Part shown: one piece after another, positions 1-64,000 of the stretch
Numbering within the stretch: the stretch's first letter is position 1
How the letters are laid out: each line of letters opens with the position of its first letter
Assembly: GCA_028284225.1 (NCBI GenBank)
Contig: JANQSD010000023.1
Location: 1-64,000, forward strand
Direction: 5' to 3'
From: Arenicellales bacterium
Lineage (GTDB): Bacteria > Pseudomonadota > Gammaproteobacteria > Arenicellales > JAHEKD01
Length of the DNA: 64,000 nt
The notes under the pieces: model-generated
The model's input: only the letters and a program-made list of their open reading frames with translations
The model's database searches: none
Told to the model about the DNA's origin: nothing
Position numbers and translations under genes: made by a program

Positions 1-24
1 TTCAGAATAACGTTTCTTCTTCAT
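1..24 (-). CDS. Partial IS3-family transposase OrfA (N-terminus only)
   Basis: Only the first eight codons are inside the window (MKKKRYSE), reading out through the left edge. A good ribosome binding site (AGGAG, 8 nt before the ATG) lies at about 33-37. The peptide matches the way many IS3-family OrfA proteins begin (MKKKRY-T/S-E-EQI). A second IS3 remnant lies at 45.0-45.5 kb, so such elements are present in this genome. The call is inferred from eight residues, and another small basic protein cannot be excluded. Confidence 0.45.
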
Positions 25-81
25 GTCGAGATCTCCTAAAACATAGATTAATTGGAAATCTCATCAATGTCATGGCTCTAA

Positions 82-993
82 TTACAGGGGAAAGGTCACG
101 ACTTCGTCAACAAATTCCCAGATTTCCATGACGTATTTACTAGGATTTTCTTGTGAAACAAGCAAAACAATATCAAGATCTGTATGCCAATTCATGTCGT
201 TGACGATACATAATTTTCCTGATTCAAGTTCATCCTTGATCATGCTTTGAGGTATCCAGCCATATAAATCTTGTTGCATCATGAATTGCTTGAACAGGGA
301 ATAAAACTGTAAATTATACTGTGTTACGAATTCAACACCTTGATGGCTGTTTTTTTCACGGATCATCCCCTCAACCTGGCTTAGATAATCACTATTCCGG
401 TATGTAATATGCTTATATTCACCCGGTGATAAGGTTGAGGATGTAATCGCTTCCCGGTTATTACTGGAAGTCACGAATAAAAGCCTTTCTTTACCGATGT
501 GTTTTTTATAGAAATCTTTGTATGAAGGAGCTATGGGAACATCAGGATGTGAATATACTAATAAAAAGTCAGCTTCCCCACTTGTTAATAATTTACCTCT
601 GGTTGAATAATTTGAGTCGATGATGTTCAATTTAATTTCTGGAAACAATTTACTCAGTTTTTTAGCAAATATGGGAATAAATTGATCGACAAGGCCATAA
701 GTGCCAGCAAACGTAATTTCGAACGGTACGAGGAAATCAAGATACGTACGATGCTTAGTATTTTCACAGAGATGAGAAAGAGCCAAGTTGGCAGATTTAT
801 AAAATTTTGCACCAGTCGGTGTGAGGGTGCAAGGTGTGGTTGATCGATCAATGAGTGTAGTTCCAACCCATTGCTCAACACTGCGAATTCGTCGACTTAA
901 TGATGGCTGCGAAAGATTCCGAAGTTTGGCCGCTGATGAAAAGCTGCCAACTTTAGCCAGGATTATAAAATCTTCCAACCAATTGATGTTCAC
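82..993 (-). CDS. LysR-family transcriptional regulator
   Basis: A 303-residue protein of normal LysR length. Residues 1-60 form the winged helix-turn-helix, with the family pattern of FxxxAKxGSFSSAAKLRNLSQPSLSRRI. The remainder is the periplasmic-binding-protein-like effector domain. The final helix region is poorly conserved by eye. Its usual divergent partner is not visible: the gene is followed by the IS-like edge, and more than 900 bp of apparently non-coding DNA lies upstream, before a surface-protein gene. The target and effector are therefore unknown. The regulator may have been separated from its target operon by the insertion at the left edge; that is inference. Confidence 0.9.
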   Translation of the reverse strand: MNINWLEDFIILAKVGSFSSAAKLRNLSQPSLSRRIRSVEQWVGTTLIDRSTTPCTLTPTGAKFYKSANLALSHLCENTKHRTYLDFLVPFEITFAGTYGLVDQFIPIFAKKLSKLFPEIKLNIIDSNYSTRGKLLTSGEADFLLVYSHPDVPIAPSYKDFYKKHIGKERLLFVTSSNNREAITSSTLSPGEYKHITYRNSDYLSQVEGMIREKNSHQGVEFVTQYNLQFYSLFKQFMMQQDLYGWIPQSMIKDELESGKLCIVNDMNWHTDLDIVLLVSQENPSKYVMEIWEFVDEVVTFPL

Positions 994-1020
994 AAAAACC
1001 CCATATGTTTAAAATGTGTT

Positions 1021-1946
1021 ACTGAAACAATCCGAATCAATTCAGGATTTTGTCACCGTGAGGCCGAAAATCAATTTCTTAAGGCGACAGATATTATTAT
1101 AGTGTTCATCAACACAACAAAAAATTAACAAATCATTAAGAGAATAAAATTAAAATAAATTCATGTGCATGGATTATGCGCAGAAATACAATTTATTTTA
1201 AAAGTTTCTTAAGTAACTACAATAACGATAAACTTATGGTTATGTTCACACAGCACAAAAATTTTATCAAGTCAGTAATTAAAAAAATAATTCAATTGTT
1301 AAAATATGTTAAAAAATATAAAAGATAATGCATATAATGAATAGAGTATGCGAAAAGCAAATATAAATTTTTGGGGTTTTCAGGGCATCATTCTCTATGT
1401 TAATGCAGAGAATTAGCAAGCCTGTCTGCAAATTGTAAGCTTTATCGTTGAATATAATAAGTTTAATTTGTGTTAGTTATAGATCAGGGGTTTTTATAAT
1501 TATTTGAAATACTATTGAACAAGGTGTACATCGTTAATCTATAGCGAAAGTGAATAGATTGTTTATTTGGAAACAAGTTTGGTTTTGATTTTGGTTGGTT
1601 GAACATCCTTCACTGTTCCTTTATAGTCGCCTTGGGTATTAAACAGGGGTTACAACTTTCCGGGATTTACGATTTTATTATTCTACAGGGGTAAAGGGAA
1701 TCTGACGGAGATTTCCTGCATGTTACACAAACATGATTTGATCGTCTGATGAGTTAGATCTTTCTCAAGTTGTAAACAATGTTTGAAGTTCAAATTGGAT
1801 CAACATGATAGCTATTCATGTTTGAGGCAGTCATAGGGTTTATGTAGGGAAAACAAATGCGTTATGAATTTTTTAAAAATGGCCTTGACTGTCTTAGCGC
1901 GTGTTCAAAGTGTATTAGTAGTAAATTTTAGAGTAGGTAATAAATT
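1021..1946. other. Long AT-rich intergenic region
   Basis: About 925 bp separate the LysR gene from the DUF11 gene. I see no convincing ORF, RNA gene or long repeat. The stretch is strongly AT-rich and probably holds the promoters of both flanking genes. Its unusual length is the only notable point. Confidence 0.5.
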
Positions 1947-3329
1947 GTGAATCGATCTATATTAACAGTTACAATTCTTGCAGCAGTGACATGTCGAATC
2001 AGCTCATTATTTGCGGTTTTAAAGTATTGCAATTTCTCGAGACTATTGAAGGATTTTAGTTTACTGGTAGTTTTAATTTTTCATTTGTTCCTCACCACTA
2101 ACGCTGCAAACGCACAACTTCAAAATACAACAGAGCCAGGGTTTCTAGTGTATAAAACACTTGGAGCGACCGGTTCTGCCAGTTTACCTAATGGTAATTT
2201 TAGTTGGAGCCATACTTCTCCCGAATTTAATACAAGTTTTGGTTGTCCAATATATGATCCGGTGGATTGGTTTAGAAATTCAGGTTTATCTGCTACATAT
2301 ACTTTCAACACTCCAGTCAATGATATAGGGTTTTTGTTATGGGGTTCTGATAATTTAGATTCAGTATCTGTAACAATTGATGGGAATGTAGTCCCCACTT
2401 CGCTGTCGCTAGCCGTTACGAATTGTTGTCCAAATGGATTCACTCAATGTACCGCAAACCCGTCAAGCTTCTACACTGTATCAGGCAATGTTGTAACTGC
2501 CGGAGTTGATGTACATGGTGGTGATTTGGGTATTATTGTTTCAAATAATACACCCTACACGTCTATAACATTAACTTCAAATTCCGGATCTGGTTGGGGG
2601 TTGGTTGGTTTGCTCTCTACAGCGGAGTTCTTTACGCCGGATCCAACACTCGATAAATCAGTCAATCCAACTACGATCAGTGATGGTTCAAGCGCGACCT
2701 ACACATGGACGATTGACAACACTGCAGCCAACGCGGCCGATCAAACAGGGTTGGGGTTCACTGATACGTTACCATCATCGCTGGTCGTTGCAAATCCTAA
2801 CAATATTGTCAATAACTGTGGCGCTGCGGTGACCGCAACACTTGGGAGCGGGGTAGTGGATGTCAGCGGAGGATCACTTGCTGCGGCATCTACCTGTACA
2901 ATCAGTGTGGATGTAACCAACGTCGCCGGTCAACTCAATACTGACTGTTCGACTAATCCCGCTGCATTTACCAATAGCGGTACAAATATCACCGAGATTA
3001 ACAACCTGGACACATCTTCGGTCACGCCTACATGTTTGGTGGTTTCAGAACCAAGCACAACATTATCTGCCACAAAAGTTGCCTCTACTGATCCTGTCAC
3101 TCCAGGCGTGCCTTTTGACTATGTGATAACGGTCACAGATACAGCTGATGGCGTGGATGCCACGGATGTAGTGGTCACCGATACACTTGACGCTGCGTTA
3201 ACGTTCAGCAATGTTGCGGCTTCCGGCAGCGGCACAACGGATTCCTCGAGTTTGCCCACTGTAACCTGTAGTTGGAGCAGCATTTCGGATGGTGGCAGTG
3301 AGACCTGCACAATCACGGTGGTCCCGTAG
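1947..3329 (+). CDS. Secreted DUF11-repeat protein, apparently C-terminally truncated
   Basis: The frame opens with a GTG at 1947. The hydrophobic stretch and an AxA-type site (TTNAANA-Q) lie around residues 38-56, so the true start may be a downstream TTG near 2046 that gives a normal-length signal peptide. Mature residues of about 57-230 form an all-beta, cysteine-containing domain. A DUF11-type repeat follows at about 232-365, with the pattern DPTLDKSVNPTTISDGSSATYTW. A second DUF11 repeat begins at about 377 and is cut at residue 460, shortly after the CSWSSISDGG segment, before the usual closing strand. The protein is likely surface-exposed or secreted, of adhesin or matrix type. The broken last repeat suggests a nonsense truncation or an allele that lost its distal modules to the neighbouring gene, which carries the same domain. 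Confidence 0.75.
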   Translation: MNRSILTVTILAAVTCRISSLFAVLKYCNFSRLLKDFSLLVVLIFHLFLTTNAANAQLQNTTEPGFLVYKTLGATGSASLPNGNFSWSHTSPEFNTSFGCPIYDPVDWFRNSGLSATYTFNTPVNDIGFLLWGSDNLDSVSVTIDGNVVPTSLSLAVTNCCPNGFTQCTANPSSFYTVSGNVVTAGVDVHGGDLGIIVSNNTPYTSITLTSNSGSGWGLVGLLSTAEFFTPDPTLDKSVNPTTISDGSSATYTWTIDNTAANAADQTGLGFTDTLPSSLVVANPNNIVNNCGAAVTATLGSGVVDVSGGSLAAASTCTISVDVTNVAGQLNTDCSTNPAAFTNSGTNITEINNLDTSSVTPTCLVVSEPSTTLSATKVASTDPVTPGVPFDYVITVTDTADGVDATDVVVTDTLDAALTFSNVAASGSGTTDSSSLPTVTCSWSSISDGGSETCTITVVP

Positions 3330-3552
3330 GAGAGTAGGTTTCCAGAAAGGGGTTTATAAATAAAGTTTTCTTAATTGATATAGGGATGATTAAGGGAATT
3401 TTGCAATCTTCATGCAACTGGCATCTGATTTCATATGGATTTATAAATTGGTTCGCTTGGTTTGTTGTATTTGCCACATCAATTCTGCATCAGCAAATTG
3501 ACAGAAATAAGACAAGTGTTTAGATGCTTTATGAACGTATTAAGGGTATATA

Positions 3553-6500
3553 ATGATGAACAATCAACGATCTAAACAACCACAATTGCAAGCTTTAAGA
3601 TTGCTGTGCCAAATATTGGCCATTTGTGTTATCAGCGGTCTGTCAACGGTTGTCAATGCTGCAATTACAAATGCCGCGCAAATAGAAGCATCAAACACTC
3701 CAACAGTCAATGTCTCTGTTTGTACAGCGAGTACAGCCAATTCCAATTCTATCGGTACCATAGCTAACACCGCCACTATTCAGGCGTCGAATACTGCAGA
3801 TGAATTTGTTGCAAGTTGCGTAGATATTATTGCTAGTTGTGCAGCCAATGAAACAGCTGTGCTTAACCGTGCTACTTTATCCTCTTCTAATTCAGACGCT
3901 GCCTCGGCTACGAATACTGTCTGTGTTTCGCCCAACCTGAATGTGGTAAAAACACTAAGCAGTGGTGGCCCTACCGCTGAGCCCGGCGAAACGCTGACCT
4001 ATAGTATTGCGATTACAAATAACGGCACCTCTTCAATCTCACTTGCGGCCGGTGATGTCCAGGAAACAGTGCCGGCGAACACCACCCATGCCGGCAGCGA
4101 TGACTTTACCTGTGCAGCCACTGCCGCAGGTTCAGCCTGTAGTAACACCAGTGTTGTCAACATTGCCGCTGCTGCAACAGCAACGTTGGCGTTCAGTGTT
4201 ATTGTGGATGATCCGATTCCGGCAGGGGTGACGAGTATAGACAACAGCGTGACAGTGCCGGGTGTGGATTGTACGGCTGCAGGTCAGGACTGTGATGAAA
4301 CCACGCCGGCACCGACGCCTGGCAATGTCACAGGCACGGTGTGGCTGGATGTTGACGGTGATGGTGTTAATGACAATGGTGAACCGGGGATAGCCACTGT
4401 GACGGTGTATGTATGTGCGAGTGGTGTGACACCATGCAACAGTGCAAACTCAATTGCAACAGCTGTGACAGATGCCAACGGTGATTACAACTTTCCAGGC
4501 TTACCGCCAGGTGATTACCAAGTGCAAGTGAACCCGGATGAATTGAATCCGGGCAATGAACTGGACGGATTGCAGGAATCACCCGGTAATATAGCGGGTA
4601 ATTCCGGGACGATCACTCTACCCGAAGGCGGGACTACACAAGCGGGTTTTGGCTATTTGCCGGATCCCGGCACCGGTGTAGTGGAAGGCACGGTGTGGAG
4701 CGATGAGGACGGCGATGGCGTGCAGGACCCGGGTGAAATAGGTATACCTGGCACTACTGTAAATTTATGCCCAGCCAGCGATCCAACGTGTTTGGCCTCG
4801 ACGCCGATTACAACCACGACCGGACCGGACGGCAGTTATATTATTACTGGCGTGAACTCGGGGGATTACGTGGCGTTTGTAGATCCGGCGGACAGCGTAT
4901 TAGCTGCGGCCTGTACACCGGATAGCGTTACAGACTGTGCCACAACACCGGTAGTTAGTCCGCCATTCACCGTGGAACCGGATGGTGTGTTGAGTGATAT
5001 TGATTTTGGTTTCGATCCGGATTCGACACTGACACACACGGACACAATTTTCAATGATCTGGACGGCGACGGCCAGCCGGACGCCGGTGAACCGGGTGTA
5101 GGTGGTGTGACAATCGATTTATTGGACAGTAACGGCAATGTAATTGCGACCACCACCACGGACGCCAATGGTGATTTTAGTTTTGGTGGGTTAGTAGATG
5201 GTGATCAATATACGATTGAAGTGACAGACAATGCAGGCGTGTTGAGTGCATTTATAGAGACCACAAACGGGGTAACAGAATCAACGGGCGGTATGGCGAC
5301 ATTCACGGCAACCGATGTGAGTGGAGATGGTTTGATTGACACGATAGGTGATGATGGCAGTGCGACATTCGGTTACAACCAGCCGGGGTCGATCAGCGGT
5401 AGTGTGTTTAGTGATGCGGACAGCAGTGGAAGCTTTGAGACTGATGAGTCAGGTATTGCGCTCGATAGTGTCGGCAACCCGATTGTAATTGAATTGCAGG
5501 ATGGGGTATGTACACCAGGGGCCGATTGTCCGACAACCACAGTAAATGCCGATGGCAGTTATCAATTTACCGGGATAGCGCCGGGTAGCTACGATGCGGT
5601 AATCACAAACCCACCGGCAGGCACAGCGACGACATTGGAAACAATTCCAGTTACGGTGTCTACCGACGGCAGTGTAAGTGACGTTAACTTTGGTTATAAC
5701 AATACTGGTTTATCCGACATCAGCGGAACAATATTTGAAGATTTGGACAGCGACGGAACCAATGAGCCCAATGGTACGGATGGCAGTGCTGCAACGACGC
5801 AGGACAATGAGCCTGGAATCGGCGGCGTGACGGTGGATTTGATAGATTGCGGTAGCGGCACTTGTTTTGACGGCGATGAAACGGTTGTTGCCAGTACTAT
5901 CTCAAATCCGACAGACGGAAGTTATAGTTTTGGTGACGTGCCGGATGGAAATTATCTGGTAGCGGTGACAGATGTGGCCAATGTACTGGATGGGCAGGAT
6001 TTGACCAGTGGGTTGGATCAGCTGCCGGTGACGGTGGATACAGCCAGCGGCGATGTGGCAGAGGTGGACTTTGGTTATGTCGATCAGGCTCAGACAGGAT
6101 CGGTTACCTCAGGTTTATGGATGGATGAAGACGGTGATGGTGTGCGTGATCCGGATGAACTGCCTATCAGTGGTGTGGAGGTGGTGCTGCATGATTGTGG
6201 TGCGGATGCAGTTTGTGGCAATGCTGATGATGGCCCGGATCGCACTGCAACAACAGACGCAGATGGTAATGTTATTTTTGATGAATTACCGGCAGGTAAT
6301 TATCAATTGGATCCAAATGAGAGTGATCCTGATTTTCCGGCGGGTATGATGGAAACGAATTATTCGGGTTCAACTCCTGGCGGCGTGATACCGTTGACGG
6401 AAGGAAGCCAGATTGATGAAGAATTTGGCTACGTGCCGGATGCAGACGTGGTGTTATTGACCGGAACAGTCTGGAGCGATAGCAATAGTGATGGGTTGAA

Positions 6501-9500
6501 TCAGGACAGTGAAGTGGGGCTTGGTGGCGTGCCGGTGATTATTCAATACGATTCCAACGGTGACGGCGTGGTGGATACAAATGATACCCCGATCACCGCC
6601 ACGACGAATCCTGACGGCACCTGGTCGGCAGCTGTTACACCGAACTCTGCTGCAGGCACATTGTCCGATTACTATGTACGTTATGACAGTACAGGTATTC
6701 CAAGTGAGTTAGATTCAAGCGAGCCGACTAATACCGGTGATCAGGATGGTGATGGATTAAATGATGCTCAGTATGTGCTCACGGGGCTGAATCCGGGCGA
6801 CCAGACCAATGATCTGGATTTTGGTTTTGCCGCGGATACGAATTCAGCCACGCAAGCGGGGAGCATAGCAGGCAATGTTTATGTTGATGTCAATGGTGAT
6901 GGTGACAACGAAAGTGGTGCTGATCCGGCGATGGAATTAGTGACAGTGAATTTGCTGGATTCATCGGGCAGTATTATTGCAACAGTGATCACAGACGAGA
7001 ATGGTAATTACACTTTTGATGGCGTCCTTCCGGGAGATTACACCGTAGTTATTGGTGACACCAATGATGCAACGATTGGGCTAAACCCGACCGAAGTAAT
7101 GGGTGGTTTGACCACCGTGACCATAGCTCCAGACGGTACAGCACCTACAGATGTGAACTTTGGTTATGCTCCGCAGCAGGATACGACCATCGGTTTGGCA
7201 TCGATAGGTAATTTGATTTGGCTGGATGATGCAAGCACAGATGACGGTATTTTCAATCCGCAGCAGGGTGATGTGGGCCTGGCGGGTGTAACAGTGCAGT
7301 GCTGGCATGATACTGATGGTGACGGTGTGTTTCGTTTGAATGGCATAGACAACTTAGTCCGTGAAGTAAAAACGGATGAAAACGGTGAATATTATTGTGA
7401 ATCACTGCCGGGTAATAGCACCTATTTTATCCGCATTACAGATACCGATGGTGTTTTGGTTGGGTTAGTGGATGCAGCGGATAAATCAACGGGCCGCACG
7501 GGTAATGCCAATGATCCGGATAACGAGAACGCACAGTCGATAGCAGGGATGTTGGAGGTGGCATTGCCAACCGATAATTGTGATACGGATATGCGTGGTT
7601 GTACGGCGGCGCAATTAATCGATGATGAGGTGCCGGCTAATATGTACTATATGGTACATACGTCCTCGCCCAACTATACGGCTGACTTTGCGGCCAAGGC
7701 ATCAATTGTAGTGACGGGAACGGTATATGACGAAGGTGCTCCGGGCGATCCGGATAATAACGGAACCTTTGATGGTGCCGATCTGCCGGTTGCCGGATTG
7801 GTGGTGACGGTGACCTATACTTTACCAAGCGGTACGACGGTGAGTTTGACGGATACGACTGATGCAAATGGCGGCTATTCGATTGCAGTGCCGGCGGGCG
7901 TGGCCTTTGTAGTCAGTGTTGATCCTTCCGGAACAACTGTTGACGGTCACAGCGGCACAGAGAATCCAAGCGGCTCAGTGTCCTTTCCAGCCCAGAATAT
8001 TGGGGCTGTACCCCAGGTTAGTTTTGGATTTGAAGAACCACCGACAGTGACCAACCCGATCACCTTGGGGTATTTTCATGCAGAGCAGGGTGTGAATGCC
8101 GGTGAGATTCTGATTCGCTGGCAAACGGTGACGGAGTCAGGAAACGTTGGGTTTAATCTGTACGGTAAAGCCCGAGGGTCGGATTGGCAGAAACTCAACC
8201 CAGATTTGATTGTCTCGCCGGTGGGGGATTCGATAGAAGTTCAGGAATACGAGTATTTATCGGTGGGGCCGGTGGTGACGCGTTTCGCCCTTGGTGATGT
8301 GGATATGTTTGGTAAAGAGACGATTCGCGGGCCGTTCAAACTGGGCAAGCGTCAAGGGGCCAATCGGGCGGATCGTAAGAAGACCAACTGGGCTAAGATT
8401 CGCCAGCAAAGTGAGGCTAAAAAAGCCAAGCGTAAAGCAAAACGTGAGGCCAAGCGTGCCAAACGTATAGAACGGCGTTTAGAACGGAAATTAGATCGGC
8501 AGGAACGCAAAATGCGCAAAAAACTCAAGCGCAAGCAGCGCTTACAGGACAAGGCGTTGAAGTCCACTTCGACTTCCCAATCATTAAATGAATCAAAGCC
8601 GTCTGATTGGACCTCGCGTCTGATCGGGGCGATGTTGTTAACGTTGGTGCCCAGTGCCCAGGCCAGTGAGGTTACTGAACCGGTGACGGACCCGGGATTG
8701 ATTTATTTCAAGACCAGCGAAGCGGGGATTTATCGGGTGACGTATGAACAGTTATTAGCCCAGGGGATTGATCTGACAGGGGTGAAGCACTGGCGGTTAG
8801 CGTTGATGCACCGGGGCGAACGGGTGGCGGTTCGTAGTAAAGGACAGACGCACCCGGAGCGCGAGCAGCGCTGGTATTTTGGGCCGGGAGGCTGGATAGA
8901 GTTTGTAGCGGAAGAATCAACGAGTTTATATACCGATCAATCGGTGTATGCATTGTATGAGGATTTTTACAAACGGAAATCGATGAGGTATGACGTGACC
9001 AATCCGAACCGTATAGCGGCGCCGGTAACGACCAGTTATAAAGCGACGGTGAAGTCGGATTATGAGTTAAGGTATTCGCCGGCGGCATCAGTGCCGGACC
9101 CGTGGTATGCGACCCGGCTTGTATCGACCAGCCAGCCGGTAACCCACAATTTACCGCTTGAGTTAGATCATATTTTGCCGGGACCGGTGAGTGTAGAGGC
9201 AGCGGTATGGGGTGGATTTGTCGGTAATCACCAAGTGTCGGTGCAGTTGAATGATTATGCAGTGGGGGCAGCGTCTTTTAGTGGGTTTACAGCGCGTACA
9301 ATTGGCGGGCAAACAACGACGGCTGCGTTAGTCGAGGGTTTAAATTTTGTCAAGGTAACGGTCACGAACTCAGAAGGGCAGGTGGCTGATGTGGTGCATA
9401 CGGATGAATGGTCAGTGAGTTACCCACGCCGTCTTGCCGTGAATAGTGATGCCGAGCAGTTGATATTTCGCTCTCAGGCGCCGCGGTTGCAGGTGCAGGG

Positions 9501-10791
9501 GTATAAAAAATTCCAGCCGGGAGCATTAAACCGCCGAGTGTATCGTAAGCGGGCCAATGGCGAGATGGAATCATTGAGTAAGGTGTGGATGCCGTTGTAT
9601 GCGGATGGGAAGTATCGGCTGCGGTTTGCCGGTGATGGGTTGGAGGAATCGACGTATTACGTGAGTTTGGTGAAGGGATTAAAGCAGGTGGAGTTTATGG
9701 ACCCGGTGCAGCAGCCAGATTTACTGTCGGGCAACGGTCAGTATTTAGTGATCAGTCATCCGGATTTTATAGATGAGCATATGGCTGAGTTGATTGCGGT
9801 GCGCCAGAGTGAGGGATACAGTACCAAAGTGGTGAATGTTGAGGCAGTGTATAGCGCCTTTGACCATGGTCATTTTGGTGCGCAGGCGATTGACCGTTAT
9901 ATTCGTTGGGCACATGCGAACTTGGGCACGGAGATGGTGTTATTGGTTGGCGCGGATACGCATGATTACCATGATTATAAGAACACGGGGTCGATGAGTT
10001 TTATGCCGTCGTTGTATGTGCAGACCAGTGATCGGATATATCATGCACCATCAGATGCCAAGTATGCAGATGTGGATGGAGATGATATTCCGGATGTTGC
10101 AATAGGCCGGATGATTCCCAGGACAACCCAGGAGTGGGCGAATAGTGTGACCAAGACACTGCAATATGCATCACATCCTAATCCTAATTCGATAGTGTTT
10201 GCAGTGGATGAGGCAGATAGCGCAGGACAATATTCATTTAGTGCGGATGCTGATGAGACAATAGCCGAGTTGCCGGATGCCTGGCAAGGTAACATTACCC
10301 GTGCGTATATTGATGAGTTGGGTATTGCCGGGGCCAGATCGATGTTATTAGACGCTTTGAACGATGGTCAGGCAGTGGCCGGGATGTTTGGCCATTCCGG
10401 TGCCCGTGACTGGACATTTTCCGGATTATTCAAGGCTGATGATGCTGGGAGTTTGACCAATGCCGGGTCGCCGACGGTGATCACACAGTGGGGATGTTGG
10501 AACACCTATTATGTGGCAGCGACAGAAGATACCCTGGCACATGAGTTTTTACTTAATGACTTAAATGGTGCGGCAGCGGTGTTGGGAGCGAGTACGTTGA
10601 CGCAGGCGGATCATGAGCGGGAATTAGCGAAGCAGGTGTACCCGCGTATGTTTGAGGCGGGTAAGCCGGTTGGTCAGGCTGTGTTAGAGGCCAAACGTGC
10701 TCATGCACTCACTTATTCTGATGAGTTGGATGTTATTTTAGGTTGGAACCTGTTGGGTGATCCGGCCTTGCAAGTTGAACAAGGTGAATAG
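3553..10791 (+). CDS. Giant secreted protein: DUF11, ten SdrD-B modules, basic linker, C25 (gingipain-type) peptidase
   Basis: This 2412-residue protein has a signal peptide of about 36 residues (ending STVVNA). A DUF11-type domain occupies roughly 130-240. Ten SdrD-B-like modules begin near residues 259, 380, 499, 616, 725, 853, 971, 1107, 1218 and 1390, most opening with D-x-DGDGxxDxxE calcium-loop patterns. Residues of about 1500-1597 form the ITLGYF...NVGFNLYGK domain common beside C25 peptidases. A Lys/Arg-rich segment (about 1600-1668) follows, then a second signal-peptide-like stretch ending SAQA near 1704. The C-terminal domain (about 2064-2412) is peptidase family C25. His2281 (in MFGHSG) and Cys2315 (in QWGCWN) are 34 residues apart, as expected for the gingipain His/Cys dyad. 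No LPXTG, PEP-CTERM or T9SS tail is evident at the C-terminus. It is probably a surface or secreted protease-adhesin. The domain calls are confident; the function is inferred. Confidence 0.85.
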   Translation: MMNNQRSKQPQLQALRLLCQILAICVISGLSTVVNAAITNAAQIEASNTPTVNVSVCTASTANSNSIGTIANTATIQASNTADEFVASCVDIIASCAANETAVLNRATLSSSNSDAASATNTVCVSPNLNVVKTLSSGGPTAEPGETLTYSIAITNNGTSSISLAAGDVQETVPANTTHAGSDDFTCAATAAGSACSNTSVVNIAAAATATLAFSVIVDDPIPAGVTSIDNSVTVPGVDCTAAGQDCDETTPAPTPGNVTGTVWLDVDGDGVNDNGEPGIATVTVYVCASGVTPCNSANSIATAVTDANGDYNFPGLPPGDYQVQVNPDELNPGNELDGLQESPGNIAGNSGTITLPEGGTTQAGFGYLPDPGTGVVEGTVWSDEDGDGVQDPGEIGIPGTTVNLCPASDPTCLASTPITTTTGPDGSYIITGVNSGDYVAFVDPADSVLAAACTPDSVTDCATTPVVSPPFTVEPDGVLSDIDFGFDPDSTLTHTDTIFNDLDGDGQPDAGEPGVGGVTIDLLDSNGNVIATTTTDANGDFSFGGLVDGDQYTIEVTDNAGVLSAFIETTNGVTESTGGMATFTATDVSGDGLIDTIGDDGSATFGYNQPGSISGSVFSDADSSGSFETDESGIALDSVGNPIVIELQDGVCTPGADCPTTTVNADGSYQFTGIAPGSYDAVITNPPAGTATTLETIPVTVSTDGSVSDVNFGYNNTGLSDISGTIFEDLDSDGTNEPNGTDGSAATTQDNEPGIGGVTVDLIDCGSGTCFDGDETVVASTISNPTDGSYSFGDVPDGNYLVAVTDVANVLDGQDLTSGLDQLPVTVDTASGDVAEVDFGYVDQAQTGSVTSGLWMDEDGDGVRDPDELPISGVEVVLHDCGADAVCGNADDGPDRTATTDADGNVIFDELPAGNYQLDPNESDPDFPAGMMETNYSGSTPGGVIPLTEGSQIDEEFGYVPDADVVLLTGTVWSDSNSDGLNQDSEVGLGGVPVIIQYDSNGDGVVDTNDTPITATTNPDGTWSAAVTPNSAAGTLSDYYVRYDSTGIPSELDSSEPTNTGDQDGDGLNDAQYVLTGLNPGDQTNDLDFGFAADTNSATQAGSIAGNVYVDVNGDGDNESGADPAMELVTVNLLDSSGSIIATVITDENGNYTFDGVLPGDYTVVIGDTNDATIGLNPTEVMGGLTTVTIAPDGTAPTDVNFGYAPQQDTTIGLASIGNLIWLDDASTDDGIFNPQQGDVGLAGVTVQCWHDTDGDGVFRLNGIDNLVREVKTDENGEYYCESLPGNSTYFIRITDTDGVLVGLVDAADKSTGRTGNANDPDNENAQSIAGMLEVALPTDNCDTDMRGCTAAQLIDDEVPANMYYMVHTSSPNYTADFAAKASIVVTGTVYDEGAPGDPDNNGTFDGADLPVAGLVVTVTYTLPSGTTVSLTDTTDANGGYSIAVPAGVAFVVSVDPSGTTVDGHSGTENPSGSVSFPAQNIGAVPQVSFGFEEPPTVTNPITLGYFHAEQGVNAGEILIRWQTVTESGNVGFNLYGKARGSDWQKLNPDLIVSPVGDSIEVQEYEYLSVGPVVTRFALGDVDMFGKETIRGPFKLGKRQGANRADRKKTNWAKIRQQSEAKKAKRKAKREAKRAKRIERRLERKLDRQERKMRKKLKRKQRLQDKALKSTSTSQSLNESKPSDWTSRLIGAMLLTLVPSAQASEVTEPVTDPGLIYFKTSEAGIYRVTYEQLLAQGIDLTGVKHWRLALMHRGERVAVRSKGQTHPEREQRWYFGPGGWIEFVAEESTSLYTDQSVYALYEDFYKRKSMRYDVTNPNRIAAPVTTSYKATVKSDYELRYSPAASVPDPWYATRLVSTSQPVTHNLPLELDHILPGPVSVEAAVWGGFVGNHQVSVQLNDYAVGAASFSGFTARTIGGQTTTAALVEGLNFVKVTVTNSEGQVADVVHTDEWSVSYPRRLAVNSDAEQLIFRSQAPRLQVQGYKKFQPGALNRRVYRKRANGEMESLSKVWMPLYADGKYRLRFAGDGLEESTYYVSLVKGLKQVEFMDPVQQPDLLSGNGQYLVISHPDFIDEHMAELIAVRQSEGYSTKVVNVEAVYSAFDHGHFGAQAIDRYIRWAHANLGTEMVLLVGADTHDYHDYKNTGSMSFMPSLYVQTSDRIYHAPSDAKYADVDGDDIPDVAIGRMIPRTTQEWANSVTKTLQYASHPNPNSIVFAVDEADSAGQYSFSADADETIAELPDAWQGNITRAYIDELGIAGARSMLLDALNDGQAVAGMFGHSGARDWTFSGLFKADDAGSLTNAGSPTVITQWGCWNTYYVAATEDTLAHEFLLNDLNGAAAVLGASTLTQADHERELAKQVYPRMFEAGKPVGQAVLEAKRAHALTYSDELDVILGWNLLGDPALQVEQGE

Positions 10792-10845
10792 GGACTGTAT
10801 AAAATCAGTCTGCAACTGTCATCTTTGATAGACAAAGGAGAACTT

Positions 10846-11049
10846 ATGATGAGTACATCAACCCCCCGTTTTTTAACTAAAGACGATGAGCAACCTGCCA
10901 AGCTCTGCTCTGATATTGGTGCTGACAAACTCCCTGAGAATAAGCGTGTGTACCATAAGCCCGGTATTAAATTATTGGGGACACTGCGTAATTTGATTAT
11001 GGGTGCCTCCGGAGTAGGGATAGACTCAGCTTCCCGGCGTGAATTTTAG
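10846..11049 (+). CDS. Small protein with lasso-peptide-type leader (orphan RiPP precursor candidate)
   Basis: A 67-residue protein. I chose the ATG at 10846 because AAGGAG (10835-10840) precedes it by 5 nt; an in-frame TTG at 10825 has no such site. The C-terminal half has the pattern YHKPGIKLLGTLRNLIMG followed by a short tail (ASGVGIDSASRREF). This is the YxxPxLxxLGxxRxLTxG leader pattern of the lasso-RiPP family, except that the usual Thr at position -2 is Ile here. If the tail is a core starting at Gly, an Asp falls at position 8, where a lasso macrolactam acceptor would sit. No maturase genes (asparagine-synthetase-like, transglutaminase-like or PqqD-like) are in the window. It starts 55 bp after the giant C25 protein and could share its transcript. 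A non-RiPP role is possible. Confidence 0.6.
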   Translation: MMSTSTPRFLTKDDEQPAKLCSDIGADKLPENKRVYHKPGIKLLGTLRNLIMGASGVGIDSASRREF

Positions 11050-11224
11050 TGATATCCAGGGTTGGTTATTGTTCTGGTTGTGATGCCAGTTGAACTGGCG
11101 CCGCTATACAAGAGGTATACCAGTAGTAAAACTTGAGTCATAGACTATAAGGTTGCAGAACTGATTATTATTGAGTTCACAAGAATAAAGCTAGACCACC
11201 GACCGACGGGACGATTCCCAACTC

Positions 11225-11800
11225 CTAATTATCAGTACCAGCAGAAGCATTAACATCTGTAGTTTGCGTATAAGTTCCCGAGATCATTTTAAAACTGTCT
11301 TCAATGATAGAAGCGAGAGCACCGACACAAACGAGAAAACCAGATATTGGTACGATAACAATGGCATATTTTTTCGGCATGTAATTTTGTTTGAAAACTA
11401 ACCGTCCATCTTCCCAGGCAAAGTGCCACATTTCCCAGTATTTTCCTCCCATCGTGCTAACTGCTTCTATGCCGTAGATGATCATCACTATACCGAGACA
11501 AAATATAATCAGTGTCCAGAATTGCTGTACCACAAAGGCTAATTTTACGGGCAACCATGAATAAATTAGATCCAGTGCGATATGGTCCCGGTCTCTGACA
11601 GTAAGCGCCAGTGCTATAAATACAAGCCAAATATTGCTCAATACGGTGAGCAGATCACCCCATACAGGAGGATCTTCAAAAACATACCGCATAACCACGT
11701 TGTAGACGGCGAATATAACCATCAACAATAAAAAGATGGCGCAAAATCCAGTCAGTGTTTTTTTGACAAGTTTGTCGATCCATAGCAAGAATTTAATCAT
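11225..11800 (-). CDS. TRAP transporter small permease (DctQ family)
   Basis: A 191-residue membrane protein with four hydrophobic segments, typical of DctQ. The pattern FAVYNVVMRYVFEDPPVWGDLL in the first third is the family hallmark (N-x-x-x-R-Y-x-F). It is the small membrane subunit that partners the large permease in a sodium-driven, binding-protein-dependent transporter. Gene order is unusual: transcription runs binding protein, large permease, small permease, whereas P-Q-M is commoner. It is the last gene of the operon, 61 bp after the large permease. The substrate is unknown, probably an organic acid. Confidence 0.88.
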   Translation of the reverse strand: MIKFLLWIDKLVKKTLTGFCAIFLLLMVIFAVYNVVMRYVFEDPPVWGDLLTVLSNIWLVFIALALTVRDRDHIALDLIYSWLPVKLAFVVQQFWTLIIFCLGIVMIIYGIEAVSTMGGKYWEMWHFAWEDGRLVFKQNYMPKKYAIVIVPISGFLVCVGALASIIEDSFKMISGTYTQTTDVNASAGTDN

Positions 11801-11861
11801 GGTAAAGCTACCCTGAGGCTAACTCTCTGCCTAATAAATTCATGAAACAACAAACTCAGGG

Positions 11862-13151
11862 TCATTTCACAAATCCTAAAGCTTTTGGTAGATACATGGT
11901 GAATTCAGGCACAATAATTAAAATGAACAGTAATACAAACAGTGCAACCAGATAGGGCAACATAGAAAGCGCTACTTTTTCCAGCCGAACCTTCGCAATG
12001 GCTCCGGCGGTAAAAAACGCAACGCCAACCGGTGGTGTAACAGATCCGATCAAAAAACCGACGACGACAATAAGCGCCGCCTGAACATCCGGGTAGCCAG
12101 CCTTTACCATGACATCCACTAGAACAGGACCGACCACAATGATGTTGGCAGCCGAGTCCATTACCATGCCCAGCAGAAAGATAAACATCACCAGTACCAG
12201 ACTAAACAGCAGCGGATTATAGGTGTAGCCGAGAAGCCATTGTTCGAGATCGCTGATGGCACCGAGGGATGTCAGGAGCCAACTGAAAGGACCGGAAGCG
12301 GCAATAATAATAAATACCATTGCTGAGTTTCGAAAGGCGCGCACAAACGAACTTTTGCAATTATTCCAGTTGATGGTTCGATAGATGAACAGACCAACGA
12401 ACAACGCTATAGTGGCGGTCAAGGCACCGGCTTCAACCACTCCTGCAATGCCAAAAACAACCGACCCGACCAACACAATAGGTATCAGTAGAGCGAATGA
12501 CGATCTATAAGCGGAGACCGCCAGTGCTTTCAGGCTAAAGGGTTCTTCACTGCGCTCGAAATTGTTCCTTTTTGCGATAATATAATTGATAGCCATTATC
12601 AGGAATCCGATCATCAAACCGGGAATAATTCCACCGGCAAACAAAGCACCCACCGATATACCCCCTGCATTGGCAAGAACGATCATCATGATCGACGGCG
12701 GAATGATACCACCGATCGTCGAACTGACAGCAGTAACGGCAGCGGCGAAAGCAGCAGGGTAGCCAGCCTTTTTCATCGCCGGAACCAGCAACGAGCCTAC
12801 CGTTGCTGTATCAGCTACGACCGAACCGTTCATTCCGGCAAAAAACATGGATACAAGAACATTCGCCTGCGCCATGCTGCCGCGCATCCTGCCAATAATT
12901 CGTTGACTCAGATCGACGAGCCTATCTGTTATGGTAGAGCTGGTCATGAGTTCACCCGTCAACATAAAAAACGGTATCGCGGTTAATGGCACAGCATCAA
13001 TGGCGCTGAACATCTGACTTGGGATGAGGATCAAAGGAGCGGCGTCCGTGATCAAGATATAGACCACAGGAATCAGGATCAGGGTAAATCCAATCGGTGC
13101 CCCCAGCATAATAAGTACAACCAAGATGACCAGAAGTAAAATGCTTTCCAT
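11862..13151 (-). CDS. TRAP transporter large permease (DctM family)
   Basis: A 429-residue protein with about 12 hydrophobic segments, the expected length for DctM. It has the typical opening (LLVILVVLIMLGAPIGFTL), the PFFMLTGELM motif after the second segment, the GGIIPPSIMMIV loop and the VTPPVGVAFF motif near the C-terminus. It forms the transport channel with the small permease at 11225-11800 and receives substrate from the binding protein at 13233-14273. All three lie on the minus strand with short gaps, so one transcript is likely. Confidence 0.93.
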   Translation of the reverse strand: MESILLLVILVVLIMLGAPIGFTLILIPVVYILITDAAPLILIPSQMFSAIDAVPLTAIPFFMLTGELMTSSTITDRLVDLSQRIIGRMRGSMAQANVLVSMFFAGMNGSVVADTATVGSLLVPAMKKAGYPAAFAAAVTAVSSTIGGIIPPSIMMIVLANAGGISVGALFAGGIIPGLMIGFLIMAINYIIAKRNNFERSEEPFSLKALAVSAYRSSFALLIPIVLVGSVVFGIAGVVEAGALTATIALFVGLFIYRTINWNNCKSSFVRAFRNSAMVFIIIAASGPFSWLLTSLGAISDLEQWLLGYTYNPLLFSLVLVMFIFLLGMVMDSAANIIVVGPVLVDVMVKAGYPDVQAALIVVVGFLIGSVTPPVGVAFFTAGAIAKVRLEKVALSMLPYLVALFVLLFILIIVPEFTMYLPKALGFVK

Positions 13152-13232
13152 CGGTTTCTCAGTTCCAGTCCAGCTGGGGGCAATACTTTAAAATTAGGTT
13201 ATTTGATTCTACCTTATGCAGAACAATAAGTG

Positions 13233-14273
13233 TTATAAGGCACCGGCTTCTTTTAATGTGGCAATAAAGTCAGTTAGCCCCTGTTCTTCTAACACTCGCT
13301 CTGCAGTTGCAGGATCATACGCACCTTTGGCGTTTAACCAGGCATCTACCGCACCCGCCCTCCAGAGTTTCATTTCCTCCTCGGTAGGTACATACCACTC
13401 TTCGATGCTTGACTTGATTGCAGACTCACCCGCTTTTACCCACTCGCGATCCAGCTTTTGGACATGCTCTCCGAAGGCTTTTGCTGCAGTGTGCAACCAT
13501 TCTCTTTCCTCATCAGTGAGCTTGTCATACTGGCGTTTGTCCATAGATAACTGGTTACCGGACCAAACACCACTTATTTCGGTGAAATACTTGGCTACTT
13601 CATGTAGCTTGGCGACGTGTTGCCAGGGTGTTGCGACGTACTGACCCGAGACTACGCCGGTTTGCAAACCTTGATACAGTTGAGCCCAATCGTAAGGTAC
13701 CGGAATGGCCCCCCAGTTCTTAATCAAAGTGTATTCGATGGGGCTTTTGGTGACACGCCATTTGATACCTTTCATATCGTCAGGTACATGAACCGGTCCG
13801 TGAGCATTCCCAAGCTGGCGAAATCCACCGCTGGAGTAAACAGTCAAGCAGACGTGACCAGATTCCTCAGCTGCTATATCACACTGCTTCTTGGCTAACC
13901 ATTCCGAGGAAATTCGATCCGCATCTTCGATACTCTTAAATATGAAAGGCAGGTCGAAAATAGCCAACGCCGTCCCAAAGTTACCAAAATTTGCGGTTGA
14001 ACTGGTCCACATTGCAATCAAACCTTGATTTGCCTGCTCACCACAGGATTGTTCACTGCAAAGCGATTTGCGATAGTGTGGCTCAATTTTCATTTTACCA
14101 CCCGACACTTTTTCCAAGGTAGGAATCAGGGCCTGATCTATTGCGTCTCCGATTGGCATACCTTTGAAACCCACTGTACCTAGTTTTAATATAGTCTCTG
14201 CGTTCGCTGATTGTGTAAAACATGTGGTAGCGATACTGAGAGCAACTACTTTTAAGATAGATGTAAATTTCAT
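13233..14273 (-). CDS. TRAP transporter substrate-binding protein (DctP family)
   Basis: A 346-residue periplasmic protein with a signal peptide ending SANA (residues 1-25). The segment GIKWRVTKSPIEYTLIKNWG contains the conserved Arg that in DctP proteins binds the ligand carboxylate, followed by PYDWAQLYQGLQTGVVSGQ, the usual Q/E-V-Y-x-x-L-Q-x-G-x-x-D/S-G region. Extra cysteines (SLCSEQSCGEQ) could form a disulfide. It is the first gene of the operon. Its upstream region carries a twin GACAGAT site shared with the epoxide hydrolase promoter, which suggests control by the divergent MocR regulator. The ligand is unknown, perhaps a carboxylate linked to the epoxide hydrolase/aldehyde dehydrogenase pathway. 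Confidence 0.92.
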   Translation of the reverse strand: MKFTSILKVVALSIATTCFTQSANAETILKLGTVGFKGMPIGDAIDQALIPTLEKVSGGKMKIEPHYRKSLCSEQSCGEQANQGLIAMWTSSTANFGNFGTALAIFDLPFIFKSIEDADRISSEWLAKKQCDIAAEESGHVCLTVYSSGGFRQLGNAHGPVHVPDDMKGIKWRVTKSPIEYTLIKNWGAIPVPYDWAQLYQGLQTGVVSGQYVATPWQHVAKLHEVAKYFTEISGVWSGNQLSMDKRQYDKLTDEEREWLHTAAKAFGEHVQKLDREWVKAGESAIKSSIEEWYVPTEEEMKLWRAGAVDAWLNAKGAYDPATAERVLEEQGLTDFIATLKEAGAL

Positions 14274-14348
14274 AGACTTGTTCTCCTAATGGATTCTGTA
14301 TGATTGCTGTATCTGAAATCATATTTGCATATTGCCAATATTATGAAA

Positions 14349-14382
14349 AGTGACAGATAACACGAATACAGGGGACAGATAT
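14349..14382 (-). promoter_or_regulatory. Predicted MocR operator, copy 1 (divergent TRAP/MocR promoter)
   Basis: Two direct GACAGAT repeats at 14352-14358 and 14374-14380, starts 22 bp apart, lie between the divergent dctP-type gene and the MocR gene. A near-copy with identical spacing sits upstream of the epoxide hydrolase at 15933-15961 on the opposite strand. Read in the direction of the TRAP operon, both are ATCTGTC...ATCTGTC. The nearer repeat is 79 bp from the dctP-type start codon. MocR regulators are known to bind such direct repeats; binding here is inferred. Confidence 0.65.
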
Positions 14383-14460
14383 TGCAAGAAGTATTAGAAT
14401 GGAAATGAAACAGTACACAGGTATTTTTATCTAAACCAAATGTAAACTTCAGGACTGACT

Positions 14461-15921
14461 TTGGATTCCACCATACCTCACTTCGTATTGCCCGAGAATT
14501 CGAGCCTGGGATTGCGCGATCAAATTTGCGAAATGATCAGTTCTGCAATCAATTCTGAAGCTCTGTCGCCAAACAGACGCTTACCCTCTTGTCGTGAGTT
14601 AGCCACCCAGCTTGATGTGTCGAGAAATACAGTATTTTCCGCCTACAGCCGGCTGATTGACCTAGGCTTGATAGTTTCGCGTGACCGCTCGGGTTATTAC
14701 ATCAATCCGATTGCCCAGGCAGCCATACCGGGTACTGACCCGGTTAAATTCAGCGATGAGCATAGCGTGAACCCGGCTCCAATAGAATTTGAGTCGCTTG
14801 GATTGACGCCGGTCGACAACCCGCTGGATTGGACTAGTTATCCTTATCCTTTCATTTACAACCAGATTGATCCGGATCTGTTTCCGGTCGAGGGCTGGCG
14901 TGAATGCACCCGGCTCGCGTTGAAGAATACCAGTATGCCTGCCTGGAGAGATGACTCGGTTGAAAGCGACAGTTTGCTATTATCCCAGCAGCTGAGACAA
15001 CGCCTGCTCAGTTCGCGTGGCATATATACTAAGGAAGACGAAATATTGATCACCCTTGGTTCCCAAAACGCGTTGTTCATAATAGGCGCAACCTTTGCAC
15101 AAAAAAACGAACCTATCGCGATCGAAGATCCCGGTTATCATTACGGGCGCAATGCATTTCAACTCGCCGGCAACAAGCTGGTCGGTGTCCCGGTAGACGA
15201 TCAGGGAATCATCGTGTCGTCGATACCCAGCGAATGCCAACTGGTGTTTACCACGCCCGGCCATCAATTCCCAACTATGGTAACGATGACGCAGGCGCGA
15301 CGCGAACAATTACTGAGCGCGGCAGTTTCCAAGGACTTCCTGATTATCGAAGACGATTACGAAGCCGAAATGAATTTCTTCAACACACGCTCTCAATCCC
15401 TGCGTTCACAGGATAAAAACGATCGTGTCATCTATATTGGCAGCCTATCAAAAACCGTTTCTCCCGGTATACGGCTAGGCTTTATGGTCGCCCATCGGGA
15501 CATCATCCGGCAAGCGCGCATCGTCCGCGGTGTGATGATGCGCCATGCACCAACCATCGTTCAGGAGGTTGTTGCCCTGTTTTTTCAACTCGGCTATTAC
15601 GACGCACACCTGCGTAATATCGAACGACGTTACCAGCGGCGCTGGCACACGATGAACGACGCCATAACAAAACACCTGGGCATGTTGCAACGTACCCCAA
15701 CCCGTGGTGGCACTTCCTTTTGGTTAACCGGACCCAAGGGCTTCAATGCCTCGGAACTCGGCATTCGCCTACGTGACAGAGGTGTATTAATTGATATTGG
15801 AGAAACCTATTATCTCAATAGAAACAAACGCAGCTTCCGTTTGGGATTCGCATTTGTACCCATTGATAAACTCGAAGAAGGTATCCAGATGATTGCCGAA
15901 GAAGTGCAACGACTACTCTAA
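14461..15921 (+). CDS. MocR-type regulator (GntR wHTH fused to PLP aminotransferase fold)
   Basis: A 486-residue protein. The start is TTG, with AGGA 6 nt upstream (14451-14454); the next in-frame ATG would remove part of the DNA-binding domain. Residues of about 12-80 form a GntR winged helix (LPSCRELATQLDVSRNTVFSAY). Residues of about 125-486 form the fold-type I aminotransferase domain, with the PLP lysine in YIGSLSKTVSPGIRLG. In the MocR family this domain senses PLP or amino compounds rather than acting as an enzyme. It is divergent from the TRAP operon and followed by the epoxide hydrolase. Twin-repeat sites flank it on both sides, so it probably controls both. This block looks GC-richer than its surroundings, which may indicate acquisition. 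Confidence 0.9.
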   Translation: MDSTIPHFVLPENSSLGLRDQICEMISSAINSEALSPNRRLPSCRELATQLDVSRNTVFSAYSRLIDLGLIVSRDRSGYYINPIAQAAIPGTDPVKFSDEHSVNPAPIEFESLGLTPVDNPLDWTSYPYPFIYNQIDPDLFPVEGWRECTRLALKNTSMPAWRDDSVESDSLLLSQQLRQRLLSSRGIYTKEDEILITLGSQNALFIIGATFAQKNEPIAIEDPGYHYGRNAFQLAGNKLVGVPVDDQGIIVSSIPSECQLVFTTPGHQFPTMVTMTQARREQLLSAAVSKDFLIIEDDYEAEMNFFNTRSQSLRSQDKNDRVIYIGSLSKTVSPGIRLGFMVAHRDIIRQARIVRGVMMRHAPTIVQEVVALFFQLGYYDAHLRNIERRYQRRWHTMNDAITKHLGMLQRTPTRGGTSFWLTGPKGFNASELGIRLRDRGVLIDIGETYYLNRNKRSFRLGFAFVPIDKLEEGIQMIAEEVQRLL

Positions 15922-15932
15922 GTTAAGATTAA

Positions 15933-15964
15933 ATCTGTCCCGTTAATACCTGTAATCTGTCACT
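15933..15964 (+). promoter_or_regulatory. Predicted MocR operator, copy 2 (epoxide hydrolase promoter)
   Basis: Two direct ATCTGTC repeats at 15933-15939 and 15955-15961, starts 22 bp apart, lie just after the MocR stop and 67 bp before the epoxide hydrolase start. The region is an inverted near-copy of the site at 14349-14382, with further matches in the spacer. The same spacing and the same distance to the start codon argue for a shared operator bound by the MocR regulator. Confidence 0.65.
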
Positions 15965-16028
15965 CGACGACTGTAATAGTTTTTTTTAAATTAAATATTC
16001 AAATTCTTTCTTTGGAGCTTGCACCGAT

Positions 16029-17180
16029 ATGACCGCTTGCCAACCTTTTTCAATCGACATCCCTGATGCAACGTTGGAGACCATTCGGGAAAAAGTTGCG
16101 GCTTATCCATGGCACGAAATGCCTGACGATGGCGGTTGGCAATACGGTACTAATCTCGATTACATGAAGGAAATAGCCGACTACTGGGTCAATCAATTCG
16201 ACTGGCACAAACAGCAAGCTGAACTCAATCGCTTTACCCATTTCAAGGCTGACGTCGATGGCATCAAAATTCATTTTATCCATGAGATAGGCAGCGGCCC
16301 GGCACCGACACCATTACTCATCAGCCATGGATGGCCAGGGAGCATCGCTGAATTCATGCAGATTATCGAGCCACTTACGCATCCCGAGCGTTTCGGTGGC
16401 AATGCCGAGGATTCTTTTACCGTCATCGCGCCCTCGTTACCTGGGTTTGGATTTTCCGATCGTCCACCACGGCCCTGGGGGCCTCGAAAAATGGCCGCTA
16501 CATTTAATTCACTGATGACTGATATCCTCGGTTACGATAGCTACATCGCTCAGGGCGGCGACTGGGGTGGAGCGATAACATCGTGGCTTGGCTTGGAACA
16601 CGATGCCTGCAGCGCAATCCATATCAATATTCTTACCATGCGTCACCCTGACGGTCCAAAAGGTGTCGAAGAGAAAGCCTGGGCGGAACGTTTTGAGCAC
16701 GATCAGGAAATGGAAAACGGTTATCGCACGCAGCAGGCGACTAAGCCGCAAACTCTGAGTTATGCCATGATGGATAGCCCTGTGGGTGTTGCTGCATGGA
16801 TTATCGAAAAATTCAATTCCTGGTCGGATACCGATGGGGATGATATCGAAAGCGCATACAGTAAGGATGAGTTGCTTACCAATATCATGATTTACGTGGC
16901 TACTCGTACTTTCAATAGCGCATCATGGATTTACTATGGTCGGCGCGAAGAGGGCGGACGCATTCTGTCACCCGAGGGTAAACGTGTGGAGGTGCCGACC
17001 GGCTGCGCCCTATTCCCAAAAGAAATGCTGGCTTGGCCACCGCGCAGTTATGTCGAGCGAATTTATAACGTTCAACACTGGACTGACATGCCCCGTGGGG
17101 GGCATTTTGGTGCAATGGAAGAGCCCTTACTAATGGTGAATGATCTACGCTCCTTTTTAAACAGTTTGCGTAGCATTTAA
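16029..17180 (+). CDS. Epoxide hydrolase (alpha/beta hydrolase with EHN domain)
   Basis: A 383-residue protein of the usual length for microsomal-type (EHN) epoxide hydrolases. Residues of about 5-110 form the N-terminal EHN segment. The oxyanion motif HGWPGS is at 100-105, the nucleophile Asp178 lies in GGDWGGAI, and the catalytic His359 lies in RGGHFGAMEEP. It opens an epoxide to a diol by way of an aspartyl ester. No signal peptide is seen, so it is cytoplasmic. A predicted MocR site lies upstream and an aldehyde dehydrogenase follows, which suggests a short pathway degrading a compound imported by the adjacent TRAP system. The actual substrate cannot be told from sequence. Confidence 0.92.
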   Translation: MTACQPFSIDIPDATLETIREKVAAYPWHEMPDDGGWQYGTNLDYMKEIADYWVNQFDWHKQQAELNRFTHFKADVDGIKIHFIHEIGSGPAPTPLLISHGWPGSIAEFMQIIEPLTHPERFGGNAEDSFTVIAPSLPGFGFSDRPPRPWGPRKMAATFNSLMTDILGYDSYIAQGGDWGGAITSWLGLEHDACSAIHINILTMRHPDGPKGVEEKAWAERFEHDQEMENGYRTQQATKPQTLSYAMMDSPVGVAAWIIEKFNSWSDTDGDDIESAYSKDELLTNIMIYVATRTFNSASWIYYGRREEGGRILSPEGKRVEVPTGCALFPKEMLAWPPRSYVERIYNVQHWTDMPRGGHFGAMEEPLLMVNDLRSFLNSLRSI

Positions 17181-17232
17181 CAGTCAATTTTTTGATTTTT
17201 CTCAAATAGCATAAACCATCAGGAATAACACT

Positions 17233-18732
17233 ATGTCTACACTTTTAACACATGATGAATATTGCAGTATTGCAAAAAATATTAGCTATCCGATTAATCC
17301 GTTTATCAATGGAAAGTATATTGCACCCTTGTCAGGAAATTCGATGGAAACTATTAATCCAGCCACCGGTACAACGATTACACGAGTAGCTGCCTGTGGA
17401 CCCGAAGATGTAGATTTAGCGGTCGAGGTTTCTCGTAAGTCCTTTAATGAGGGAAGCTGGTCACAAAAGCCTCCATCCGAACGCAAGGCGACCCTTATTA
17501 AATTGGCAAATCTAATAGAGCGAGATCAGCACGAGCTTGCCGTACTGGAGAGCCTCGAAAGCGGCAAACCCATAAGTGAGTGCCAATTGACCGACTTGCC
17601 AGAAACCATTGATACATTGAGATGGCATGCCGAGGCAGCAGACAAAATTTATGATCAGATGTCTCCTGCCAATACCAATGGCATTGGTATGATCATTCGT
17701 GAACCAATCGGAGTGGTTGGTTGTGTATTGCCATGGAACTTCCCCTTGATGATGCTGGTTTGGAAAATTGGTCCGGCTCTGGCAATGGGTAATAGTGTGA
17801 TCGTTAAGCCGGCGGAACAAACCTCATTAACCACCCTGCGTATTGCCGGACTGGCTCTGGAAGCCGGGATTCCAGCCGGCGTGCTTAACGTTCTGCCGGG
17901 ATTAGGTCCGGATGTCGGTGAACCGATGGGGCGACACCAGGGAATCGATGCCATATCCTTCACCGGCTCTACTGAGGTTGGACGGCTTTTCCTTGAGTTT
18001 TCAGCTAAAAGTAATCTGAAGAAAATAATCCTTGAATGTGGCGGAAAGAACCCTGCTGTGGTGCTTTCAGATGCTACGGATTTGGATAGCATCGCGAAAC
18101 ACGTGGTGTTCTCGGCGCTTTGGAACATGGGCCAGAATTGCACCGCTAATTCACGTCTGATCGTCCATAAGGATGTGAAGCAAGAACTGCTTATCAAGAT
18201 CAAACAGGAACTAAAAAGTTGGTATACCGGGGATCCGTTGGACCCAAAAAATCAGCTTGGCGCAATTATATCTAATGAGCAGTACGAAAAAATCATCGCT
18301 TATATTGATTCAGCGACCAAAGAAGGTGCCCAGTTAATCCATGGTGGCAAAGCAGTTACGTCAGGAAATGGTCTTTTTATAGAGCCCACGGTGTTTGATC
18401 ATGTCACGCCCGATATGACCATTGCAAAAGAAGAAATCTTTGGGCCTGTTCTGGGGATTATGACAGTAGAATCAGACCAGGATGCAATTGATCTTGCCAA
18501 TGACACATGTTACGGACTACAGGCATCGCTTTTTACTTCGAGCACTATAAAGACACATCAATACGCACGCGAACTGCAGGCAGGAACGGTTTCAGTTAAC
18601 TGCTATAGCGAAGGTGATATAACGACGCCTTTCGGTGGTTATAAACTATCAGGTTTTGGTGGTCGCGATAATTCATTCATGGCGCATGATCAATATACCG
18701 AAATCAAAACCATTTGGATTGAAACCGATTGA
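17233..18732 (+). CDS. NAD(P)-dependent aldehyde dehydrogenase
   Basis: A 499-residue protein of full length for the superfamily. The cofactor motif FTGSTEVG lies near 235, the general base Glu268 lies in LECGGKNP, and the catalytic Cys303 lies in GQNCTANSR. The closest-looking subgroup is the PuuC/betaine-aldehyde type, which oxidises omega-amino aldehydes and related compounds, but that subgroup call is tentative. It starts 52 bp after the epoxide hydrolase, without an evident terminator, so the two are probably co-transcribed. It would oxidise an aldehyde produced in the same pathway. Confidence 0.92.
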   Translation: MSTLLTHDEYCSIAKNISYPINPFINGKYIAPLSGNSMETINPATGTTITRVAACGPEDVDLAVEVSRKSFNEGSWSQKPPSERKATLIKLANLIERDQHELAVLESLESGKPISECQLTDLPETIDTLRWHAEAADKIYDQMSPANTNGIGMIIREPIGVVGCVLPWNFPLMMLVWKIGPALAMGNSVIVKPAEQTSLTTLRIAGLALEAGIPAGVLNVLPGLGPDVGEPMGRHQGIDAISFTGSTEVGRLFLEFSAKSNLKKIILECGGKNPAVVLSDATDLDSIAKHVVFSALWNMGQNCTANSRLIVHKDVKQELLIKIKQELKSWYTGDPLDPKNQLGAIISNEQYEKIIAYIDSATKEGAQLIHGGKAVTSGNGLFIEPTVFDHVTPDMTIAKEEIFGPVLGIMTVESDQDAIDLANDTCYGLQASLFTSSTIKTHQYARELQAGTVSVNCYSEGDITTPFGGYKLSGFGGRDNSFMAHDQYTEIKTIWIETD

Positions 18733-19105
18733 GTTCACTCCGACAACTGAATAGGGAAAAATATTGAAAGTGTCCGGCGTGCTTAGTTTTGTCGCGTAGT
18801 GGCCAAGTCAAGTGTTCAATAACTAGCCTGCTACTAACATGGCCCATTATTGCCGAGAGTTATGTAAGTTCTCAGCTTAATATTTTCAGGTGGCTCTGTC
18901 CAATACGATTTGGGCTTGAATGGGCCGCAGAGACTCAATCTATTCAACGGTGGTGGCTAAAGAGAGTATATTTTACTAGTAGGTGTTAATTTTCGAATGT
19001 TTGCGGGAGTAATCTAGTTTATCAGCTGAGTGAACCCGCGCGTAAAACTACAAAGTTATATTTAACTTAGTACGAACTGTTTAGAACAACTAGTTTTGTA
19101 AAAGG
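18733..19105. other. Non-coding stretch after the aldehyde dehydrogenase
   Basis: About 370 bp between the aldehyde dehydrogenase and the hairpin at 19106. I see no supportable gene; short frames here have no ribosome binding site or recognisable motif. Confidence 0.5.
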
Positions 19106-19139
19106 TCTATGACCAACAGTTAAATCAGTTGGTCATAGA
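19106..19139 (-). terminator. Strong hairpin, likely porin terminator
   Basis: A perfect 12-bp inverted repeat (TCTATGACCAAC at 19106-19117 and its complement at 19128-19139) with a 10-nt loop. On the minus strand it lies about 55 bp after the porin stop and is followed by CCTTTT. Weaker flanking complementarity (AGAACAA/CTAG) extends the fold. It is a probable intrinsic terminator with a modest T-run. Confidence 0.6.
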
Positions 19140-19193
19140 ACTCTAGTTTAGTTTGTTCTTATTCAAATCTAAAAAGATTCTAAATATAATTAA

Positions 19194-20153
19194 TTAAAAC
19201 CTAACTTGAATCCCAACAAGCCAACCGAACTCATCATCACCATCGTTTTCATCTTCTTGACCAACTTCAGTAAATAATTTCACATGTTTAGTTAATGCAT
19301 AGGTTAAATTTGCATAATAAACATCAATATCCGACTCTGTGTCGGCATCAGCACTGAATGTTTCATAGCCACCTGCAATCGACCACACATCTGAAATTTT
19401 GTATTTACCAGCAGCTTGGATCCAGCTACCTTCATCATTATCCGAATAACCTAATATGGTTTTAAAGTTTCCAATTTTTCCGGCCACATATACACCTGTT
19501 GTATCAATGTCATCTGCACTAGTAATAGCACCTGTGTCCTCGTCTATAGTTTCGCCAGGCGTAAAGTCTTGATAAGCTAATCCAACTTCCCAACCTCCAA
19601 AATTGTATCTGGCAATGAGGTCAACTGATTTTTCATCCTCTGCCTCACCATCATCACCTTCTCCAATATCGGTTGAAAATCGAAGTTGAAAATCGCCAAA
19701 TGTCGCAGTACCGAAGATCAAATCATCGCCGGCATCCTGTGGAAATGCATCATTACCTCCCATTTCGTAATCGAAATCGGGACTATAATCATCTGTTGCA
19801 TAGTCATCCTTTCCGACCCCAAGCTTAAAGTTTTGCCAGTTTATGCCCAAAATAGCTTTGTCTAGTACATCTGCAGAGTCGTCATTATCAATCTCGCCCT
19901 TGAAGTCTAGATCTATTCGGTTAAACACACTGGTTGTATCCGAAACATCGTAGTCTCCAAAAAAGTGTAATTCAACATCATCATATTCAATTTCAGCGTC
20001 GTCACCAGGTTCTGCTCTTTCACGATATTGAATCTCAAAATCACCACCAACAGAGAACGTAAAATTGTCTTTTTCGAATACGGGTGTTTTCGAAAAAGAG
20101 GGTAGCGCAAATAACGCACATACAATAAAACAGAGTCCATTTGATCTCTTCAT
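19194..20153 (-). CDS. Outer-membrane porin (Gram-negative general porin type)
   Basis: I place the start at the second in-frame ATG (20153), because GAGGAA sits 7 nt upstream, while the ATG at 20168 has no ribosome binding site. This gives 319 residues with a short signal peptide (to about residue 21, ALPSFS). The mature protein is highly acidic, with alternating beta-strand patterns, and ends in a terminal aromatic residue (WLVGIQVRF), the signal for BAM-dependent outer-membrane insertion. Strands such as DVELHFFGDYDVSDTTSVFNRI fit trimeric porins. It lies between the terminator hairpin and the two-component genes, near TctCBA, and may be the outer-membrane entry for the same substrates, as porins beside TctCBA are in Pseudomonas. 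That link is inference. Confidence 0.85.
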   Translation of the reverse strand: MKRSNGLCFIVCALFALPSFSKTPVFEKDNFTFSVGGDFEIQYRERAEPGDDAEIEYDDVELHFFGDYDVSDTTSVFNRIDLDFKGEIDNDDSADVLDKAILGINWQNFKLGVGKDDYATDDYSPDFDYEMGGNDAFPQDAGDDLIFGTATFGDFQLRFSTDIGEGDDGEAEDEKSVDLIARYNFGGWEVGLAYQDFTPGETIDEDTGAITSADDIDTTGVYVAGKIGNFKTILGYSDNDEGSWIQAAGKYKISDVWSIAGGYETFSADADTESDIDVYYANLTYALTKHVKLFTEVGQEDENDGDDEFGWLVGIQVRF

Positions 20154-20255
20154 TATTAAATTCCTCATTCAAAGTATCAATTAGCAGTTGGAAAATGTAT
20201 CCAGTCTCAGAGACACTTAGAATCATTTGGTTATAATGTTTTTAATGAACAGAAA

Positions 20256-20283
20256 TCTAATAAAATTTATGAGTTTTATTAGA
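20256..20283. promoter_or_regulatory. Perfect 28-bp palindrome upstream of porin
   Basis: The arms TCTAATAAAA (20256-20265) and TTTTATTAGA (20274-20283) have an 8-nt spacer. It lies 103 bp upstream of the porin start and 130 bp after the response-regulator stop. It is AT-rich and lacks a clear T-run, so an operator is likelier than a terminator. Just beside it, at 20241-20251, is TTAATGAACAG, which recurs upstream of tctC at 22789-22799. Confidence 0.45.
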
Positions 20284-20412
20284 TAAAAACTAAGGAAGTT
20301 GAAAGTGATTCGCGACTACAATTTCTAAAAAATAATTAAATTATGTTTATTATGAGGCTTGAAACGATGTTTCAATTCATCGGGTCGATATAAATCTAAA
20401 TATCAAATCGCG

Positions 20413-21102
20413 TTATCTAATATTTAGTTTGTAAATACGTTCTGGCCGACCAACCCCCCCGTAAGTTACATCTGCAGTAAGTTCATTCAGGCTTACAAGA
20501 TACTCTAGATAACGACGTGCTGTTGTCCGACTAATTTTTAAAGACAAGCCTAGCTTTTCTGCAGTAATATGTTTTGGACACTCTTTAAGATGTATCTTGA
20601 TTTTATTTAGTGTCAGACTATCTATACCTTTTGGTAAACGTGGGGCAGATGAAGGAGTGCTATTAGGATTAAGTTGCAGCAACTTATCCACATCATGTTG
20701 TTGCATATTATCCAAATTATGCATCCGGTAATAATAATCTTGGTATTTTTTCATGCTTTTTTCAAGTCGCTGATATGAAATAGGCTTAATCAAATAATCA
20801 AATACGCCTCCGTGTAAAGCATTTCGTATGGTGTCAACATCTTTTGCCGCAGTGATCATAATCACATCCGTGTGACTTTTCTCTTCGCGGATTTGTTGGA
20901 GCAACTCAGTTCCTTTGCCATCTGGAAAATAATGGTCAAGGATAATCAAATCCGGTTGGATAACCTCAAACAAATCCTTTGCTTGTAATAATGTTTCGGC
21001 AATGCCGTCTACTTGAAAATAACTTAAACGACTTATAAAGCGATTCAGTATTTCTGCGTTACGGGGATCATCTTCAGCAATGATGATTGAAATTTTGCTC
21101 AT
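20413..21102 (-). CDS. CitB/DcuR-type response regulator
   Basis: A 229-residue protein. The receiver domain is at 1-125: the acidic pair Glu-Asp-Asp at 10-12, phospho-acceptor Asp in LIILDHYFPDGKG, Thr in VIMITAAKD and Lys in YLIKPI. The C-terminal part (about 165-229) has the CitB/DcuR helix-turn-helix, with KISRTTARRYLEYLVS and VTYGGVGRPER. Its ATG overlaps the kinase stop (TGATG), so the two are translationally coupled. In this family the pair senses di- or tricarboxylates and activates their transporters. The likely targets are the divergent tctCBA operon and the porin. Confidence 0.92.
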   Translation of the reverse strand: MSKISIIIAEDDPRNAEILNRFISRLSYFQVDGIAETLLQAKDLFEVIQPDLIILDHYFPDGKGTELLQQIREEKSHTDVIMITAAKDVDTIRNALHGGVFDYLIKPISYQRLEKSMKKYQDYYYRMHNLDNMQQHDVDKLLQLNPNSTPSSAPRLPKGIDSLTLNKIKIHLKECPKHITAEKLGLSLKISRTTARRYLEYLVSLNELTADVTYGGVGRPERIYKLNIR

Positions 21103-22703
21103 CAGATTTCCTCCTTAATTGGTTCTTTGGGAATAAAAACAGTAACCAGGCTACCGTTAGGTTTTACCTGGTCGATTGTTAAATGCCCCTGACATAATTC
21201 AAGTTGTTCTTTTACCAGCCATAAGCCATAGCCATGTTCCTGCTTATCTTTACTGCTAGTCCCTTTTGCAAAAATGATATTAATATCCAAATCGGAAATG
21301 CCTGGCCCTTGGTCTTCAATTTCAAACACTAGATCCTTTCCTATATCGATTGCAGAAAACCTCACCTTAGCTCCTTTGCCAGCATGCCTTAGGCTTGCTT
21401 CAAACGCATTATCCATAAGATTACCAAGAATAGTGATCAACCGGTTTCGATCTATATTGGGGGGGATTTCAGATATTTCACTGCTTTCTTCAACTTCTAG
21501 AGTTAATCCAAGCTCATTTGCTCTGTTAAATTTTCCAATTATCAAACCACACAGCACACTGCTTCGTATGGACTTTAAAAGGAATGTAATTAGTTCTTGT
21601 TGTTGAAAATGCTCGTGCCCAATTACCTCTAGCGCTTTTTCAGTTTCGTTAAGCGAAATCAATCCAGATAGTGTTTGTAACCGGTTTGAGTATTCGTGCG
21701 CCTGGCTGCGCAACATGTCGGCTTGCTGTTCAACATTTGATAGTTTTAGAGATAGTTGCTCCAACTCATTTTTAAGTCGAAAACTGATCACAGTGCCTAA
21801 GTATTCACTATCTACATATATAGGGGATAAGTTCATCACAACTGGCTGATTATTTATTGTTTCTTCCAAATCTTGAACAGGCCTCTTTAACCCTCCAAAA
21901 TCGAGAATTTTCAAGATTTCATCGTTTGGAATGATATCGCTGAGAAAGCGTGATCTAATTTTTTGCAATGACTTCAAACCTAAAAAGTCCAAGGCAGATT
22001 TATTAATATTAGTAATTCGATTAGAAGCATCAATCGAGATAACACCCTCTTTTATCGCCTCTAACGTATTTGACTGTTCGGCAAACAAGCGAGCGATTTC
22101 TTCTGGTTCATAGCCATGAATTGATTTTTTTATTTCACGGGATAAATAAATAGCGACCATCACGGTTGACAGTACCACCAAGGCTAAATAGATTAGTGCA
22201 TTGTTTTGATAACTCTTTACAGTCTTTGCGACGGTATCCAACATATACCCGACAGATACGACACCAATAATGTTACCGCTTGAATCTTTAATAGGTGCTT
22301 TACCACGCATTGATGGTCCTAAACTTCCAACCGCCTTTGACACATAAGATTGACCATATTTCAAAGCCTGATCATTATCTCCACCCTGCATGGGTTTGCC
22401 GATCCGCTCAGGTACTGGGTGACTTAATCGAATACCTTGTTTATCACCAATAACAACAAACCGGGCATCAATTTTGCTGGCAATATTTAAACTTATGGTT
22501 TGTAGATAATCCGTATCGGCAAGTTCAACAGCATTTGATATCTCTTTTATTTGTGAGATTGATTGCGCAACATTTTTTGCACGTTGCCCGATCTGATTTT
22601 CAAGAACATCTTCCAGATAAATAAAATTGAAAGCAAGTAGTATTCCTCCTTGTGCGATGGTGAGCCCAAGTAAAATTAATAATACTCGTTTTTGAAAATT
22701 CAA
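21102..22703 (-). CDS. CitA/DcuS-type sensor histidine kinase
   Basis: A 533-residue membrane kinase. TM1 is at about 7-27. A periplasmic PAS/Cache domain spans about 30-165, with the ISHPVPERIGKPMQGGD-like segment seen here as RLSHPVPERIG. TM2 is at about 168-188 and a cytoplasmic PAS domain at about 210-320. The DHp helix has His in AHEYSNRLQTLSGL, and the HATPase domain carries the N box (NLMDNAFEA) and G boxes (DQGPGISD, GYGLWLV). It is encoded first, with its response regulator overlapping downstream. It lies divergent from tctCBA, replacing the TctDE pair known elsewhere. The likely ligand is citrate or a related carboxylate. Confidence 0.92.
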   Translation of the reverse strand: MNFQKRVLLILLGLTIAQGGILLAFNFIYLEDVLENQIGQRAKNVAQSISQIKEISNAVELADTDYLQTISLNIASKIDARFVVIGDKQGIRLSHPVPERIGKPMQGGDNDQALKYGQSYVSKAVGSLGPSMRGKAPIKDSSGNIIGVVSVGYMLDTVAKTVKSYQNNALIYLALVVLSTVMVAIYLSREIKKSIHGYEPEEIARLFAEQSNTLEAIKEGVISIDASNRITNINKSALDFLGLKSLQKIRSRFLSDIIPNDEILKILDFGGLKRPVQDLEETINNQPVVMNLSPIYVDSEYLGTVISFRLKNELEQLSLKLSNVEQQADMLRSQAHEYSNRLQTLSGLISLNETEKALEVIGHEHFQQQELITFLLKSIRSSVLCGLIIGKFNRANELGLTLEVEESSEISEIPPNIDRNRLITILGNLMDNAFEASLRHAGKGAKVRFSAIDIGKDLVFEIEDQGPGISDLDINIIFAKGTSSKDKQEHGYGLWLVKEQLELCQGHLTIDQVKPNGSLVTVFIPKEPIKEEI

Positions 22704-22898
22704 TTAGTTGCAAAAATTATTTTATCATCAGCATAAATTGATAACCCTATAAACTACATATTGCAATAAATTTCTACAAACATTATGAACTTAATGAACA
22801 GTATTTTAATTAGTTGAGTTTAATGATTTATTATTTTCACTTTTAAAAACTTCGGTTAGCTTGGTACATAACGCAAACCAATCTTTAGTTTTCTAGTT

Positions 22899-23870
22899 AT
22901 GCGCATTAAATTACGAAGAGTTTTTTCTGTAACATTCATCGGTCTTCTGCTAATCACTCAGCTTAGTGCCCAAGACAAACTTGATTCCATACACTTTTTG
23001 ATCCCGGGTGGTGCGGGTGGGGGTTGGGATAGCACAGCACGCGGTACAGGTGAAGCACTCACTAAATCTGGCCTTGTCGGTCAAGCATCGTATGAGAATA
23101 TGTCAGGTGGTGGAGGTGGTAAAGCCATCGGTTACTTGATTGAAAATGCCGAAAGTAATTACGACACATTAATGGTTAATTCGACACCAATCGTCATTCG
23201 ATCTTTAACAGGTGTTTTCCCTCAAAATTTTCGGGATTTGACCATGGTTGCCGGAATTATAGGTGATTATGCAGCATTCGTAGTAGGTAAGGATAGCCCC
23301 CTTAACAATTTCAATGACCTGGTCGAGCTTTATAAAGCTAATCCATCCGATGTTGCTATTGGTGGAGGTTCAGTTCCTGGTGGTATGGATCATTTGGTTG
23401 CGGCTATGGTAATGGAGGCTGCTGGAGAAGATCCGATTGCCGTTAAATATATACCTTACGATGCTGGTGGCAAAGCTATGGCCGGACTGTTATCTGGAGA
23501 AGTGGTCGCTATATCAACCGGATTTTCAGAAGCGATAGCGCTAGCAGAGGCTGGCGAAGCAAAAATTATTGGCGTTACCTCGTCCGAGCGGGTGGATACT
23601 ATGCCGGATGCCATGACTTTAAAAGAACAAGGTATAGATGTTGAATTTGTCAATTGGCGCGGCTTGTTTGCAGCACCTGGATTGCCTCAAGATAAGTTAA
23701 CAGTCTATCAAGAAGTATTAACCGCTATGTATGACACGCCAGAATGGGAAGAAGTCAGGGCACGAAACGGTTGGGTAAACATTCACAATTCAGGGGATGA
23801 CTTTGTTGTCTTTTTGGAAAATCAAGAACAAGTTATCAGCGAGTTAATGAAGAAGTTGGGGTTTCTGTAA
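22899..23870 (+). CDS. tctC: Tripartite tricarboxylate transporter, substrate-binding protein TctC
   Basis: A 323-residue periplasmic protein (Bug/TctC family) with a signal peptide ending LSAQ (about residue 24). The region IHFLIPGGAGGGWDSTARGTGEAL matches the family's ligand-contacting loop (P-x-x-x-GGxxD). It delivers a carboxylate to the TctAB membrane complex and is first in the tctCBA operon, divergent from the CitA-like kinase. The intergenic region carries TTAATGAACAG, shared with the porin upstream region. The ligand is probably a tri- or dicarboxylate; the family also binds other acids. Confidence 0.9.
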   Translation: MRIKLRRVFSVTFIGLLLITQLSAQDKLDSIHFLIPGGAGGGWDSTARGTGEALTKSGLVGQASYENMSGGGGGKAIGYLIENAESNYDTLMVNSTPIVIRSLTGVFPQNFRDLTMVAGIIGDYAAFVVGKDSPLNNFNDLVELYKANPSDVAIGGGSVPGGMDHLVAAMVMEAAGEDPIAVKYIPYDAGGKAMAGLLSGEVVAISTGFSEAIALAEAGEAKIIGVTSSERVDTMPDAMTLKEQGIDVEFVNWRGLFAAPGLPQDKLTVYQEVLTAMYDTPEWEEVRARNGWVNIHNSGDDFVVFLENQEQVISELMKKLGFL

Positions 23871-23929
23871 TGATTTCAATTCAAGTGAGTTTGCATTAGC
23901 AACTGGATTTTCATAGAGGAGGAAGAAGT

Positions 23930-24424
23930 ATGACTTTAAACCGCTGGATTGCGCTTTCGTTCCTGATAATATGTTTGATTTATGGTTATACCGCCTATTT
24001 CGTCATGGATGCGGCGCTTCCACCTTTCATGAAACGCTCTCCGATCTGGCCGAGTTCATTCCCCAAAGTTTTATCTGCGCTGGGGATCATATTGGCAACC
24101 ATTGTATTGTTCACACCTCGTTCAAAAGATAAGGAACCCAGTGCAGGGGATATTAACTATCGTAAGCTGGGGGAATATAACCTGGGCCAAGCATTGGGTT
24201 TATTGGGGTTGATGGTGCTTTATGCATTCAGTCTAAGACCAATTGGATTTTTAATCTCTACATTTGTCTTTTTGGTTTTAAGCAGCTATTTATTAGGTGA
24301 GCGCAAATGGCATTTCATGATCCCAATTGCCGTGCTAACAGCCGTAGTGGTTTGGTATCTGGTGCAACAAGTTCTGGGCATATATTTAAGGCCTTTACCC
24401 TGGTTTCTAACTTCTGGAGGGTAA
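23930..24424 (+). CDS. tctB: Tripartite tricarboxylate transporter, small membrane subunit TctB
   Basis: A 164-residue protein with four hydrophobic segments, matching TctB in length and in the PxPxFxPxxLxxLGIxL-like start, seen here as IWPSSFPKVLSALGIIL. The motif RPIGFLISTFVFLVLSSYLLGERKW is typical. A good ribosome binding site (GAGGAGGAAG) precedes the ATG. It ends 3 bp before tctA. Confidence 0.88.
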   Translation: MTLNRWIALSFLIICLIYGYTAYFVMDAALPPFMKRSPIWPSSFPKVLSALGIILATIVLFTPRSKDKEPSAGDINYRKLGEYNLGQALGLLGLMVLYAFSLRPIGFLISTFVFLVLSSYLLGERKWHFMIPIAVLTAVVVWYLVQQVLGIYLRPLPWFLTSGG

Positions 24425-24427
24425 GTC

Positions 24428-25948
24428 ATGTTAGAAGGATTATTACAAGGCCTAGCGACTGTTTTTTCAATAAAGATGATTTTGATGGTTGTTGGAGGCT
24501 GTCTGATTGGAACATTCATCGGCATGCTGCCAGGACTTGGCCCGATGTCCATCATTGCAATTATGATTCCAATTGCGATCAGTTTAGGTGATCCCTCCGC
24601 AGCATTAATCTTACTGGCCGGTGTTTATTATGGCGCTATATTTGGCGGTTCTACGTCTTCAATCCTGATTAATGCTCCTGGTGTTGCTTCAACCGTCGCC
24701 AGTAGTTTTGATGGTTTTCCATTGGCGAGATCAGGTAAAGCGGGTAAAGCACTCACTGTTGCGGCCATTTCATCATTCGTCGGTGGTACATTCGGTGCGC
24801 TCTTATTAATGGTGTTTGCGCCAATGCTGGCCTCGGTTGCCTTATTATTCCATTCTGCTGAATACTTTGGCATGATGGTGGTCGGGCTTTCAGCTATTGC
24901 GGCCTTTGCAGGCACCGGACAAGTTGCAAAAGCATTAATGATGACCGTGACCGGCTTAATGCTGGCCACTGTAGGTGAGGCGGCTTTGTTTAATGCGCCA
25001 CGTTTTACTGCCGGCATCATGGATTTACAATCCGGGCTGGGATTCATCACTTTGGCAATGGCAATGTTCGCGCTTCCCGAAGCTCTATATTTAGTGCTTG
25101 ACCCAACTCGATCCAATACAGGTGGAAGTGGTGACGATGCAATTAAAAATCTGCGCATATCACGGCAAGAAGCAAAACAAATAACACCTGTAGTAACGCG
25201 TCAATCCATACAAGGATTTTTTATTGGTGTATTACCAGGCGCAGGTGCCACAATTGCTTCTTTTTTAGGTTATGCTGTTGAACGCAATATAGCCAGCAAA
25301 GAAGAACAAGAACAGTTTGGAAAAGGTTCAGTTAAAGGTCTTGCAGCACCAGAATCGGCTAACAATGCTGCCTGTACAGGTTCATTTGTGCCCTTATTGA
25401 CCCTTGGCATCCCCGGATCCGGAACAACAGCAATATTATTAGGTGCATTAATTGCATTGAATGTGACACCCGGTCCACGACTCATGATTGATCAACCCGA
25501 AATTTTTTGGGGCGTAATTATTTCTATGTATCTGGGTAATTTAATTTTGTTGATCTTAAATTTACCTTTAATTCCGTATATTGCAAAAATCCTTACAGTA
25601 CCCCGGAATTACTTAATACCGTTTATTTTGTTTTTTACTTTAATGGGTGTGTACATAGGTCAGAATAATGCAACAGAATTAATTATTTTGGTTATCCTGG
25701 GCATTATTGCCACGATTCTTAGATTTGCTGACTATCCCTTGGCACCATTATTAATCGGTTTCATCCTGGGTCCTATGTTGGAAGACAACTTTGCCCGTTC
25801 AGTGCAACTATATGGAGGCATTGAATTTATCTGGCAACGACCTATGACATTGGGTTTATTGGTTCTCGCCTTTGTTTTGGTCTTTTTGCCGACTTATCGT
25901 GCCCGCCGCGCTCGAATACGCGCTCAAGGAATCGCAGATGGAGATTAG
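24428..25948 (+). CDS. tctA: Tripartite tricarboxylate transporter, large membrane subunit TctA
   Basis: A 506-residue protein with about 12 membrane segments. It has the TctA signatures: GTFIGMLPGLGPMS near residue 25, YYGAIFGGSTSSILINAPG near 75, and a second-half copy GFFIGVLPGAGATIASFLGYAVE with ESANNAACTGSFVPLLTLGIPGSGTTA. These duplicated glycine-rich loops form the transport site. The operon tctCBA is complete. A 7-bp inverted repeat (CAACTCA...TGAGTTG) follows at about 25960-25994 and may weaken transcription into the carbonic anhydrase gene. Confidence 0.94.
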   Translation: MLEGLLQGLATVFSIKMILMVVGGCLIGTFIGMLPGLGPMSIIAIMIPIAISLGDPSAALILLAGVYYGAIFGGSTSSILINAPGVASTVASSFDGFPLARSGKAGKALTVAAISSFVGGTFGALLLMVFAPMLASVALLFHSAEYFGMMVVGLSAIAAFAGTGQVAKALMMTVTGLMLATVGEAALFNAPRFTAGIMDLQSGLGFITLAMAMFALPEALYLVLDPTRSNTGGSGDDAIKNLRISRQEAKQITPVVTRQSIQGFFIGVLPGAGATIASFLGYAVERNIASKEEQEQFGKGSVKGLAAPESANNAACTGSFVPLLTLGIPGSGTTAILLGALIALNVTPGPRLMIDQPEIFWGVIISMYLGNLILLILNLPLIPYIAKILTVPRNYLIPFILFFTLMGVYIGQNNATELIILVILGIIATILRFADYPLAPLLIGFILGPMLEDNFARSVQLYGGIEFIWQRPMTLGLLVLAFVLVFLPTYRARRARIRAQGIADGD

Positions 25949-26038
25949 CTAATCAACATAGCAACTCAGTTTAGCTGATAGGAAGAATTGAGTTGTAAAA
26001 ATAATATCTGACTAAGTAAACTAATTCAATTTACGACA

Positions 26039-26704
26039 ATGACATATCGAGATAAAACCGAGTCGGGAAATTCGGAAACTAACACCCCCCGACATCTACT
26101 AGACAATAACCTTGCCTGGGCAACATCCATAAAAGAAAAGGAACCTGATTTTTTTTCTAAGCTTTCACAACAACAAACACCGGAATACCTGTGGATTGGG
26201 TGCTCAGATAGTCGGGTACCGGTCAATCAGATTATCGATCTAATGCCAGGCCAAGTTTTCGTCCATCGGAATATTGCCAATGTAATAGTGCAAAGTGATT
26301 TGAACTCACTTTCAGTCATACAGTATGCAGTTGATGTACTCAAGGTTAAACATATTATCGTTTGTGGTCATTATGGTTGTGGTGGTATTGCAGCTGCAAT
26401 AGAGGATAAAGAACATGGCTTAATTGACAATTGGTTACAACATATCAAAAACGTAATTCGAGTCCATAGTGATGAATTAAAGAAACTCAAAGGTGACACA
26501 CTTCACAAGCGTTTATGTGAACTTAATGTGATTGAGCAGGTGATTAATATCTGTAACACAACTATAGTTAAATGCGCCTGGAAGAGAGGAGCAAACTTGA
26601 ATGTTAACGGTTGGATTTACAGCTTAGAAAATGGCCTAATTCATGATCTTAATATTCAGATCGGCTCTACTAGTGATTTAAAGCAAAAATTAGATTCCTT
26701 TTGA
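26039..26704 (+). CDS. Beta-class carbonic anhydrase
   Basis: A 221-residue protein, the normal length. The zinc ligands are Cys55, His111 and Cys114, with the Asp57/Arg59 dyad in CSDSRV and the GHYGCGG motif at 110-116. It interconverts CO2 and bicarbonate in the cytoplasm (no signal peptide). It lies 90 bp downstream of tctA on the same strand and may be co-expressed, perhaps supplying bicarbonate or handling CO2 from decarboxylation of imported acids; that is inference. No clear Shine-Dalgarno precedes the ATG. A second, unrelated carbonic anhydrase (delta class) is at 45.5 kb. Confidence 0.95.
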   Translation: MTYRDKTESGNSETNTPRHLLDNNLAWATSIKEKEPDFFSKLSQQQTPEYLWIGCSDSRVPVNQIIDLMPGQVFVHRNIANVIVQSDLNSLSVIQYAVDVLKVKHIIVCGHYGCGGIAAAIEDKEHGLIDNWLQHIKNVIRVHSDELKKLKGDTLHKRLCELNVIEQVINICNTTIVKCAWKRGANLNVNGWIYSLENGLIHDLNIQIGSTSDLKQKLDSF

Positions 26705-27341
26705 AGGACATGGAATTATTATTGTAAATTTTTTCTGGGTTATATGGGACTTATTCTATAGTTTAAATAGAGCTAAATGCAGTAAACGCCTGAATTGAGA
26801 GTTTGTAAGTCTTTGATTTATAGGGCAGATAAATTTCTACAAACCACTTTTAATCAGGTGGTCGGGCGTTCGCATTGCTCCAGGCGCGCCACTCCAATCT
26901 GAAAAGCAGTGCAATAGGCTAGAATTACCAACAAAATTGATTACTTTAAATTCAAGTAATCCATGACTTAGGTTACCCCAGTGATAAACCCAAAAATGTG
27001 ACTGGGCTTTATTTAAGTAAAAAGCTCGTAAATTCTCTAAATTTCTTTATCCATGCTGATCCTCTTTGATCCATTTTGTGACTGTTTTTCAGGGGCGGCT
27101 CAAATTAAAGCGAATACATCACCGCAAATCATAGGGGGCGGTATGAATGATCAAATGAAAACTAAGTCCTAAGTAGATATTAATAAATGAAATTTGATTT
27201 GATTTCTGTATGATAAAACTGACATTATATTTTATCGGACTCATAGTACCCTAAGAAGACACTTTGGTATTTAAAACTGCCCTAGACGTAATTACTTAAA
27301 GACTGATACAGTGAATACTTTGTTTTAATTCGTGAAGCAAG
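26705..27341. other. Intergenic region holding a tRNA-like footprint
   Basis: About 640 bp between the carbonic anhydrase and the AraC gene. I see no protein gene. It contains the tRNA-Lys-like 3' half at 26847-26891 and otherwise AT-rich sequence, with an isolated TTTGATC at 27065 that resembles one half of the operator repeats described below. Confidence 0.5.
26847..26891 (+). repeat. tRNA-Lys-like 3' half (possible att-site footprint)
   Basis: These 45 nt align without gaps to the 3' half of a bacterial tRNA-Lys(UUU). They start with the anticodon loop CTTTTAA and the following TCA, keep TGGTCG in the variable loop, and keep GTTCG-AT in the T loop. The T stem still pairs (GGGCG/TGCTC), and the end is GCCA at the position expected for CCA. 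The 5' half is absent: AACCA upstream cannot pair with TCAGG, so this is not a working tRNA. Fragments starting at the anticodon loop are typical of attachment sites left by tyrosine integrases. No integrase is seen nearby. Confidence 0.4.
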
Positions 27342-28193
27342 TTGAGCAAAATTAGAAACAATCAATCGCAAAGAAATCTAATGCAAAATGACCCAATATC
27401 ATTGATTGAGGAAATAACATCAGTCAAGACATTTTTAATCAGTCAAGCGACTACCCATAAATTCCGGGATTTATATATTTTTAATACAATGCTCGTTCTT
27501 ATCCAGACTGGTTCGAAAAGTGTTAAAACCAGTGATCGAAGCACTATTGATGCTCATCCAGGGGAGTTGCTTGTTTTTCCATCAGGTACTTCCATTACGA
27601 TTGAAAATCGGATCATCTCCGGTTCTGACTATTCTGCATGGTGCGTATCATATCCGGATGCATTGATTAGAATGGTTTTTGATTCGGTAAATACAGGCAT
27701 TCGAGATAGTTCCGCTATTCATCTTGAAAAATGTCCAAAGAAATTGGTTACTTTATTAAAAAACATAGGTGAAGTTCAAACTTCAAAATCGACACCAAAA
27801 GAAATCATCTTGCACAGAATATGCGAACCATTGATCTGGCTTAAGTCGTTGGGAATTTTTTTATCTACGCCGACTGAAAAGTCCCTCGAATACCGTTTAC
27901 GGGATTTAATTACGTCAGAACCCGGTCATAGATGGCGTGCAAACGATGTTGCAGCAGAGTTTGGATATAGCGAGGCCACGCTACGTCGGCGATTACAACA
28001 ACTTAATACAACTTTCTCTGCTATATTAATGAACGTTAGACTTGAGTACGGGCTTAGTTTGTTACAAACGACACAAATGCCTATTTCACAGATTGCCCTG
28101 GAATCTGGCTTTTCTACTCCTTCGCATTTTTCTGAAGCATTTAGGACTCGATTTGATATCCCACCAAAATATATACGCAAACCCAAAATTTGA
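27342..28193 (+). CDS. AraC-family transcriptional regulator
   Basis: The frame opens at a TTG (27342), giving 283 residues; an ATG at 27381 (residue 14) is a plausible alternative, and neither has a strong ribosome binding site. The N-terminal part (to about 170) is a cupin-like sensor (AHPGELLVFPSGTSITIENR). The C-terminal part (about 185-283) is the double HTH: WRANDVAAEFGYSEATLRRRL and PISQIALESGFSTPSHFSEAF. It lies directly upstream of the second TRAP operon. Paired TTTGATC repeats upstream of that operon and of the 32.4-kb operon are its likely binding sites. Confidence 0.92.
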   Translation: MSKIRNNQSQRNLMQNDPISLIEEITSVKTFLISQATTHKFRDLYIFNTMLVLIQTGSKSVKTSDRSTIDAHPGELLVFPSGTSITIENRIISGSDYSAWCVSYPDALIRMVFDSVNTGIRDSSAIHLEKCPKKLVTLLKNIGEVQTSKSTPKEIILHRICEPLIWLKSLGIFLSTPTEKSLEYRLRDLITSEPGHRWRANDVAAEFGYSEATLRRRLQQLNTTFSAILMNVRLEYGLSLLQTTQMPISQIALESGFSTPSHFSEAFRTRFDIPPKYIRKPKI

Positions 28194-28229
28194 TCGAATT
28201 TTGATGGTCTTTGATTGAGATATGAAAGC
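28189..28229 (+). promoter_or_regulatory. Predicted AraC-type operator, copy 1 (TRAP operon promoter)
   Basis: Direct repeats TTTGATC (28189-28195) and TTTGATT (28210-28216), starts 21 bp apart, are followed by the sequence TATGAA. The block overlaps the end of the AraC gene and lies 63 bp upstream of the TRAP binding-protein start. A matching block with the same period occurs at 32339-32378. Two direct half-sites two helical turns apart fit AraC-type activation just upstream of the -35 region. Confidence 0.65.
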
Positions 28230-28278
28230 AGTTTAAAACCTGATTGGATAACCTCTATTTAAAAAGAGGAGTCTAACT

Positions 28279-29280
28279 ATGGATTTAAAGCATATTGTTA
28301 CTGCTGTCATGGCAGTTTTAGTTCTTAACGTAGATGCAGTACAGGCCAATTGTGATGACGGTGAAGTTGTCATTAAATTTAGCCACGTTACCAATACTGA
28401 TAAACATCCAAAAGGCATCGCCGCCACTTTACTCGAGCAACGAGTCAATGATGAAATGAATGGTAAGGCTTGCATGGAAGTGTTCCCAAATTCAACCCTT
28501 TATGATGACGATAAAGTGTTAGAGGCAATGCTTAACGGCGATGTGCAATTAGCTGCGCCATCATTGTCAAAGTTTGAAGAATATACCAAGCAATACCGGG
28601 TTTTTGATTTGCCTTTCTTATTTAAAGACATCGGCGCTGTCGAGCGATTTCAGAATTCTGAAACCGGTCAGACACTTAAAAATGCTATGGTTCGCCGAGG
28701 CTTGCAAGGATTAGAGTTTTGGCACAATGGTATGAAACAGTTATCAGCGAATAAGCCATTAATAGTGCCCGAAGATGCACAAGGTCTAAAGTTCAGGGTT
28801 CAGGCCTCGGATGTATTAGTAGCTCAGTTTGAGCAATTGGGTGCCAATCCGCAAAAAATGTCCTTTAAAGAAGTCTATGGCGGTTTACAAACCAAAGTTA
28901 TTGATGGACAGGAAAACACCTGGTCAAATATTTACGGTAAAAAATTCTATGAAGTGCAGGATGGTGTCACTGAGACCAACCATGGCATTATTGATTACCT
29001 AGTAGTGACCTCGAGCGAGTGGTGGGATGAGTTGGATCCAGAAGTTAAGGATCAGTTTGCCACCATCCTGAATGAAGTCACGGTTGAAAGAAATGCCGCC
29101 TCAACAGCTGTTAATGAAGAAAACAAGCAAAATATTATGGCAGCCGGCTCTGAAGTTCGAACCTTAACAGATGAACAACGTGCCGCATGGGTTGAAGCCT
29201 TAAAACCGGTTTGGCAGCAATTCCAGGATGATATCGGCGCCGAGATTATCGATGCCGCTCAAGCCTCAAATAACGGTTAA
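28279..29280 (+). CDS. TRAP transporter substrate-binding protein (DctP family)
   Basis: A 333-residue periplasmic protein with a signal peptide (to about residue 22, VDAVQA). A ribosome binding site (AGAGGAG) precedes the ATG. The ligand-binding segment is QGLKFRVQASDVLVAQFEQLGA, including the conserved Arg, followed by SFKEVYGGLQTKVIDGQENTW, the classic DctP signature; this is closer to the C4-dicarboxylate type than the 13-kb paralogue. It is the first gene of P-Q-M-MaoC, with a predicted AraC operator upstream. A hairpin after its stop probably lowers expression of the membrane subunits relative to the binding protein. Confidence 0.94.
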   Translation: MDLKHIVTAVMAVLVLNVDAVQANCDDGEVVIKFSHVTNTDKHPKGIAATLLEQRVNDEMNGKACMEVFPNSTLYDDDKVLEAMLNGDVQLAAPSLSKFEEYTKQYRVFDLPFLFKDIGAVERFQNSETGQTLKNAMVRRGLQGLEFWHNGMKQLSANKPLIVPEDAQGLKFRVQASDVLVAQFEQLGANPQKMSFKEVYGGLQTKVIDGQENTWSNIYGKKFYEVQDGVTETNHGIIDYLVVTSSEWWDELDPEVKDQFATILNEVTVERNAASTAVNEENKQNIMAAGSEVRTLTDEQRAAWVEALKPVWQQFQDDIGAEIIDAAQASNNG

Positions 29281-29297
29281 ACATTATTGTTGAGTAA

Positions 29298-29324
29298 ACC
29301 GGTCAGGGTGTTGCACTGACCGGT
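29298..29324 (+). terminator. Intra-operon hairpin between dctP- and dctQ-type genes
   Basis: A perfect 9-bp inverted repeat (ACCGGTCAG / CTGACCGGT) with a 9-nt loop is followed by ATTTCTTTA. It lies 18 bp after the binding-protein stop and 26 bp before the small-permease start. It is likely a partial terminator or an mRNA-stabilising 3' structure that raises binding-protein output, as is common in binding-protein operons. Confidence 0.65.
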
Positions 29325-29349
29325 ATTTCTTTATACACAAGGAGGCATT

Positions 29350-29976
29350 ATGTCAGCCAAAAACAGCTGGTCTTCAGCGAGCGATAAACTTGAGGAAAAC
29401 CTGATTGCTCTGTTTATGGGCTTGATGGTGCTCATTACATTTGCCAATGTAATCGCCCGTTATGTTTTTAACAGCAATATTCTCTGGGCGCTTGAAGTCA
29501 CCGTGTTTCTATTTGCATGGATGGTGTTATTGGGTGCCTCTTACGGGGTCAAGAAATCTATCCATCTTGGTGTGGACGTGGTTCTAAATATTGTGTCGCC
29601 CGGTTTACGACGAGTGCTGACCATTATCGCTGTGTTTGCTTGTCTGTTATTTAGTATTTTGCTGCTGAAGGGGGCTTGGGATTATTGGTCACCCTTTATT
29701 GGTAAGCGTGCTTTTTTAGAAACTGAGGATGTTCCCATGCCGGACTTTCTCCAGTTTCTGGCTCAGTGGCTCAATGAAGGGGAACGCTATGAAAAAATGC
29801 CCCGGTTTATTCCTTACTTTGCTCTGCCGCTGGGCATGGCCTTGTTAACACTGCGATACCTGCAATTGGCCTGGCGGGTATTTAAAGATGAGGCGGATAT
29901 GTTAATTGCCAGCCATGAAGTTGAGGAGCAGGCTGAGGAACTTGCTCATGTCAACGATAACAGCCAGGAGCGTTGA
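29350..29976 (+). CDS. TRAP transporter small permease (DctQ family)
   Basis: A 208-residue protein with four membrane segments. ITFANVIARYVFNSNILWALEV is the DctQ hallmark, and FAWMVLLGASYGVKKSIHLGVD is the second conserved block. A good ribosome binding site (AGGAGG) precedes the ATG. Compared with shorter DctQ proteins it has an insertion of about 35 residues between TM3 and TM4 (TEDVPMPDFLQ onward) and an acidic tail. It ends 3 bp before the large permease gene. Confidence 0.92.
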   Translation: MSAKNSWSSASDKLEENLIALFMGLMVLITFANVIARYVFNSNILWALEVTVFLFAWMVLLGASYGVKKSIHLGVDVVLNIVSPGLRRVLTIIAVFACLLFSILLLKGAWDYWSPFIGKRAFLETEDVPMPDFLQFLAQWLNEGERYEKMPRFIPYFALPLGMALLTLRYLQLAWRVFKDEADMLIASHEVEEQAEELAHVNDNSQER

Positions 29977-29979
29977 GCC

Positions 29980-31344
29980 ATGGTGGTATTGATTTTATTC
30001 TTATTGGTCATCGGACTACTTCTAATCGGAGTGCCCATTGCCATGGCATTGGGTTTGTCGAGTATCTTGTTTCTCATTGTCCATTCAGATGGCTCATTGA
30101 GTTCAGTGGCACAAACCCTGTTTTCGGCTTTCCACGGGCATTACACTTTGTTAGCGATTCCGTTTTTCATTTTGGCCTCAGTGTTTTTGTCAACCGGTGG
30201 TGTGGCCAATAGAATCATACGTTTTGCTATTGCCGTGGTCGGTCATTTAAAAGGGGGATTGGCCATTGCTTCCGTCTTTGCCTGCATGATGTTTGCGGCA
30301 TTATCGGGTTCCTCACCGGCTACCGTCGTGGCAATTGGTTCAATTGTGATTGCTGGCATGAAACAAGTTGGATACAGCAAGGAATTTGCAGCCGGGGTTA
30401 TATGTAATGCCGGAACATTAGGAATATTAATTCCTCCTTCTATTGTAATGGTTGTTTATGCTGCTGCCGTGGACGTATCCGTGGGGCGAATGTTTTTAGC
30501 GGGTGTCCTGCCCGGCCTTATCGCGGGATTGATGTTGATGATTGGCATCTATATTGCCGCGCGAATAAAGGATTTGCCTGCGCAGCCCTGGGCAGGGTGG
30601 GGTGAGATAATTGCATCTGGACGTGATGCATTTTGGGGATTGCTGCTTATTTTTATAATCCTGGGGGGAATTTACGGTGGCGTATTCACACCCACCGAGG
30701 CTGCCGCTGTCGCCTCAGTCTACGCTTTTTTTGTGGCAAACTTTATTTATTGCGACATGGGCCCATTTGCCAAGCACAACAAAGACAAGCGCATTGTGCT
30801 GGTTAAAATTCTATCGGTCTTCTGGCACAAAGATACACGCAAAGCCCTGTTTGAAGCAGGCAAACTCACTATCATGTTGATGTTTATCATTGCTAATGCA
30901 TTGATTTTGAAACATGTACTGACTGAAGAACGAATTCCTCAAGTCATTACCGAGGCCATGTTATCAGCTGGATTTGGCCCGATTATGTTTTTGATTGTGG
31001 TAAACGTAATATTGCTGATCGGCGGTCAGTTCATGGAACCCTCGGGGTTGCTGGTCATCGTGGCTCCACTGGTGTTTCCAATCGCTATTGCGCTCGGTAT
31101 TGATCCCATCCATCTGGGAATTATCATGGTCGTTAATATGGAAATTGGTATGATTACACCACCAGTGGGATTGAATTTATTTGTTACGGCTGGTGTGGCT
31201 GGCATGTCGGTCTTGAATGTCGTCAAGGCGGCTTTGCCCTGGTTAGGTATTATGTTCATATTTTTGATCCTGGTGACTTATGTTCCATGGATTTCAACCT
31301 GGTTACCGACTCTTATGATGGGACCGGAAGTCATTATAAATTGA
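29980..31344 (+). CDS. TRAP transporter large permease (DctM family)
   Basis: A 454-residue protein with about 12 membrane segments, with the conserved AIPFFILASVFLSTGG, GTLGILIPPSIVMVVYAAA and IGMITPPVGLNLFV motifs. It is slightly longer than the 11.9-kb paralogue because of a cytoplasmic insertion near residue 250 (DMGPFAKHNKDKR). It completes a TRAP transporter of usual P-Q-M order. A MaoC-type hydratase gene follows within 56 bp, so the imported acid may be metabolised as a CoA ester. Confidence 0.94.
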   Translation: MVVLILFLLVIGLLLIGVPIAMALGLSSILFLIVHSDGSLSSVAQTLFSAFHGHYTLLAIPFFILASVFLSTGGVANRIIRFAIAVVGHLKGGLAIASVFACMMFAALSGSSPATVVAIGSIVIAGMKQVGYSKEFAAGVICNAGTLGILIPPSIVMVVYAAAVDVSVGRMFLAGVLPGLIAGLMLMIGIYIAARIKDLPAQPWAGWGEIIASGRDAFWGLLLIFIILGGIYGGVFTPTEAAAVASVYAFFVANFIYCDMGPFAKHNKDKRIVLVKILSVFWHKDTRKALFEAGKLTIMLMFIIANALILKHVLTEERIPQVITEAMLSAGFGPIMFLIVVNVILLIGGQFMEPSGLLVIVAPLVFPIAIALGIDPIHLGIIMVVNMEIGMITPPVGLNLFVTAGVAGMSVLNVVKAALPWLGIMFIFLILVTYVPWISTWLPTLMMGPEVIIN

Positions 31345-31400
31345 AAACATAACTGAACAACCGATATTCAAAAGCTGGTTCAATTTGTGGTTATGTGAAA

Positions 31401-32264
31401 ATGAATGAGAATATTATTGGAAACAAAAGTATAGAATCTTGGATTGGTAACACCGAATCTTATCAGGAAAGGATCGTTGCCTTTCCATCTAATGCACTTG
31501 CGGCTACTCTGGATAAAGACAATTCGGTTTACAAAGATGGTATGCCTGTGCCGCCACTGTGGCACTGGCTGCATTTTCTGCCAATCTATAAACTTTCAGA
31601 CTGTGGATATGACGGTCATGCAGCACTTGGCTGTTTTTTGCCCCCGATCACACTTCCGCGTCGAATGTGGGCGGGGGGTCGGCTGATCTTCCACGCCCCG
31701 ATATTAGTGGGTAAGACCTTACGTAAAGTGTCTACCATAAAATCGGTCAAGACGAAGTCCGGTCGTTCTGGAGAGCTGGTATTTGTGACGGTAGAGCATC
31801 AGATTTTTGATAAAAATACACTCTGTGTAAAAGAAGAACACGATATTGTCTATCGCGAAAAATCAAATCCAGATAAGCCTTTGCCTACACCACCACTAGC
31901 GCCTGAGAGTAGTTCATTTACCCGACATATTGTTCCTGATCCAGTACTGTTGTTTCGTTTCTCAGCATTAACTTTTAATGGGCATAGAATCCATTACGAT
32001 CAGCCTTTTTGTGTGGGATCAGAGGGCTATGAAGGCCTGGTCGTACACGGTCCATTACTAGCCATATTACTTCTGGATCTGTTACAGCGTGAAAAACCAC
32101 AAGCCATTATACGTAAATTTGAGTTTCGTGCTGTTTCTACAATTTTCGACAATGAGGATTTTTCATTGCATGGTGAACCACAAGCAGATCAGAAAAACTT
32201 CCGGCTCTGGGTGCGCCGGCGTGATGGTGCGCTTGCCATGCAAGCTAAAGCTACAATTGCATGA
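31401..32264 (+). CDS. MaoC/hotdog-fold acyl-CoA hydratase, mesaconyl-C4-CoA hydratase-like
   Basis: I prefer the ATG at 31401 (287 residues) to a GTG six bases upstream. The N-terminal half is a FAS1-like dehydratase hotdog (PPLWHWLHFLP, PRRMWAGGRLIFHAPI). The C-terminal half is the MaoC hotdog with the catalytic Asp/His region FNGHRIHYD and YEGLVVHGPLLA. Enzymes of this double-hotdog layout include mesaconyl-C4-CoA hydratase and itaconyl-CoA hydratases, which hydrate C5 unsaturated dicarboxyl-CoA esters. Placed directly after a TRAP dicarboxylate transporter, it suggests uptake of a C5 acid such as mesaconate or itaconate. No CoA-transferase or lyase is in the window, so the assignment to a substrate is tentative. 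Confidence 0.8.
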   Translation: MNENIIGNKSIESWIGNTESYQERIVAFPSNALAATLDKDNSVYKDGMPVPPLWHWLHFLPIYKLSDCGYDGHAALGCFLPPITLPRRMWAGGRLIFHAPILVGKTLRKVSTIKSVKTKSGRSGELVFVTVEHQIFDKNTLCVKEEHDIVYREKSNPDKPLPTPPLAPESSSFTRHIVPDPVLLFRFSALTFNGHRIHYDQPFCVGSEGYEGLVVHGPLLAILLLDLLQREKPQAIIRKFEFRAVSTIFDNEDFSLHGEPQADQKNFRLWVRRRDGALAMQAKATIA

Positions 32265-32338
32265 TGCGATGAATATTAAAATTTGAATACCCAGACATGC
32301 TTGAATTTACGATAATACATTTTTGCAAACACAAAATG

Positions 32339-32378
32339 TTTGATCAAATTATGATAGTTTTTGATCGCGGTATGAAGG
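32339..32378 (+). promoter_or_regulatory. Predicted AraC-type operator, copy 2 (PEBP operon promoter)
   Basis: Direct repeats TTTGATC at 32339-32345 and 32360-32366, starts 21 bp apart, followed by GGTATGAA. The whole block aligns with 28189-28229, including the spacer (ATTnTGATnGTn). It sits 66 bp upstream of the PEBP gene start, against 63 bp at copy 1, so both promoters have the same architecture. Confidence 0.65.
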
Positions 32379-32431
32379 CGTCCTGAGACTTCTATTGCTA
32401 TCCTTTTCCAACTCGAAAAAAGGAAATCATC

Positions 32432-32983
32432 ATGGTAAAACAATTTGTTTGTGCATTAGCACTTTATACTTTCACTACTGCTTTTGTGTCAGCTAATTCA
32501 GATGGCTTTACACTCAGCAGTCAGGACATTTCAGAGGGCATGCAATTATCTAATAAGCATGTCTTTCAAGGCTTTGGTTGTGAAGGTGAAAATATCTCAC
32601 CCCAACTGTCTTGGGAAAATGCCCCCGAAGGTACTAAAAGTTTTGTTATTACTGCTTATGACCCTGATGCACCAACAGGCTCTGGTTGGTGGCACTGGGT
32701 AACATTCAATATTCCGGCCGATGTTATGAGCCTACCGGCGAATGCCAGTCAGGAAGGTAAAATGCCTCAAGATGCTATTCAGTCCCGTACAGACTTTGGT
32801 AATAATCAGTTTGGTGGTGCCTGCCCACCGCCGGGCGAAATGCACCGTTATGAATTTACGGTCTATGCACTGAATGTTGATTCACTTGACCTTGATGCTT
32901 CTGCGAGTCCAGCACTCGTAGGTTTCATGACCCAATCACATGCAATCGCAAGTGATAAGTTGACAGCTGTTTATACTCGATAA
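32432..32983 (+). CDS. YbhB/YbcL-type PEBP-family periplasmic protein
   Basis: A 183-residue protein with a signal peptide (to about residue 21, AFVSA). PEBP motifs: CEGENISPQLSWENAPEGTKSFVIT and YDPDAPTGSGWWHWVTFNIP, followed by DFGNNQFGGACPPPGEMHRYEFTVYAL, which together form the conserved anion-binding pocket. The biochemical role of bacterial PEBP proteins is poorly defined. Its place as first gene of a sugar-acid-like catabolic operon is unusual. A role in binding a ligand in the periplasm is possible but not shown. Confidence 0.9.
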   Translation: MVKQFVCALALYTFTTAFVSANSDGFTLSSQDISEGMQLSNKHVFQGFGCEGENISPQLSWENAPEGTKSFVITAYDPDAPTGSGWWHWVTFNIPADVMSLPANASQEGKMPQDAIQSRTDFGNNQFGGACPPPGEMHRYEFTVYALNVDSLDLDASASPALVGFMTQSHAIASDKLTAVYTR

Positions 32984-32984
32984 A

Positions 32985-33380
32985 ATGAACAATACAGACA
33001 TGAAACTTCTCGGATTAGATCATATCGTAATAACAGTAGAATCAATCGAAACAACGATTCGTTTTTACCGGGATATTCTTGGGTTCGAAGAAGTTACTTT
33101 TGGTGGTGGACGTAAAGCCCTTAAAGGTGGGTCACAGAAAATTAATATTCACAAGTCAGGTGAAGAGTTTTGTCCTCATGCCAAATCTCCCGCCCCAGGC
33201 AGTAGTGATATTTGCCTTCTCTACAATAGTGAATTACACCTGATCATAGATCACTTAATTGCATCAGGTATCGAAATCGAGGAAGGCCCGGTTGACCGCA
33301 CTGGGGCATTAGGGCCTATCGAGTCTGTGTATATTCGTGACCCGGACGCTAATCTCATTGAATTATCTGTTCAGAAATAA
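32985..33380 (+). CDS. VOC-family (glyoxalase/bleomycin-resistance-like) protein
   Basis: A 131-residue protein of normal length for a two-module VOC domain. Conserved elements: GLDHIVITVESIETTIRFYRDILGFEEV at the start and IYIRDPDANLIELSV at the end, here YIRDPDANLIEL, with the metal-site His and Glu. Family members include glyoxalases, dioxygenases and epimerases, so the reaction is not defined. It starts 1 bp after the PEBP stop and precedes the dehydrogenase, implying a catabolic or detoxifying step on the same substrate. Confidence 0.9.
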   Translation: MNNTDMKLLGLDHIVITVESIETTIRFYRDILGFEEVTFGGGRKALKGGSQKINIHKSGEEFCPHAKSPAPGSSDICLLYNSELHLIIDHLIASGIEIEEGPVDRTGALGPIESVYIRDPDANLIELSVQK

Positions 33381-33417
33381 CTCGACTAAAAAGTAACTAA
33401 ACATTGGATATTGGCTA

Positions 33418-34323
33418 ATGAAATATGGATTCATAGGTTTGGGTCAAATGGGAAGCCCCATGGCAATCAATCTGTCTCGTTCACATGATGTTGTGGTTTA
33501 TGATAGAAATCACGATGTTGTTGAACATCTATCAAAGCAAGGAGCAAAACCTGCTAACGGACCTGACGGTTTTTTAGATGTTGATGTCCTTATTTTAAGT
33601 CTGCCCAGTGCTGACATCGTTAAACAAGCGTTGTTTGATCACCAAAACGGCATCGCGAAGCATTTGAAACAAGGTGCAATTGTTATTGACACCAGCACAA
33701 TCGAATATGCCGCTACGCTTGAAATTCACTCGCAGTTAGACGCGATGGGTATTCAATTTATGGACGCACCCGTCTCTGGCATGCAAACGCGTGCCGAGGA
33801 CGGAACGTTGACAATGATGGTTGGCGGGGACGCCGATGTGCTTGTACAAGTCGAAGAGGCTTTGTCGACCATGGCCTCAAACATTCTACATATGGGGGAT
33901 GTTGGTTCTGGCCAATTGACGAAATTAATAAACCAGCTTTTATTTGATATCAACGCAGCTGCGCTTGCTGAAATTCTTCCTATGGCCATTAAACTGGGTA
34001 TAGACGCAGAGAAAGTCGGCGATGTCGTAAATTCCGGCACAGGCTGCAGCTATGCGTCCAAGTTCTTTATTCCGCATATTTTGAACGGACACTTTGATAA
34101 CGGTTATCCAATGCAATCTGCCTACAAGGATTTGATCAGCGGTGCTGAAATTTCAGCTCGCTACAACATTCCAACACCGGTTCTAGCCGCCGCAACAACA
34201 ACTTATCAACAGGCGTTACTTGAAGGTCACGGCGAAAAAGATAAGGGCGCTATGATTTTGGTTTATGAGCGCTTACTGGACGTGGCTTTTCGGACATCTT
34301 CTAAAAAGGTAGCGCCATCATGA
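33418..34323 (+). CDS. NAD(P)-dependent beta-hydroxyacid dehydrogenase (HIBADH/tartronate-semialdehyde reductase family)
   Basis: A 301-residue protein. The Rossmann motif GFIGLGQMGSPMA is at residues 4-16, the substrate-binding DAPVSGMQTRAEDGTLTMMVGG near 118, and the catalytic Lys lies in GSGQLTKLINQ near 170. The C-terminal helical domain is present. It oxidises a beta-hydroxy acid or reduces the semialdehyde; L-threonate-type dehydrogenases belong here too. It overlaps the IlvD/Edd dehydratase start by 4 bp (ATGA), so the two are coupled and probably act on consecutive intermediates of a sugar-acid pathway. Confidence 0.92.
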   Translation: MKYGFIGLGQMGSPMAINLSRSHDVVVYDRNHDVVEHLSKQGAKPANGPDGFLDVDVLILSLPSADIVKQALFDHQNGIAKHLKQGAIVIDTSTIEYAATLEIHSQLDAMGIQFMDAPVSGMQTRAEDGTLTMMVGGDADVLVQVEEALSTMASNILHMGDVGSGQLTKLINQLLFDINAAALAEILPMAIKLGIDAEKVGDVVNSGTGCSYASKFFIPHILNGHFDNGYPMQSAYKDLISGAEISARYNIPTPVLAAATTTYQQALLEGHGEKDKGAMILVYERLLDVAFRTSSKKVAPS

Positions 34324-36023
34324 GCGATGATAAAGGAATTCGAGGTGGTTTAACCAACTATGGCGATAAAGATTTTGCAGAATACCTGCGAACGTCCTTT
34401 GCACGATCAATGGGGCTTTCAAAAGAAATTTTAAGCAAACCGATCGTCGGAATAGCAATGACTCCTTCAGGTTTTAACAACTGTCACCGCAGTATGTCAG
34501 AATTGGTTGAAGCTGTTTCACGAGGTGTGCTTGCCGCAGGTGCTTTACCAAGACCATTTCCTACAATTTCACTTGGAGAAGTTTATCTGAATCCCACAAG
34601 TATGGTTTACCGAAACTTGATGTCAATGGATACAGAAGAGATGGTTCGAGCTCAACCGATGGATGCCGTTGTGCTGATAGGAGGGTGTGACAAAACAGTT
34701 CCAGCTCAACTGATGGGTGCGGCCTCGGCCAATATTCCAGCTATCCAGTTGGTAACGGGGCCAATGATGACCGGTCGCCATCGAGGTGAACGTTTAGGTG
34801 CCTGTACGGATTGTCGACGTTTTTGGGGTAAATATCGTGCCGGTGAGGTTGAAAAGGATGAGATTGAACAAATCGAAGGGCGTTTAGCAACAACAGCAGG
34901 CACCTGTGCCGTGATGGGAACGGCCAGCACCATGGCCTGCATTGCAGAAACGTTGGGAATGTCATTGCCAGGAAGTGCTGCAATTCCAGCGGTTCACGCA
35001 GAACGGCTAGTTGCGGCTGAATACAGCGGACGTGCAGCCGTAAACTTAATTACTAATCCACGGCGACCAACCGACATAATTACTGAAAAATCTGTTGAAA
35101 ATGCCTACCGGATTTTGATGGCAGTGAGTGGTTCGACGAATGCGATTATCCATCTGGGCGCTGTCGCTGGACGTCTTGGAATCCGAATTTCTAATGAACG
35201 TTTAAACCAGATCTCTGATGAGACACCTGTATTGGTTGACCTCAAACCAGTGGGCAGTGGCTACATGGAGGATTTCTATGCCGCAGGCGGAGTCGGCGCA
35301 GTGATGCGTGAACTACGTCACTTACTGCATCTTGATACGGTTAATGTCACTGGGCAAGTGCTCGGAGATCGGCTTGAATCGATTTCACACTGGGTGGATC
35401 GTAATGTTATTCGATCGTTTGATGATCCGGTTTCTGAACACGGTGGCTTGATTAGCCTTGGTGGCAATCTTGCGCCGGGTGGAGCGATATTTAAACGGGC
35501 TGCGGCGACACCCGAATTGTTTGAAGTGGAAGGGCGCGCCGTTGTTTTTGAAGGTCTGGAAGATTTAGCAAAACGTATTGATGATCCAGATCTGGATATA
35601 GAAGCCACTGACATCATGGTGTTAAAAAATGCAGGGCCTGTCGCAGCAGGAATGCCAGAAGCTGGATACCTTCCTATTCCCAAAAAGCTGGCACGACAAG
35701 GCGTTAAAGATATGGTTCGAATATCCGATGCCCGCATGTCGGGCACTGCATTTGGCACTATTGTCCTACACATTTCCCCCGAATCAGCAGTAGGCGGGCC
35801 GCTGGCAGCAGTTCGCAATGGAGATCGCATCCGACTTTCCGTTAAAGAAAAGACGATCGATCTTTTGATATCGGAGGCTGAATTTATAAGTCGTATTAAC
35901 GATACTGCCACACCCAAAAAGCATAAGCGTGGATATCGCGCGCTATATGATCGTAGCGTATTACAAGCACCAGATGGCTGTGATTTTGATTTCCTCACCC
36001 ACGCCGGTACGTTTCAAAAATAA
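34320..36023 (+). CDS. IlvD/Edd-family dehydratase (sugar-acid dehydratase-like)
   Basis: A 567-residue protein. It has the Fe-S ligating cysteines of the family in IGGCDKTVPAQ and ACTDCRRFWGKYRAGE, plus AGTCAVMGTASTMACIAE, and the DARMSGTAFG motif near the C-terminus. The CxDCRRFWGKYRAGE variant is more like aldonate dehydratases (arabinonate/xylonate type) than branched-chain IlvD. It removes water from a 2,3-dihydroxy acid to give a 2-keto-3-deoxy acid. The neighbours (dehydrogenase, SAF oxidoreductase) support sugar-acid catabolism rather than valine biosynthesis. The exact substrate is unknown. Confidence 0.92.
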   Translation: MSDDKGIRGGLTNYGDKDFAEYLRTSFARSMGLSKEILSKPIVGIAMTPSGFNNCHRSMSELVEAVSRGVLAAGALPRPFPTISLGEVYLNPTSMVYRNLMSMDTEEMVRAQPMDAVVLIGGCDKTVPAQLMGAASANIPAIQLVTGPMMTGRHRGERLGACTDCRRFWGKYRAGEVEKDEIEQIEGRLATTAGTCAVMGTASTMACIAETLGMSLPGSAAIPAVHAERLVAAEYSGRAAVNLITNPRRPTDIITEKSVENAYRILMAVSGSTNAIIHLGAVAGRLGIRISNERLNQISDETPVLVDLKPVGSGYMEDFYAAGGVGAVMRELRHLLHLDTVNVTGQVLGDRLESISHWVDRNVIRSFDDPVSEHGGLISLGGNLAPGGAIFKRAAATPELFEVEGRAVVFEGLEDLAKRIDDPDLDIEATDIMVLKNAGPVAAGMPEAGYLPIPKKLARQGVKDMVRISDARMSGTAFGTIVLHISPESAVGGPLAAVRNGDRIRLSVKEKTIDLLISEAEFISRINDTATPKKHKRGYRALYDRSVLQAPDGCDFDFLTHAGTFQK

Positions 36024-36036
36024 AACAGGAAACAAA

Positions 36037-37377
36037 ATGAATCTCTATAGGAAGTTACAAGAACGTGCAGCACTAGAAAAACCGATTCGTGTTGGAATGA
36101 TCGGCGCTGGTAAATTCGGGACAATGTTTCTGGCACAAGCCTTACGTATTCCTGCAATTCACATCGTCGGCGTCGTTGATTTGAACCCGGATAGTGCAAA
36201 ATCCAATATGAAATTGGTTGGTTGGGACGATGACGCCTATAACGCAACGAGTTTGGATGATGCTCTATTAAGAGGAAAAACCTTTGTTAATGACGATTGG
36301 CATCAGCTAATCGCTCATCAGAGTATTGAAATAATTATTGAGTGCACCGGAAATCCAATGGCGGCAGTCACTCATGCTCTTTCGGCCTTCGAACACAAAA
36401 AGCATGTTATCAACGTGACTGTTGAAGCCGATGCGTTCTGTGGCCCCGGATTAGCGCAAAAGGCGAAAGAGGCCAAAGTCATTTATAGTATGGCTTATGG
36501 TGATCAGCCGGCCCTCGCAAGCGATCTGGTTGATTGGGCACGTACATGCGGGTTTAGTGTTGTCGCTGCCGGTCGTGGGCACAAGTGGCTTCCGCATTTT
36601 CGCCAATCTACACCCGAAACGGTCTGGGATTACTGGGGATTAAGTCATGAGCAGGCTGAGCGTGGACGCCTTAACCCTAAAATGTTTAATGCATTTTTAG
36701 ATGGTTCGAAACCAGCTATTGAATGCGCAGCGATTGCGAATGCAACGGGGCTTGAATCACCTGAAAATGGATTAGCTTTTCCCTTTGGTGGTATCGATGA
36801 TATACCTACATTGATGTGCCCAAAAGCCGAAGGCGGTCAACTTGAGCGCAAAGGCCTGGTTGAGGCTATTTCGTGCCTTACTCCAGAAGGTGTGCAAATT
36901 CCTTATGATATCCGCAAGGGAGTGTGGGTTGTATTTGAGGCAGACACTGATTACTTGAAGAATTGTTTTGAGGAATACAAAGTTGTTACTGATCCGTCCG
37001 GTAAATATATGACGCTCTATAAACGCTGGCATTTAATTGGTTTGGAGCTAGCAGTTTCAGTGGCGTCAGTTGCGCTACGTGGCGAGGCGACTGGCGTTGC
37101 CACATGTTTTAACGCCGATGTCGCAGCAATTGCGAAACGCAATTTGAGTAAGGGTGAAGTGTTGGACGGTGAAGGTGGTTATACGGTGACAGGTGGATTA
37201 CGTCCCGCACATATTTCGGTTCGTCACGGGTACGTACCATTAGGGTTGGCCCACAACGTACCATTATTAAAGCCAGTGAAAGAAGGCAAGCCAATAACCT
37301 GGGATGACATTAAAATTGATGCGACCAGCGATGCATTCAAATTACGCAAGAATATGGAATCAAGTTTAATAATCTAG
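36037..37377 (+). CDS. NAD(P)-binding oxidoreductase with C-terminal SAF domain
   Basis: The start is the ATG at 36037, preceded by ACAGGAAAC; a longer frame from 35929 would overlap the dehydratase and is unlikely. The 446-residue protein has a Rossmann fold at the N-terminus (RVGMIGAGKFGTMF) and a homoserine-dehydrogenase-like middle. The C-terminal SAF-type domain (about 350-430) contains AKRNLSKGEVLDGEGGYTV. Such proteins occur in sugar-acid and branched-sugar clusters, but the reaction is not well defined. It is the last gene of the operon, 13 bp after the dehydratase. Confidence 0.85.
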   Translation: MNLYRKLQERAALEKPIRVGMIGAGKFGTMFLAQALRIPAIHIVGVVDLNPDSAKSNMKLVGWDDDAYNATSLDDALLRGKTFVNDDWHQLIAHQSIEIIIECTGNPMAAVTHALSAFEHKKHVINVTVEADAFCGPGLAQKAKEAKVIYSMAYGDQPALASDLVDWARTCGFSVVAAGRGHKWLPHFRQSTPETVWDYWGLSHEQAERGRLNPKMFNAFLDGSKPAIECAAIANATGLESPENGLAFPFGGIDDIPTLMCPKAEGGQLERKGLVEAISCLTPEGVQIPYDIRKGVWVVFEADTDYLKNCFEEYKVVTDPSGKYMTLYKRWHLIGLELAVSVASVALRGEATGVATCFNADVAAIAKRNLSKGEVLDGEGGYTVTGGLRPAHISVRHGYVPLGLAHNVPLLKPVKEGKPITWDDIKIDATSDAFKLRKNMESSLII

Positions 37378-37404
37378 AGAGTTATCAAGAACATGGTATT
37401 GTTT

Positions 37405-37422
37405 CTAGAACCTATCTCAAAA
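37405..37422 (+). repeat. Solo copy of a MITE terminal inverted repeat
   Basis: CTAGAACCTATCTCAAAA here is identical to the left end of the MITE-like element at 52431-52573. No matching right end is found within a few hundred bases, so this looks like a remnant end. Confidence 0.5.
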
Positions 37423-37484
37423 TTCCCACTGAGATTTATTTAGGTAAAAAACTGGTAGGTTCTCCAGAAGGTGAAATTATCTTA

Positions 37485-38894
37485 TTAGTGATCAAAATTC
37501 TTAGGAAGAATCACCGTAAATCTACTACCCGAGTCTAATTTGCTTTTAAGTTCTATTTCACCATCATGTGCACGGGCTACAGCACGCGCAAAACTTAAAC
37601 CTAACCCGCACCCCTGTTCGCCACGACTTAGATCAGTACGGTAAAACCGTTGAAATATTTTTTCTTGGTCTGTTTGAGGTATACCCATTCCATTATCTTG
37701 AATAATACATACTATTTTGTCGTCCAACGACGACAATTCTACGCTTACCTTTCCATCTGACTGCGTATATTTTAATGCGTTATCAATCAGGTTAATAATC
37801 ATGCGCTGCAAATTATGTTGATTCCCGAATACTTTGCAGTCAGGCGTGATTCGATTAGTAAACTGAATGGATTTTTGCTCGGCCAGGGGTTCGAATAACT
37901 CACAAGCCTCTGCAACTAATTGTGAAGCATCGACTGATTGCTTTTCAGAACTTGAAATACCAGCTTCTGCTTCAGCTACATCCAGCGTTGTGTTAATCAG
38001 ATTAATCAGACGATCACATTCCTCTAATGTATCTGAGATTGAATTCTGATAATCTTCTGTTGTGAGCTGCTGCTTTGACGAAAGTGTTGACTCTGAGATG
38101 GCTCTGATTCTGGCAATGGGACTTCTTAAATCATGAGCAATATTGTCTATCATTTCCCGCATTTCAGTGATTAGATTCTTAATTCTGTCTGCCATACTAT
38201 TAAACGTTTCAGCGAGCTGTTGTATCTCAATATCTTTTGCAGAAACCTGTGCTCGTCGATCAAATTCTCCCTGCTGTATAGCAAAAGCAGCTTGACTAAC
38301 TTCTTCAATACCAACAACTGATTTTTTAGATAATAAGCGTATAACAATTACGGTGATCGGAATGGTAATCAATAGCATGGCTAGAAAAATTATTTGTAGC
38401 AATTCCAATACATCATGATTTTGTTCCGTTGACTCACCAAGAAACAACAACATATTTTCATCGAGTTGGGCTAATATCGTTTTCGTCTTATATTCCTGTG
38501 TGTCCAGCTTGATATTCATCATCACCGGTTCAAGATTTTCATTTACTTGAATCAATTGATCCTTAGTAACGGTTAACCCTTGCCAAGCAGTAATATCAGA
38601 ACTGTAGATTTTATTTCCTCGTGCATCCAATAATTGTAAAAATTCTTCATCAGCTTCATCTGATTGTGCTTCTCGATCGATCTCAGTGATGACCGCCTCA
38701 AATCCGCCTGTGTTATATAAGAGCCGAAATTCCTCAATATCCTCCTCTAAATCTTCTTCAAGTTCGCCATTCAGCAACCTGCCCATAGCAAAATAAGACA
38801 CTAAAAAGGCAAAAATTAAAAAGGCTACAAATGATGCCACAAACCAAAGCGTCATCCTCGACACAAGTGATGTTGGAGGTTTAATCATTCTCAA
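37485..38894 (-). CDS. OmpR-partner sensor histidine kinase
   Basis: A 469-residue kinase. TM1 is at about 15-37. A strongly acidic periplasmic region of roughly 125 residues follows (EEDLEEDIEEFR, EAQSDEADEEF), then TM2 at about 165-185 and a HAMP domain at about 190-245. DHp is at about 245-305 with His in NIAHDLRSPIARI, and HATPase carries NLIDNALKY, DNGMGIP and GCGLGLSFARA. The acidic sensor could bind cations. It overlaps the response-regulator gene by 14 bp and follows it in the operon. The pair is divergent from the LbtU-like porin, its likely target. Confidence 0.93.
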   Translation of the reverse strand: MRMIKPPTSLVSRMTLWFVASFVAFLIFAFLVSYFAMGRLLNGELEEDLEEDIEEFRLLYNTGGFEAVITEIDREAQSDEADEEFLQLLDARGNKIYSSDITAWQGLTVTKDQLIQVNENLEPVMMNIKLDTQEYKTKTILAQLDENMLLFLGESTEQNHDVLELLQIIFLAMLLITIPITVIVIRLLSKKSVVGIEEVSQAAFAIQQGEFDRRAQVSAKDIEIQQLAETFNSMADRIKNLITEMREMIDNIAHDLRSPIARIRAISESTLSSKQQLTTEDYQNSISDTLEECDRLINLINTTLDVAEAEAGISSSEKQSVDASQLVAEACELFEPLAEQKSIQFTNRITPDCKVFGNQHNLQRMIINLIDNALKYTQSDGKVSVELSSLDDKIVCIIQDNGMGIPQTDQEKIFQRFYRTDLSRGEQGCGLGLSFARAVARAHDGEIELKSKLDSGSRFTVILPKNFDH

Positions 38895-39561
38895 CTTTTA
38901 GCACATAACCCAAACCTCTGACTGTATGAATTAATGGCTTTTTTGACCCCTTATCTATTTTTTCCCGCAGTTTGCTGATTCTCGCCTCAACAACATTAGT
39001 GCCCGGGTCGAAGTTATAATTCCAAACCCGCTCTATAATCATGGTTTTTGAAATTACTCTACCCTGATTGCGCAATAAATACTCAAGTAAAGAAAATTCT
39101 TTTGGTTGCAAATTTATTCGTTGCCCGGCTCGGGTTACAATCCGTCCAAGTAAATCCATGGATAAATCATCAATTGTTAAATGAGAGGGTTCAACTACAT
39201 TATTGGCTCTTCGCAATAAAGCATCCACACGTGCCAGTAATTCACCAAATGAAAATGGCTTAATCAGATAATCATCACCGCCATGCTGCAAGCCGGTGAT
39301 GCGGTCATCGACACTTCGTTTTGCACTTAAAATAAGAATAGGTAAATTGATTTTTTTATCGCGGATTTGATCAATAATTGAAAGCCCATCCAGTTGGGGT
39401 AGCATCACATCGATAATGGCTAAGTCATAACTCTCATTTAAAGCGGCTTGTAATCCATAACGGCCATTGCTTTGGTGATCAATGACATACCCTGCCTCAT
39501 TCATGCCCTTAATAACGAAATCGGCAATAATTTTGTCATCTTCGATTAGTAATAGTTTCAT
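38881..39561 (-). CDS. OmpR-family response regulator
   Basis: A 226-residue protein. The receiver has Asp8/Asp9 (EDDK), phospho-acceptor Asp in LAIIDVMLPQLDG, and Lys in YLIKPFSFGEL. The C-terminal winged helix (about 125-226) contains LQPKEFSLLEYLLRNQGRVIS and VWNYNFDPGTNVVEARI. It is the first gene of the pair. A palindrome (39633-39648) lies in the divergent intergenic region and recurs upstream of the gene at 40980. It is the best candidate operator, allowing autoregulation and porin control. Confidence 0.94.
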   Translation of the reverse strand: MKLLLIEDDKIIADFVIKGMNEAGYVIDHQSNGRYGLQAALNESYDLAIIDVMLPQLDGLSIIDQIRDKKINLPILILSAKRSVDDRITGLQHGGDDYLIKPFSFGELLARVDALLRRANNVVEPSHLTIDDLSMDLLGRIVTRAGQRINLQPKEFSLLEYLLRNQGRVISKTMIIERVWNYNFDPGTNVVEARISKLREKIDKGSKKPLIHTVRGLGYVLKVEND

Positions 39562-39632
39562 ACACTGCTAGCAATGGACGCAAAGCCCATTAAATTCCCA
39601 AACATAGCTTATCTGATTTTTAGCATGATAAT

Positions 39633-39648
39633 ATTACCATCTGGTTAA
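39633..39648. promoter_or_regulatory. Candidate response-regulator operator, copy 1
   Basis: ATTACCA-TC-TGGTTAA, an almost perfect palindrome, sits between the divergent response regulator (start 39561) and the LbtU-like porin (start 39712). A perfect version, ATTACCA-TT-TGGTAAT, lies at 40865-40880. Confidence 0.5.
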
Positions 39649-39711
39649 CTTATCCCTTCTTCTGGCAGCTGTGGTTTACAATTACTTTCAGTATCACGAT
39701 CACACATAGTT

Positions 39712-40827
39712 TTGAAAACTACTGTAATAAATAAAAACATTAAGCCTATTATCCTTTTGGCCGGAATAGCTTTTTTGAGTCCGCTTTGCTATTCACAGAG
39801 CAGTAAAGAAGCAAAGCTTGACAATGCAGACGAACGAGATGAAGTCAGAATTTATCGTAATCCTGAGGAACGCCGGGAAGCTGGTTTTGGCACACCGCTC
39901 ACCGATTGGTTAGCGGTTTCGGGATTGTTCGAAATCGAAAAGATATATAGAGACGATCGTTTCACAGATAATCAAACCATAAATCATGATGAGCCACGAA
40001 GTCATGAATTACAACTTGGGTTTGAGGCCGTGTTCTCTGAATCACTATCAGCAGAATTAATATTTGAGGCTGAATATCAAAATCAACTCAAAACTAACAC
40101 GGAAGAGGCCATTTTGAAATACGACTTAGACGATTGGGGCGTTGAGGTGGGCTACCAGGATTTACCCTTTGGGGAATATTACTCTCATTTTGTCACCGGC
40201 CCATTGCTTGAATTTGGCGAAACTAAAAGCACAGCATTAATCATAGATTACTCAATTAATGATTACTATGAAGTTTTCGGCTATATATTTGATGGCAAAA
40301 CACGTCAATTAGGTGACAACACCGATGTAGGCTGGGGGCTGGGACTTGAATTCGCTAACGAAGATGAATCGATCAGGGCAGGAGTAGGTTATTTATCCAA
40401 CCTTGCTGAATCGAATGAGTTATTCCTGGAAGATTCAAACAATATTTATATCAACAAAGTGCCTGCCTGGAATGCATATGCATTGTTAGGATTTGAACGA
40501 TTTGAATTGACTGTTGAATATATCAGCGCAATAAGATCATTTGCCGAGTTTGATTCAAATCAAAACAAACCCTCATCGTACAATTTTGAATTGGCCTGGT
40601 TTATCAACAATTCAACTCAATTGGCATTTAGAGTTGAAAATACTAAAGAATTTTCCGAACAGCCTGAATGGCAGTATGGTATTGCTGCCACCTGGCGCAT
40701 CAATCAACATTTGAGTGTTTCAGCCGAGTATTTGAGGGCCGACTATAAAAATGGCTTTGTCATTGATGATGATCTGGAGCTTGAAAAGCATCGTCAATAT
40801 GGATTACTGATGAGTTTCGAGTTTTGA
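39712..40827 (+). CDS. LbtU-like outer-membrane porin
   Basis: The start is TTG (no ATG is available before the signal peptide), and the Shine-Dalgarno is weak. The signal peptide ends at about residue 29 (LCYS-Q). Residues of about 45-371 form an outer-membrane barrel ending in a Phe (LLMSFEF), the BAM signal. The segments WLAVSGLFEIEKIY and DLDDWGVEVGYQDLPFGEYYSHFVTGPLLEFGET resemble the LbtU family, known from legiobactin uptake in Legionella. The substrate here is not established. It is divergent from the two-component pair, which probably regulates it. Confidence 0.8.
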   Translation: MKTTVINKNIKPIILLAGIAFLSPLCYSQSSKEAKLDNADERDEVRIYRNPEERREAGFGTPLTDWLAVSGLFEIEKIYRDDRFTDNQTINHDEPRSHELQLGFEAVFSESLSAELIFEAEYQNQLKTNTEEAILKYDLDDWGVEVGYQDLPFGEYYSHFVTGPLLEFGETKSTALIIDYSINDYYEVFGYIFDGKTRQLGDNTDVGWGLGLEFANEDESIRAGVGYLSNLAESNELFLEDSNNIYINKVPAWNAYALLGFERFELTVEYISAIRSFAEFDSNQNKPSSYNFELAWFINNSTQLAFRVENTKEFSEQPEWQYGIAATWRINQHLSVSAEYLRADYKNGFVIDDDLELEKHRQYGLLMSFEF

Positions 40828-40864
40828 TCACTTAACCAGTACTGCTTTCCCATAAATCTTAATC

Positions 40865-40880
40865 ATTACCATTTGGTAAT
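40865..40880. promoter_or_regulatory. Candidate response-regulator operator, copy 2
   Basis: A perfect 16-bp palindrome, ATTACCA-TT-TGGTAAT, 100 bp upstream of the secreted protein at 40980, matching the site at 39633-39648. A further perfect palindrome, CATTGATTT-AAG-AAATCAATG, follows at 40924-40944. Confidence 0.5.
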
Positions 40881-40979
40881 TTCACGGCAAACTTTCGATT
40901 AACAAAGGACGTTAGCCTGTCAGCATTGATTTAAGAAATCAATGAATCTCACAACTTAGTTAATTTAAGGAGACTGACA

Positions 40980-41801
40980 ATGGCTAAACTTAACTACAAA
41001 TATTTATCCAGGCTAATACTGCCTATTACAGTAACGGTGTTTACTATATTACCTGTTCATGCGGACGATGATGACGAAATTCCTTTTGATGAAGCCCATC
41101 TGTTTTTTGAATTAAATAATACCGATGGTGACCTTGGTATTCATGCATTAATTGATGGAGGGCCTTGGAAACGATTACGTATTGAAGATCCGAATGAACG
41201 CAAAATGTTGGCTGTTAATGTACGCGGACGACTCAAACGTCAGGGATTAACAGAATTCTTTTTTGAAAGTGCTGAACCGACGTTTGATGAACTATCACCA
41301 CAAGATTTTTTTGCTCGATTCCCAGAAGGAATCTATGAAGTTGAAGGGAGAACCTTAGATTACCAGGAACTAGAAAGTGAAACTGAAATAACACACGTTA
41401 TGCCAGCTCCACCTCAGACGTTAGTGAATGGACAACCTATGGGCTTGCAATGTGATGATGAATTACCAGGTTATGATGCCCCTGAAGTAACATCTCCAGT
41501 AACGATCTCCTGGGCCGAAGTGACCATGTCACATCCCGACCCATTTGGAGGCGGTGCCGGTGTGCAACCTCCTGTGGCAGTAGAGATCAACAATTATGAA
41601 GTCGTTGTTGAATACGAAGACGAAGATGAGTTCGCATCTGTTTTAGGCGTTATCTTGCCGCCGAGTGAAACCAGTATGACTATTCCAGAGGAGCTTATCG
41701 GATTGGCCGAACCCGGTGATGCCTTCAAGTTCGAAGTGCTCGCACGTGAAGAAAGCTATAACCAAACAGCAACAGAAAGTTGTTTTGTATTAGCTGATTA
41801 A
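40980..41801 (+). CDS. Secreted hypothetical protein, acidic
   Basis: A 273-residue protein with a signal peptide (to about residue 29, LPVHA) and a strong ribosome binding site (AAGGAG). The mature part is acidic, with two recognisable sections: an N-terminal one (about 36-150) rich in ELN/E, and a C-terminal beta-sandwich-like one (about 165-273) with NNYEVVVEYE and a terminal Cys, suggesting an FN3-like fold and one disulfide (QCDDELPG with ESCFVL). I do not recognise the family. It carries the same palindrome upstream as the LbtU-like gene and may belong to the same regulon. Confidence 0.75.
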   Translation: MAKLNYKYLSRLILPITVTVFTILPVHADDDDEIPFDEAHLFFELNNTDGDLGIHALIDGGPWKRLRIEDPNERKMLAVNVRGRLKRQGLTEFFFESAEPTFDELSPQDFFARFPEGIYEVEGRTLDYQELESETEITHVMPAPPQTLVNGQPMGLQCDDELPGYDAPEVTSPVTISWAEVTMSHPDPFGGGAGVQPPVAVEINNYEVVVEYEDEDEFASVLGVILPPSETSMTIPEELIGLAEPGDAFKFEVLAREESYNQTATESCFVLAD

Positions 41802-41823
41802 GAGCCATTCTAATTTTACTAAT

Positions 41824-41864
41824 GCGGACTTTGTCGTTGACAAAATAATCTAGATAAAGTCCGC
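41824..41864 (+). terminator. Hairpin between 40980 and 41874 genes
   Basis: A perfect 9-bp inverted repeat (GCGGACTTT / AAAGTCCGC) with a 23-nt loop is followed by CATTTTC. It ends 9 bp before the next start codon. Possibly an intrinsic terminator or translation-controlling structure for the downstream gene. Confidence 0.4.
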
Positions 41865-41873
41865 CATTTTCAG

Positions 41874-42845
41874 ATGAAAAAATATTCCGATATAGTGTTA
41901 AGGTTGATTTTCAGTTTTTCTATAGTTTTACTCACAGAAATCAGAACTACACAGGCAGATGATACTGCCCTTGATTCAGGTCAGATAATTATTAATTATG
42001 CCTCTGAAAACAACGTTAGTTTGTTTGCATCGAAAGTCCAAAGAATAAACATCCTCAAAGAACTGGCAAGGTATATAAAAATTGAACTGTATACTTATCA
42101 TCAATTTGACGATGAGATTTCTATAGAAATCGATCAACAATCACTGAATTCTGTATTTGCTAAAGTGCTGGGAGAAAAAAATTTTCTTTTGCGGTATGGA
42201 TCAACATTGGTTAGAGAAGATCAACGATCAAAGCTTAAATTTTATCAATTTCAACCTGCATCAGGAGAAGGTTATTCAAACTGTCCGTCTTTGAACAAAC
42301 AGGCAGATTTGCCACCAAACGAAATTTATAATTACGCTCAAATTATCGAAAAGATTGAAAACTTTGGAGATTTTGAAAATCCTAATTCAGTCCAACAATT
42401 AGAAGAATTAATAAATTCTCACAACGTTACTCAGAGATTGACTATTGCTGAGTCATTGGGTGATATCGGTTCTGCTAACGCAGTCAATCTCTTAAAAAAG
42501 CTAATTACAGATCCGTCGCCGAATGTTCGAGAAGCAGCAATTTATGCGCTAGGTGATATTGGTTCACCTGATGCTGTTCAAATTTTAGGTCTTGCCATCA
42601 ACAATGAAATTCCTGATATTCGTGAACTTGCTATCTCTGAATTGGCGCTCATTAACAATAATCAATCTGTTGAAAATTTAATGAAATTCTTTCATCAGCA
42701 GGATACTGACCTGCAAATAAAACTGTTACGGGCAATAGCAGGAATTAACACATCGACTGCAAGAGAACACCTATGGGAGGTGCTTGAAAGCGAAAATCCG
42801 CAAATCTCAATGACCGCGTACGAGCTGCTTAATCAGACAAGATAA
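41874..42845 (+). CDS. Secreted HEAT-repeat protein
   Basis: A 323-residue protein with a signal peptide (to about residue 28, TTQA). The N-terminal domain (30-130) looks like a secretin/STN-like fold, with NNVSLFASKVQRINILKELARYIKIEL and LNSVFAKVLGEKNFLLRYG. The C-terminal part (about 160-320) is three to five HEAT/PBS-lyase-type repeats, clearest in AIYALGDIGSPDAVQILGLAI. It is a likely periplasmic scaffold or binding protein of unknown role. It may be co-expressed with the gene at 40980. Confidence 0.75.
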   Translation: MKKYSDIVLRLIFSFSIVLLTEIRTTQADDTALDSGQIIINYASENNVSLFASKVQRINILKELARYIKIELYTYHQFDDEISIEIDQQSLNSVFAKVLGEKNFLLRYGSTLVREDQRSKLKFYQFQPASGEGYSNCPSLNKQADLPPNEIYNYAQIIEKIENFGDFENPNSVQQLEELINSHNVTQRLTIAESLGDIGSANAVNLLKKLITDPSPNVREAAIYALGDIGSPDAVQILGLAINNEIPDIRELAISELALINNNQSVENLMKFFHQQDTDLQIKLLRAIAGINTSTAREHLWEVLESENPQISMTAYELLNQTR

Positions 42846-42857
42846 AAACTTATTAAG

Positions 42858-43013
42858 CATTTACGGCAAGCATCTTGACCACTTATGCCAGGTAACATCA
42901 GATTAAGTAAAATCAAATCGTAGTCACTACTAAGGGTTAACTGTCCATCCTTCGGCCATCAAGCCGCGTTTTATAAAATCAGCGACTGATTACTCGTCCT
43001 CGATAAGCAGCAT
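42858..43013 (-). pseudogene. Response-regulator pseudogene (receiver-domain remnant)
   Basis: Reading the minus strand from 43013 gives MLLIEDE, then an in-frame stop (TAA), then SVADFIKRGLMAEGWTVN. After a deletion of roughly 20 codons and a frame change, reading resumes at 42922 with YDLILLNLMLPGISGQDACRK. These are the first and third strands of an OmpR-type receiver. The phospho-acceptor position (normally LLDLMLPG) is Asn. Everything after the receiver is missing. It begins just after the kinase stop at 43019, so it was this kinase's partner and has decayed. Confidence 0.85.
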
Positions 43014-43018
43014 ATTGA

Positions 43019-44599
43019 TTAAACCACCGCCAACAATGGTTTGGTCGGCAGGTAAACGTTAACACTCAAGCCTTCTCCCTGATCACTTTTGATACTAATC
43101 TCACCGTTATGAGATTCGACGATTGCCTTGGCAACGGGTAAACCCAGGCCAGTACCTTTACTATAGTAATTAGCAGCATTACTACCACGAAAAAAACGCT
43201 GGAAGGCTTTTTCGATTTCCTCCTTTGACAAACCGGGCCCGTCATCGTTGACTTGGATCAAATAACCTTTTGTAGCATTGACCAGTTTGATTTCGATATT
43301 GTCACCCCCATAGCGCACAGCATTTTCTATTAATATCACCAACACCTGCCGCAATCTGACTGGGTCTGCATTTACCACTGCGGTGTGGGACTCGTTATAA
43401 AACCGGATTGGGTTGGATAGTTCGGTTGCCAGCTGACTGCTGTTTTCTATTACTTCCGGCAGAAAATCACATAAATCAACTTTTTTCAGATTAAGTTTTG
43501 TCTGGTCAGAATCTCGCCTGGCAATAAACAGTAAGTCATCGACAATATGAGCGGTATGTTCAGCTGCTTGTTTTACTTTATTCAGTGCCGTCCGGTATTC
43601 ATCAGTTGATTTATCACTTCCACGCAGCGTTACATCGGCTTCACCACGGATGATTGTTAATGGCGTTCGCAGTTCATGACTGACATCTGCTAGCAGTTGA
43701 CTGCGCTGCTTATCTGAGGATTCTAAAGCTTTTAGCAAGTTTTCCAGTTCTGCCGTGCGTTCGGTCACCGCTTTTTCTAATTGTTGATTAGACGTCTTTA
43801 GCATCTGCTCGCGATTTTCCAGCTCCTCGGTCATCTTATTGAATGCCTGTGCAACATTATCCAGTTCAGTATGGCCGCTGATTTCAATACGATGATTAAA
43901 ATCACCATCGGCCAATGATGTGACGCCTTTATTGAGCCGGGTAATGGGTATTCGCAGGTCTCTGACCAATGACCAAATACTGAAACTCGCCATGGCGATA
44001 CTAAGCACTGCCAGCGCTATGGCGACCTGTTTGACTAATGCCAGATTTTCCCGAGACTCTGCAATGGTTTCATCAACTTCTTCTTGTTCTTCTAACAGGG
44101 CAGATTTAATCATGGCCTTGAATTTATGATCGATCTCTCGGTCGAGAATATTAGACAGGCGTTTCCAATAGATTTTGGACTGGGATCCTTCCGTTCCCTC
44201 TTGGATAATGCTTTTATATTCAGTCAGCAAACTGTTTATCTGTGATTCGATATTGGACAGTAACACCAATTCCTCAATTTCCTCTTCTCCAACCAGCTGT
44301 ATTTCTTCACCAATAATGTTGCGGATAGTCGCTAAATCCTGCTGAATTTGATTTATCAGTTCATTTTCCAGTTTGCCCTTATCACGGTCACCGATGATCA
44401 TGGCATCAGCAAATTCTTTGAAAAGTTGATAAGTATGGCTGGTTAATGAAAGATGTGATTGATAAGAATTGTGTGCCAATTCAGTTCGTTTTATGTTGTG
44501 TTGCGCAGTATTGGTCATCCATATCATGCACAACACAGCGACCATGGAGATCGCAGTGACACCGCAAAATAACAGTGTCAATTTACTTAAGTATTTCAT
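43019..44599 (-). CDS. Sensor histidine kinase, orphaned
   Basis: A 526-residue kinase. TM1 is at about 8-28 and a large helical periplasmic sensor at about 30-185 (4-helix-bundle style, rich in Glu). TM2 is at about 188-210 and HAMP at about 212-265. A coiled coil (NREQMLKTSNQQLEKAVTER) follows, then DHp His in DVSHELRTPLTIIRGEAD and HATPase with NAVRYGGD, DDGPGLS and GTGLGLPVAKA. The frame is intact, with no degraded motif. Its response regulator is a pseudogene just downstream, so the kinase either lost function recently or signals to a regulator elsewhere. Confidence 0.9.
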   Translation of the reverse strand: MKYLSKLTLLFCGVTAISMVAVLCMIWMTNTAQHNIKRTELAHNSYQSHLSLTSHTYQLFKEFADAMIIGDRDKGKLENELINQIQQDLATIRNIIGEEIQLVGEEEIEELVLLSNIESQINSLLTEYKSIIQEGTEGSQSKIYWKRLSNILDREIDHKFKAMIKSALLEEQEEVDETIAESRENLALVKQVAIALAVLSIAMASFSIWSLVRDLRIPITRLNKGVTSLADGDFNHRIEISGHTELDNVAQAFNKMTEELENREQMLKTSNQQLEKAVTERTAELENLLKALESSDKQRSQLLADVSHELRTPLTIIRGEADVTLRGSDKSTDEYRTALNKVKQAAEHTAHIVDDLLFIARRDSDQTKLNLKKVDLCDFLPEVIENSSQLATELSNPIRFYNESHTAVVNADPVRLRQVLVILIENAVRYGGDNIEIKLVNATKGYLIQVNDDGPGLSKEEIEKAFQRFFRGSNAANYYSKGTGLGLPVAKAIVESHNGEISIKSDQGEGLSVNVYLPTKPLLAVV

Positions 44600-44633
44600 T
44601 TGTCCGTTTGACTAACTCATGTCCTTTATTTAA

Positions 44634-45018
44634 CTATCCAGCTTTTGCCATGGGTAAGTCATTATTGTTCAAAATCTCGTCATCTTTGACCGCTAAAATC
44701 CGATCCACTTTTTCCAGCAACTGCGTATCGTTTGTGCAGAGCAATATAGTGGTGTCCGTTTTATTTAAAAGTTTCATGATAATCTGTCTTACAGATGGGC
44801 AAAGGTTAAGATCAACATCATCAACTAATAATAGCTTATTTTGAGCAAAAAATGTACGCGCCAATAATACTCTTTGTCATTCACCTGTAGATAGATTGCG
44901 CCCATTTTCGCTGATTTTTGTATCGAGTCCTCCCAGTTGGTTTACAATCTGTTCAAGCTCAAGCTGATGGCAAACGCTCAGTATTTGTTCGTCATAATGC
45001 CTGGGGTAGCGCCCATTG
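44634..45018 (-). pseudogene. ABC-exporter ATPase domain pseudogene (peptide/bacteriocin exporter type)
   Basis: Read on the minus strand from about 45018, the frame gives NGRYPRHYDEQILSVC, LEQIVNQLGGLDTKISE and the signature NLSTGE-stop-QRVLLAR. Then come LLLVDDVDLNL (Walker B) and TILLCTNDTQLLEKVDRIL (H-loop region), ending with a natural stop at 44634. Only the C-terminal half of an ATPase domain remains. One in-frame TGA replaces a sense codon, and the Walker-B Glu is Asp. The 5' end is cut by the IS3 remnant. The L-D-T-x-I-S-E-x-G-x-N-L-S pattern fits exporters of the C39-peptidase or toxin type. Confidence 0.75.
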
Positions 45019-45500
45019 TTAAGGCACATCTGAGGCTGCCGCTACACGTCGACGAGGGCGTTTGGCCCTGAGATTCAAGCTTTCTTCGCAATAAATGCGA
45101 TAGACCTTGTTACGATTAATAAGTCATCCTTCTTGCTTGAGCAATATATGAATCCGTAGATAACCATAAAGCACTCGTTTGAGCAATCTTATTGATTCGC
45201 TTTCTTAATGCCGTATCTGGTCGCCGTGATTAATAACGATGAACTGTGCGACTCAGATTAATAAAATGACATGATCGGCGTATCGATATTTGATACGCCG
45301 ATCTAAGCCACTCAATTAGCTCGTGTTTCTTTGCCAGCCTTAGAGTTCAAAATGCCCTTGAGGTATTTTTACAACCACATCCTTGAGCATCTGTTTGCCT
45401 AAACTCAAATCAGCAACCAATTGCTTTAACTTATTGTTCTCTTCTTGCAACTACTTGCTTCAGGCATCTTAGCTCCGACACACCTAAGCCAGTTCTTGGT
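45019..45500 (-). mobile_element. Degenerate IS3-family insertion sequence remnant
   Basis: On the minus strand the OrfA end is readable (LGVSELRCLKQ, then after a frameshift NKLKQLVADLSL and MLKDVVVKIP, ending FEL-stop). After further frameshifts and stops, parts of OrfB follow: LYGYLRIHILLKQEG and NKVYRIYCEESLNLRAKRP, ending RRRVAAASDVP at the junction with the ABC pseudogene. This is the OrfA/OrfB arrangement of IS3 elements. Multiple frameshifts make it inactive; no intact ends were identified. Confidence 0.8.
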
Positions 45501-45533
45501 TTTTCTGCTTCTGATAAATATATCGTTTACAAA

Positions 45534-46403
45534 TTAAGGCTTAATATTGGATAAAAGATTCGGATTAGTTACAAGGTTTCTTACTCCATGCGCGTAATTT
45601 TCATCGAAAACATTATTTTCGCACCATTGCCCAACAGTTTTAATATTGACCTTGGCGACATTAGGGCGCACATTCCAAGTCACCTGAAAAGGTGAGCCCT
45701 TTTCATTATAGCTAGGACCGGTTGTCGAGCCGATGTACTGGACCGGCTTGCCGGTATTGTCGGGAATATTTAAGGCCTGGTGCAAACCACCTTTTAGATC
45801 ATGTTCAGTTAATGAAGTAAAATCAAGTGCCTCGTCATCACTAACCAGAACATATACTTGTGCTTCAACCCGCAGTCCAGGGTTATTAATCGATTCACTT
45901 ATGCAAGAATTCAGGGTGGGACCAGGATTTATTTGAGCAGTTGAATACACATAATGCACTTCTATTGTGTCCCCTGGATAAAGCCCACCATGTTTACTCG
46001 GGCAGATTGGTTGATCAACTGCCTTAAGTTCTGATTCTGTTAAGTCTCCTGCATATTTGTAGCCACTTTGATAGCCTTCTCCATCGCCGTTTCCGGCATA
46101 TTTTGTGAACTCTCCTCCTTTATGTTCTGCGTTCTTATGAAAATGAATATTACACAGATTCATTTGTGTTGATTTTGGTGCAGTGCTGAAATTAACACTG
46201 TTATTTCCGTCGTTTTGGCTGATGTCCCGTGGTGCCTGCGGCCCAAATCCCTTGTCTTGAGTGTTAGTGGCCAAGCTATGCCGTTGTTCGGCAATCACTT
46301 CATCAGACACGGGTTCCTGGTTTTTTGTGTCCGCAGCTAATATTTGGCTAGATACTGAAATTAAAGTGGTCGCAGCAAATGCCGTAATTAGATCTTTATT
46401 CAT
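45534..46403 (-). CDS. Secreted delta-class carbonic anhydrase
   Basis: A 289-residue protein with a signal peptide (to about residue 24, QILAA). The segment NLCNIHFHKNAEHKGGEF holds His87, His89 and His94 beside Cys84, the pattern of bacterial delta-class carbonic anhydrases. Other conserved parts are GLYPGDTIEVHYVYST and NLVTNPNLLSN near the C-terminus; Cys pairs could form disulfides. It would interconvert CO2 and bicarbonate in the periplasm or outside the cell. It lies beside degraded IS and exporter remnants with no operon partner. The family call is from memory of the motif, and the zinc ligands are inferred. Confidence 0.8.
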   Translation of the reverse strand: MNKDLITAFAATTLISVSSQILAADTKNQEPVSDEVIAEQRHSLATNTQDKGFGPQAPRDISQNDGNNSVNFSTAPKSTQMNLCNIHFHKNAEHKGGEFTKYAGNGDGEGYQSGYKYAGDLTESELKAVDQPICPSKHGGLYPGDTIEVHYVYSTAQINPGPTLNSCISESINNPGLRVEAQVYVLVSDDEALDFTSLTEHDLKGGLHQALNIPDNTGKPVQYIGSTTGPSYNEKGSPFQVTWNVRPNVAKVNIKTVGQWCENNVFDENYAHGVRNLVTNPNLLSNIKP

Positions 46404-47014
46404 TGTTGTCCTCGAAAGTTAAAAATTAACAGTAAAAAAATACTGGTTTGACGAATGGTTGGTATAGTTAAACAGGTTGTCAGAATCCGCTTGACACTGC
46501 GGATTACTTTTTTAAATTAAAATCAATCGCTTTCATAATATCCTCATTAAATTTAACGGCTAGTATGGATATGTTATGACCGGGCAGATTAAATAATCTT
46601 TTATAATTGATTAAGGTTAATTAAAAAAAAGATTAAGATTTCATTAACATTTCTATGCCGATCAGTTGTTGGCGATCGCCCATGGCTGTTGATATATCGA
46701 GGGCAATAATCTGCGGCTTGAGTGACTCAATCTGCTCGTTGGTATGTGCTGTTTTGGATTTGGGAATCGGTTGCTCCTAACGATCTAGACTCCCTAATTG
46801 ATAAAAATAACGATTCAATAATTGTTTAATAAAATTACCAATGTATAACTTTCTATTCTTTATTATTGTAAAATAATGTAAAGACTGTAAATAGACATTT
46901 TGGGATTATAATAGTACAATTAAATAAAATATATTTTTAATAAACTATATTTCTCGGGGTATAACTAATAGAGCCGTTTTCAAAAGATTCACGGGAACTT
47001 GGATTGATTTTATT
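46404..47014. other. Intergenic region with possible coding remnant
   Basis: About 610 bp without a supportable gene. A 47-codon open stretch on the minus strand (46633-46776) reads IESLKPQIIALDIST in part, faintly like a receiver-domain strand, but it has no start or ribosome binding site. The rest is AT-rich. Confidence 0.4.
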
Positions 47015-48841
47015 ATGTCAAAGACTGTTTTACTGATAGGCTTTTTGATATTGGGAATGAGCGTTGCGGCTCGGGTGTTTGCTGATACTTTCACTGTGAC
47101 CAGCAGCAGTTGCGCTGGCCCTGGCTCTATTATGCAAGCTATTGAACAGGCTAATCTGAACCCAGGAGCGGATAGGATAGAGTTTGCCTCTGGACTTGTG
47201 GTCAATGATATCGCAACCGTAAGTTGTGGTGTAATAGGAGGTATTGACCCAAATCTTTTTTATATGGCGACTGTCACCGAGGATTTGATTATAAATGGCA
47301 ACGGAGCGCAGCTTTTAGGTGCGCCTGCGTGGGTCACCCAAGACGGTCTGGCCAATGTTGTAGGGTTGTGCCCAAGTGATAACAACGTACAAGGTACTAT
47401 TGCGGCTGAGGCGCCTGGATTTCTGCGGATAGATTCCGGAGTGCGAGTTGAGGTTAACGATCTCACAATGCTTGATCTTTCTGCTGTTATCAGTCTTCGT
47501 GATGGCGCGATTGCTGAACTTAACAATGTAACGGCCAGGAGAATCAATGACTGGTTCAGAGACTGCGAGAGGTCGGCTATCGAAGTGGTGAACGGTGATG
47601 CAGTTTTGTCAATTAACGATTCCTACTTTGAACAGATACAGAATACGGCGAGCAATCTAGGCGCTCCCGACATGACAGTGTTTAGAGGCTCTAATGTTAT
47701 TTCCGGTAGTGGCGATCTCAATGTCTCAGCGACACGTTTTGAAAATGCGCTGAGTGCCATTCAGTGGAATGGAAACGCAAATATTGAGACCAGCCAATTC
47801 GTTTTCAGTGGTTGGGTAAATGTTTTTGGAGTAGGCACTACTAACATTACCAATTCGGCCTTCCAGTCCCGGACAGGTCCTCTCGAGGGGGACAGCATCA
47901 GGGCAAGCAGCAACGCTACAGTCAATGTGACAGCATCGTCTATGTCTATCGCCTTTCCCGAAAATCAACCAACCTGGAGAAGTGGTTTCGGAGCAATTGT
48001 TGCGGTAAGCGGTGCAACGATCAATATTAAAGAGTCAGCAGTTGGTGTTGGCATACCGTCTGTGCCGGGTGCATTACTACGCTCAGCGAGTGGTGGCTCG
48101 ATCACTGCCGATGTCAATACGTGGGTTCAGCCAGTAACCTCGCAGTCAGCGTCAGATTTGCGTACCATTACCAGTCAACCCGCTTTGATGACTGATCCCC
48201 CCGGCCTGCCAAATATCCTTTCTGGCCTTGATCTTTTTCCTCGAGCGATTACGCCGCTGCTGGGCACATCCACAACACCTGGCGTATTAATTGACGCGAT
48301 ACCGGATGCAAATGGAGCAAATGTGTTACTCAGTCCGATAGACAATTCGGTTATTACAACCGATGTTTTGGGTAATCCCAGGGTCGATGGTAATGGCACA
48401 CGAACCATTGGCGCAGTGCAACTGACTTTGGCGCCCTACCTTGTTGTTAGTGAAGCGGCCAGCGAGGTGGTGGAATTATTCTGGACCCGACCGCGGGACC
48501 CAAGCACAGGTGCCGTCACCGGTTATCAAGTGTGCTACGGCACCGGTAGCGTGCCGGATGGAATGATGCTTGGAACTCAGTGTGAGAATGGAGATGGAAA
48601 TCCTGGCATGCTGAAAGTGATTTCGAGTGATCCGAATACCACGCAGGGTACAGTGACAAATCTTAGCAACGGAGAGATCTACTGGTTTCTGGTGCGCGGT
48701 ATCAATCCTGGTCCAGGACCATGGAGTAATGTTGTGACAGCGACTCCGCAAAACGATGATCAATGCACGTGGTTTGTTATCCCAACAAAAGATACTACGA
48801 CTTGGGCTGACAAGATCAAAACGATTACATTTTGCCTATAG
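47015..48841 (+). CDS. Secreted right-handed beta-helix protein with C-terminal FN3-like domain
   Basis: A 608-residue protein with a signal peptide (to about residue 23, RVFA). The start of the mature protein (DTFTVTSSSCAGPGSIMQAIEQANLNPGADRIEF) follows the CSLREAI-type pattern that opens many bacterial parallel beta-helix surface proteins. Regularly spaced N/I/V-rich turns to about residue 400 fit the helix. A fibronectin-type III-like domain (about 472-575, AASEVVELFWTRP to PWSNVVTATPQ) and a short cysteine-containing tail follow. Likely a surface or secreted adhesin. It is followed on the same strand by a small exported protein, 94 bp away. Confidence 0.78.
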   Translation: MSKTVLLIGFLILGMSVAARVFADTFTVTSSSCAGPGSIMQAIEQANLNPGADRIEFASGLVVNDIATVSCGVIGGIDPNLFYMATVTEDLIINGNGAQLLGAPAWVTQDGLANVVGLCPSDNNVQGTIAAEAPGFLRIDSGVRVEVNDLTMLDLSAVISLRDGAIAELNNVTARRINDWFRDCERSAIEVVNGDAVLSINDSYFEQIQNTASNLGAPDMTVFRGSNVISGSGDLNVSATRFENALSAIQWNGNANIETSQFVFSGWVNVFGVGTTNITNSAFQSRTGPLEGDSIRASSNATVNVTASSMSIAFPENQPTWRSGFGAIVAVSGATINIKESAVGVGIPSVPGALLRSASGGSITADVNTWVQPVTSQSASDLRTITSQPALMTDPPGLPNILSGLDLFPRAITPLLGTSTTPGVLIDAIPDANGANVLLSPIDNSVITTDVLGNPRVDGNGTRTIGAVQLTLAPYLVVSEAASEVVELFWTRPRDPSTGAVTGYQVCYGTGSVPDGMMLGTQCENGDGNPGMLKVISSDPNTTQGTVTNLSNGEIYWFLVRGINPGPGPWSNVVTATPQNDDQCTWFVIPTKDTTTWADKIKTITFCL

Positions 48842-48935
48842 AATGATAATATATTGTCTGGAATTTCTACCTGACCCGAGTTATTATTACTGGGTGTGCT
48901 AGCGTATAAACGATGAGAGATAAGAGGCCTGTTTA

Positions 48936-49466
48936 ATGAATAATATATCCTCGAATAAATCCCGCCGAGTTGTTTTAAAAAAAGCAGTTACCATTGGTGC
49001 TTTGGCAGCATCTGTAAAGGAAATCCCCAGTGGTTGGTCAAAACCAGTAATCGATACAATCTTACTTCCGGCTCATGCCCAGACCTCTGCGGTTGCGTCC
49101 TCTTGTGAATGCACAAGTGTGCCGTCAAGCGGCGCTTCTGTTACCGAGGATCAGGAAATCAGAGCCACTTTTAGGGTGGTTCCAAACCCAGGAACACCTG
49201 TGCTTATAAGATTTACAGCGACCTGTGATGGTGGTTTATCAGAAAGTGGAGTGTTTGAACGTGAAACTAATGCCGATGGAATCATTGAACTTACAGCGAC
49301 CCCAAGTGGAGAAAAATGTAGTGTCGGCAGTACGATGGGGCTTGAGGCAGACTGTGCGCAAAGTGGAGTTGAGCGATGTGAGTGGCTGGTTATAGAAAAA
49401 TCGGCAAATGTGGATTCAGGCGATTCTGAAAATGGGGGGAATCTTGGTAAAGCGTGGTCCTCGTGA
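48936..49466 (+). CDS. Small exported protein with Tat-like N-terminus
   Basis: A 176-residue protein. The N-terminus (SRRVVLKKAVTIGALAA) has two arginines before a hydrophobic stretch, reminiscent of Tat signals but not a strict SRRxFLK. It is followed by WSKPVIDTILLPAHAQT, a motif I recall in small exported proteins that accompany beta-helix or choice-of-anchor surface proteins. The mature part has six cysteines and an Ig/CARDB-like beta pattern. Function unknown. It probably acts with the 47-48.8-kb surface protein. Confidence 0.72.
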   Translation: MNNISSNKSRRVVLKKAVTIGALAASVKEIPSGWSKPVIDTILLPAHAQTSAVASSCECTSVPSSGASVTEDQEIRATFRVVPNPGTPVLIRFTATCDGGLSESGVFERETNADGIIELTATPSGEKCSVGSTMGLEADCAQSGVERCEWLVIEKSANVDSGDSENGGNLGKAWSS

Positions 49467-49621
49467 ACTCGATCTGTACGAACCATAATTAAACATCAAC
49501 CGGGAATTCTTGACTGGAACTATCTACAACTTTGTGAATTACAAAAAACACGATGGGGCGGGGGATTATGATCCAATCAATTTTAATGGAATCTTGGTTA
49601 ATGAGTCTAAGATTTATCGCA

Positions 49622-50875
49622 TTAAGTAAATCGTTGAATACTGATTGCAAAGTTAGTGGGGCTGGCTGCTTTGTCAGTGATAAGTTCTGCCATGATTTCA
49701 CCTGTGGCGGGTGCCATGCCCAATCCGTAATGGCTGTGTCCAAATGCAGCATATAGATTGCACATTTGCGGTATTCGGTCAATTACCGGAAGATTGTCAG
49801 GGAAAGAGGGTCGAATACCCATCCATTTTTTTGTCTGGTTAATGTTTAATGCTGGAAGCAATCGCTTGGTTAATGGTTTTAGAATATCTGAGCGTCGATA
49901 ATTAGGCGGGGCATCAATGGCGGCAAATTCTGAAGTGCCAGCACTACGAATTCCATTAGACATTGAACTAACGATAAATTTACTTGCCACATCTTGGATC
50001 GAATTATTGATTTCAACACCGGGGTTTAGAAATTCTAAGTGGTAACCGCGTTCGGCTATCAAGGGTAATTTAAAGTCAAATGGTTTTAATAATTCACTTG
50101 ACCAGATCCCGGCACATAGTATTAGACGTTTTGCTCGAATTTCTTTTTCTGGAGTAACTAAATGATAATTACCTTCAGCACTTAATTCCAACTTTTTTAT
50201 ATCTGCTTGTTTAAAAGATGCTCCCTGGTTCATGGCTTTTTCAGCCAAAGCTTTACACAATGCTCCCGGTGAAAAAGCTCGAGCTTGTCCTTTAATAATG
50301 ACGGCATTATCATAATCATCGGAGATTGCGGGTTCTATTTCTTTAAGTTGTTGCTGTCCAATAATTTCTACCGGTGCTCCCTGTTCTATTCGTAGCCGCC
50401 AGGTTAAGTCGTTTAGCTTAGGTTGTGATTTGGCCTTGAAAACATTTATAAACCAGCTATCTAACAACAAATGTTCTTGACCTGTGTTTTTTAGAAGTTC
50501 CCGATATGCGGTTATGTTGTTATTCATCAATAAAGCCATCACTGCAGAGATAGCCTTGACCCGTCCAGGGCTAGTATTACAGAAAAACCGGAAAGCCCAA
50601 GGTATTAGGTGATCGAGATATTGCCACCGAAATCTGACCGGCCCGAGTGGGTCAATTAGCCACTTAGGAACTTGTTTCCAAACACCTGGCATGCATTGAG
50701 GGACAGTTGACCAGGGCGATATAACACCGGCATTTCCATAACTGGTTTCCTCACCAGGGCCTTTTCTGTCAATAAGCTCTACAGAAAGCCCTCTTTTTTG
50801 TAATGACAGGGCACAACAGAGACCAATTATGCCGGCACCAAGAATAGTGACGTCAGCTTGCCGATTTTCTAACAT
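49622..50875 (-). CDS. FAD-dependent D-amino-acid dehydrogenase-like oxidoreductase (DadA family)
   Basis: A 417-residue protein with the ADP-binding motif VTILGAGIIGLCCALSL at the N-terminus and the DadA/DAO-type IGIRPSFPDNLPVIDRIP at about 345-365, followed by AFGHSHYGLGMAPATG, the FAD-contacting C-terminal motif. It oxidatively deaminates amino acids or amines, passing electrons to the respiratory chain in DadA. It overlaps the amidase gene by 23 bp, implying a coupled pathway: the amidase would release an amine or amino acid that this enzyme then oxidises. The substrate is unknown. Confidence 0.9.
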   Translation of the reverse strand: MLENRQADVTILGAGIIGLCCALSLQKRGLSVELIDRKGPGEETSYGNAGVISPWSTVPQCMPGVWKQVPKWLIDPLGPVRFRWQYLDHLIPWAFRFFCNTSPGRVKAISAVMALLMNNNITAYRELLKNTGQEHLLLDSWFINVFKAKSQPKLNDLTWRLRIEQGAPVEIIGQQQLKEIEPAISDDYDNAVIIKGQARAFSPGALCKALAEKAMNQGASFKQADIKKLELSAEGNYHLVTPEKEIRAKRLILCAGIWSSELLKPFDFKLPLIAERGYHLEFLNPGVEINNSIQDVASKFIVSSMSNGIRSAGTSEFAAIDAPPNYRRSDILKPLTKRLLPALNINQTKKWMGIRPSFPDNLPVIDRIPQMCNLYAAFGHSHYGLGMAPATGEIMAELITDKAASPTNFAISIQRFT

Positions 50876-52256
50876 AGTATGGCTTTTTCAGTGAGTCACT
50901 AGAACTTATGAAAGGCCTGTCCAACAGTTTTGAAATTATAGAAGCGTTTTTTAGCAATTGACTGTCATCACTTCTTGAGCCGATTATCTGGATTGAAATA
51001 GGGGTTTTAGACTCAATGGCTTTGGGGCTAGGCAATGAAATAGCAGGTAGATCTAAATAGCTAGCGATTAATGTGTTCTTGGTAATCTGTGAATTAAAGT
51101 ACAGGTAATCATTAGTTTTGACCAAGTCGAAAACAGTCGGTGGCAATATTGGAAGAGTAGGGCATAAAACAGCATCGTACTCATTTATGATTTCATCAAC
51201 CTGAAGGCGTATTCGTTTAATATTTTCTATTTGTTTTTGATAAAAATCTTTAGAGAGTGACGCAGCCTTTTTAAGTCGCACAGCTACAAGTGGATCGTAC
51301 TGTTTGAGAAACTGTTCCACATAGGGTTTATGATATTGATAAGCTTCAAAAGCAACTATTTGATTAGAGGCGGTGTCTATATTTAATAGTTTGGCCAAAG
51401 CCATATCACGATCAACTATCGCACCTTCTTGAGTTAGTTGCGCTAAAAAGCTTTCAAAGTGATCAGCTATGGCAGAATCAACGTGTTGCTGACTTAGATT
51501 CAACAGTGCCAGGAATTTCATCTCACTTATTTTCTTGTCACTTGAAGATGATTTGACATTTAATAGTGCGTTGGTCACTGCTGCAACACATTCGATGCTA
51601 TTTGCTATTAATCCCGGCACATCAAAACTTGGTGCTAATGGAATGATGCCTTTATTAGAAAAAGTAGCTTGTGATGGGCGATAACCAACCAGGTTACAAC
51701 AAGCAGCGGGAATTCGGCATGAACCGCAAGTGTCTGAACCCACAGCAAATAGACTCATACCTTCGGCAACTGAGACACTTGCACCTGAAGAAGAGCCACC
51801 TGCAATCATATTACTGTGTCTATTAACCGGTGAAACCGGTGAGCCAAAATGCGAATTTAGTCCAAGGCCGGAATATGCAAACTCCGTCATATTCGTCTGA
51901 CCTACGACTATTCCCCCAAGTCTTTTTAGCTTGGCCACAAAATCAGCATCTTTGGCCGCTGGATCAGCATTTTCCAGTAATCTTGACGCCGCCCGTGTCG
52001 GTAACCCACGAAGATCAAAATTGTCTTTTACAGAAAATGGTATCCCTGCCAGCGGTGGTACAGCACAGCCGTTGGATCGTTTATCATCCCATTTTTTTGC
52101 TTCGCGATAAGCTTGATCAGGAAATATTCTGCGAAAACTAACATTGCCTTGCAAATGTGGGGCTTTAATATTTGCAAAGACTATATCTAGAAGTTGTTGT
52201 GCTGATAAAGATTGATCATTTAGTGCGCTTAAGGTGGATGAGAGTGTTTTATACAA
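50853..52256 (-). CDS. Amidase signature-family hydrolase
   Basis: A 467-residue protein. Catalytic Lys in GIPFSVKDNFDLRG, the cis-Ser in IAGGSSSGASVSVA, and the nucleophile Ser in DTCGSCRIPA. The usual DTGGSxR is changed to DTCGSCR, so the glycine before Gly-Ser is Cys. The Ser-Ser-Lys triad is complete. It hydrolyses an amide bond and is co-transcribed with the DadA-like oxidase. An oligopeptide-type binding protein lies just upstream, separated by a MITE-like element. Confidence 0.9.
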   Translation of the reverse strand: MYKTLSSTLSALNDQSLSAQQLLDIVFANIKAPHLQGNVSFRRIFPDQAYREAKKWDDKRSNGCAVPPLAGIPFSVKDNFDLRGLPTRAASRLLENADPAAKDADFVAKLKRLGGIVVGQTNMTEFAYSGLGLNSHFGSPVSPVNRHSNMIAGGSSSGASVSVAEGMSLFAVGSDTCGSCRIPAACCNLVGYRPSQATFSNKGIIPLAPSFDVPGLIANSIECVAAVTNALLNVKSSSSDKKISEMKFLALLNLSQQHVDSAIADHFESFLAQLTQEGAIVDRDMALAKLLNIDTASNQIVAFEAYQYHKPYVEQFLKQYDPLVAVRLKKAASLSKDFYQKQIENIKRIRLQVDEIINEYDAVLCPTLPILPPTVFDLVKTNDYLYFNSQITKNTLIASYLDLPAISLPSPKAIESKTPISIQIIGSRSDDSQLLKNASIISKLLDRPFISSSDSLKKPYYVRKSAS

Positions 52257-52396
52257 GGTTAGGATTCCTTCTGGTTAGGTCTTGTTGTCATTATTTCTTC
52301 ACTGATCTTAATCCCTTTCGATCATGGTGAAGTTAACCGTAGTTGATACGGACTATCTAATCTTTCTTAATCATTCAGAACTAAACACCGCAGCTT

Positions 52397-52424
52397 AATA
52401 GAGGCGTTATCAGACGCCTCTATT
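52397..52424. terminator. Hairpin terminator
   Basis: An 11-bp stem (AATAGAGGCGT / ACGCCTCTATT) with a 6-nt loop. The T-run is best on the plus strand (TATTTTT); on the minus strand it is weak. Most likely it ended the binding-protein transcript (minus strand) before the MITE insertion between the two, possibly acting in both directions. Confidence 0.5.
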
Positions 52425-52430
52425 TTTAAC

Positions 52431-52573
52431 TAGAACCTATCTCAAAATGTCTGCGCTCGTTGATACGTTGTTAAAATCTCACTCAAAATGCTCATTTACT
52501 TTAAGTAAACTGCGCTTTTTCGCTCACTTTTGCCTCGTCTGAACATCTCTCGACTATTTTGAGATAGGTTCTA
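52431..52573. mobile_element. MITE-like element with 17-bp perfect inverted repeats
   Basis: A 143-bp element. The ends are exact complements: TAGAACCTATCTCAAAA at 52431-52447 and TTTTGAGATAGGTTCTA at 52557-52573. The interior has a second palindrome (TTTACTT-AAGTAAA at about 52496-52510) and no ORF. The same end sequence occurs alone at 37405. Typical of a non-autonomous DNA element mobilised in trans. Confidence 0.75.
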
Positions 52574-52596
52574 AAAACATCAAATTACATTTATGC

Positions 52597-54192
52597 TTAA
52601 GCAAACCACCATCGTTCCAGACATCTGACACCATCTAGATCCCAGGAAGAAGCGATTCTGTCATGGGCAACTTTGTTGCTGGTGGCAAAAACATAATTTG
52701 CGAAAATTGGAATTACATGACCATTGTCATCAGTACATATTTGCTGCATTTCCGTATACATCTCACGGCGTTTATTGTCATCTTGTTCAACACGTGCAGC
52801 AACTAACAACTCATTAAAGCGCGAGTTTTCCCAGAACGATTCGTTCCAGGGCGCACCAATTGCAAATGCGGTTGAGAACATCATATCTTCAGATGCACGT
52901 GGATTCCAATAAGTTGCTGACCAAGGTTTTTTCTTGTTCACACTTGACCAATAACCATCATTCGGTTCGCGTACAACATTGAGTTTAACGCCGGCCTTTT
53001 TCAACTGCTCACCGTAGAGCACTGCGGCATCAATTGAACCAGCAAAGGCTGCATCGGCCGCATGCAGAGGGACTTCCAGATTATTTATTCCTGCCTTTTG
53101 CAAATGAAACTTGGCTTTGTCAGGATCATACTCATGTTGCTCTAATTCAGCATAATAAGGATAAGATTTTCCGATGGGATTATCATTACCGATATATCCA
53201 TGACCGTAGAGTAATTTGTCGAGAATCTCCTGACGGTCAATACCGTATTTCAAAGCCATTCGCACATCCGGATTATCAAAAGGTGCTTGATTGACCAGCA
53301 TGACATACGAGTAAAATTGGGAACCGGATGCTTCGATGACATTAATATTAGGTGATTTTTTCACACGCTCCAGAGTTTTTAAATCCAGCCGGTCAGCACC
53401 GTCAACAGTATTTGTGATTAATGCGTTTGTTCGAGCCGCGACATCAACGATTGAAAGCACTTCAGCCGAGTCAAAATGTCCCGCACCCTCTTTCCAGTAA
53501 TTGGGGTTACGTTCTAATTCTGCTCTCACTCCAGGTTCGAAGTTCTTGAGTGAAAATGGCCCCGTTCCCAGTCCTGATTCAGTATCAAGTTCTCCATTAA
53601 TGACCGGCATCATCGGCACATGATAGTCAGTAAGTAAGGCGGGAAAGCCAACGTTCCCAGACTCGAGTGTGAATTCAATGGTGTTTGCGTCAATCTTCTT
53701 TAATTCTTTAACAGCAGCAAGAATTGCTTTAGCGGGGGATTGAGTACCTTCGCCTATATGATGTTGAACCGAAGCAATAGCGTCGTCTGCGTCAAAGGTC
53801 TTACCGTTATGGAACTCAACATCCTTACGCAATTTGAACTGCCATATACTGGCGTCTGCATTAGTTTCCCAACTTTCCGCTAATTCGGGTACAAGCTGAT
53901 CTTCATTATTGAGTTCGGTCAGGCAATTACGTAATCCAAATCCAGTTGTCTGCATAAAAGATTCAGAGAATTTGGCTGGATCTAAAACATCAGATGTGGC
54001 TCCACCACCAATGGCCATTTTGAAGTGACCGCCTTTTTTCTGAACTTGAGCGCTCACTTCGGTGGACCATAATGCTGAAGCTGTTGCGGCAGTAACGCCA
54101 GTTGCAACCATGCCCTGGATAAATTCCCGACGTGAAATCGTCTTATCCTTTAAGCTTTTATTGAGGTGATTGGGACAAATAGTGTCTTTCAT
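52597..54192 (-). CDS. ABC transporter substrate-binding protein (SBP family 5), Tat-exported
   Basis: A 531-residue protein with a twin-arginine signal (SRREFIQGMVATG... to about residue 50). Family-5 features: WKFKLRKDVEFHNGKTFDADDAIAS seen here as IWQFKLRKDVEFHNG, then FDNPDVRMALKYGIDRQEIL. It belongs to the oligopeptide/dipeptide/opine-binding group. No permease or ATPase genes lie beside it; the amidase and DadA-like genes follow on the same strand. It may work with a transporter elsewhere. An IclR regulator is divergent. Confidence 0.9.
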   Translation of the reverse strand: MKDTICPNHLNKSLKDKTISRREFIQGMVATGVTAATASALWSTEVSAQVQKKGGHFKMAIGGGATSDVLDPAKFSESFMQTTGFGLRNCLTELNNEDQLVPELAESWETNADASIWQFKLRKDVEFHNGKTFDADDAIASVQHHIGEGTQSPAKAILAAVKELKKIDANTIEFTLESGNVGFPALLTDYHVPMMPVINGELDTESGLGTGPFSLKNFEPGVRAELERNPNYWKEGAGHFDSAEVLSIVDVAARTNALITNTVDGADRLDLKTLERVKKSPNINVIEASGSQFYSYVMLVNQAPFDNPDVRMALKYGIDRQEILDKLLYGHGYIGNDNPIGKSYPYYAELEQHEYDPDKAKFHLQKAGINNLEVPLHAADAAFAGSIDAAVLYGEQLKKAGVKLNVVREPNDGYWSSVNKKKPWSATYWNPRASEDMMFSTAFAIGAPWNESFWENSRFNELLVAARVEQDDNKRREMYTEMQQICTDDNGHVIPIFANYVFATSNKVAHDRIASSWDLDGVRCLERWWFA

Positions 54193-54243
54193 GTTTGGTC
54201 CTCTGTATGAGATTAGAAGTTAAATAGCAAAAATCTAAATTCC

Positions 54244-54290
54244 ATAAGTTTTATAATATAAAATATATATTTGCTAATATAAAAACTTAT
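54244..54290. promoter_or_regulatory. Inverted repeat in IclR divergent promoter
   Basis: ATAAGTTTT (54244-54252) and AAAACTTAT (54282-54290) form an inverted pair across an AT-rich region between the binding protein and the IclR gene. Candidate operator for the IclR regulator. Confidence 0.4.
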
Positions 54291-54337
54291 CAAATTTAAA
54301 CTAACACGTCAAGGAACATTAAATTTAGGAACGATCT

Positions 54338-55126
54338 ATGCGCCAAAGTTCGATTATCGAAAAAGTTATTCTTTTATTAAAAGTGTTAGGCAGTGCTGCA
54401 CGACCGCTTAGCTTCGTCGAGATTGTTAAGGCAAGTAACCTAAATAAAAGCTCCGTGCATCGTTTATTGAACATTTTAATGAGTCAGGGTTTTGTTAATT
54501 ACAACGAGGCAACAAAAAGCTATTTATTAGGTTACGAATTACTTCAATTATCAAAGCATGCTTGGCGCGGGTTTGACCTGCAAGTTCTTGCGTTTGATGA
54601 AATGATAAGGCTGAATGCCATTAGTCAGGAAAATGTCTCTATAGCCGTATTACTAGGCAATGAAGTAATGCACCTTAAAATGATCGAATCACAAAATCAT
54701 TGGGGGACTTCGCATCCGCCTGTGTTTAACCAACCGGCGCATACAACGGCAGTAGGAAAGGCCATCGCCGCCTTTATTCCAGAGAAAATACGGGTAAATT
54801 GGTTGAATCAATATGAATTTACCCGTTCGACCAAACGATCAATTACCGATAAAGATACTTTCGAAAAACATCTCGGTGAAGTCAGAAAACAGGGTTATGC
54901 CTATACAGACCGTGAAGAAATGGATTATGTTGTCGGTATTGCTGCGCCCATATTTAATTTTCTGGATGAACCAATAGCTGCAATAAACATCTGGGCACCG
55001 ACAAATCGATGTGCGGTTAAGGATCTTTTCAAATGGTCTGATGAAATCATTACATCAGCGGGTCAGATTTCAAAACTTATCGGTAGTGATCACTATCAAG
55101 CAAGATCATCATTGTATTTGGTGTAA
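54338..55126 (+). CDS. IclR-family transcriptional regulator
   Basis: A 262-residue protein of normal length. The N-terminal winged helix (1-75) contains ASNLNKSSVHRLLNILMSQGFV. The C-terminal GAF-like effector domain (85-250) has the usual HTTAVGKAIAAFIPEKI and YAYTDREEMDYVVGIAAPIFN. It is divergent from the Tat-exported binding protein, so it likely controls the binding-protein/amidase/DadA genes. Its inducer is presumably the transported compound. Confidence 0.93.
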   Translation: MRQSSIIEKVILLLKVLGSAARPLSFVEIVKASNLNKSSVHRLLNILMSQGFVNYNEATKSYLLGYELLQLSKHAWRGFDLQVLAFDEMIRLNAISQENVSIAVLLGNEVMHLKMIESQNHWGTSHPPVFNQPAHTTAVGKAIAAFIPEKIRVNWLNQYEFTRSTKRSITDKDTFEKHLGEVRKQGYAYTDREEMDYVVGIAAPIFNFLDEPIAAINIWAPTNRCAVKDLFKWSDEIITSAGQISKLIGSDHYQARSSLYLV

Positions 55127-55326
55127 TTCGCGACATTGACAAGATATTGATACGAAAAACCTGGAATTTGATAGGAAACAGTTGAGTTTGTTTACAGTTT
55201 GTATCGAGCACATAGTTTTATAAAAGCACTATTAATACAACTGGATAAGGCTGTGCATAAAATAGAAACCAATCACTTATGCGCAGCTAATATAAAAACC
55301 GAGCGAAGCTATGATTTAAATGTATA

Positions 55327-55356
55327 GCTGTGGCTCTCGTCATAGAGGGCCACAGC
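55327..55356 (-). terminator. Hairpin after the small Thr/Ser-rich gene
   Basis: GCTGTGGC (55327-55334) and GCCACAGC (55349-55356) flank a 14-nt loop, 9 bp after the minus-strand stop of the 66-residue gene. The T-run is weak. Confidence 0.45.
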
Positions 55357-55364
55357 ATATCCTT

Positions 55365-55565
55365 CTATGGCATTGTGACTTTTATGTCGCCGTTCTTCAT
55401 TACAGTAGTGGTGCTTGATTGACCCGTCGAGGAAGTGGTCTTTACGCTTGTGTTACCACTGCTCCCGCCCGTGGTTACAGTTACTTTTGAGCCGTCTGCA
55501 TGTGTAGTCGTCGTGCGTGTTGCTCCGTCTGGTCCTTTTTCAACTTCAACATTTGAATCCGTCAT
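55365..55565 (-). CDS. Small Thr/Ser-rich repetitive protein
   Basis: A 66-residue protein without hydrophobic segments. It has an excellent ribosome binding site (AAGGAG 7 nt upstream) and a hairpin after its stop, so it is probably a real gene. About half of the residues are Thr, Ser or Gly, in short alternating repeats (TTTTHADGSKVTVTTGG, SVKTTSSTGQSSTTTV), which would favour extended beta strands. No family recognised; no signal peptide. Function unknown. Confidence 0.65.
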   Translation of the reverse strand: MTDSNVEVEKGPDGATRTTTTHADGSKVTVTTGGSSGNTSVKTTSSTGQSSTTTVMKNGDIKVTMP

Positions 55566-55970
55566 TATTTTCTCCTTTTAATTTTGTTTTGATTACCATT
55601 GTTAGTGGTTGAGCAAGAATAAATAAGTCACTTTTGAAATTCTGTTAATAATTTCACAAATCACTCAATTGTTTTTCTAATAAGGCCCAGGTACGGAAAT
55701 GATGAATGTATTGAGTTGATTGTGTCCTAGTTAGCCGAGCCACATCAAAGCTTAGTTACGGCAAAGCGTTATGCCGATACAATCAGTGTTAATGAAAATA
55801 GTGTTAGTAGATATTAGGGACGTACTAGATTTGCTACTTTAGAATTTATAAATATAAAAAACAGTCATTAAAAATTACTCAACTATATTTCCACATCCAC
55901 GTTTTTTGTATTTTCAATTTATTTATAGTTTAATGAAAATTAAGACGAGTAGATATTTCATTTTAAAGTT
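55566..55970. other. AT-rich intergenic region
   Basis: About 400 bp between the small gene and the HAD gene, with no gene seen. It must hold the promoter of the polyol operon's regulatory genes. Confidence 0.5.
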
Positions 55971-56645
55971 TTGATTAAATTAGTTATATTCGATTGCGAT
56001 GGAGTACTTATTGATAGTGAGTTTATCAGTGCTGTAGTTTTGATTAATGAGTTACGGGCTATCAATATTAAGATTAATTTTGATTATGTCTTAAAGAATT
56101 TTATCGGCCGGAGCTTTTTAGAAGTTGCTGCTCAAATAAATGATTCCTTTAATTCATGTTTGCCTTTGAATTTTGAAGAACGATATAGTAGAAAACTTCT
56201 TGATGAATTTCGCCAGAAATTAAAAACGACTACTGGTGTTGAAAAAGTCTTAAAGAATTTAAACGTCAAATCTTGTGTGGCTACAAGCAGTAGCCCAAAA
56301 CGTGTTGCTCGTTCACTTGAGTTTGTTAATCTCGATAATTTTTTTGGTCGAAATGTATTTACAGTATCCGAAGTGAATAAAGGTAAGCCAGCACCAGATT
56401 TATTTCTTCATGCAGCGCAGGTGATGCGTACTAAACCTGAAGAATGTCTTGTCATTGAAGACAGTATCTATGGTATTCAGGCAGCATATAGTGCGGGCAT
56501 GGAGGCCATACAATATACTGGTGGAAGCCATTATTCACAATCTTTGCGACCAAATGATATCATGCAGCCATCAGTTACTTCCCTTAAGTATTGGTCCAAC
56601 TTCTACTTAATCAAACCAGAGCTAAAAAGCATGTGTGGAGCATAA
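55971..56645 (+). CDS. HAD-superfamily sugar-phosphatase-like hydrolase
   Basis: The start is TTG, since the DxD motif begins at residue 8 and no ATG precedes it. A 224-residue protein with the HAD signature VIFDCDGVLIDSE (Asp8/Asp10), Thr/Ser motif CVATSSSPKRV, Lys in VNKGKPAPD and the acidic motif VIEDSIYGIQAA. The C1 cap region (20-90) is typical of beta-phosphoglucomutase/phosphoglycolate phosphatase relatives. In polyol clusters such enzymes can dephosphorylate sugar or polyol phosphates. It ends immediately before the SorC-family gene. Confidence 0.88.
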   Translation: MIKLVIFDCDGVLIDSEFISAVVLINELRAINIKINFDYVLKNFIGRSFLEVAAQINDSFNSCLPLNFEERYSRKLLDEFRQKLKTTTGVEKVLKNLNVKSCVATSSSPKRVARSLEFVNLDNFFGRNVFTVSEVNKGKPAPDLFLHAAQVMRTKPEECLVIEDSIYGIQAAYSAGMEAIQYTGGSHYSQSLRPNDIMQPSVTSLKYWSNFYLIKPELKSMCGA

Positions 56646-57611
56646 ATGATGAGCCGGAAAAGTGATAATGAAAGTAGTCGACTTGATGATGCAGCAAGAG
56701 CTGCCTGGCTTTATTATGTTGCGGGCATCACTCAGGATGAAATAGCACAGAGGCTGGGGGTCTCCAGGCAATCTGCTCAACGACTGGTTTCATTAGCGGT
56801 TACAGAAAAATTAATAAAAGTTCGGCTTGATCACCCCATTGCCCGCTGTATGGAGCTAAGTCAACAATTAGTTGAACGTTTTGATTTGCACCACTGCGAG
56901 GTTGTTCCTAGTGATCCTGAATCGGAATCTACTACATTAGGCATTGCCCAGGCAGGGGCTGCTGTCATGGAGCAATGCTTGAAATCGAAAGACCCTTTGG
57001 TTATTGCAATGGGTACCGGACGCAGCTTGCGTGCCTGCATCGAAGAGTTACCACCAATGGATTGTCCGCAACATAAAATTGTTTCTTTGGTGGGTAACAT
57101 GGCTAATGATGGCTCGGCATCGTCATATGATGTAATCATCCGAATAGCTGATACAGTCAATGCACCGCACTACCCGATGCCATTGCCGGTTATAGTATCA
57201 ACGCCTGAAGAGAGACAGCTGTTACAATCTCAAAAAATTGTGCGAAAAAATTTAGAACTAGCCAAGCAGGCAGATGTGACCTTTATAGGTATCGGCCAGA
57301 TGGGTGCTGATGCTCCACTTTATGAGGATGGTTTTATAACTAAAAACGAGTTGCGTGCCTTAAGAAAGGCGGGTGCAGTTGGTGAAATTGTGGGTTGGGC
57401 TTATGATAAAAATGGTCGAGTCATTGAGGGATTAACCAATGAGCAAGTGGCCAGCATCCAAGTCAAACCAAATAATAGAAAGCCAGTTTATGGTGTTGCT
57501 GCTGGCATTCACAAAGCCGAAGCAATTCATGGTGCGTTGAGTGGTAAGTTAATAAATGCACTGATAACAAACGAGATGACAGCACTAAAACTGCTAAAAG
57601 CTACCCTTTAG
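56646..57611 (+). CDS. SorC/DeoR-type sugar-binding transcriptional regulator
   Basis: A 321-residue protein. The N-terminal HTH is ITQDEIAQRLGVSRQSAQRLVSLA (about 30-55). The effector domain (about 70-320) is of the sugar-phosphate-isomerase-like SorC type, with VIAMGTGRSLRACIEELP and TFIGIGQMGADAPLYEDGF. It begins directly after the HAD stop and precedes the ABC operon. It probably responds to a phosphorylated polyol or sugar. Its likely sites are direct repeats 19 bp apart in the promoter at 57687-57713. Confidence 0.93.
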   Translation: MMSRKSDNESSRLDDAARAAWLYYVAGITQDEIAQRLGVSRQSAQRLVSLAVTEKLIKVRLDHPIARCMELSQQLVERFDLHHCEVVPSDPESESTTLGIAQAGAAVMEQCLKSKDPLVIAMGTGRSLRACIEELPPMDCPQHKIVSLVGNMANDGSASSYDVIIRIADTVNAPHYPMPLPVIVSTPEERQLLQSQKIVRKNLELAKQADVTFIGIGQMGADAPLYEDGFITKNELRALRKAGAVGEIVGWAYDKNGRVIEGLTNEQVASIQVKPNNRKPVYGVAAGIHKAEAIHGALSGKLINALITNEMTALKLLKATL

Positions 57612-57686
57612 AATCCGGGTATTTTTTCTATCTAAATTTAAAAACTGTTAAGAAACAATTGACAATTAGCGCACTAATATTGAATA

Positions 57687-57713
57687 ATTGCTCATATTAA
57701 GGGCAATTGCTCA
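57687..57713 (+). promoter_or_regulatory. Candidate SorC operator in polyol ABC promoter
   Basis: ATTGCTCA occurs at 57687-57694 and 57706-57713 (19-bp period), with further TTGC/GCAA symmetry around them. It lies 39 bp before the binding-protein start. Confidence 0.45.
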
Positions 57714-57751
57714 GTATTTTGTTGCAATTTAATTCATAACAGGAGGACGAT

Positions 57752-59065
57752 ATGAAATTTATTTCCCGAGTTTTTGTCAGCGCAATTACTTTATCCTTTT
57801 TATCATTATCAGTTGCTGCTGAAACAATAACCATTGCTACAGTAAACAATGGGGATATGATCAGAATGCAAAAGTTGAGTAGTGAATTCACTGTTGCTAA
57901 TCCTGATATTGAACTTGAATGGGTGACACTGGAAGAAAATATTCTTCGTCAACGCGTTACAACTGATATTGCAACCAAAGGCGGTCAATATGACGTTATG
58001 ACAATTGGAACTTATGAAGTGCCCATCTGGGCCAATCAAGGTTGGTTGTATGAGCTTGACAATCTAGGTGAGGATTATGATATCGACGATATCTTACCGG
58101 CGATCCGTGATGGGCTCTCTGTCGATGGGAAATTATTCGCTGCGCCATTTTACGGTGAAAGTTCAATGGTCATGTACCGCACCGACCTGATAGAGAAAGC
58201 AGGTCTGGAAATGCCCGATGCGCCCACCTGGGAATTCATTGCCGAAGCAGCCAGGGCTATGACTGACAAGGACAATGAGGTTTATGGGATTTGTCTGCGT
58301 GGTAAGGCTGGATGGGGTGAAAATATGGCCTTCCTGACAGCCACTGCAAACTCATTCGGTGCACGCTGGTTCGACGAAAATTGGACACCGCAGTTTGATC
58401 AACCTGCGTGGAAGGAAACGCTGGATTTTTATGTTGATCTATTGAATGACGCAGGACCTCCGGGTGCATCATCAAACGGCTTCAATGAAAATCTTGCACT
58501 TTTCCAAACAGGTAAATGTGGCATGTGGATTGATGCAACTGTTGCAGGATCATTTGTGACCAATGAAACCGACTCAACGGTTGCAGACAAAGTCGGGTTT
58601 GCGTTGGCACCTGATACTGGTTTAGGCAAGCGAGGCAACTGGCTATGGGCTTGGTCATTGGCAGTACCTGCAGGCTCAGCAAAGGCGGTGGCTGCTCAAA
58701 AGTTCGTTGGCTGGGCTACTTCCAAGGAGTATCTTGATTTAGTAGCTGACCAGGAAGGCTGGAAAAATGTACCACCGGGTACTCGACTGTCTCTATATGA
58801 AAACGAAACTTATCTGGCCGAAGCATCGTTTGCAAAAATGACGTTGGAAAGTATTCAAAGTGCAGACCCGACTAATCCGACGGTTGATCCTGTTCCATAC
58901 GTTGGTGTTCAATTTGTCGCAATCCCCGAATTTCAGGGTATTGCAACTACTGTTGGCCAGCAATTCTCAGCCGCATTAGCCGGAACAACTTCAGTTGACG
59001 ATGCACTAGCGAATGCGCAGTCTACAGTCACACGTGAGATGACAAGAGCTGGCTATATCAAATAG
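57752..59065 (+). CDS. Polyol/sugar ABC transporter substrate-binding protein (SBP family 1)
   Basis: A 437-residue periplasmic protein with a strong ribosome binding site (AGGAGG) and a signal peptide (to about residue 25, SVAA). The typical SBP_bac_1 segments are VTTDIATKGGQYDVMTIGTYEVPIWANQGWLYEL and FQTGKCGMWIDATVAGSF. The family includes mannitol/sorbitol-binding proteins (SmoE-like), a good fit with the mannitol-dehydrogenase-family gene at the end of the operon. It captures the polyol for the membrane complex encoded next. Confidence 0.92.
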   Translation: MKFISRVFVSAITLSFLSLSVAAETITIATVNNGDMIRMQKLSSEFTVANPDIELEWVTLEENILRQRVTTDIATKGGQYDVMTIGTYEVPIWANQGWLYELDNLGEDYDIDDILPAIRDGLSVDGKLFAAPFYGESSMVMYRTDLIEKAGLEMPDAPTWEFIAEAARAMTDKDNEVYGICLRGKAGWGENMAFLTATANSFGARWFDENWTPQFDQPAWKETLDFYVDLLNDAGPPGASSNGFNENLALFQTGKCGMWIDATVAGSFVTNETDSTVADKVGFALAPDTGLGKRGNWLWAWSLAVPAGSAKAVAAQKFVGWATSKEYLDLVADQEGWKNVPPGTRLSLYENETYLAEASFAKMTLESIQSADPTNPTVDPVPYVGVQFVAIPEFQGIATTVGQQFSAALAGTTSVDDALANAQSTVTREMTRAGYIK

Positions 59066-59156
59066 CTTTTTTCATGGATTCTAATCTAAGTAATCTAGAT
59101 AGCTCTGGCTAGTGTCTTCCACGCCTAGTCAGAGCAGTTAATCAGGAGGTTTTGAG

Positions 59157-60029
59157 ATGGCAACAACCCATACTCAACGTACAGCGAAATTGATGGTGTC
59201 CCCATCTATTATTTTGCTTCTCGCCTGGATGATCATTCCATTGGGAATGACCATTTATTTTTCGTTACTTCGCTATAATTTATTATCTCCAGGAACCGAG
59301 TCCTTTACCGGCCTGGACAATTACAAGTACTTTTTGACTGATCCGGCATTTTTTGCAGCGCTCAGCAATACCCTTGTGCTTGTGCTTGGTGTGTTATTGA
59401 TTACGGTTATCGGTGGTATATTGCTGGCGTTACTGCTGGATCAACCCATGTTCGGACAGGGGATAGTACGGATATTAGTGATTGCGCCGTTTTTTGTTAT
59501 GCCCACTGTGTCGGCCCTGGTGTGGAAGAATATGTTTATGAATCCCGTCAATGGGTTGTTTGCCTGGTTGGCCAAACTATTTGGCGCACAACCCTTTGAT
59601 TTTCTGGCTCATGCCCCGCTATTTTCGATTATTCTAATTGTGGCCTGGTCTTGGTTGCCGTTTGCAACACTAATTTTACTAACGTCGCTGCAGTCACTTG
59701 ATAAAGATCAAATGGAAGCAGCAGACATGGATGGGGCAGGTATGTTAGCTAAATTTTTCTACATTACATTACCGCACATGTCACGTGCTATCACCGTGGT
59801 CATCCTGATACAAACCATTTTTCTACTATCAATTTTTGCTGAAATTTTAGTCACTACTAACGGTGGACCCGGAACTGAAAGTACCAATATCGCGTTCTTG
59901 GTTTACTCACTGTCGTTACTGCAATTTGATGTGGGCGGTGGTTCGGCTGGTGGCATAGTTGCCGTCATACTCGCTAATATCGTTGCCATTTTTCTAGTGC
60001 GAATGGTCGGTAAAAACCTGGAGGCATAA
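59157..60029 (+). CDS. Polyol ABC transporter permease 1
   Basis: A 290-residue protein with six membrane segments and the binding-protein-dependent EAA loop (MEAADMDGAGMLAKFFYITLPHMS) before the last segments. The preceding TNTLVLVLGVLLITVIGGILLALLLDQ is typical of the MalF/SmoF-like family. A good ribosome binding site (AGGAGG) precedes the ATG. It pairs with the permease at 60034 to form the channel. Confidence 0.94.
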   Translation: MATTHTQRTAKLMVSPSIILLLAWMIIPLGMTIYFSLLRYNLLSPGTESFTGLDNYKYFLTDPAFFAALSNTLVLVLGVLLITVIGGILLALLLDQPMFGQGIVRILVIAPFFVMPTVSALVWKNMFMNPVNGLFAWLAKLFGAQPFDFLAHAPLFSIILIVAWSWLPFATLILLTSLQSLDKDQMEAADMDGAGMLAKFFYITLPHMSRAITVVILIQTIFLLSIFAEILVTTNGGPGTESTNIAFLVYSLSLLQFDVGGGSAGGIVAVILANIVAIFLVRMVGKNLEA

Positions 60030-60033
60030 TCTA

Positions 60034-60864
60034 ATGCAGCAAGCCACATTAAATCAAAGAAAAATTCTGACATCTGTTCTCGCATGGTTGATAGGATTAA
60101 TGATCTTCTTCCCTATATTCTGGACAATATTAACCAGTTTTAAAACTGAAGCAGATGCAATAGCGTCACCGCCCATGCTATTTAACTTCTCTTGGACCAC
60201 TGAAAATTACACAGAGGTATTAAGCAGATCAAATTACTTTTTGCACTTTATGAATTCAGTCATTATTTCAGTGGGCTCAACTATCTTAGCATTGATAATT
60301 GCAATACCTGCAGCCTGGTCAATGGCATTCAGTCCGACCAAACGGACCAAAGACGTTTTGTTATGGATGTTGTCGACCAAAATGTTACCGCCTGTTGGTG
60401 TGCTGATACCTATCTACCTGCTATTTCGTGAATGGGGATTACTGGATACTCGTACTGGACTGGTGATTGTGCTGACACTGATGAACCTGCCGATTGTGAT
60501 CTGGATGCTCTACACCTACTTTAAAGAGATCCCAGTTGACATTCTGGAGGCCGCCAGAATGGACGGTGCCAGCCTTAAAAATGAGATCATCTACGTGTTG
60601 ACGCCGATGGCGGTTCCCGGTATTGCCTCGACAATGCTGCTGAATGTTATTCTGGCGTGGAATGAGGCATTCTGGACGCTCAATTTAACAGCCGCAAAAG
60701 CTGCTCCGTTGACTGCATTTATCGCCTCATATTCGAGTCCGGAAGGTCTTTTTTACGCTAAGCTTTCTGCTGCATCCACAATGGCGATAGGTCCAATATT
60801 AATTATGGGCTGGTTTAGCCAAAAACAACTAGTACGTGGCCTGACATTTGGCGCAGTGAAATAA
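60034..60864 (+). CDS. Polyol ABC transporter permease 2
   Basis: A 276-residue protein with six membrane segments and the EAA loop [31 protein letters not shown]. The MalG/SmoG-like family usually begins with a short cytoplasmic tail, TM1 and a periplasmic TSFK segment, seen here as [11 protein letters not shown]. It starts 4 bp after the first permease. Confidence 0.94.
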
Positions 60865-60875
60865 GGAGAAAATGT

Positions 60876-61880
60876 ATGAGCAGTATTCATTTAAAAAACG
60901 TTGTTAAGCGATTCGGTGAGGTAGAAGTTATTCCTCCGCTGGATTTAGAGATTAATGATGGTGAGTTTGTAGTATTCGTTGGCCCATCCGGTTGCGGTAA
61001 ATCGACATTACTACGTGTAATTTCTGGCCTTGAGGATGCAACAGAGGGCACGATTCATATCGATGACCAAGAGGCAACATCAATGCCACCGGGTGAGCGA
61101 GGATTGGCTATGGTGTTTCAATCCTATGCGTTGTATCCACACATGTCAGTCAGAAAAAATATAAGCTTTCCACTTAAGATGGCGGGTATGGACCAAAATG
61201 AAATAAATAGCCGTGTAAATGAGGCAGCCAAAGTTTTGAATTTATCAGACTATATTGATCGCAAGCCCGGTCAACTGTCTGGCGGTCAACGTCAGCGTGT
61301 TGCGATTGGTCGTTGCATTGTTCGTGAACCTACTGCATTTTTATTTGATGAGCCCTTGTCAAATCTGGATGCAGCATTACGTGTAAACATGCGCCTGGAA
61401 ATTTCAGAGTTACACAAGAATTTAAAAACGACCATGATTTATGTCACTCATGATCAAGTTGAGGCAATGACCATGGCCGATAAAATTGTTGTATTGCGTG
61501 ATGGCTATATTGAACAGGTAGGTTCGCCCTTGGACTTATATAATAAGCCGGACAATAAATTTGTTGCAGGATTCATCGGTTCTCCAAAGATGAATTTTTT
61601 CAGCGGTGATGTGGCTGCTCAATATAATGCAGATTCAATCGGAATACGACCAGAACACATGGATTCCTCGACTGAGAGTGGTAAATGGTCTGGGGTAGTG
61701 AAGGTGGCTGAACATCTCGGGTCGGATACATTTTTACATGTTGTGCTTGACGATCTGGGTGCAGCGCTGGTACGCGTGCCGGGTGATATGCCGGTAACAA
61801 CGGGCGATAGAGTATATGCAACTCCGCGTACCAATGAGCTACATCGGTTTGATGCACAAGGCAAGACAATCAAAAATTGA
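60876..61880 (+). CDS. Polyol ABC transporter ATPase (MalK/UgpC-type)
   Basis: A 334-residue protein. Walker A is GPSGCGKST, signature [13 protein letters not shown], Walker [13 protein letters not shown], switch His in [14 protein letters not shown]. The C-terminal TOBE/OB regulatory domain (about 235-330) contains IGIRPEHMD. It is slightly shorter than MalK (about 370). The good ribosome binding site and 11-bp gap point to co-transcription with the permeases. It energises import of the polyol. Confidence 0.95.
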
Positions 61881-61974
61881 CAACAATATAGCATTTAGAT
61901 AACTCTATTAGATTCGGTGCAACCGAAAATCATCGTGATCCCCTGCAAAGCAAGAAGAGGATTGAGATATTCGT

Positions 61975-63444
61975 ATGAGCGTAAAACTTTCGCTTGATAG
62001 TCTGGGTCATATCAGTTCAACTGTTTCTAAACCCACTTACCTGCGTTCGGATCTTTCGCCAGGTATTGTTCATATTGGCACCGGTAATTTTCATCGTGCT
62101 CATCAGGCGTTGTATTTACACAGGCTCTTTGAGATGGGTATTGACTTCGACTGGGCGATTATTGGCTCAGGTATTAAGCGTTTTGATGAAGCAATGCGCA
62201 ATCGCCTTAAGCCCCAGGACTGGTTGACAACAGTTGTGGAACTGGACCCGGTTCGCTTGTCGGCAACGGTGAGTGGTCCGATGATTGATTTCATCCCGAT
62301 AGATCCGCAAATGTTAATCGAAACAATGGCGCAGCCAAATATTCGTATCGTATCGCTGACAGTAACCGAGGGCGGTTATTTTGTTGATGCTGAAAGCGGC
62401 GGATTTAACCATCAGCATCCCGATATCATCGCCGATATAGAGTATCCAGATTCTCCAAAAACCGTATTCGGAATCATTATTGCCGCTTTGATGAAACGGC
62501 GTGAAGCGGGGATACCCGCGTTCACAGTGATGAGCTGTGACAACCTTTCAGAAAACGGTCATGTGGCAAGACGAACAATGCTGGGTTTGGCCAAAAACAT
62601 AAGCGATGAATCACATGACTGGATTGCCAGTAATGTGACGTTTCCCAATTCTATGGTGGATTGTATTACCCCGGCAACAGGTGATCGCGAGCGCAGTATT
62701 GTCAGAGACAAGTTTGGTATTGAAGATTCTGCACCGGTCGTGTGTGAACCTTTTCATCAATGGGTGTTAGAGGACAATTTTGCCAACGGCCGGCCGGCTT
62801 TGGAAAAGGTTGGTGTTCAATTCGTTGAAGATGTAGCGCCCTATGAACTGATGAAGCTGCGTATCCTCAATGGCAGCCATGCAGCCATTTCCTACCCGTC
62901 TGCATTGATGGATATATACTACGTACATGACGCAATACGCGACCGGTTGATCAAAGGTTATCTCGATAAATTGGTTCATGAGGAAATCATTCCTACTATT
63001 CCGCAAATTTATGGTTTCAGTTTTGATCACTATTATGAAGTGAGTCTTGAGCGGTTTTCCAACGAAGCCATCGGCGATACCATTCCGCGACTTTGTTTTG
63101 ATGGTTCGAATCGCCAACCAAAATTCATTCTACCGACGCTACAGGTGCGACTTGATGCCGGTCATAGTGTTGAAGGTCTGGCACTGGAGTCTGCATTGTG
63201 GTGCCGCTATTGCTACGGTAAAAGTGACAGCGGAAGGAAGATCGAAGACAACGATCCACACTGGTATCAATTGACCTTAAAGTCAACCTTGGCAAAGGAA
63301 GACCCACTTGTCTGGCTACAAATGGATGATATTTATGGCCCGCTTTCGAATAATGCGGTTTTTAGAGGTGCTTTCACTAACGCATTAAATACACTGTGGC
63401 GTGATGGAACAAAAGCAACGCTTGAGGCTTATCTGTCAACTTAA
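61975..63444 (+). CDS. Mannitol-dehydrogenase-family polyol dehydrogenase
   Basis: A 489-residue long-chain polyol dehydrogenase. N-terminal Rossmann-type start IVHIGTGNFHRAHQALYLH (about 30-48), and the central catalytic region LMKLRILNGSHAAISYPS (about 294-312) with the Lys and Asn/His of the family. Members oxidise mannitol, arabitol, sorbitol or tagatose-type substrates to ketoses with NAD. The length and motifs suit mannitol 2-dehydrogenase (MtlK type), but the exact polyol is not determined by sequence. It ends the operon. No kinase for the ketose lies in the window, although the HAD phosphatase at 56 kb suggests phosphorylated intermediates. Confidence 0.92.
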   Translation: MSVKLSLDSLGHISSTVSKPTYLRSDLSPGIVHIGTGNFHRAHQALYLHRLFEMGIDFDWAIIGSGIKRFDEAMRNRLKPQDWLTTVVELDPVRLSATVSGPMIDFIPIDPQMLIETMAQPNIRIVSLTVTEGGYFVDAESGGFNHQHPDIIADIEYPDSPKTVFGIIIAALMKRREAGIPAFTVMSCDNLSENGHVARRTMLGLAKNISDESHDWIASNVTFPNSMVDCITPATGDRERSIVRDKFGIEDSAPVVCEPFHQWVLEDNFANGRPALEKVGVQFVEDVAPYELMKLRILNGSHAAISYPSALMDIYYVHDAIRDRLIKGYLDKLVHEEIIPTIPQIYGFSFDHYYEVSLERFSNEAIGDTIPRLCFDGSNRQPKFILPTLQVRLDAGHSVEGLALESALWCRYCYGKSDSGRKIEDNDPHWYQLTLKSTLAKEDPLVWLQMDDIYGPLSNNAVFRGAFTNALNTLWRDGTKATLEAYLST

Positions 63445-64000
63445 ATTCTGGTTGTACTCTTGCTGTTTATGTTTTCATTCAATTTGATACAACTATACTG
63501 CCTGTTTTTATTTTAACTATTGAGTATTAATCACTGATGTTTTGCTGTGAATTAGTTATGGTACTGATGATCGAAAGCTGCCTGTGTGATATTAACCTCG
63601 ATCAAAAATCAATTACTTGACCACGAGACTGATAAGGAAGCTGTGGAAATGCTATCACAACGAACTGAAGCGGATGATCTGCTGATTCTGGCAAAAGAAT
63701 TTATTCATGCTGATTTATATAATTAATCTGGAGAATCTTTGGTTAAAAATTGTGTGTTACACAATAATTATTACAGTGAGACGTATAATAAATTCAGGCC
63801 GTTTATCATTATGAATCTGGGATCAAGCAAAGTGGATGCCAGATGGTCGGCAGTAAATGCCGACCATGGCGTCCACACAGAGGAGAAGAAATCTATTACT
63901 CCAAATTTTGATTACACTGTTTATTGAGCTGGCTAATTCAAATTATTTGTTTTCGTGACAGGGTTTCCCAATGCTAAGCATTGCTCACAGCTTTATTTAA
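63445..64000. other. Right-end non-coding region
   Basis: About 555 bp with no supportable gene. Short frames at 63649-63726 and 63739-63927 show no family match, and their starts lack support. A small palindrome (CAATGC-TAA-GCATTG) lies near 63970. Confidence 0.5.

Follow-up and report, generated by a model that had tools for sequence, protein, structure and literature searches.

Two twin-repeat sites flank a MocR-type regulator gene in the window (the whole stretch of 64,000 nucleotides analyzed here). Both sites recur in dozens of further marine bacteria and we therefore take them as almost certain MocR binding sites. Very probably, they are the operators of the MocR protein encoded between them, which would activate a TRAP importer on one side and an epoxide hydrolase (EH) and an aldehyde dehydrogenase (ALDH) on the other, as a small local regulon. 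There is good support for a pair of MocR operators and a small local regulon around them; binding by the window protein itself, the sense of the regulation (activation versus repression) and the class of effector are inferred. The features discussed are collected in Table 1.

Table 1. Predicted operators, promoter elements and genes around the mocR locus, in window coordinates.
Feature	Position	Strand	Details
Operator 1 (predicted), AGTGACAGAT-N12-GGGGACAGAT	14349..14380	+	Intergenic dctP/mocR; toward dctP reads ATCTGTCCC-N13-ATCTGTCAC
Operator 2 (predicted), inverted near-copy, same twin repeat	15933..15964	-	Intergenic mocR/EH; toward EH reads ATCTGTCCC-N13-ATCTGTCAC
-10-like box, dctP promoter (AAATAT)	14321..14326	-	Offset +32..37 from proximal repeat; information-content peak there (46 loci)
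-10-like box, EH promoter (TAAATT)	15987..15992	+	Offset +32..37 from proximal repeat; weaker peak at +31..38 (47 loci), clear in alphaproteobacteria
MocR-type regulator, TTG start	14461..15921	+	PF00392 (GntR wHTH), residues 19-81; PF00155 (aminotransferase-like), residues 177-477
TRAP solute-binding protein DctP	13233..14273	-	PF03480; 67-89% identity across almost all orthologous loci
TRAP large permease DctM	11862..13151	-	PF06808; present in 42/56 loci
TRAP small permease DctQ	11225..11800	-	PF04290; present in 40/56 loci
Epoxide hydrolase, EHN type	16029..17180	+	PF06441 (117 bits) and PF00561; PDB relatives 5f4z, 4i19
Aldehyde dehydrogenase, 52 bp after EH	17233..18732	+	PF00171; closest PDB chains 7uyy, 5iuu, KauB 6b4r

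Each site is 32 bp long and consists of two direct repeats whose period is 22 bp. Read directly from the sequence, operator 1 is AGTGACAGATAACACGAATACAGGGGACAGAT on the plus strand and operator 2 is AGTGACAGATTACAGGTATTAACGGGACAGAT on the minus strand; the positions and the 22-bp period given in an earlier note on this DNA are correct to the base. The distances of 79 and 67 bp to the downstream start that it reported hold when measured from the GACAGAT core (79 to dctP and 67-68 to EH), while the gaps between the 32-bp sites and the gene starts are 75 nt to dctP (14273) and 64 nt to EH (16029). What both sites have in common is a half-site reaching 2-4 bases beyond the core; the half-site motif is GKGACAGAT. 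Operator 2 had been described as an inverted near-copy of operator 1, which is true on the chromosome, where the two are mutually inverted, but not relative to dctP and EH, toward which both face the same way. As for the spacer bases said to be shared, 7 of the 13 positions are identical in the window. The spacers of orthologues, however, differ between the two sites (..TTCAA.. on the TRAP side, TTCGAA.. on the EH side), so most of the agreement within the window is probably due to chance.

We then looked at the specificity of the pair in its own genome (4.09 Mb). The pattern GACAGAT-N13-GGGACAGAT has two exact matches, both flanking mocR, compared with about 0.002 expected by chance for 16 fixed bases. 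The next-best matches carry 2 mismatches, and a reversed control pattern gives a similar background. Hence, the whole-genome scan revealed no further regulon members, sites with 2-3 mismatches being at background level.

Scanning species genomes, we found relatives of the regulator at 56 loci, most of them 60-80% identical. Sites were counted in the 47 core loci from alpha- and gammaproteobacteria with enough flank, allowing up to 4 mismatches of 18 within 300-bp flanks. A period-22 pair was present upstream of mocR on the plus strand in 45 of them and downstream of mocR on the minus strand in 44, each time in the same orientation. Dinucleotide shuffles gave a mean of 0.0 (upstream) and 0.05 (downstream) loci with a pair, and no pair was detected on the opposite strand within these flanks. 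The earlier note had named, as an outcome that would speak against its prediction, orthologous loci that keep the genes and lose the repeats; at these frequencies the repeats are kept with them. The core order dctQMP<-mocR->EH is maintained in most loci of both classes, often with ALDH, and both sites were also found on the Ruegeria pomeroyi DSS-3 and Leisingera thetidis plasmids. When both promoters are aligned on the target-proximal repeat, the shared pattern is ATCTGTCCC-N13-AYCTGTCWC.

Periods other than 22 gave mostly few matches in the core loci. On the EH side, period 26 was found in 12 loci at 3 mismatches or fewer, with weaker period-26 and period-24 matches also present. Upon inspection, the period-26 matches at this threshold came from self-overlap of the GAGAGACAG half-site in seven loci and from an extra box in five (L044-L046, L048 and L050), so we rejected a third box in every EH promoter. 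One locus carries two tandem operators, with four half-sites, upstream of mocR (L017:3484-3550). Another contig (L012) is filed under an Acidimicrobiales MAG and is probably misbinned, as its copy of the locus is of the gammaproteobacterial type (MocR 75% identical).

Orthologue alignment also gave information on the promoters. On both target sides there is a -10-like peak at an offset of about +30 to +38, and in alphaproteobacteria this region reads TGAAaGAT before dctP and GTTAtcTG before EH. No -35 consensus was seen at either target promoter in the alignments of 46 and 47 loci. A -10-like box at a fixed distance together with no conserved -35 suggests that the regulator is an activator. 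Setting the -10 hexamer at -12 to -7 would place the proximal repeat at about -44 to -36, an activator position adjoining RNA polymerase. The mocR side shows in many orthologues CTGACA, 18 bp and TAnnnT, that is, an ordinary promoter directly downstream of the operator. Operator 1, being also upstream of mocR, could mediate autoregulation; in the window this remains uncertain because the -35-like CTGACA element of many orthologues is missing there.

One could argue that MocR is instead a repressor that sits on the same operators in its ligand-free form, leaving them when an inducer forms an aldimine with PLP. The proximal repeat abuts or overlaps the -35 region, so that a protein bound there could likewise obstruct RNA polymerase, and EnuR, a MocR protein that controls ectoine catabolism, has been described as a repressor (PMC8739950). 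However, the geometry above, with sites wholly upstream of the -10 box, suits activation better, and GabR and TauR are activators (PMC5320631). We thus regard repression as conceivable, although rather unlikely.

With its GntR helix-turn-helix and its aminotransferase-like domain, the protein encoded between the sites is a MocR regulator. Of 54 orthologues, at least 96% retain Lys331, Asp298/Asp299, Tyr300, Arg338 and Arg460, and we take these residues to have the PLP-site roles, including that of the Schiff-base lysine, of their aminotransferase counterparts. For several characterized MocR proteins, the bound DNA consists of direct repeats separated by two or three turns of the helix (PMC5320631). 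The repeats described here are 22 bp apart, and therefore on the same helix face, and most likely a head-to-tail MocR dimer would occupy them. With PLP and an amine or amino-acid-like inducer bound, MocR would activate the two promoters, driving the dctPMQ importer operon to the left and EH and ALDH to the right.

The same genome encodes three further MocR paralogues, so it could be another regulator that binds the repeats, the window MocR being a mere passenger. This seems quite improbable to us: the sites flank mocR in nearly every locus found with mocR, only dctP and EH (the presumed targets) are as constant at the locus as mocR itself, and sites of a similar kind are retained in a related MocR subclade that neighbors class III aminotransferase genes. 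Rhodobacteraceae Alg231_04 carries both subclades, the EH type and the class III aminotransferase type, in one genome (L052 and L061); their operators are nearly identical, and cross-talk is possible.

Regarding the extent of the predicted MocR regulon, we screened the whole genomes of 14 relatives, and all matches with at most 1 mismatch were at the mocR locus, except for one in HTCC2255. In four gammaproteobacterial relatives, the sites at this threshold were likewise at the locus, plus one before an Opp-type operon in genome G039 and one in G088; the latter differs from the operator pattern by 1 mismatch and lies outside the mocR locus (G088:C68:23999-24028). In three cases the site is displaced. 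In loci L023 and L024, inserted genes separate mocR from EH, yet the site keeps the distance to EH seen in relatives, 105-107 bp upstream. Genome G039 has no TRAP orthologue (best DctM 37%); here, a copy of the operator with 1 mismatch and the same -10 spacing (L139:6360-6390, minus strand) precedes an Opp-type ABC operon (L139:6465-12800) that codes for an SBP_bac_5 protein together with two permeases and two ATPases. At 4418-6013 of the same locus there is a divergent gene of the Amidohydro_3 family. In HTCC2255, a 129-bp copy of the dctP leader, 94% identical and comprising the operator, the upstream region and the start codon (L144:5862-5990), is separated by 269 bp from the DAO-family oxidase/polyamine-type ABC operon that follows it. 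In R. pomeroyi, the orthologues of this operon (57-66% identity) adjoin the same cluster. On the other side of this leader copy there is a DMSP_lyase-family cupin (PF16867).

The displacements in L023/L024, G039 and HTCC2255 support a function of the site. The near-absence of other genomic sites, the EH-linked site in L023/L024 and the Opp site in G039 strengthen the regulon that had been predicted from the window. Although the HTCC2255 leader fragment was copied whole, the probability that the repeats arose by chance or as a duplicated promoter fragment without regulatory role is negligible, given the genome count, the shuffles close to zero and the conservation of spacing, orientation and half-sites across the alpha-gamma divergence while spacers and flanks diverge.

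The earlier note had linked the TRAP importer, EH and ALDH. The conserved sites tie the first two into one predicted regulon. ALDH is less constant, being found in 30 loci versus 46 for EH and missing next to EH in many loci, and it has no operator site of its own. In 17 orthologues, Asp178, Glu332 and His359 of EH are invariant, presumably forming the Asp-His-Glu catalytic triad of microsomal epoxide hydrolases. Arg152 and Arg173 of DctP are also invariant (17 orthologues), and Arg173 falls at the KxR position of DctP proteins with solved structures, so the ligand is likely a carboxylate. We infer a single pathway, in which the small local regulon would take up and break down one carboxylate-bearing compound. 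Additional neighbors appear each in one or two loci (a serine dehydratase in L052/L053, a homocysteine S-methyltransferase in L025) and we did not build a pathway upon them. Within the window, the TRAP genes lie beside a 2412-aa open frame (3553-10791) whose translation contains many Sdr-like repeats, and a porin, a DpiA/DcuR-like response regulator and a sensor-kinase-like frame adjoin the regulon on the same strand (19194-22703).

A MocR sensor suggests an amine or an amino acid as effector. From the gene order, the R. pomeroyi orthologue of dctP is SPOA0374, which lies seven genes ahead of SPOA0381; the MocR gene there is SPOA0375. Exometabolites of Micromonas commoda upregulate SPOA0374 2.2-fold, and the nearby SPOA0381 and SPOA0384 2.4- and 2.8-fold (PMC9870897). 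Tentatively, the cluster might constitute an undescribed catabolic route by which marine proteobacteria use an epoxide with amine and carboxylate groups, or a precursor of it, that phytoplankton release and MocR senses through PLP, with a promoter-operator module that new importer operons capture as a unit. If so, the importer would be exchangeable while the regulator and the hydrolase stay. The operator module is seen before a different importer where the usual TRAP importer is lost. The TRAP importer gains a defined (predicted) operator, a regulator and a closed gene set in many marine alpha- and gammaproteobacteria. The R. pomeroyi orthologues make the regulon testable, and inducer screening would address the substrate directly.

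Finally, we compared this system with known MocR regulators; our literature search on MocR with epoxide hydrolase and TRAP returned nothing specific. The protein shares with GabR, EhuR (EnuR) and PdxR the domain architecture and the arrangement of a divergent importer or catabolic operon under MocR control. Its NCBIfam scores for GabR and EhuR are far below cut-off, and the PdxR model passes (346.5 versus a cut-off of 320). There is no PLP-synthesis gene at the locus and neither site precedes a pdx gene, which argues against PdxR.

TauR is also a MocR protein; it governs taurine catabolism (xsc, tpa, tauABC) and controls an importer and catabolic genes. Its operator, described as direct repeats CTGGACYTAA (PMC5320631), likewise consists of two direct repeats with a GAC core. 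Roseobacter tauR leaders carry TAAGTCCAG-type sites, 22 bp apart in one of them (L152). However, the half-sites differ, CTGGACTTA for TauR versus GGGACAGAT in the window, and a 100/100 branch separates the window MocR clade from the TauR rows in a tree where the tau-locus rows fall into more than one group and some of the joins involve long branches. According to the tree and the half-site, we rejected the identity of the window MocR with TauR. No taurine genes are present at the locus, where the targets are TRAP, EH and ALDH; in the same genome xsc lies elsewhere, beside another MocR (L145). In R. pomeroyi, tauR is SPO3562 (PMC4334477).

Similar in content is the TauR2 regulon predicted by Suvorova and Rodionov in 2016, which includes a TRAP of unknown specificity, COG1012, COG596 and oppABCDF (PMC5320631). 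The main text of that work describes neither the promoter geometry of TauR2 nor a survey of its conservation, and its gene list also names tauE and COG523, which we do not see here. Judged by this main-text gene list the two regulons are close, and our orthologues include Roseovarius sp. 217 and R. pomeroyi. The predicted TauR2 regulon may therefore be the one described here, in which case it had already been predicted in silico.
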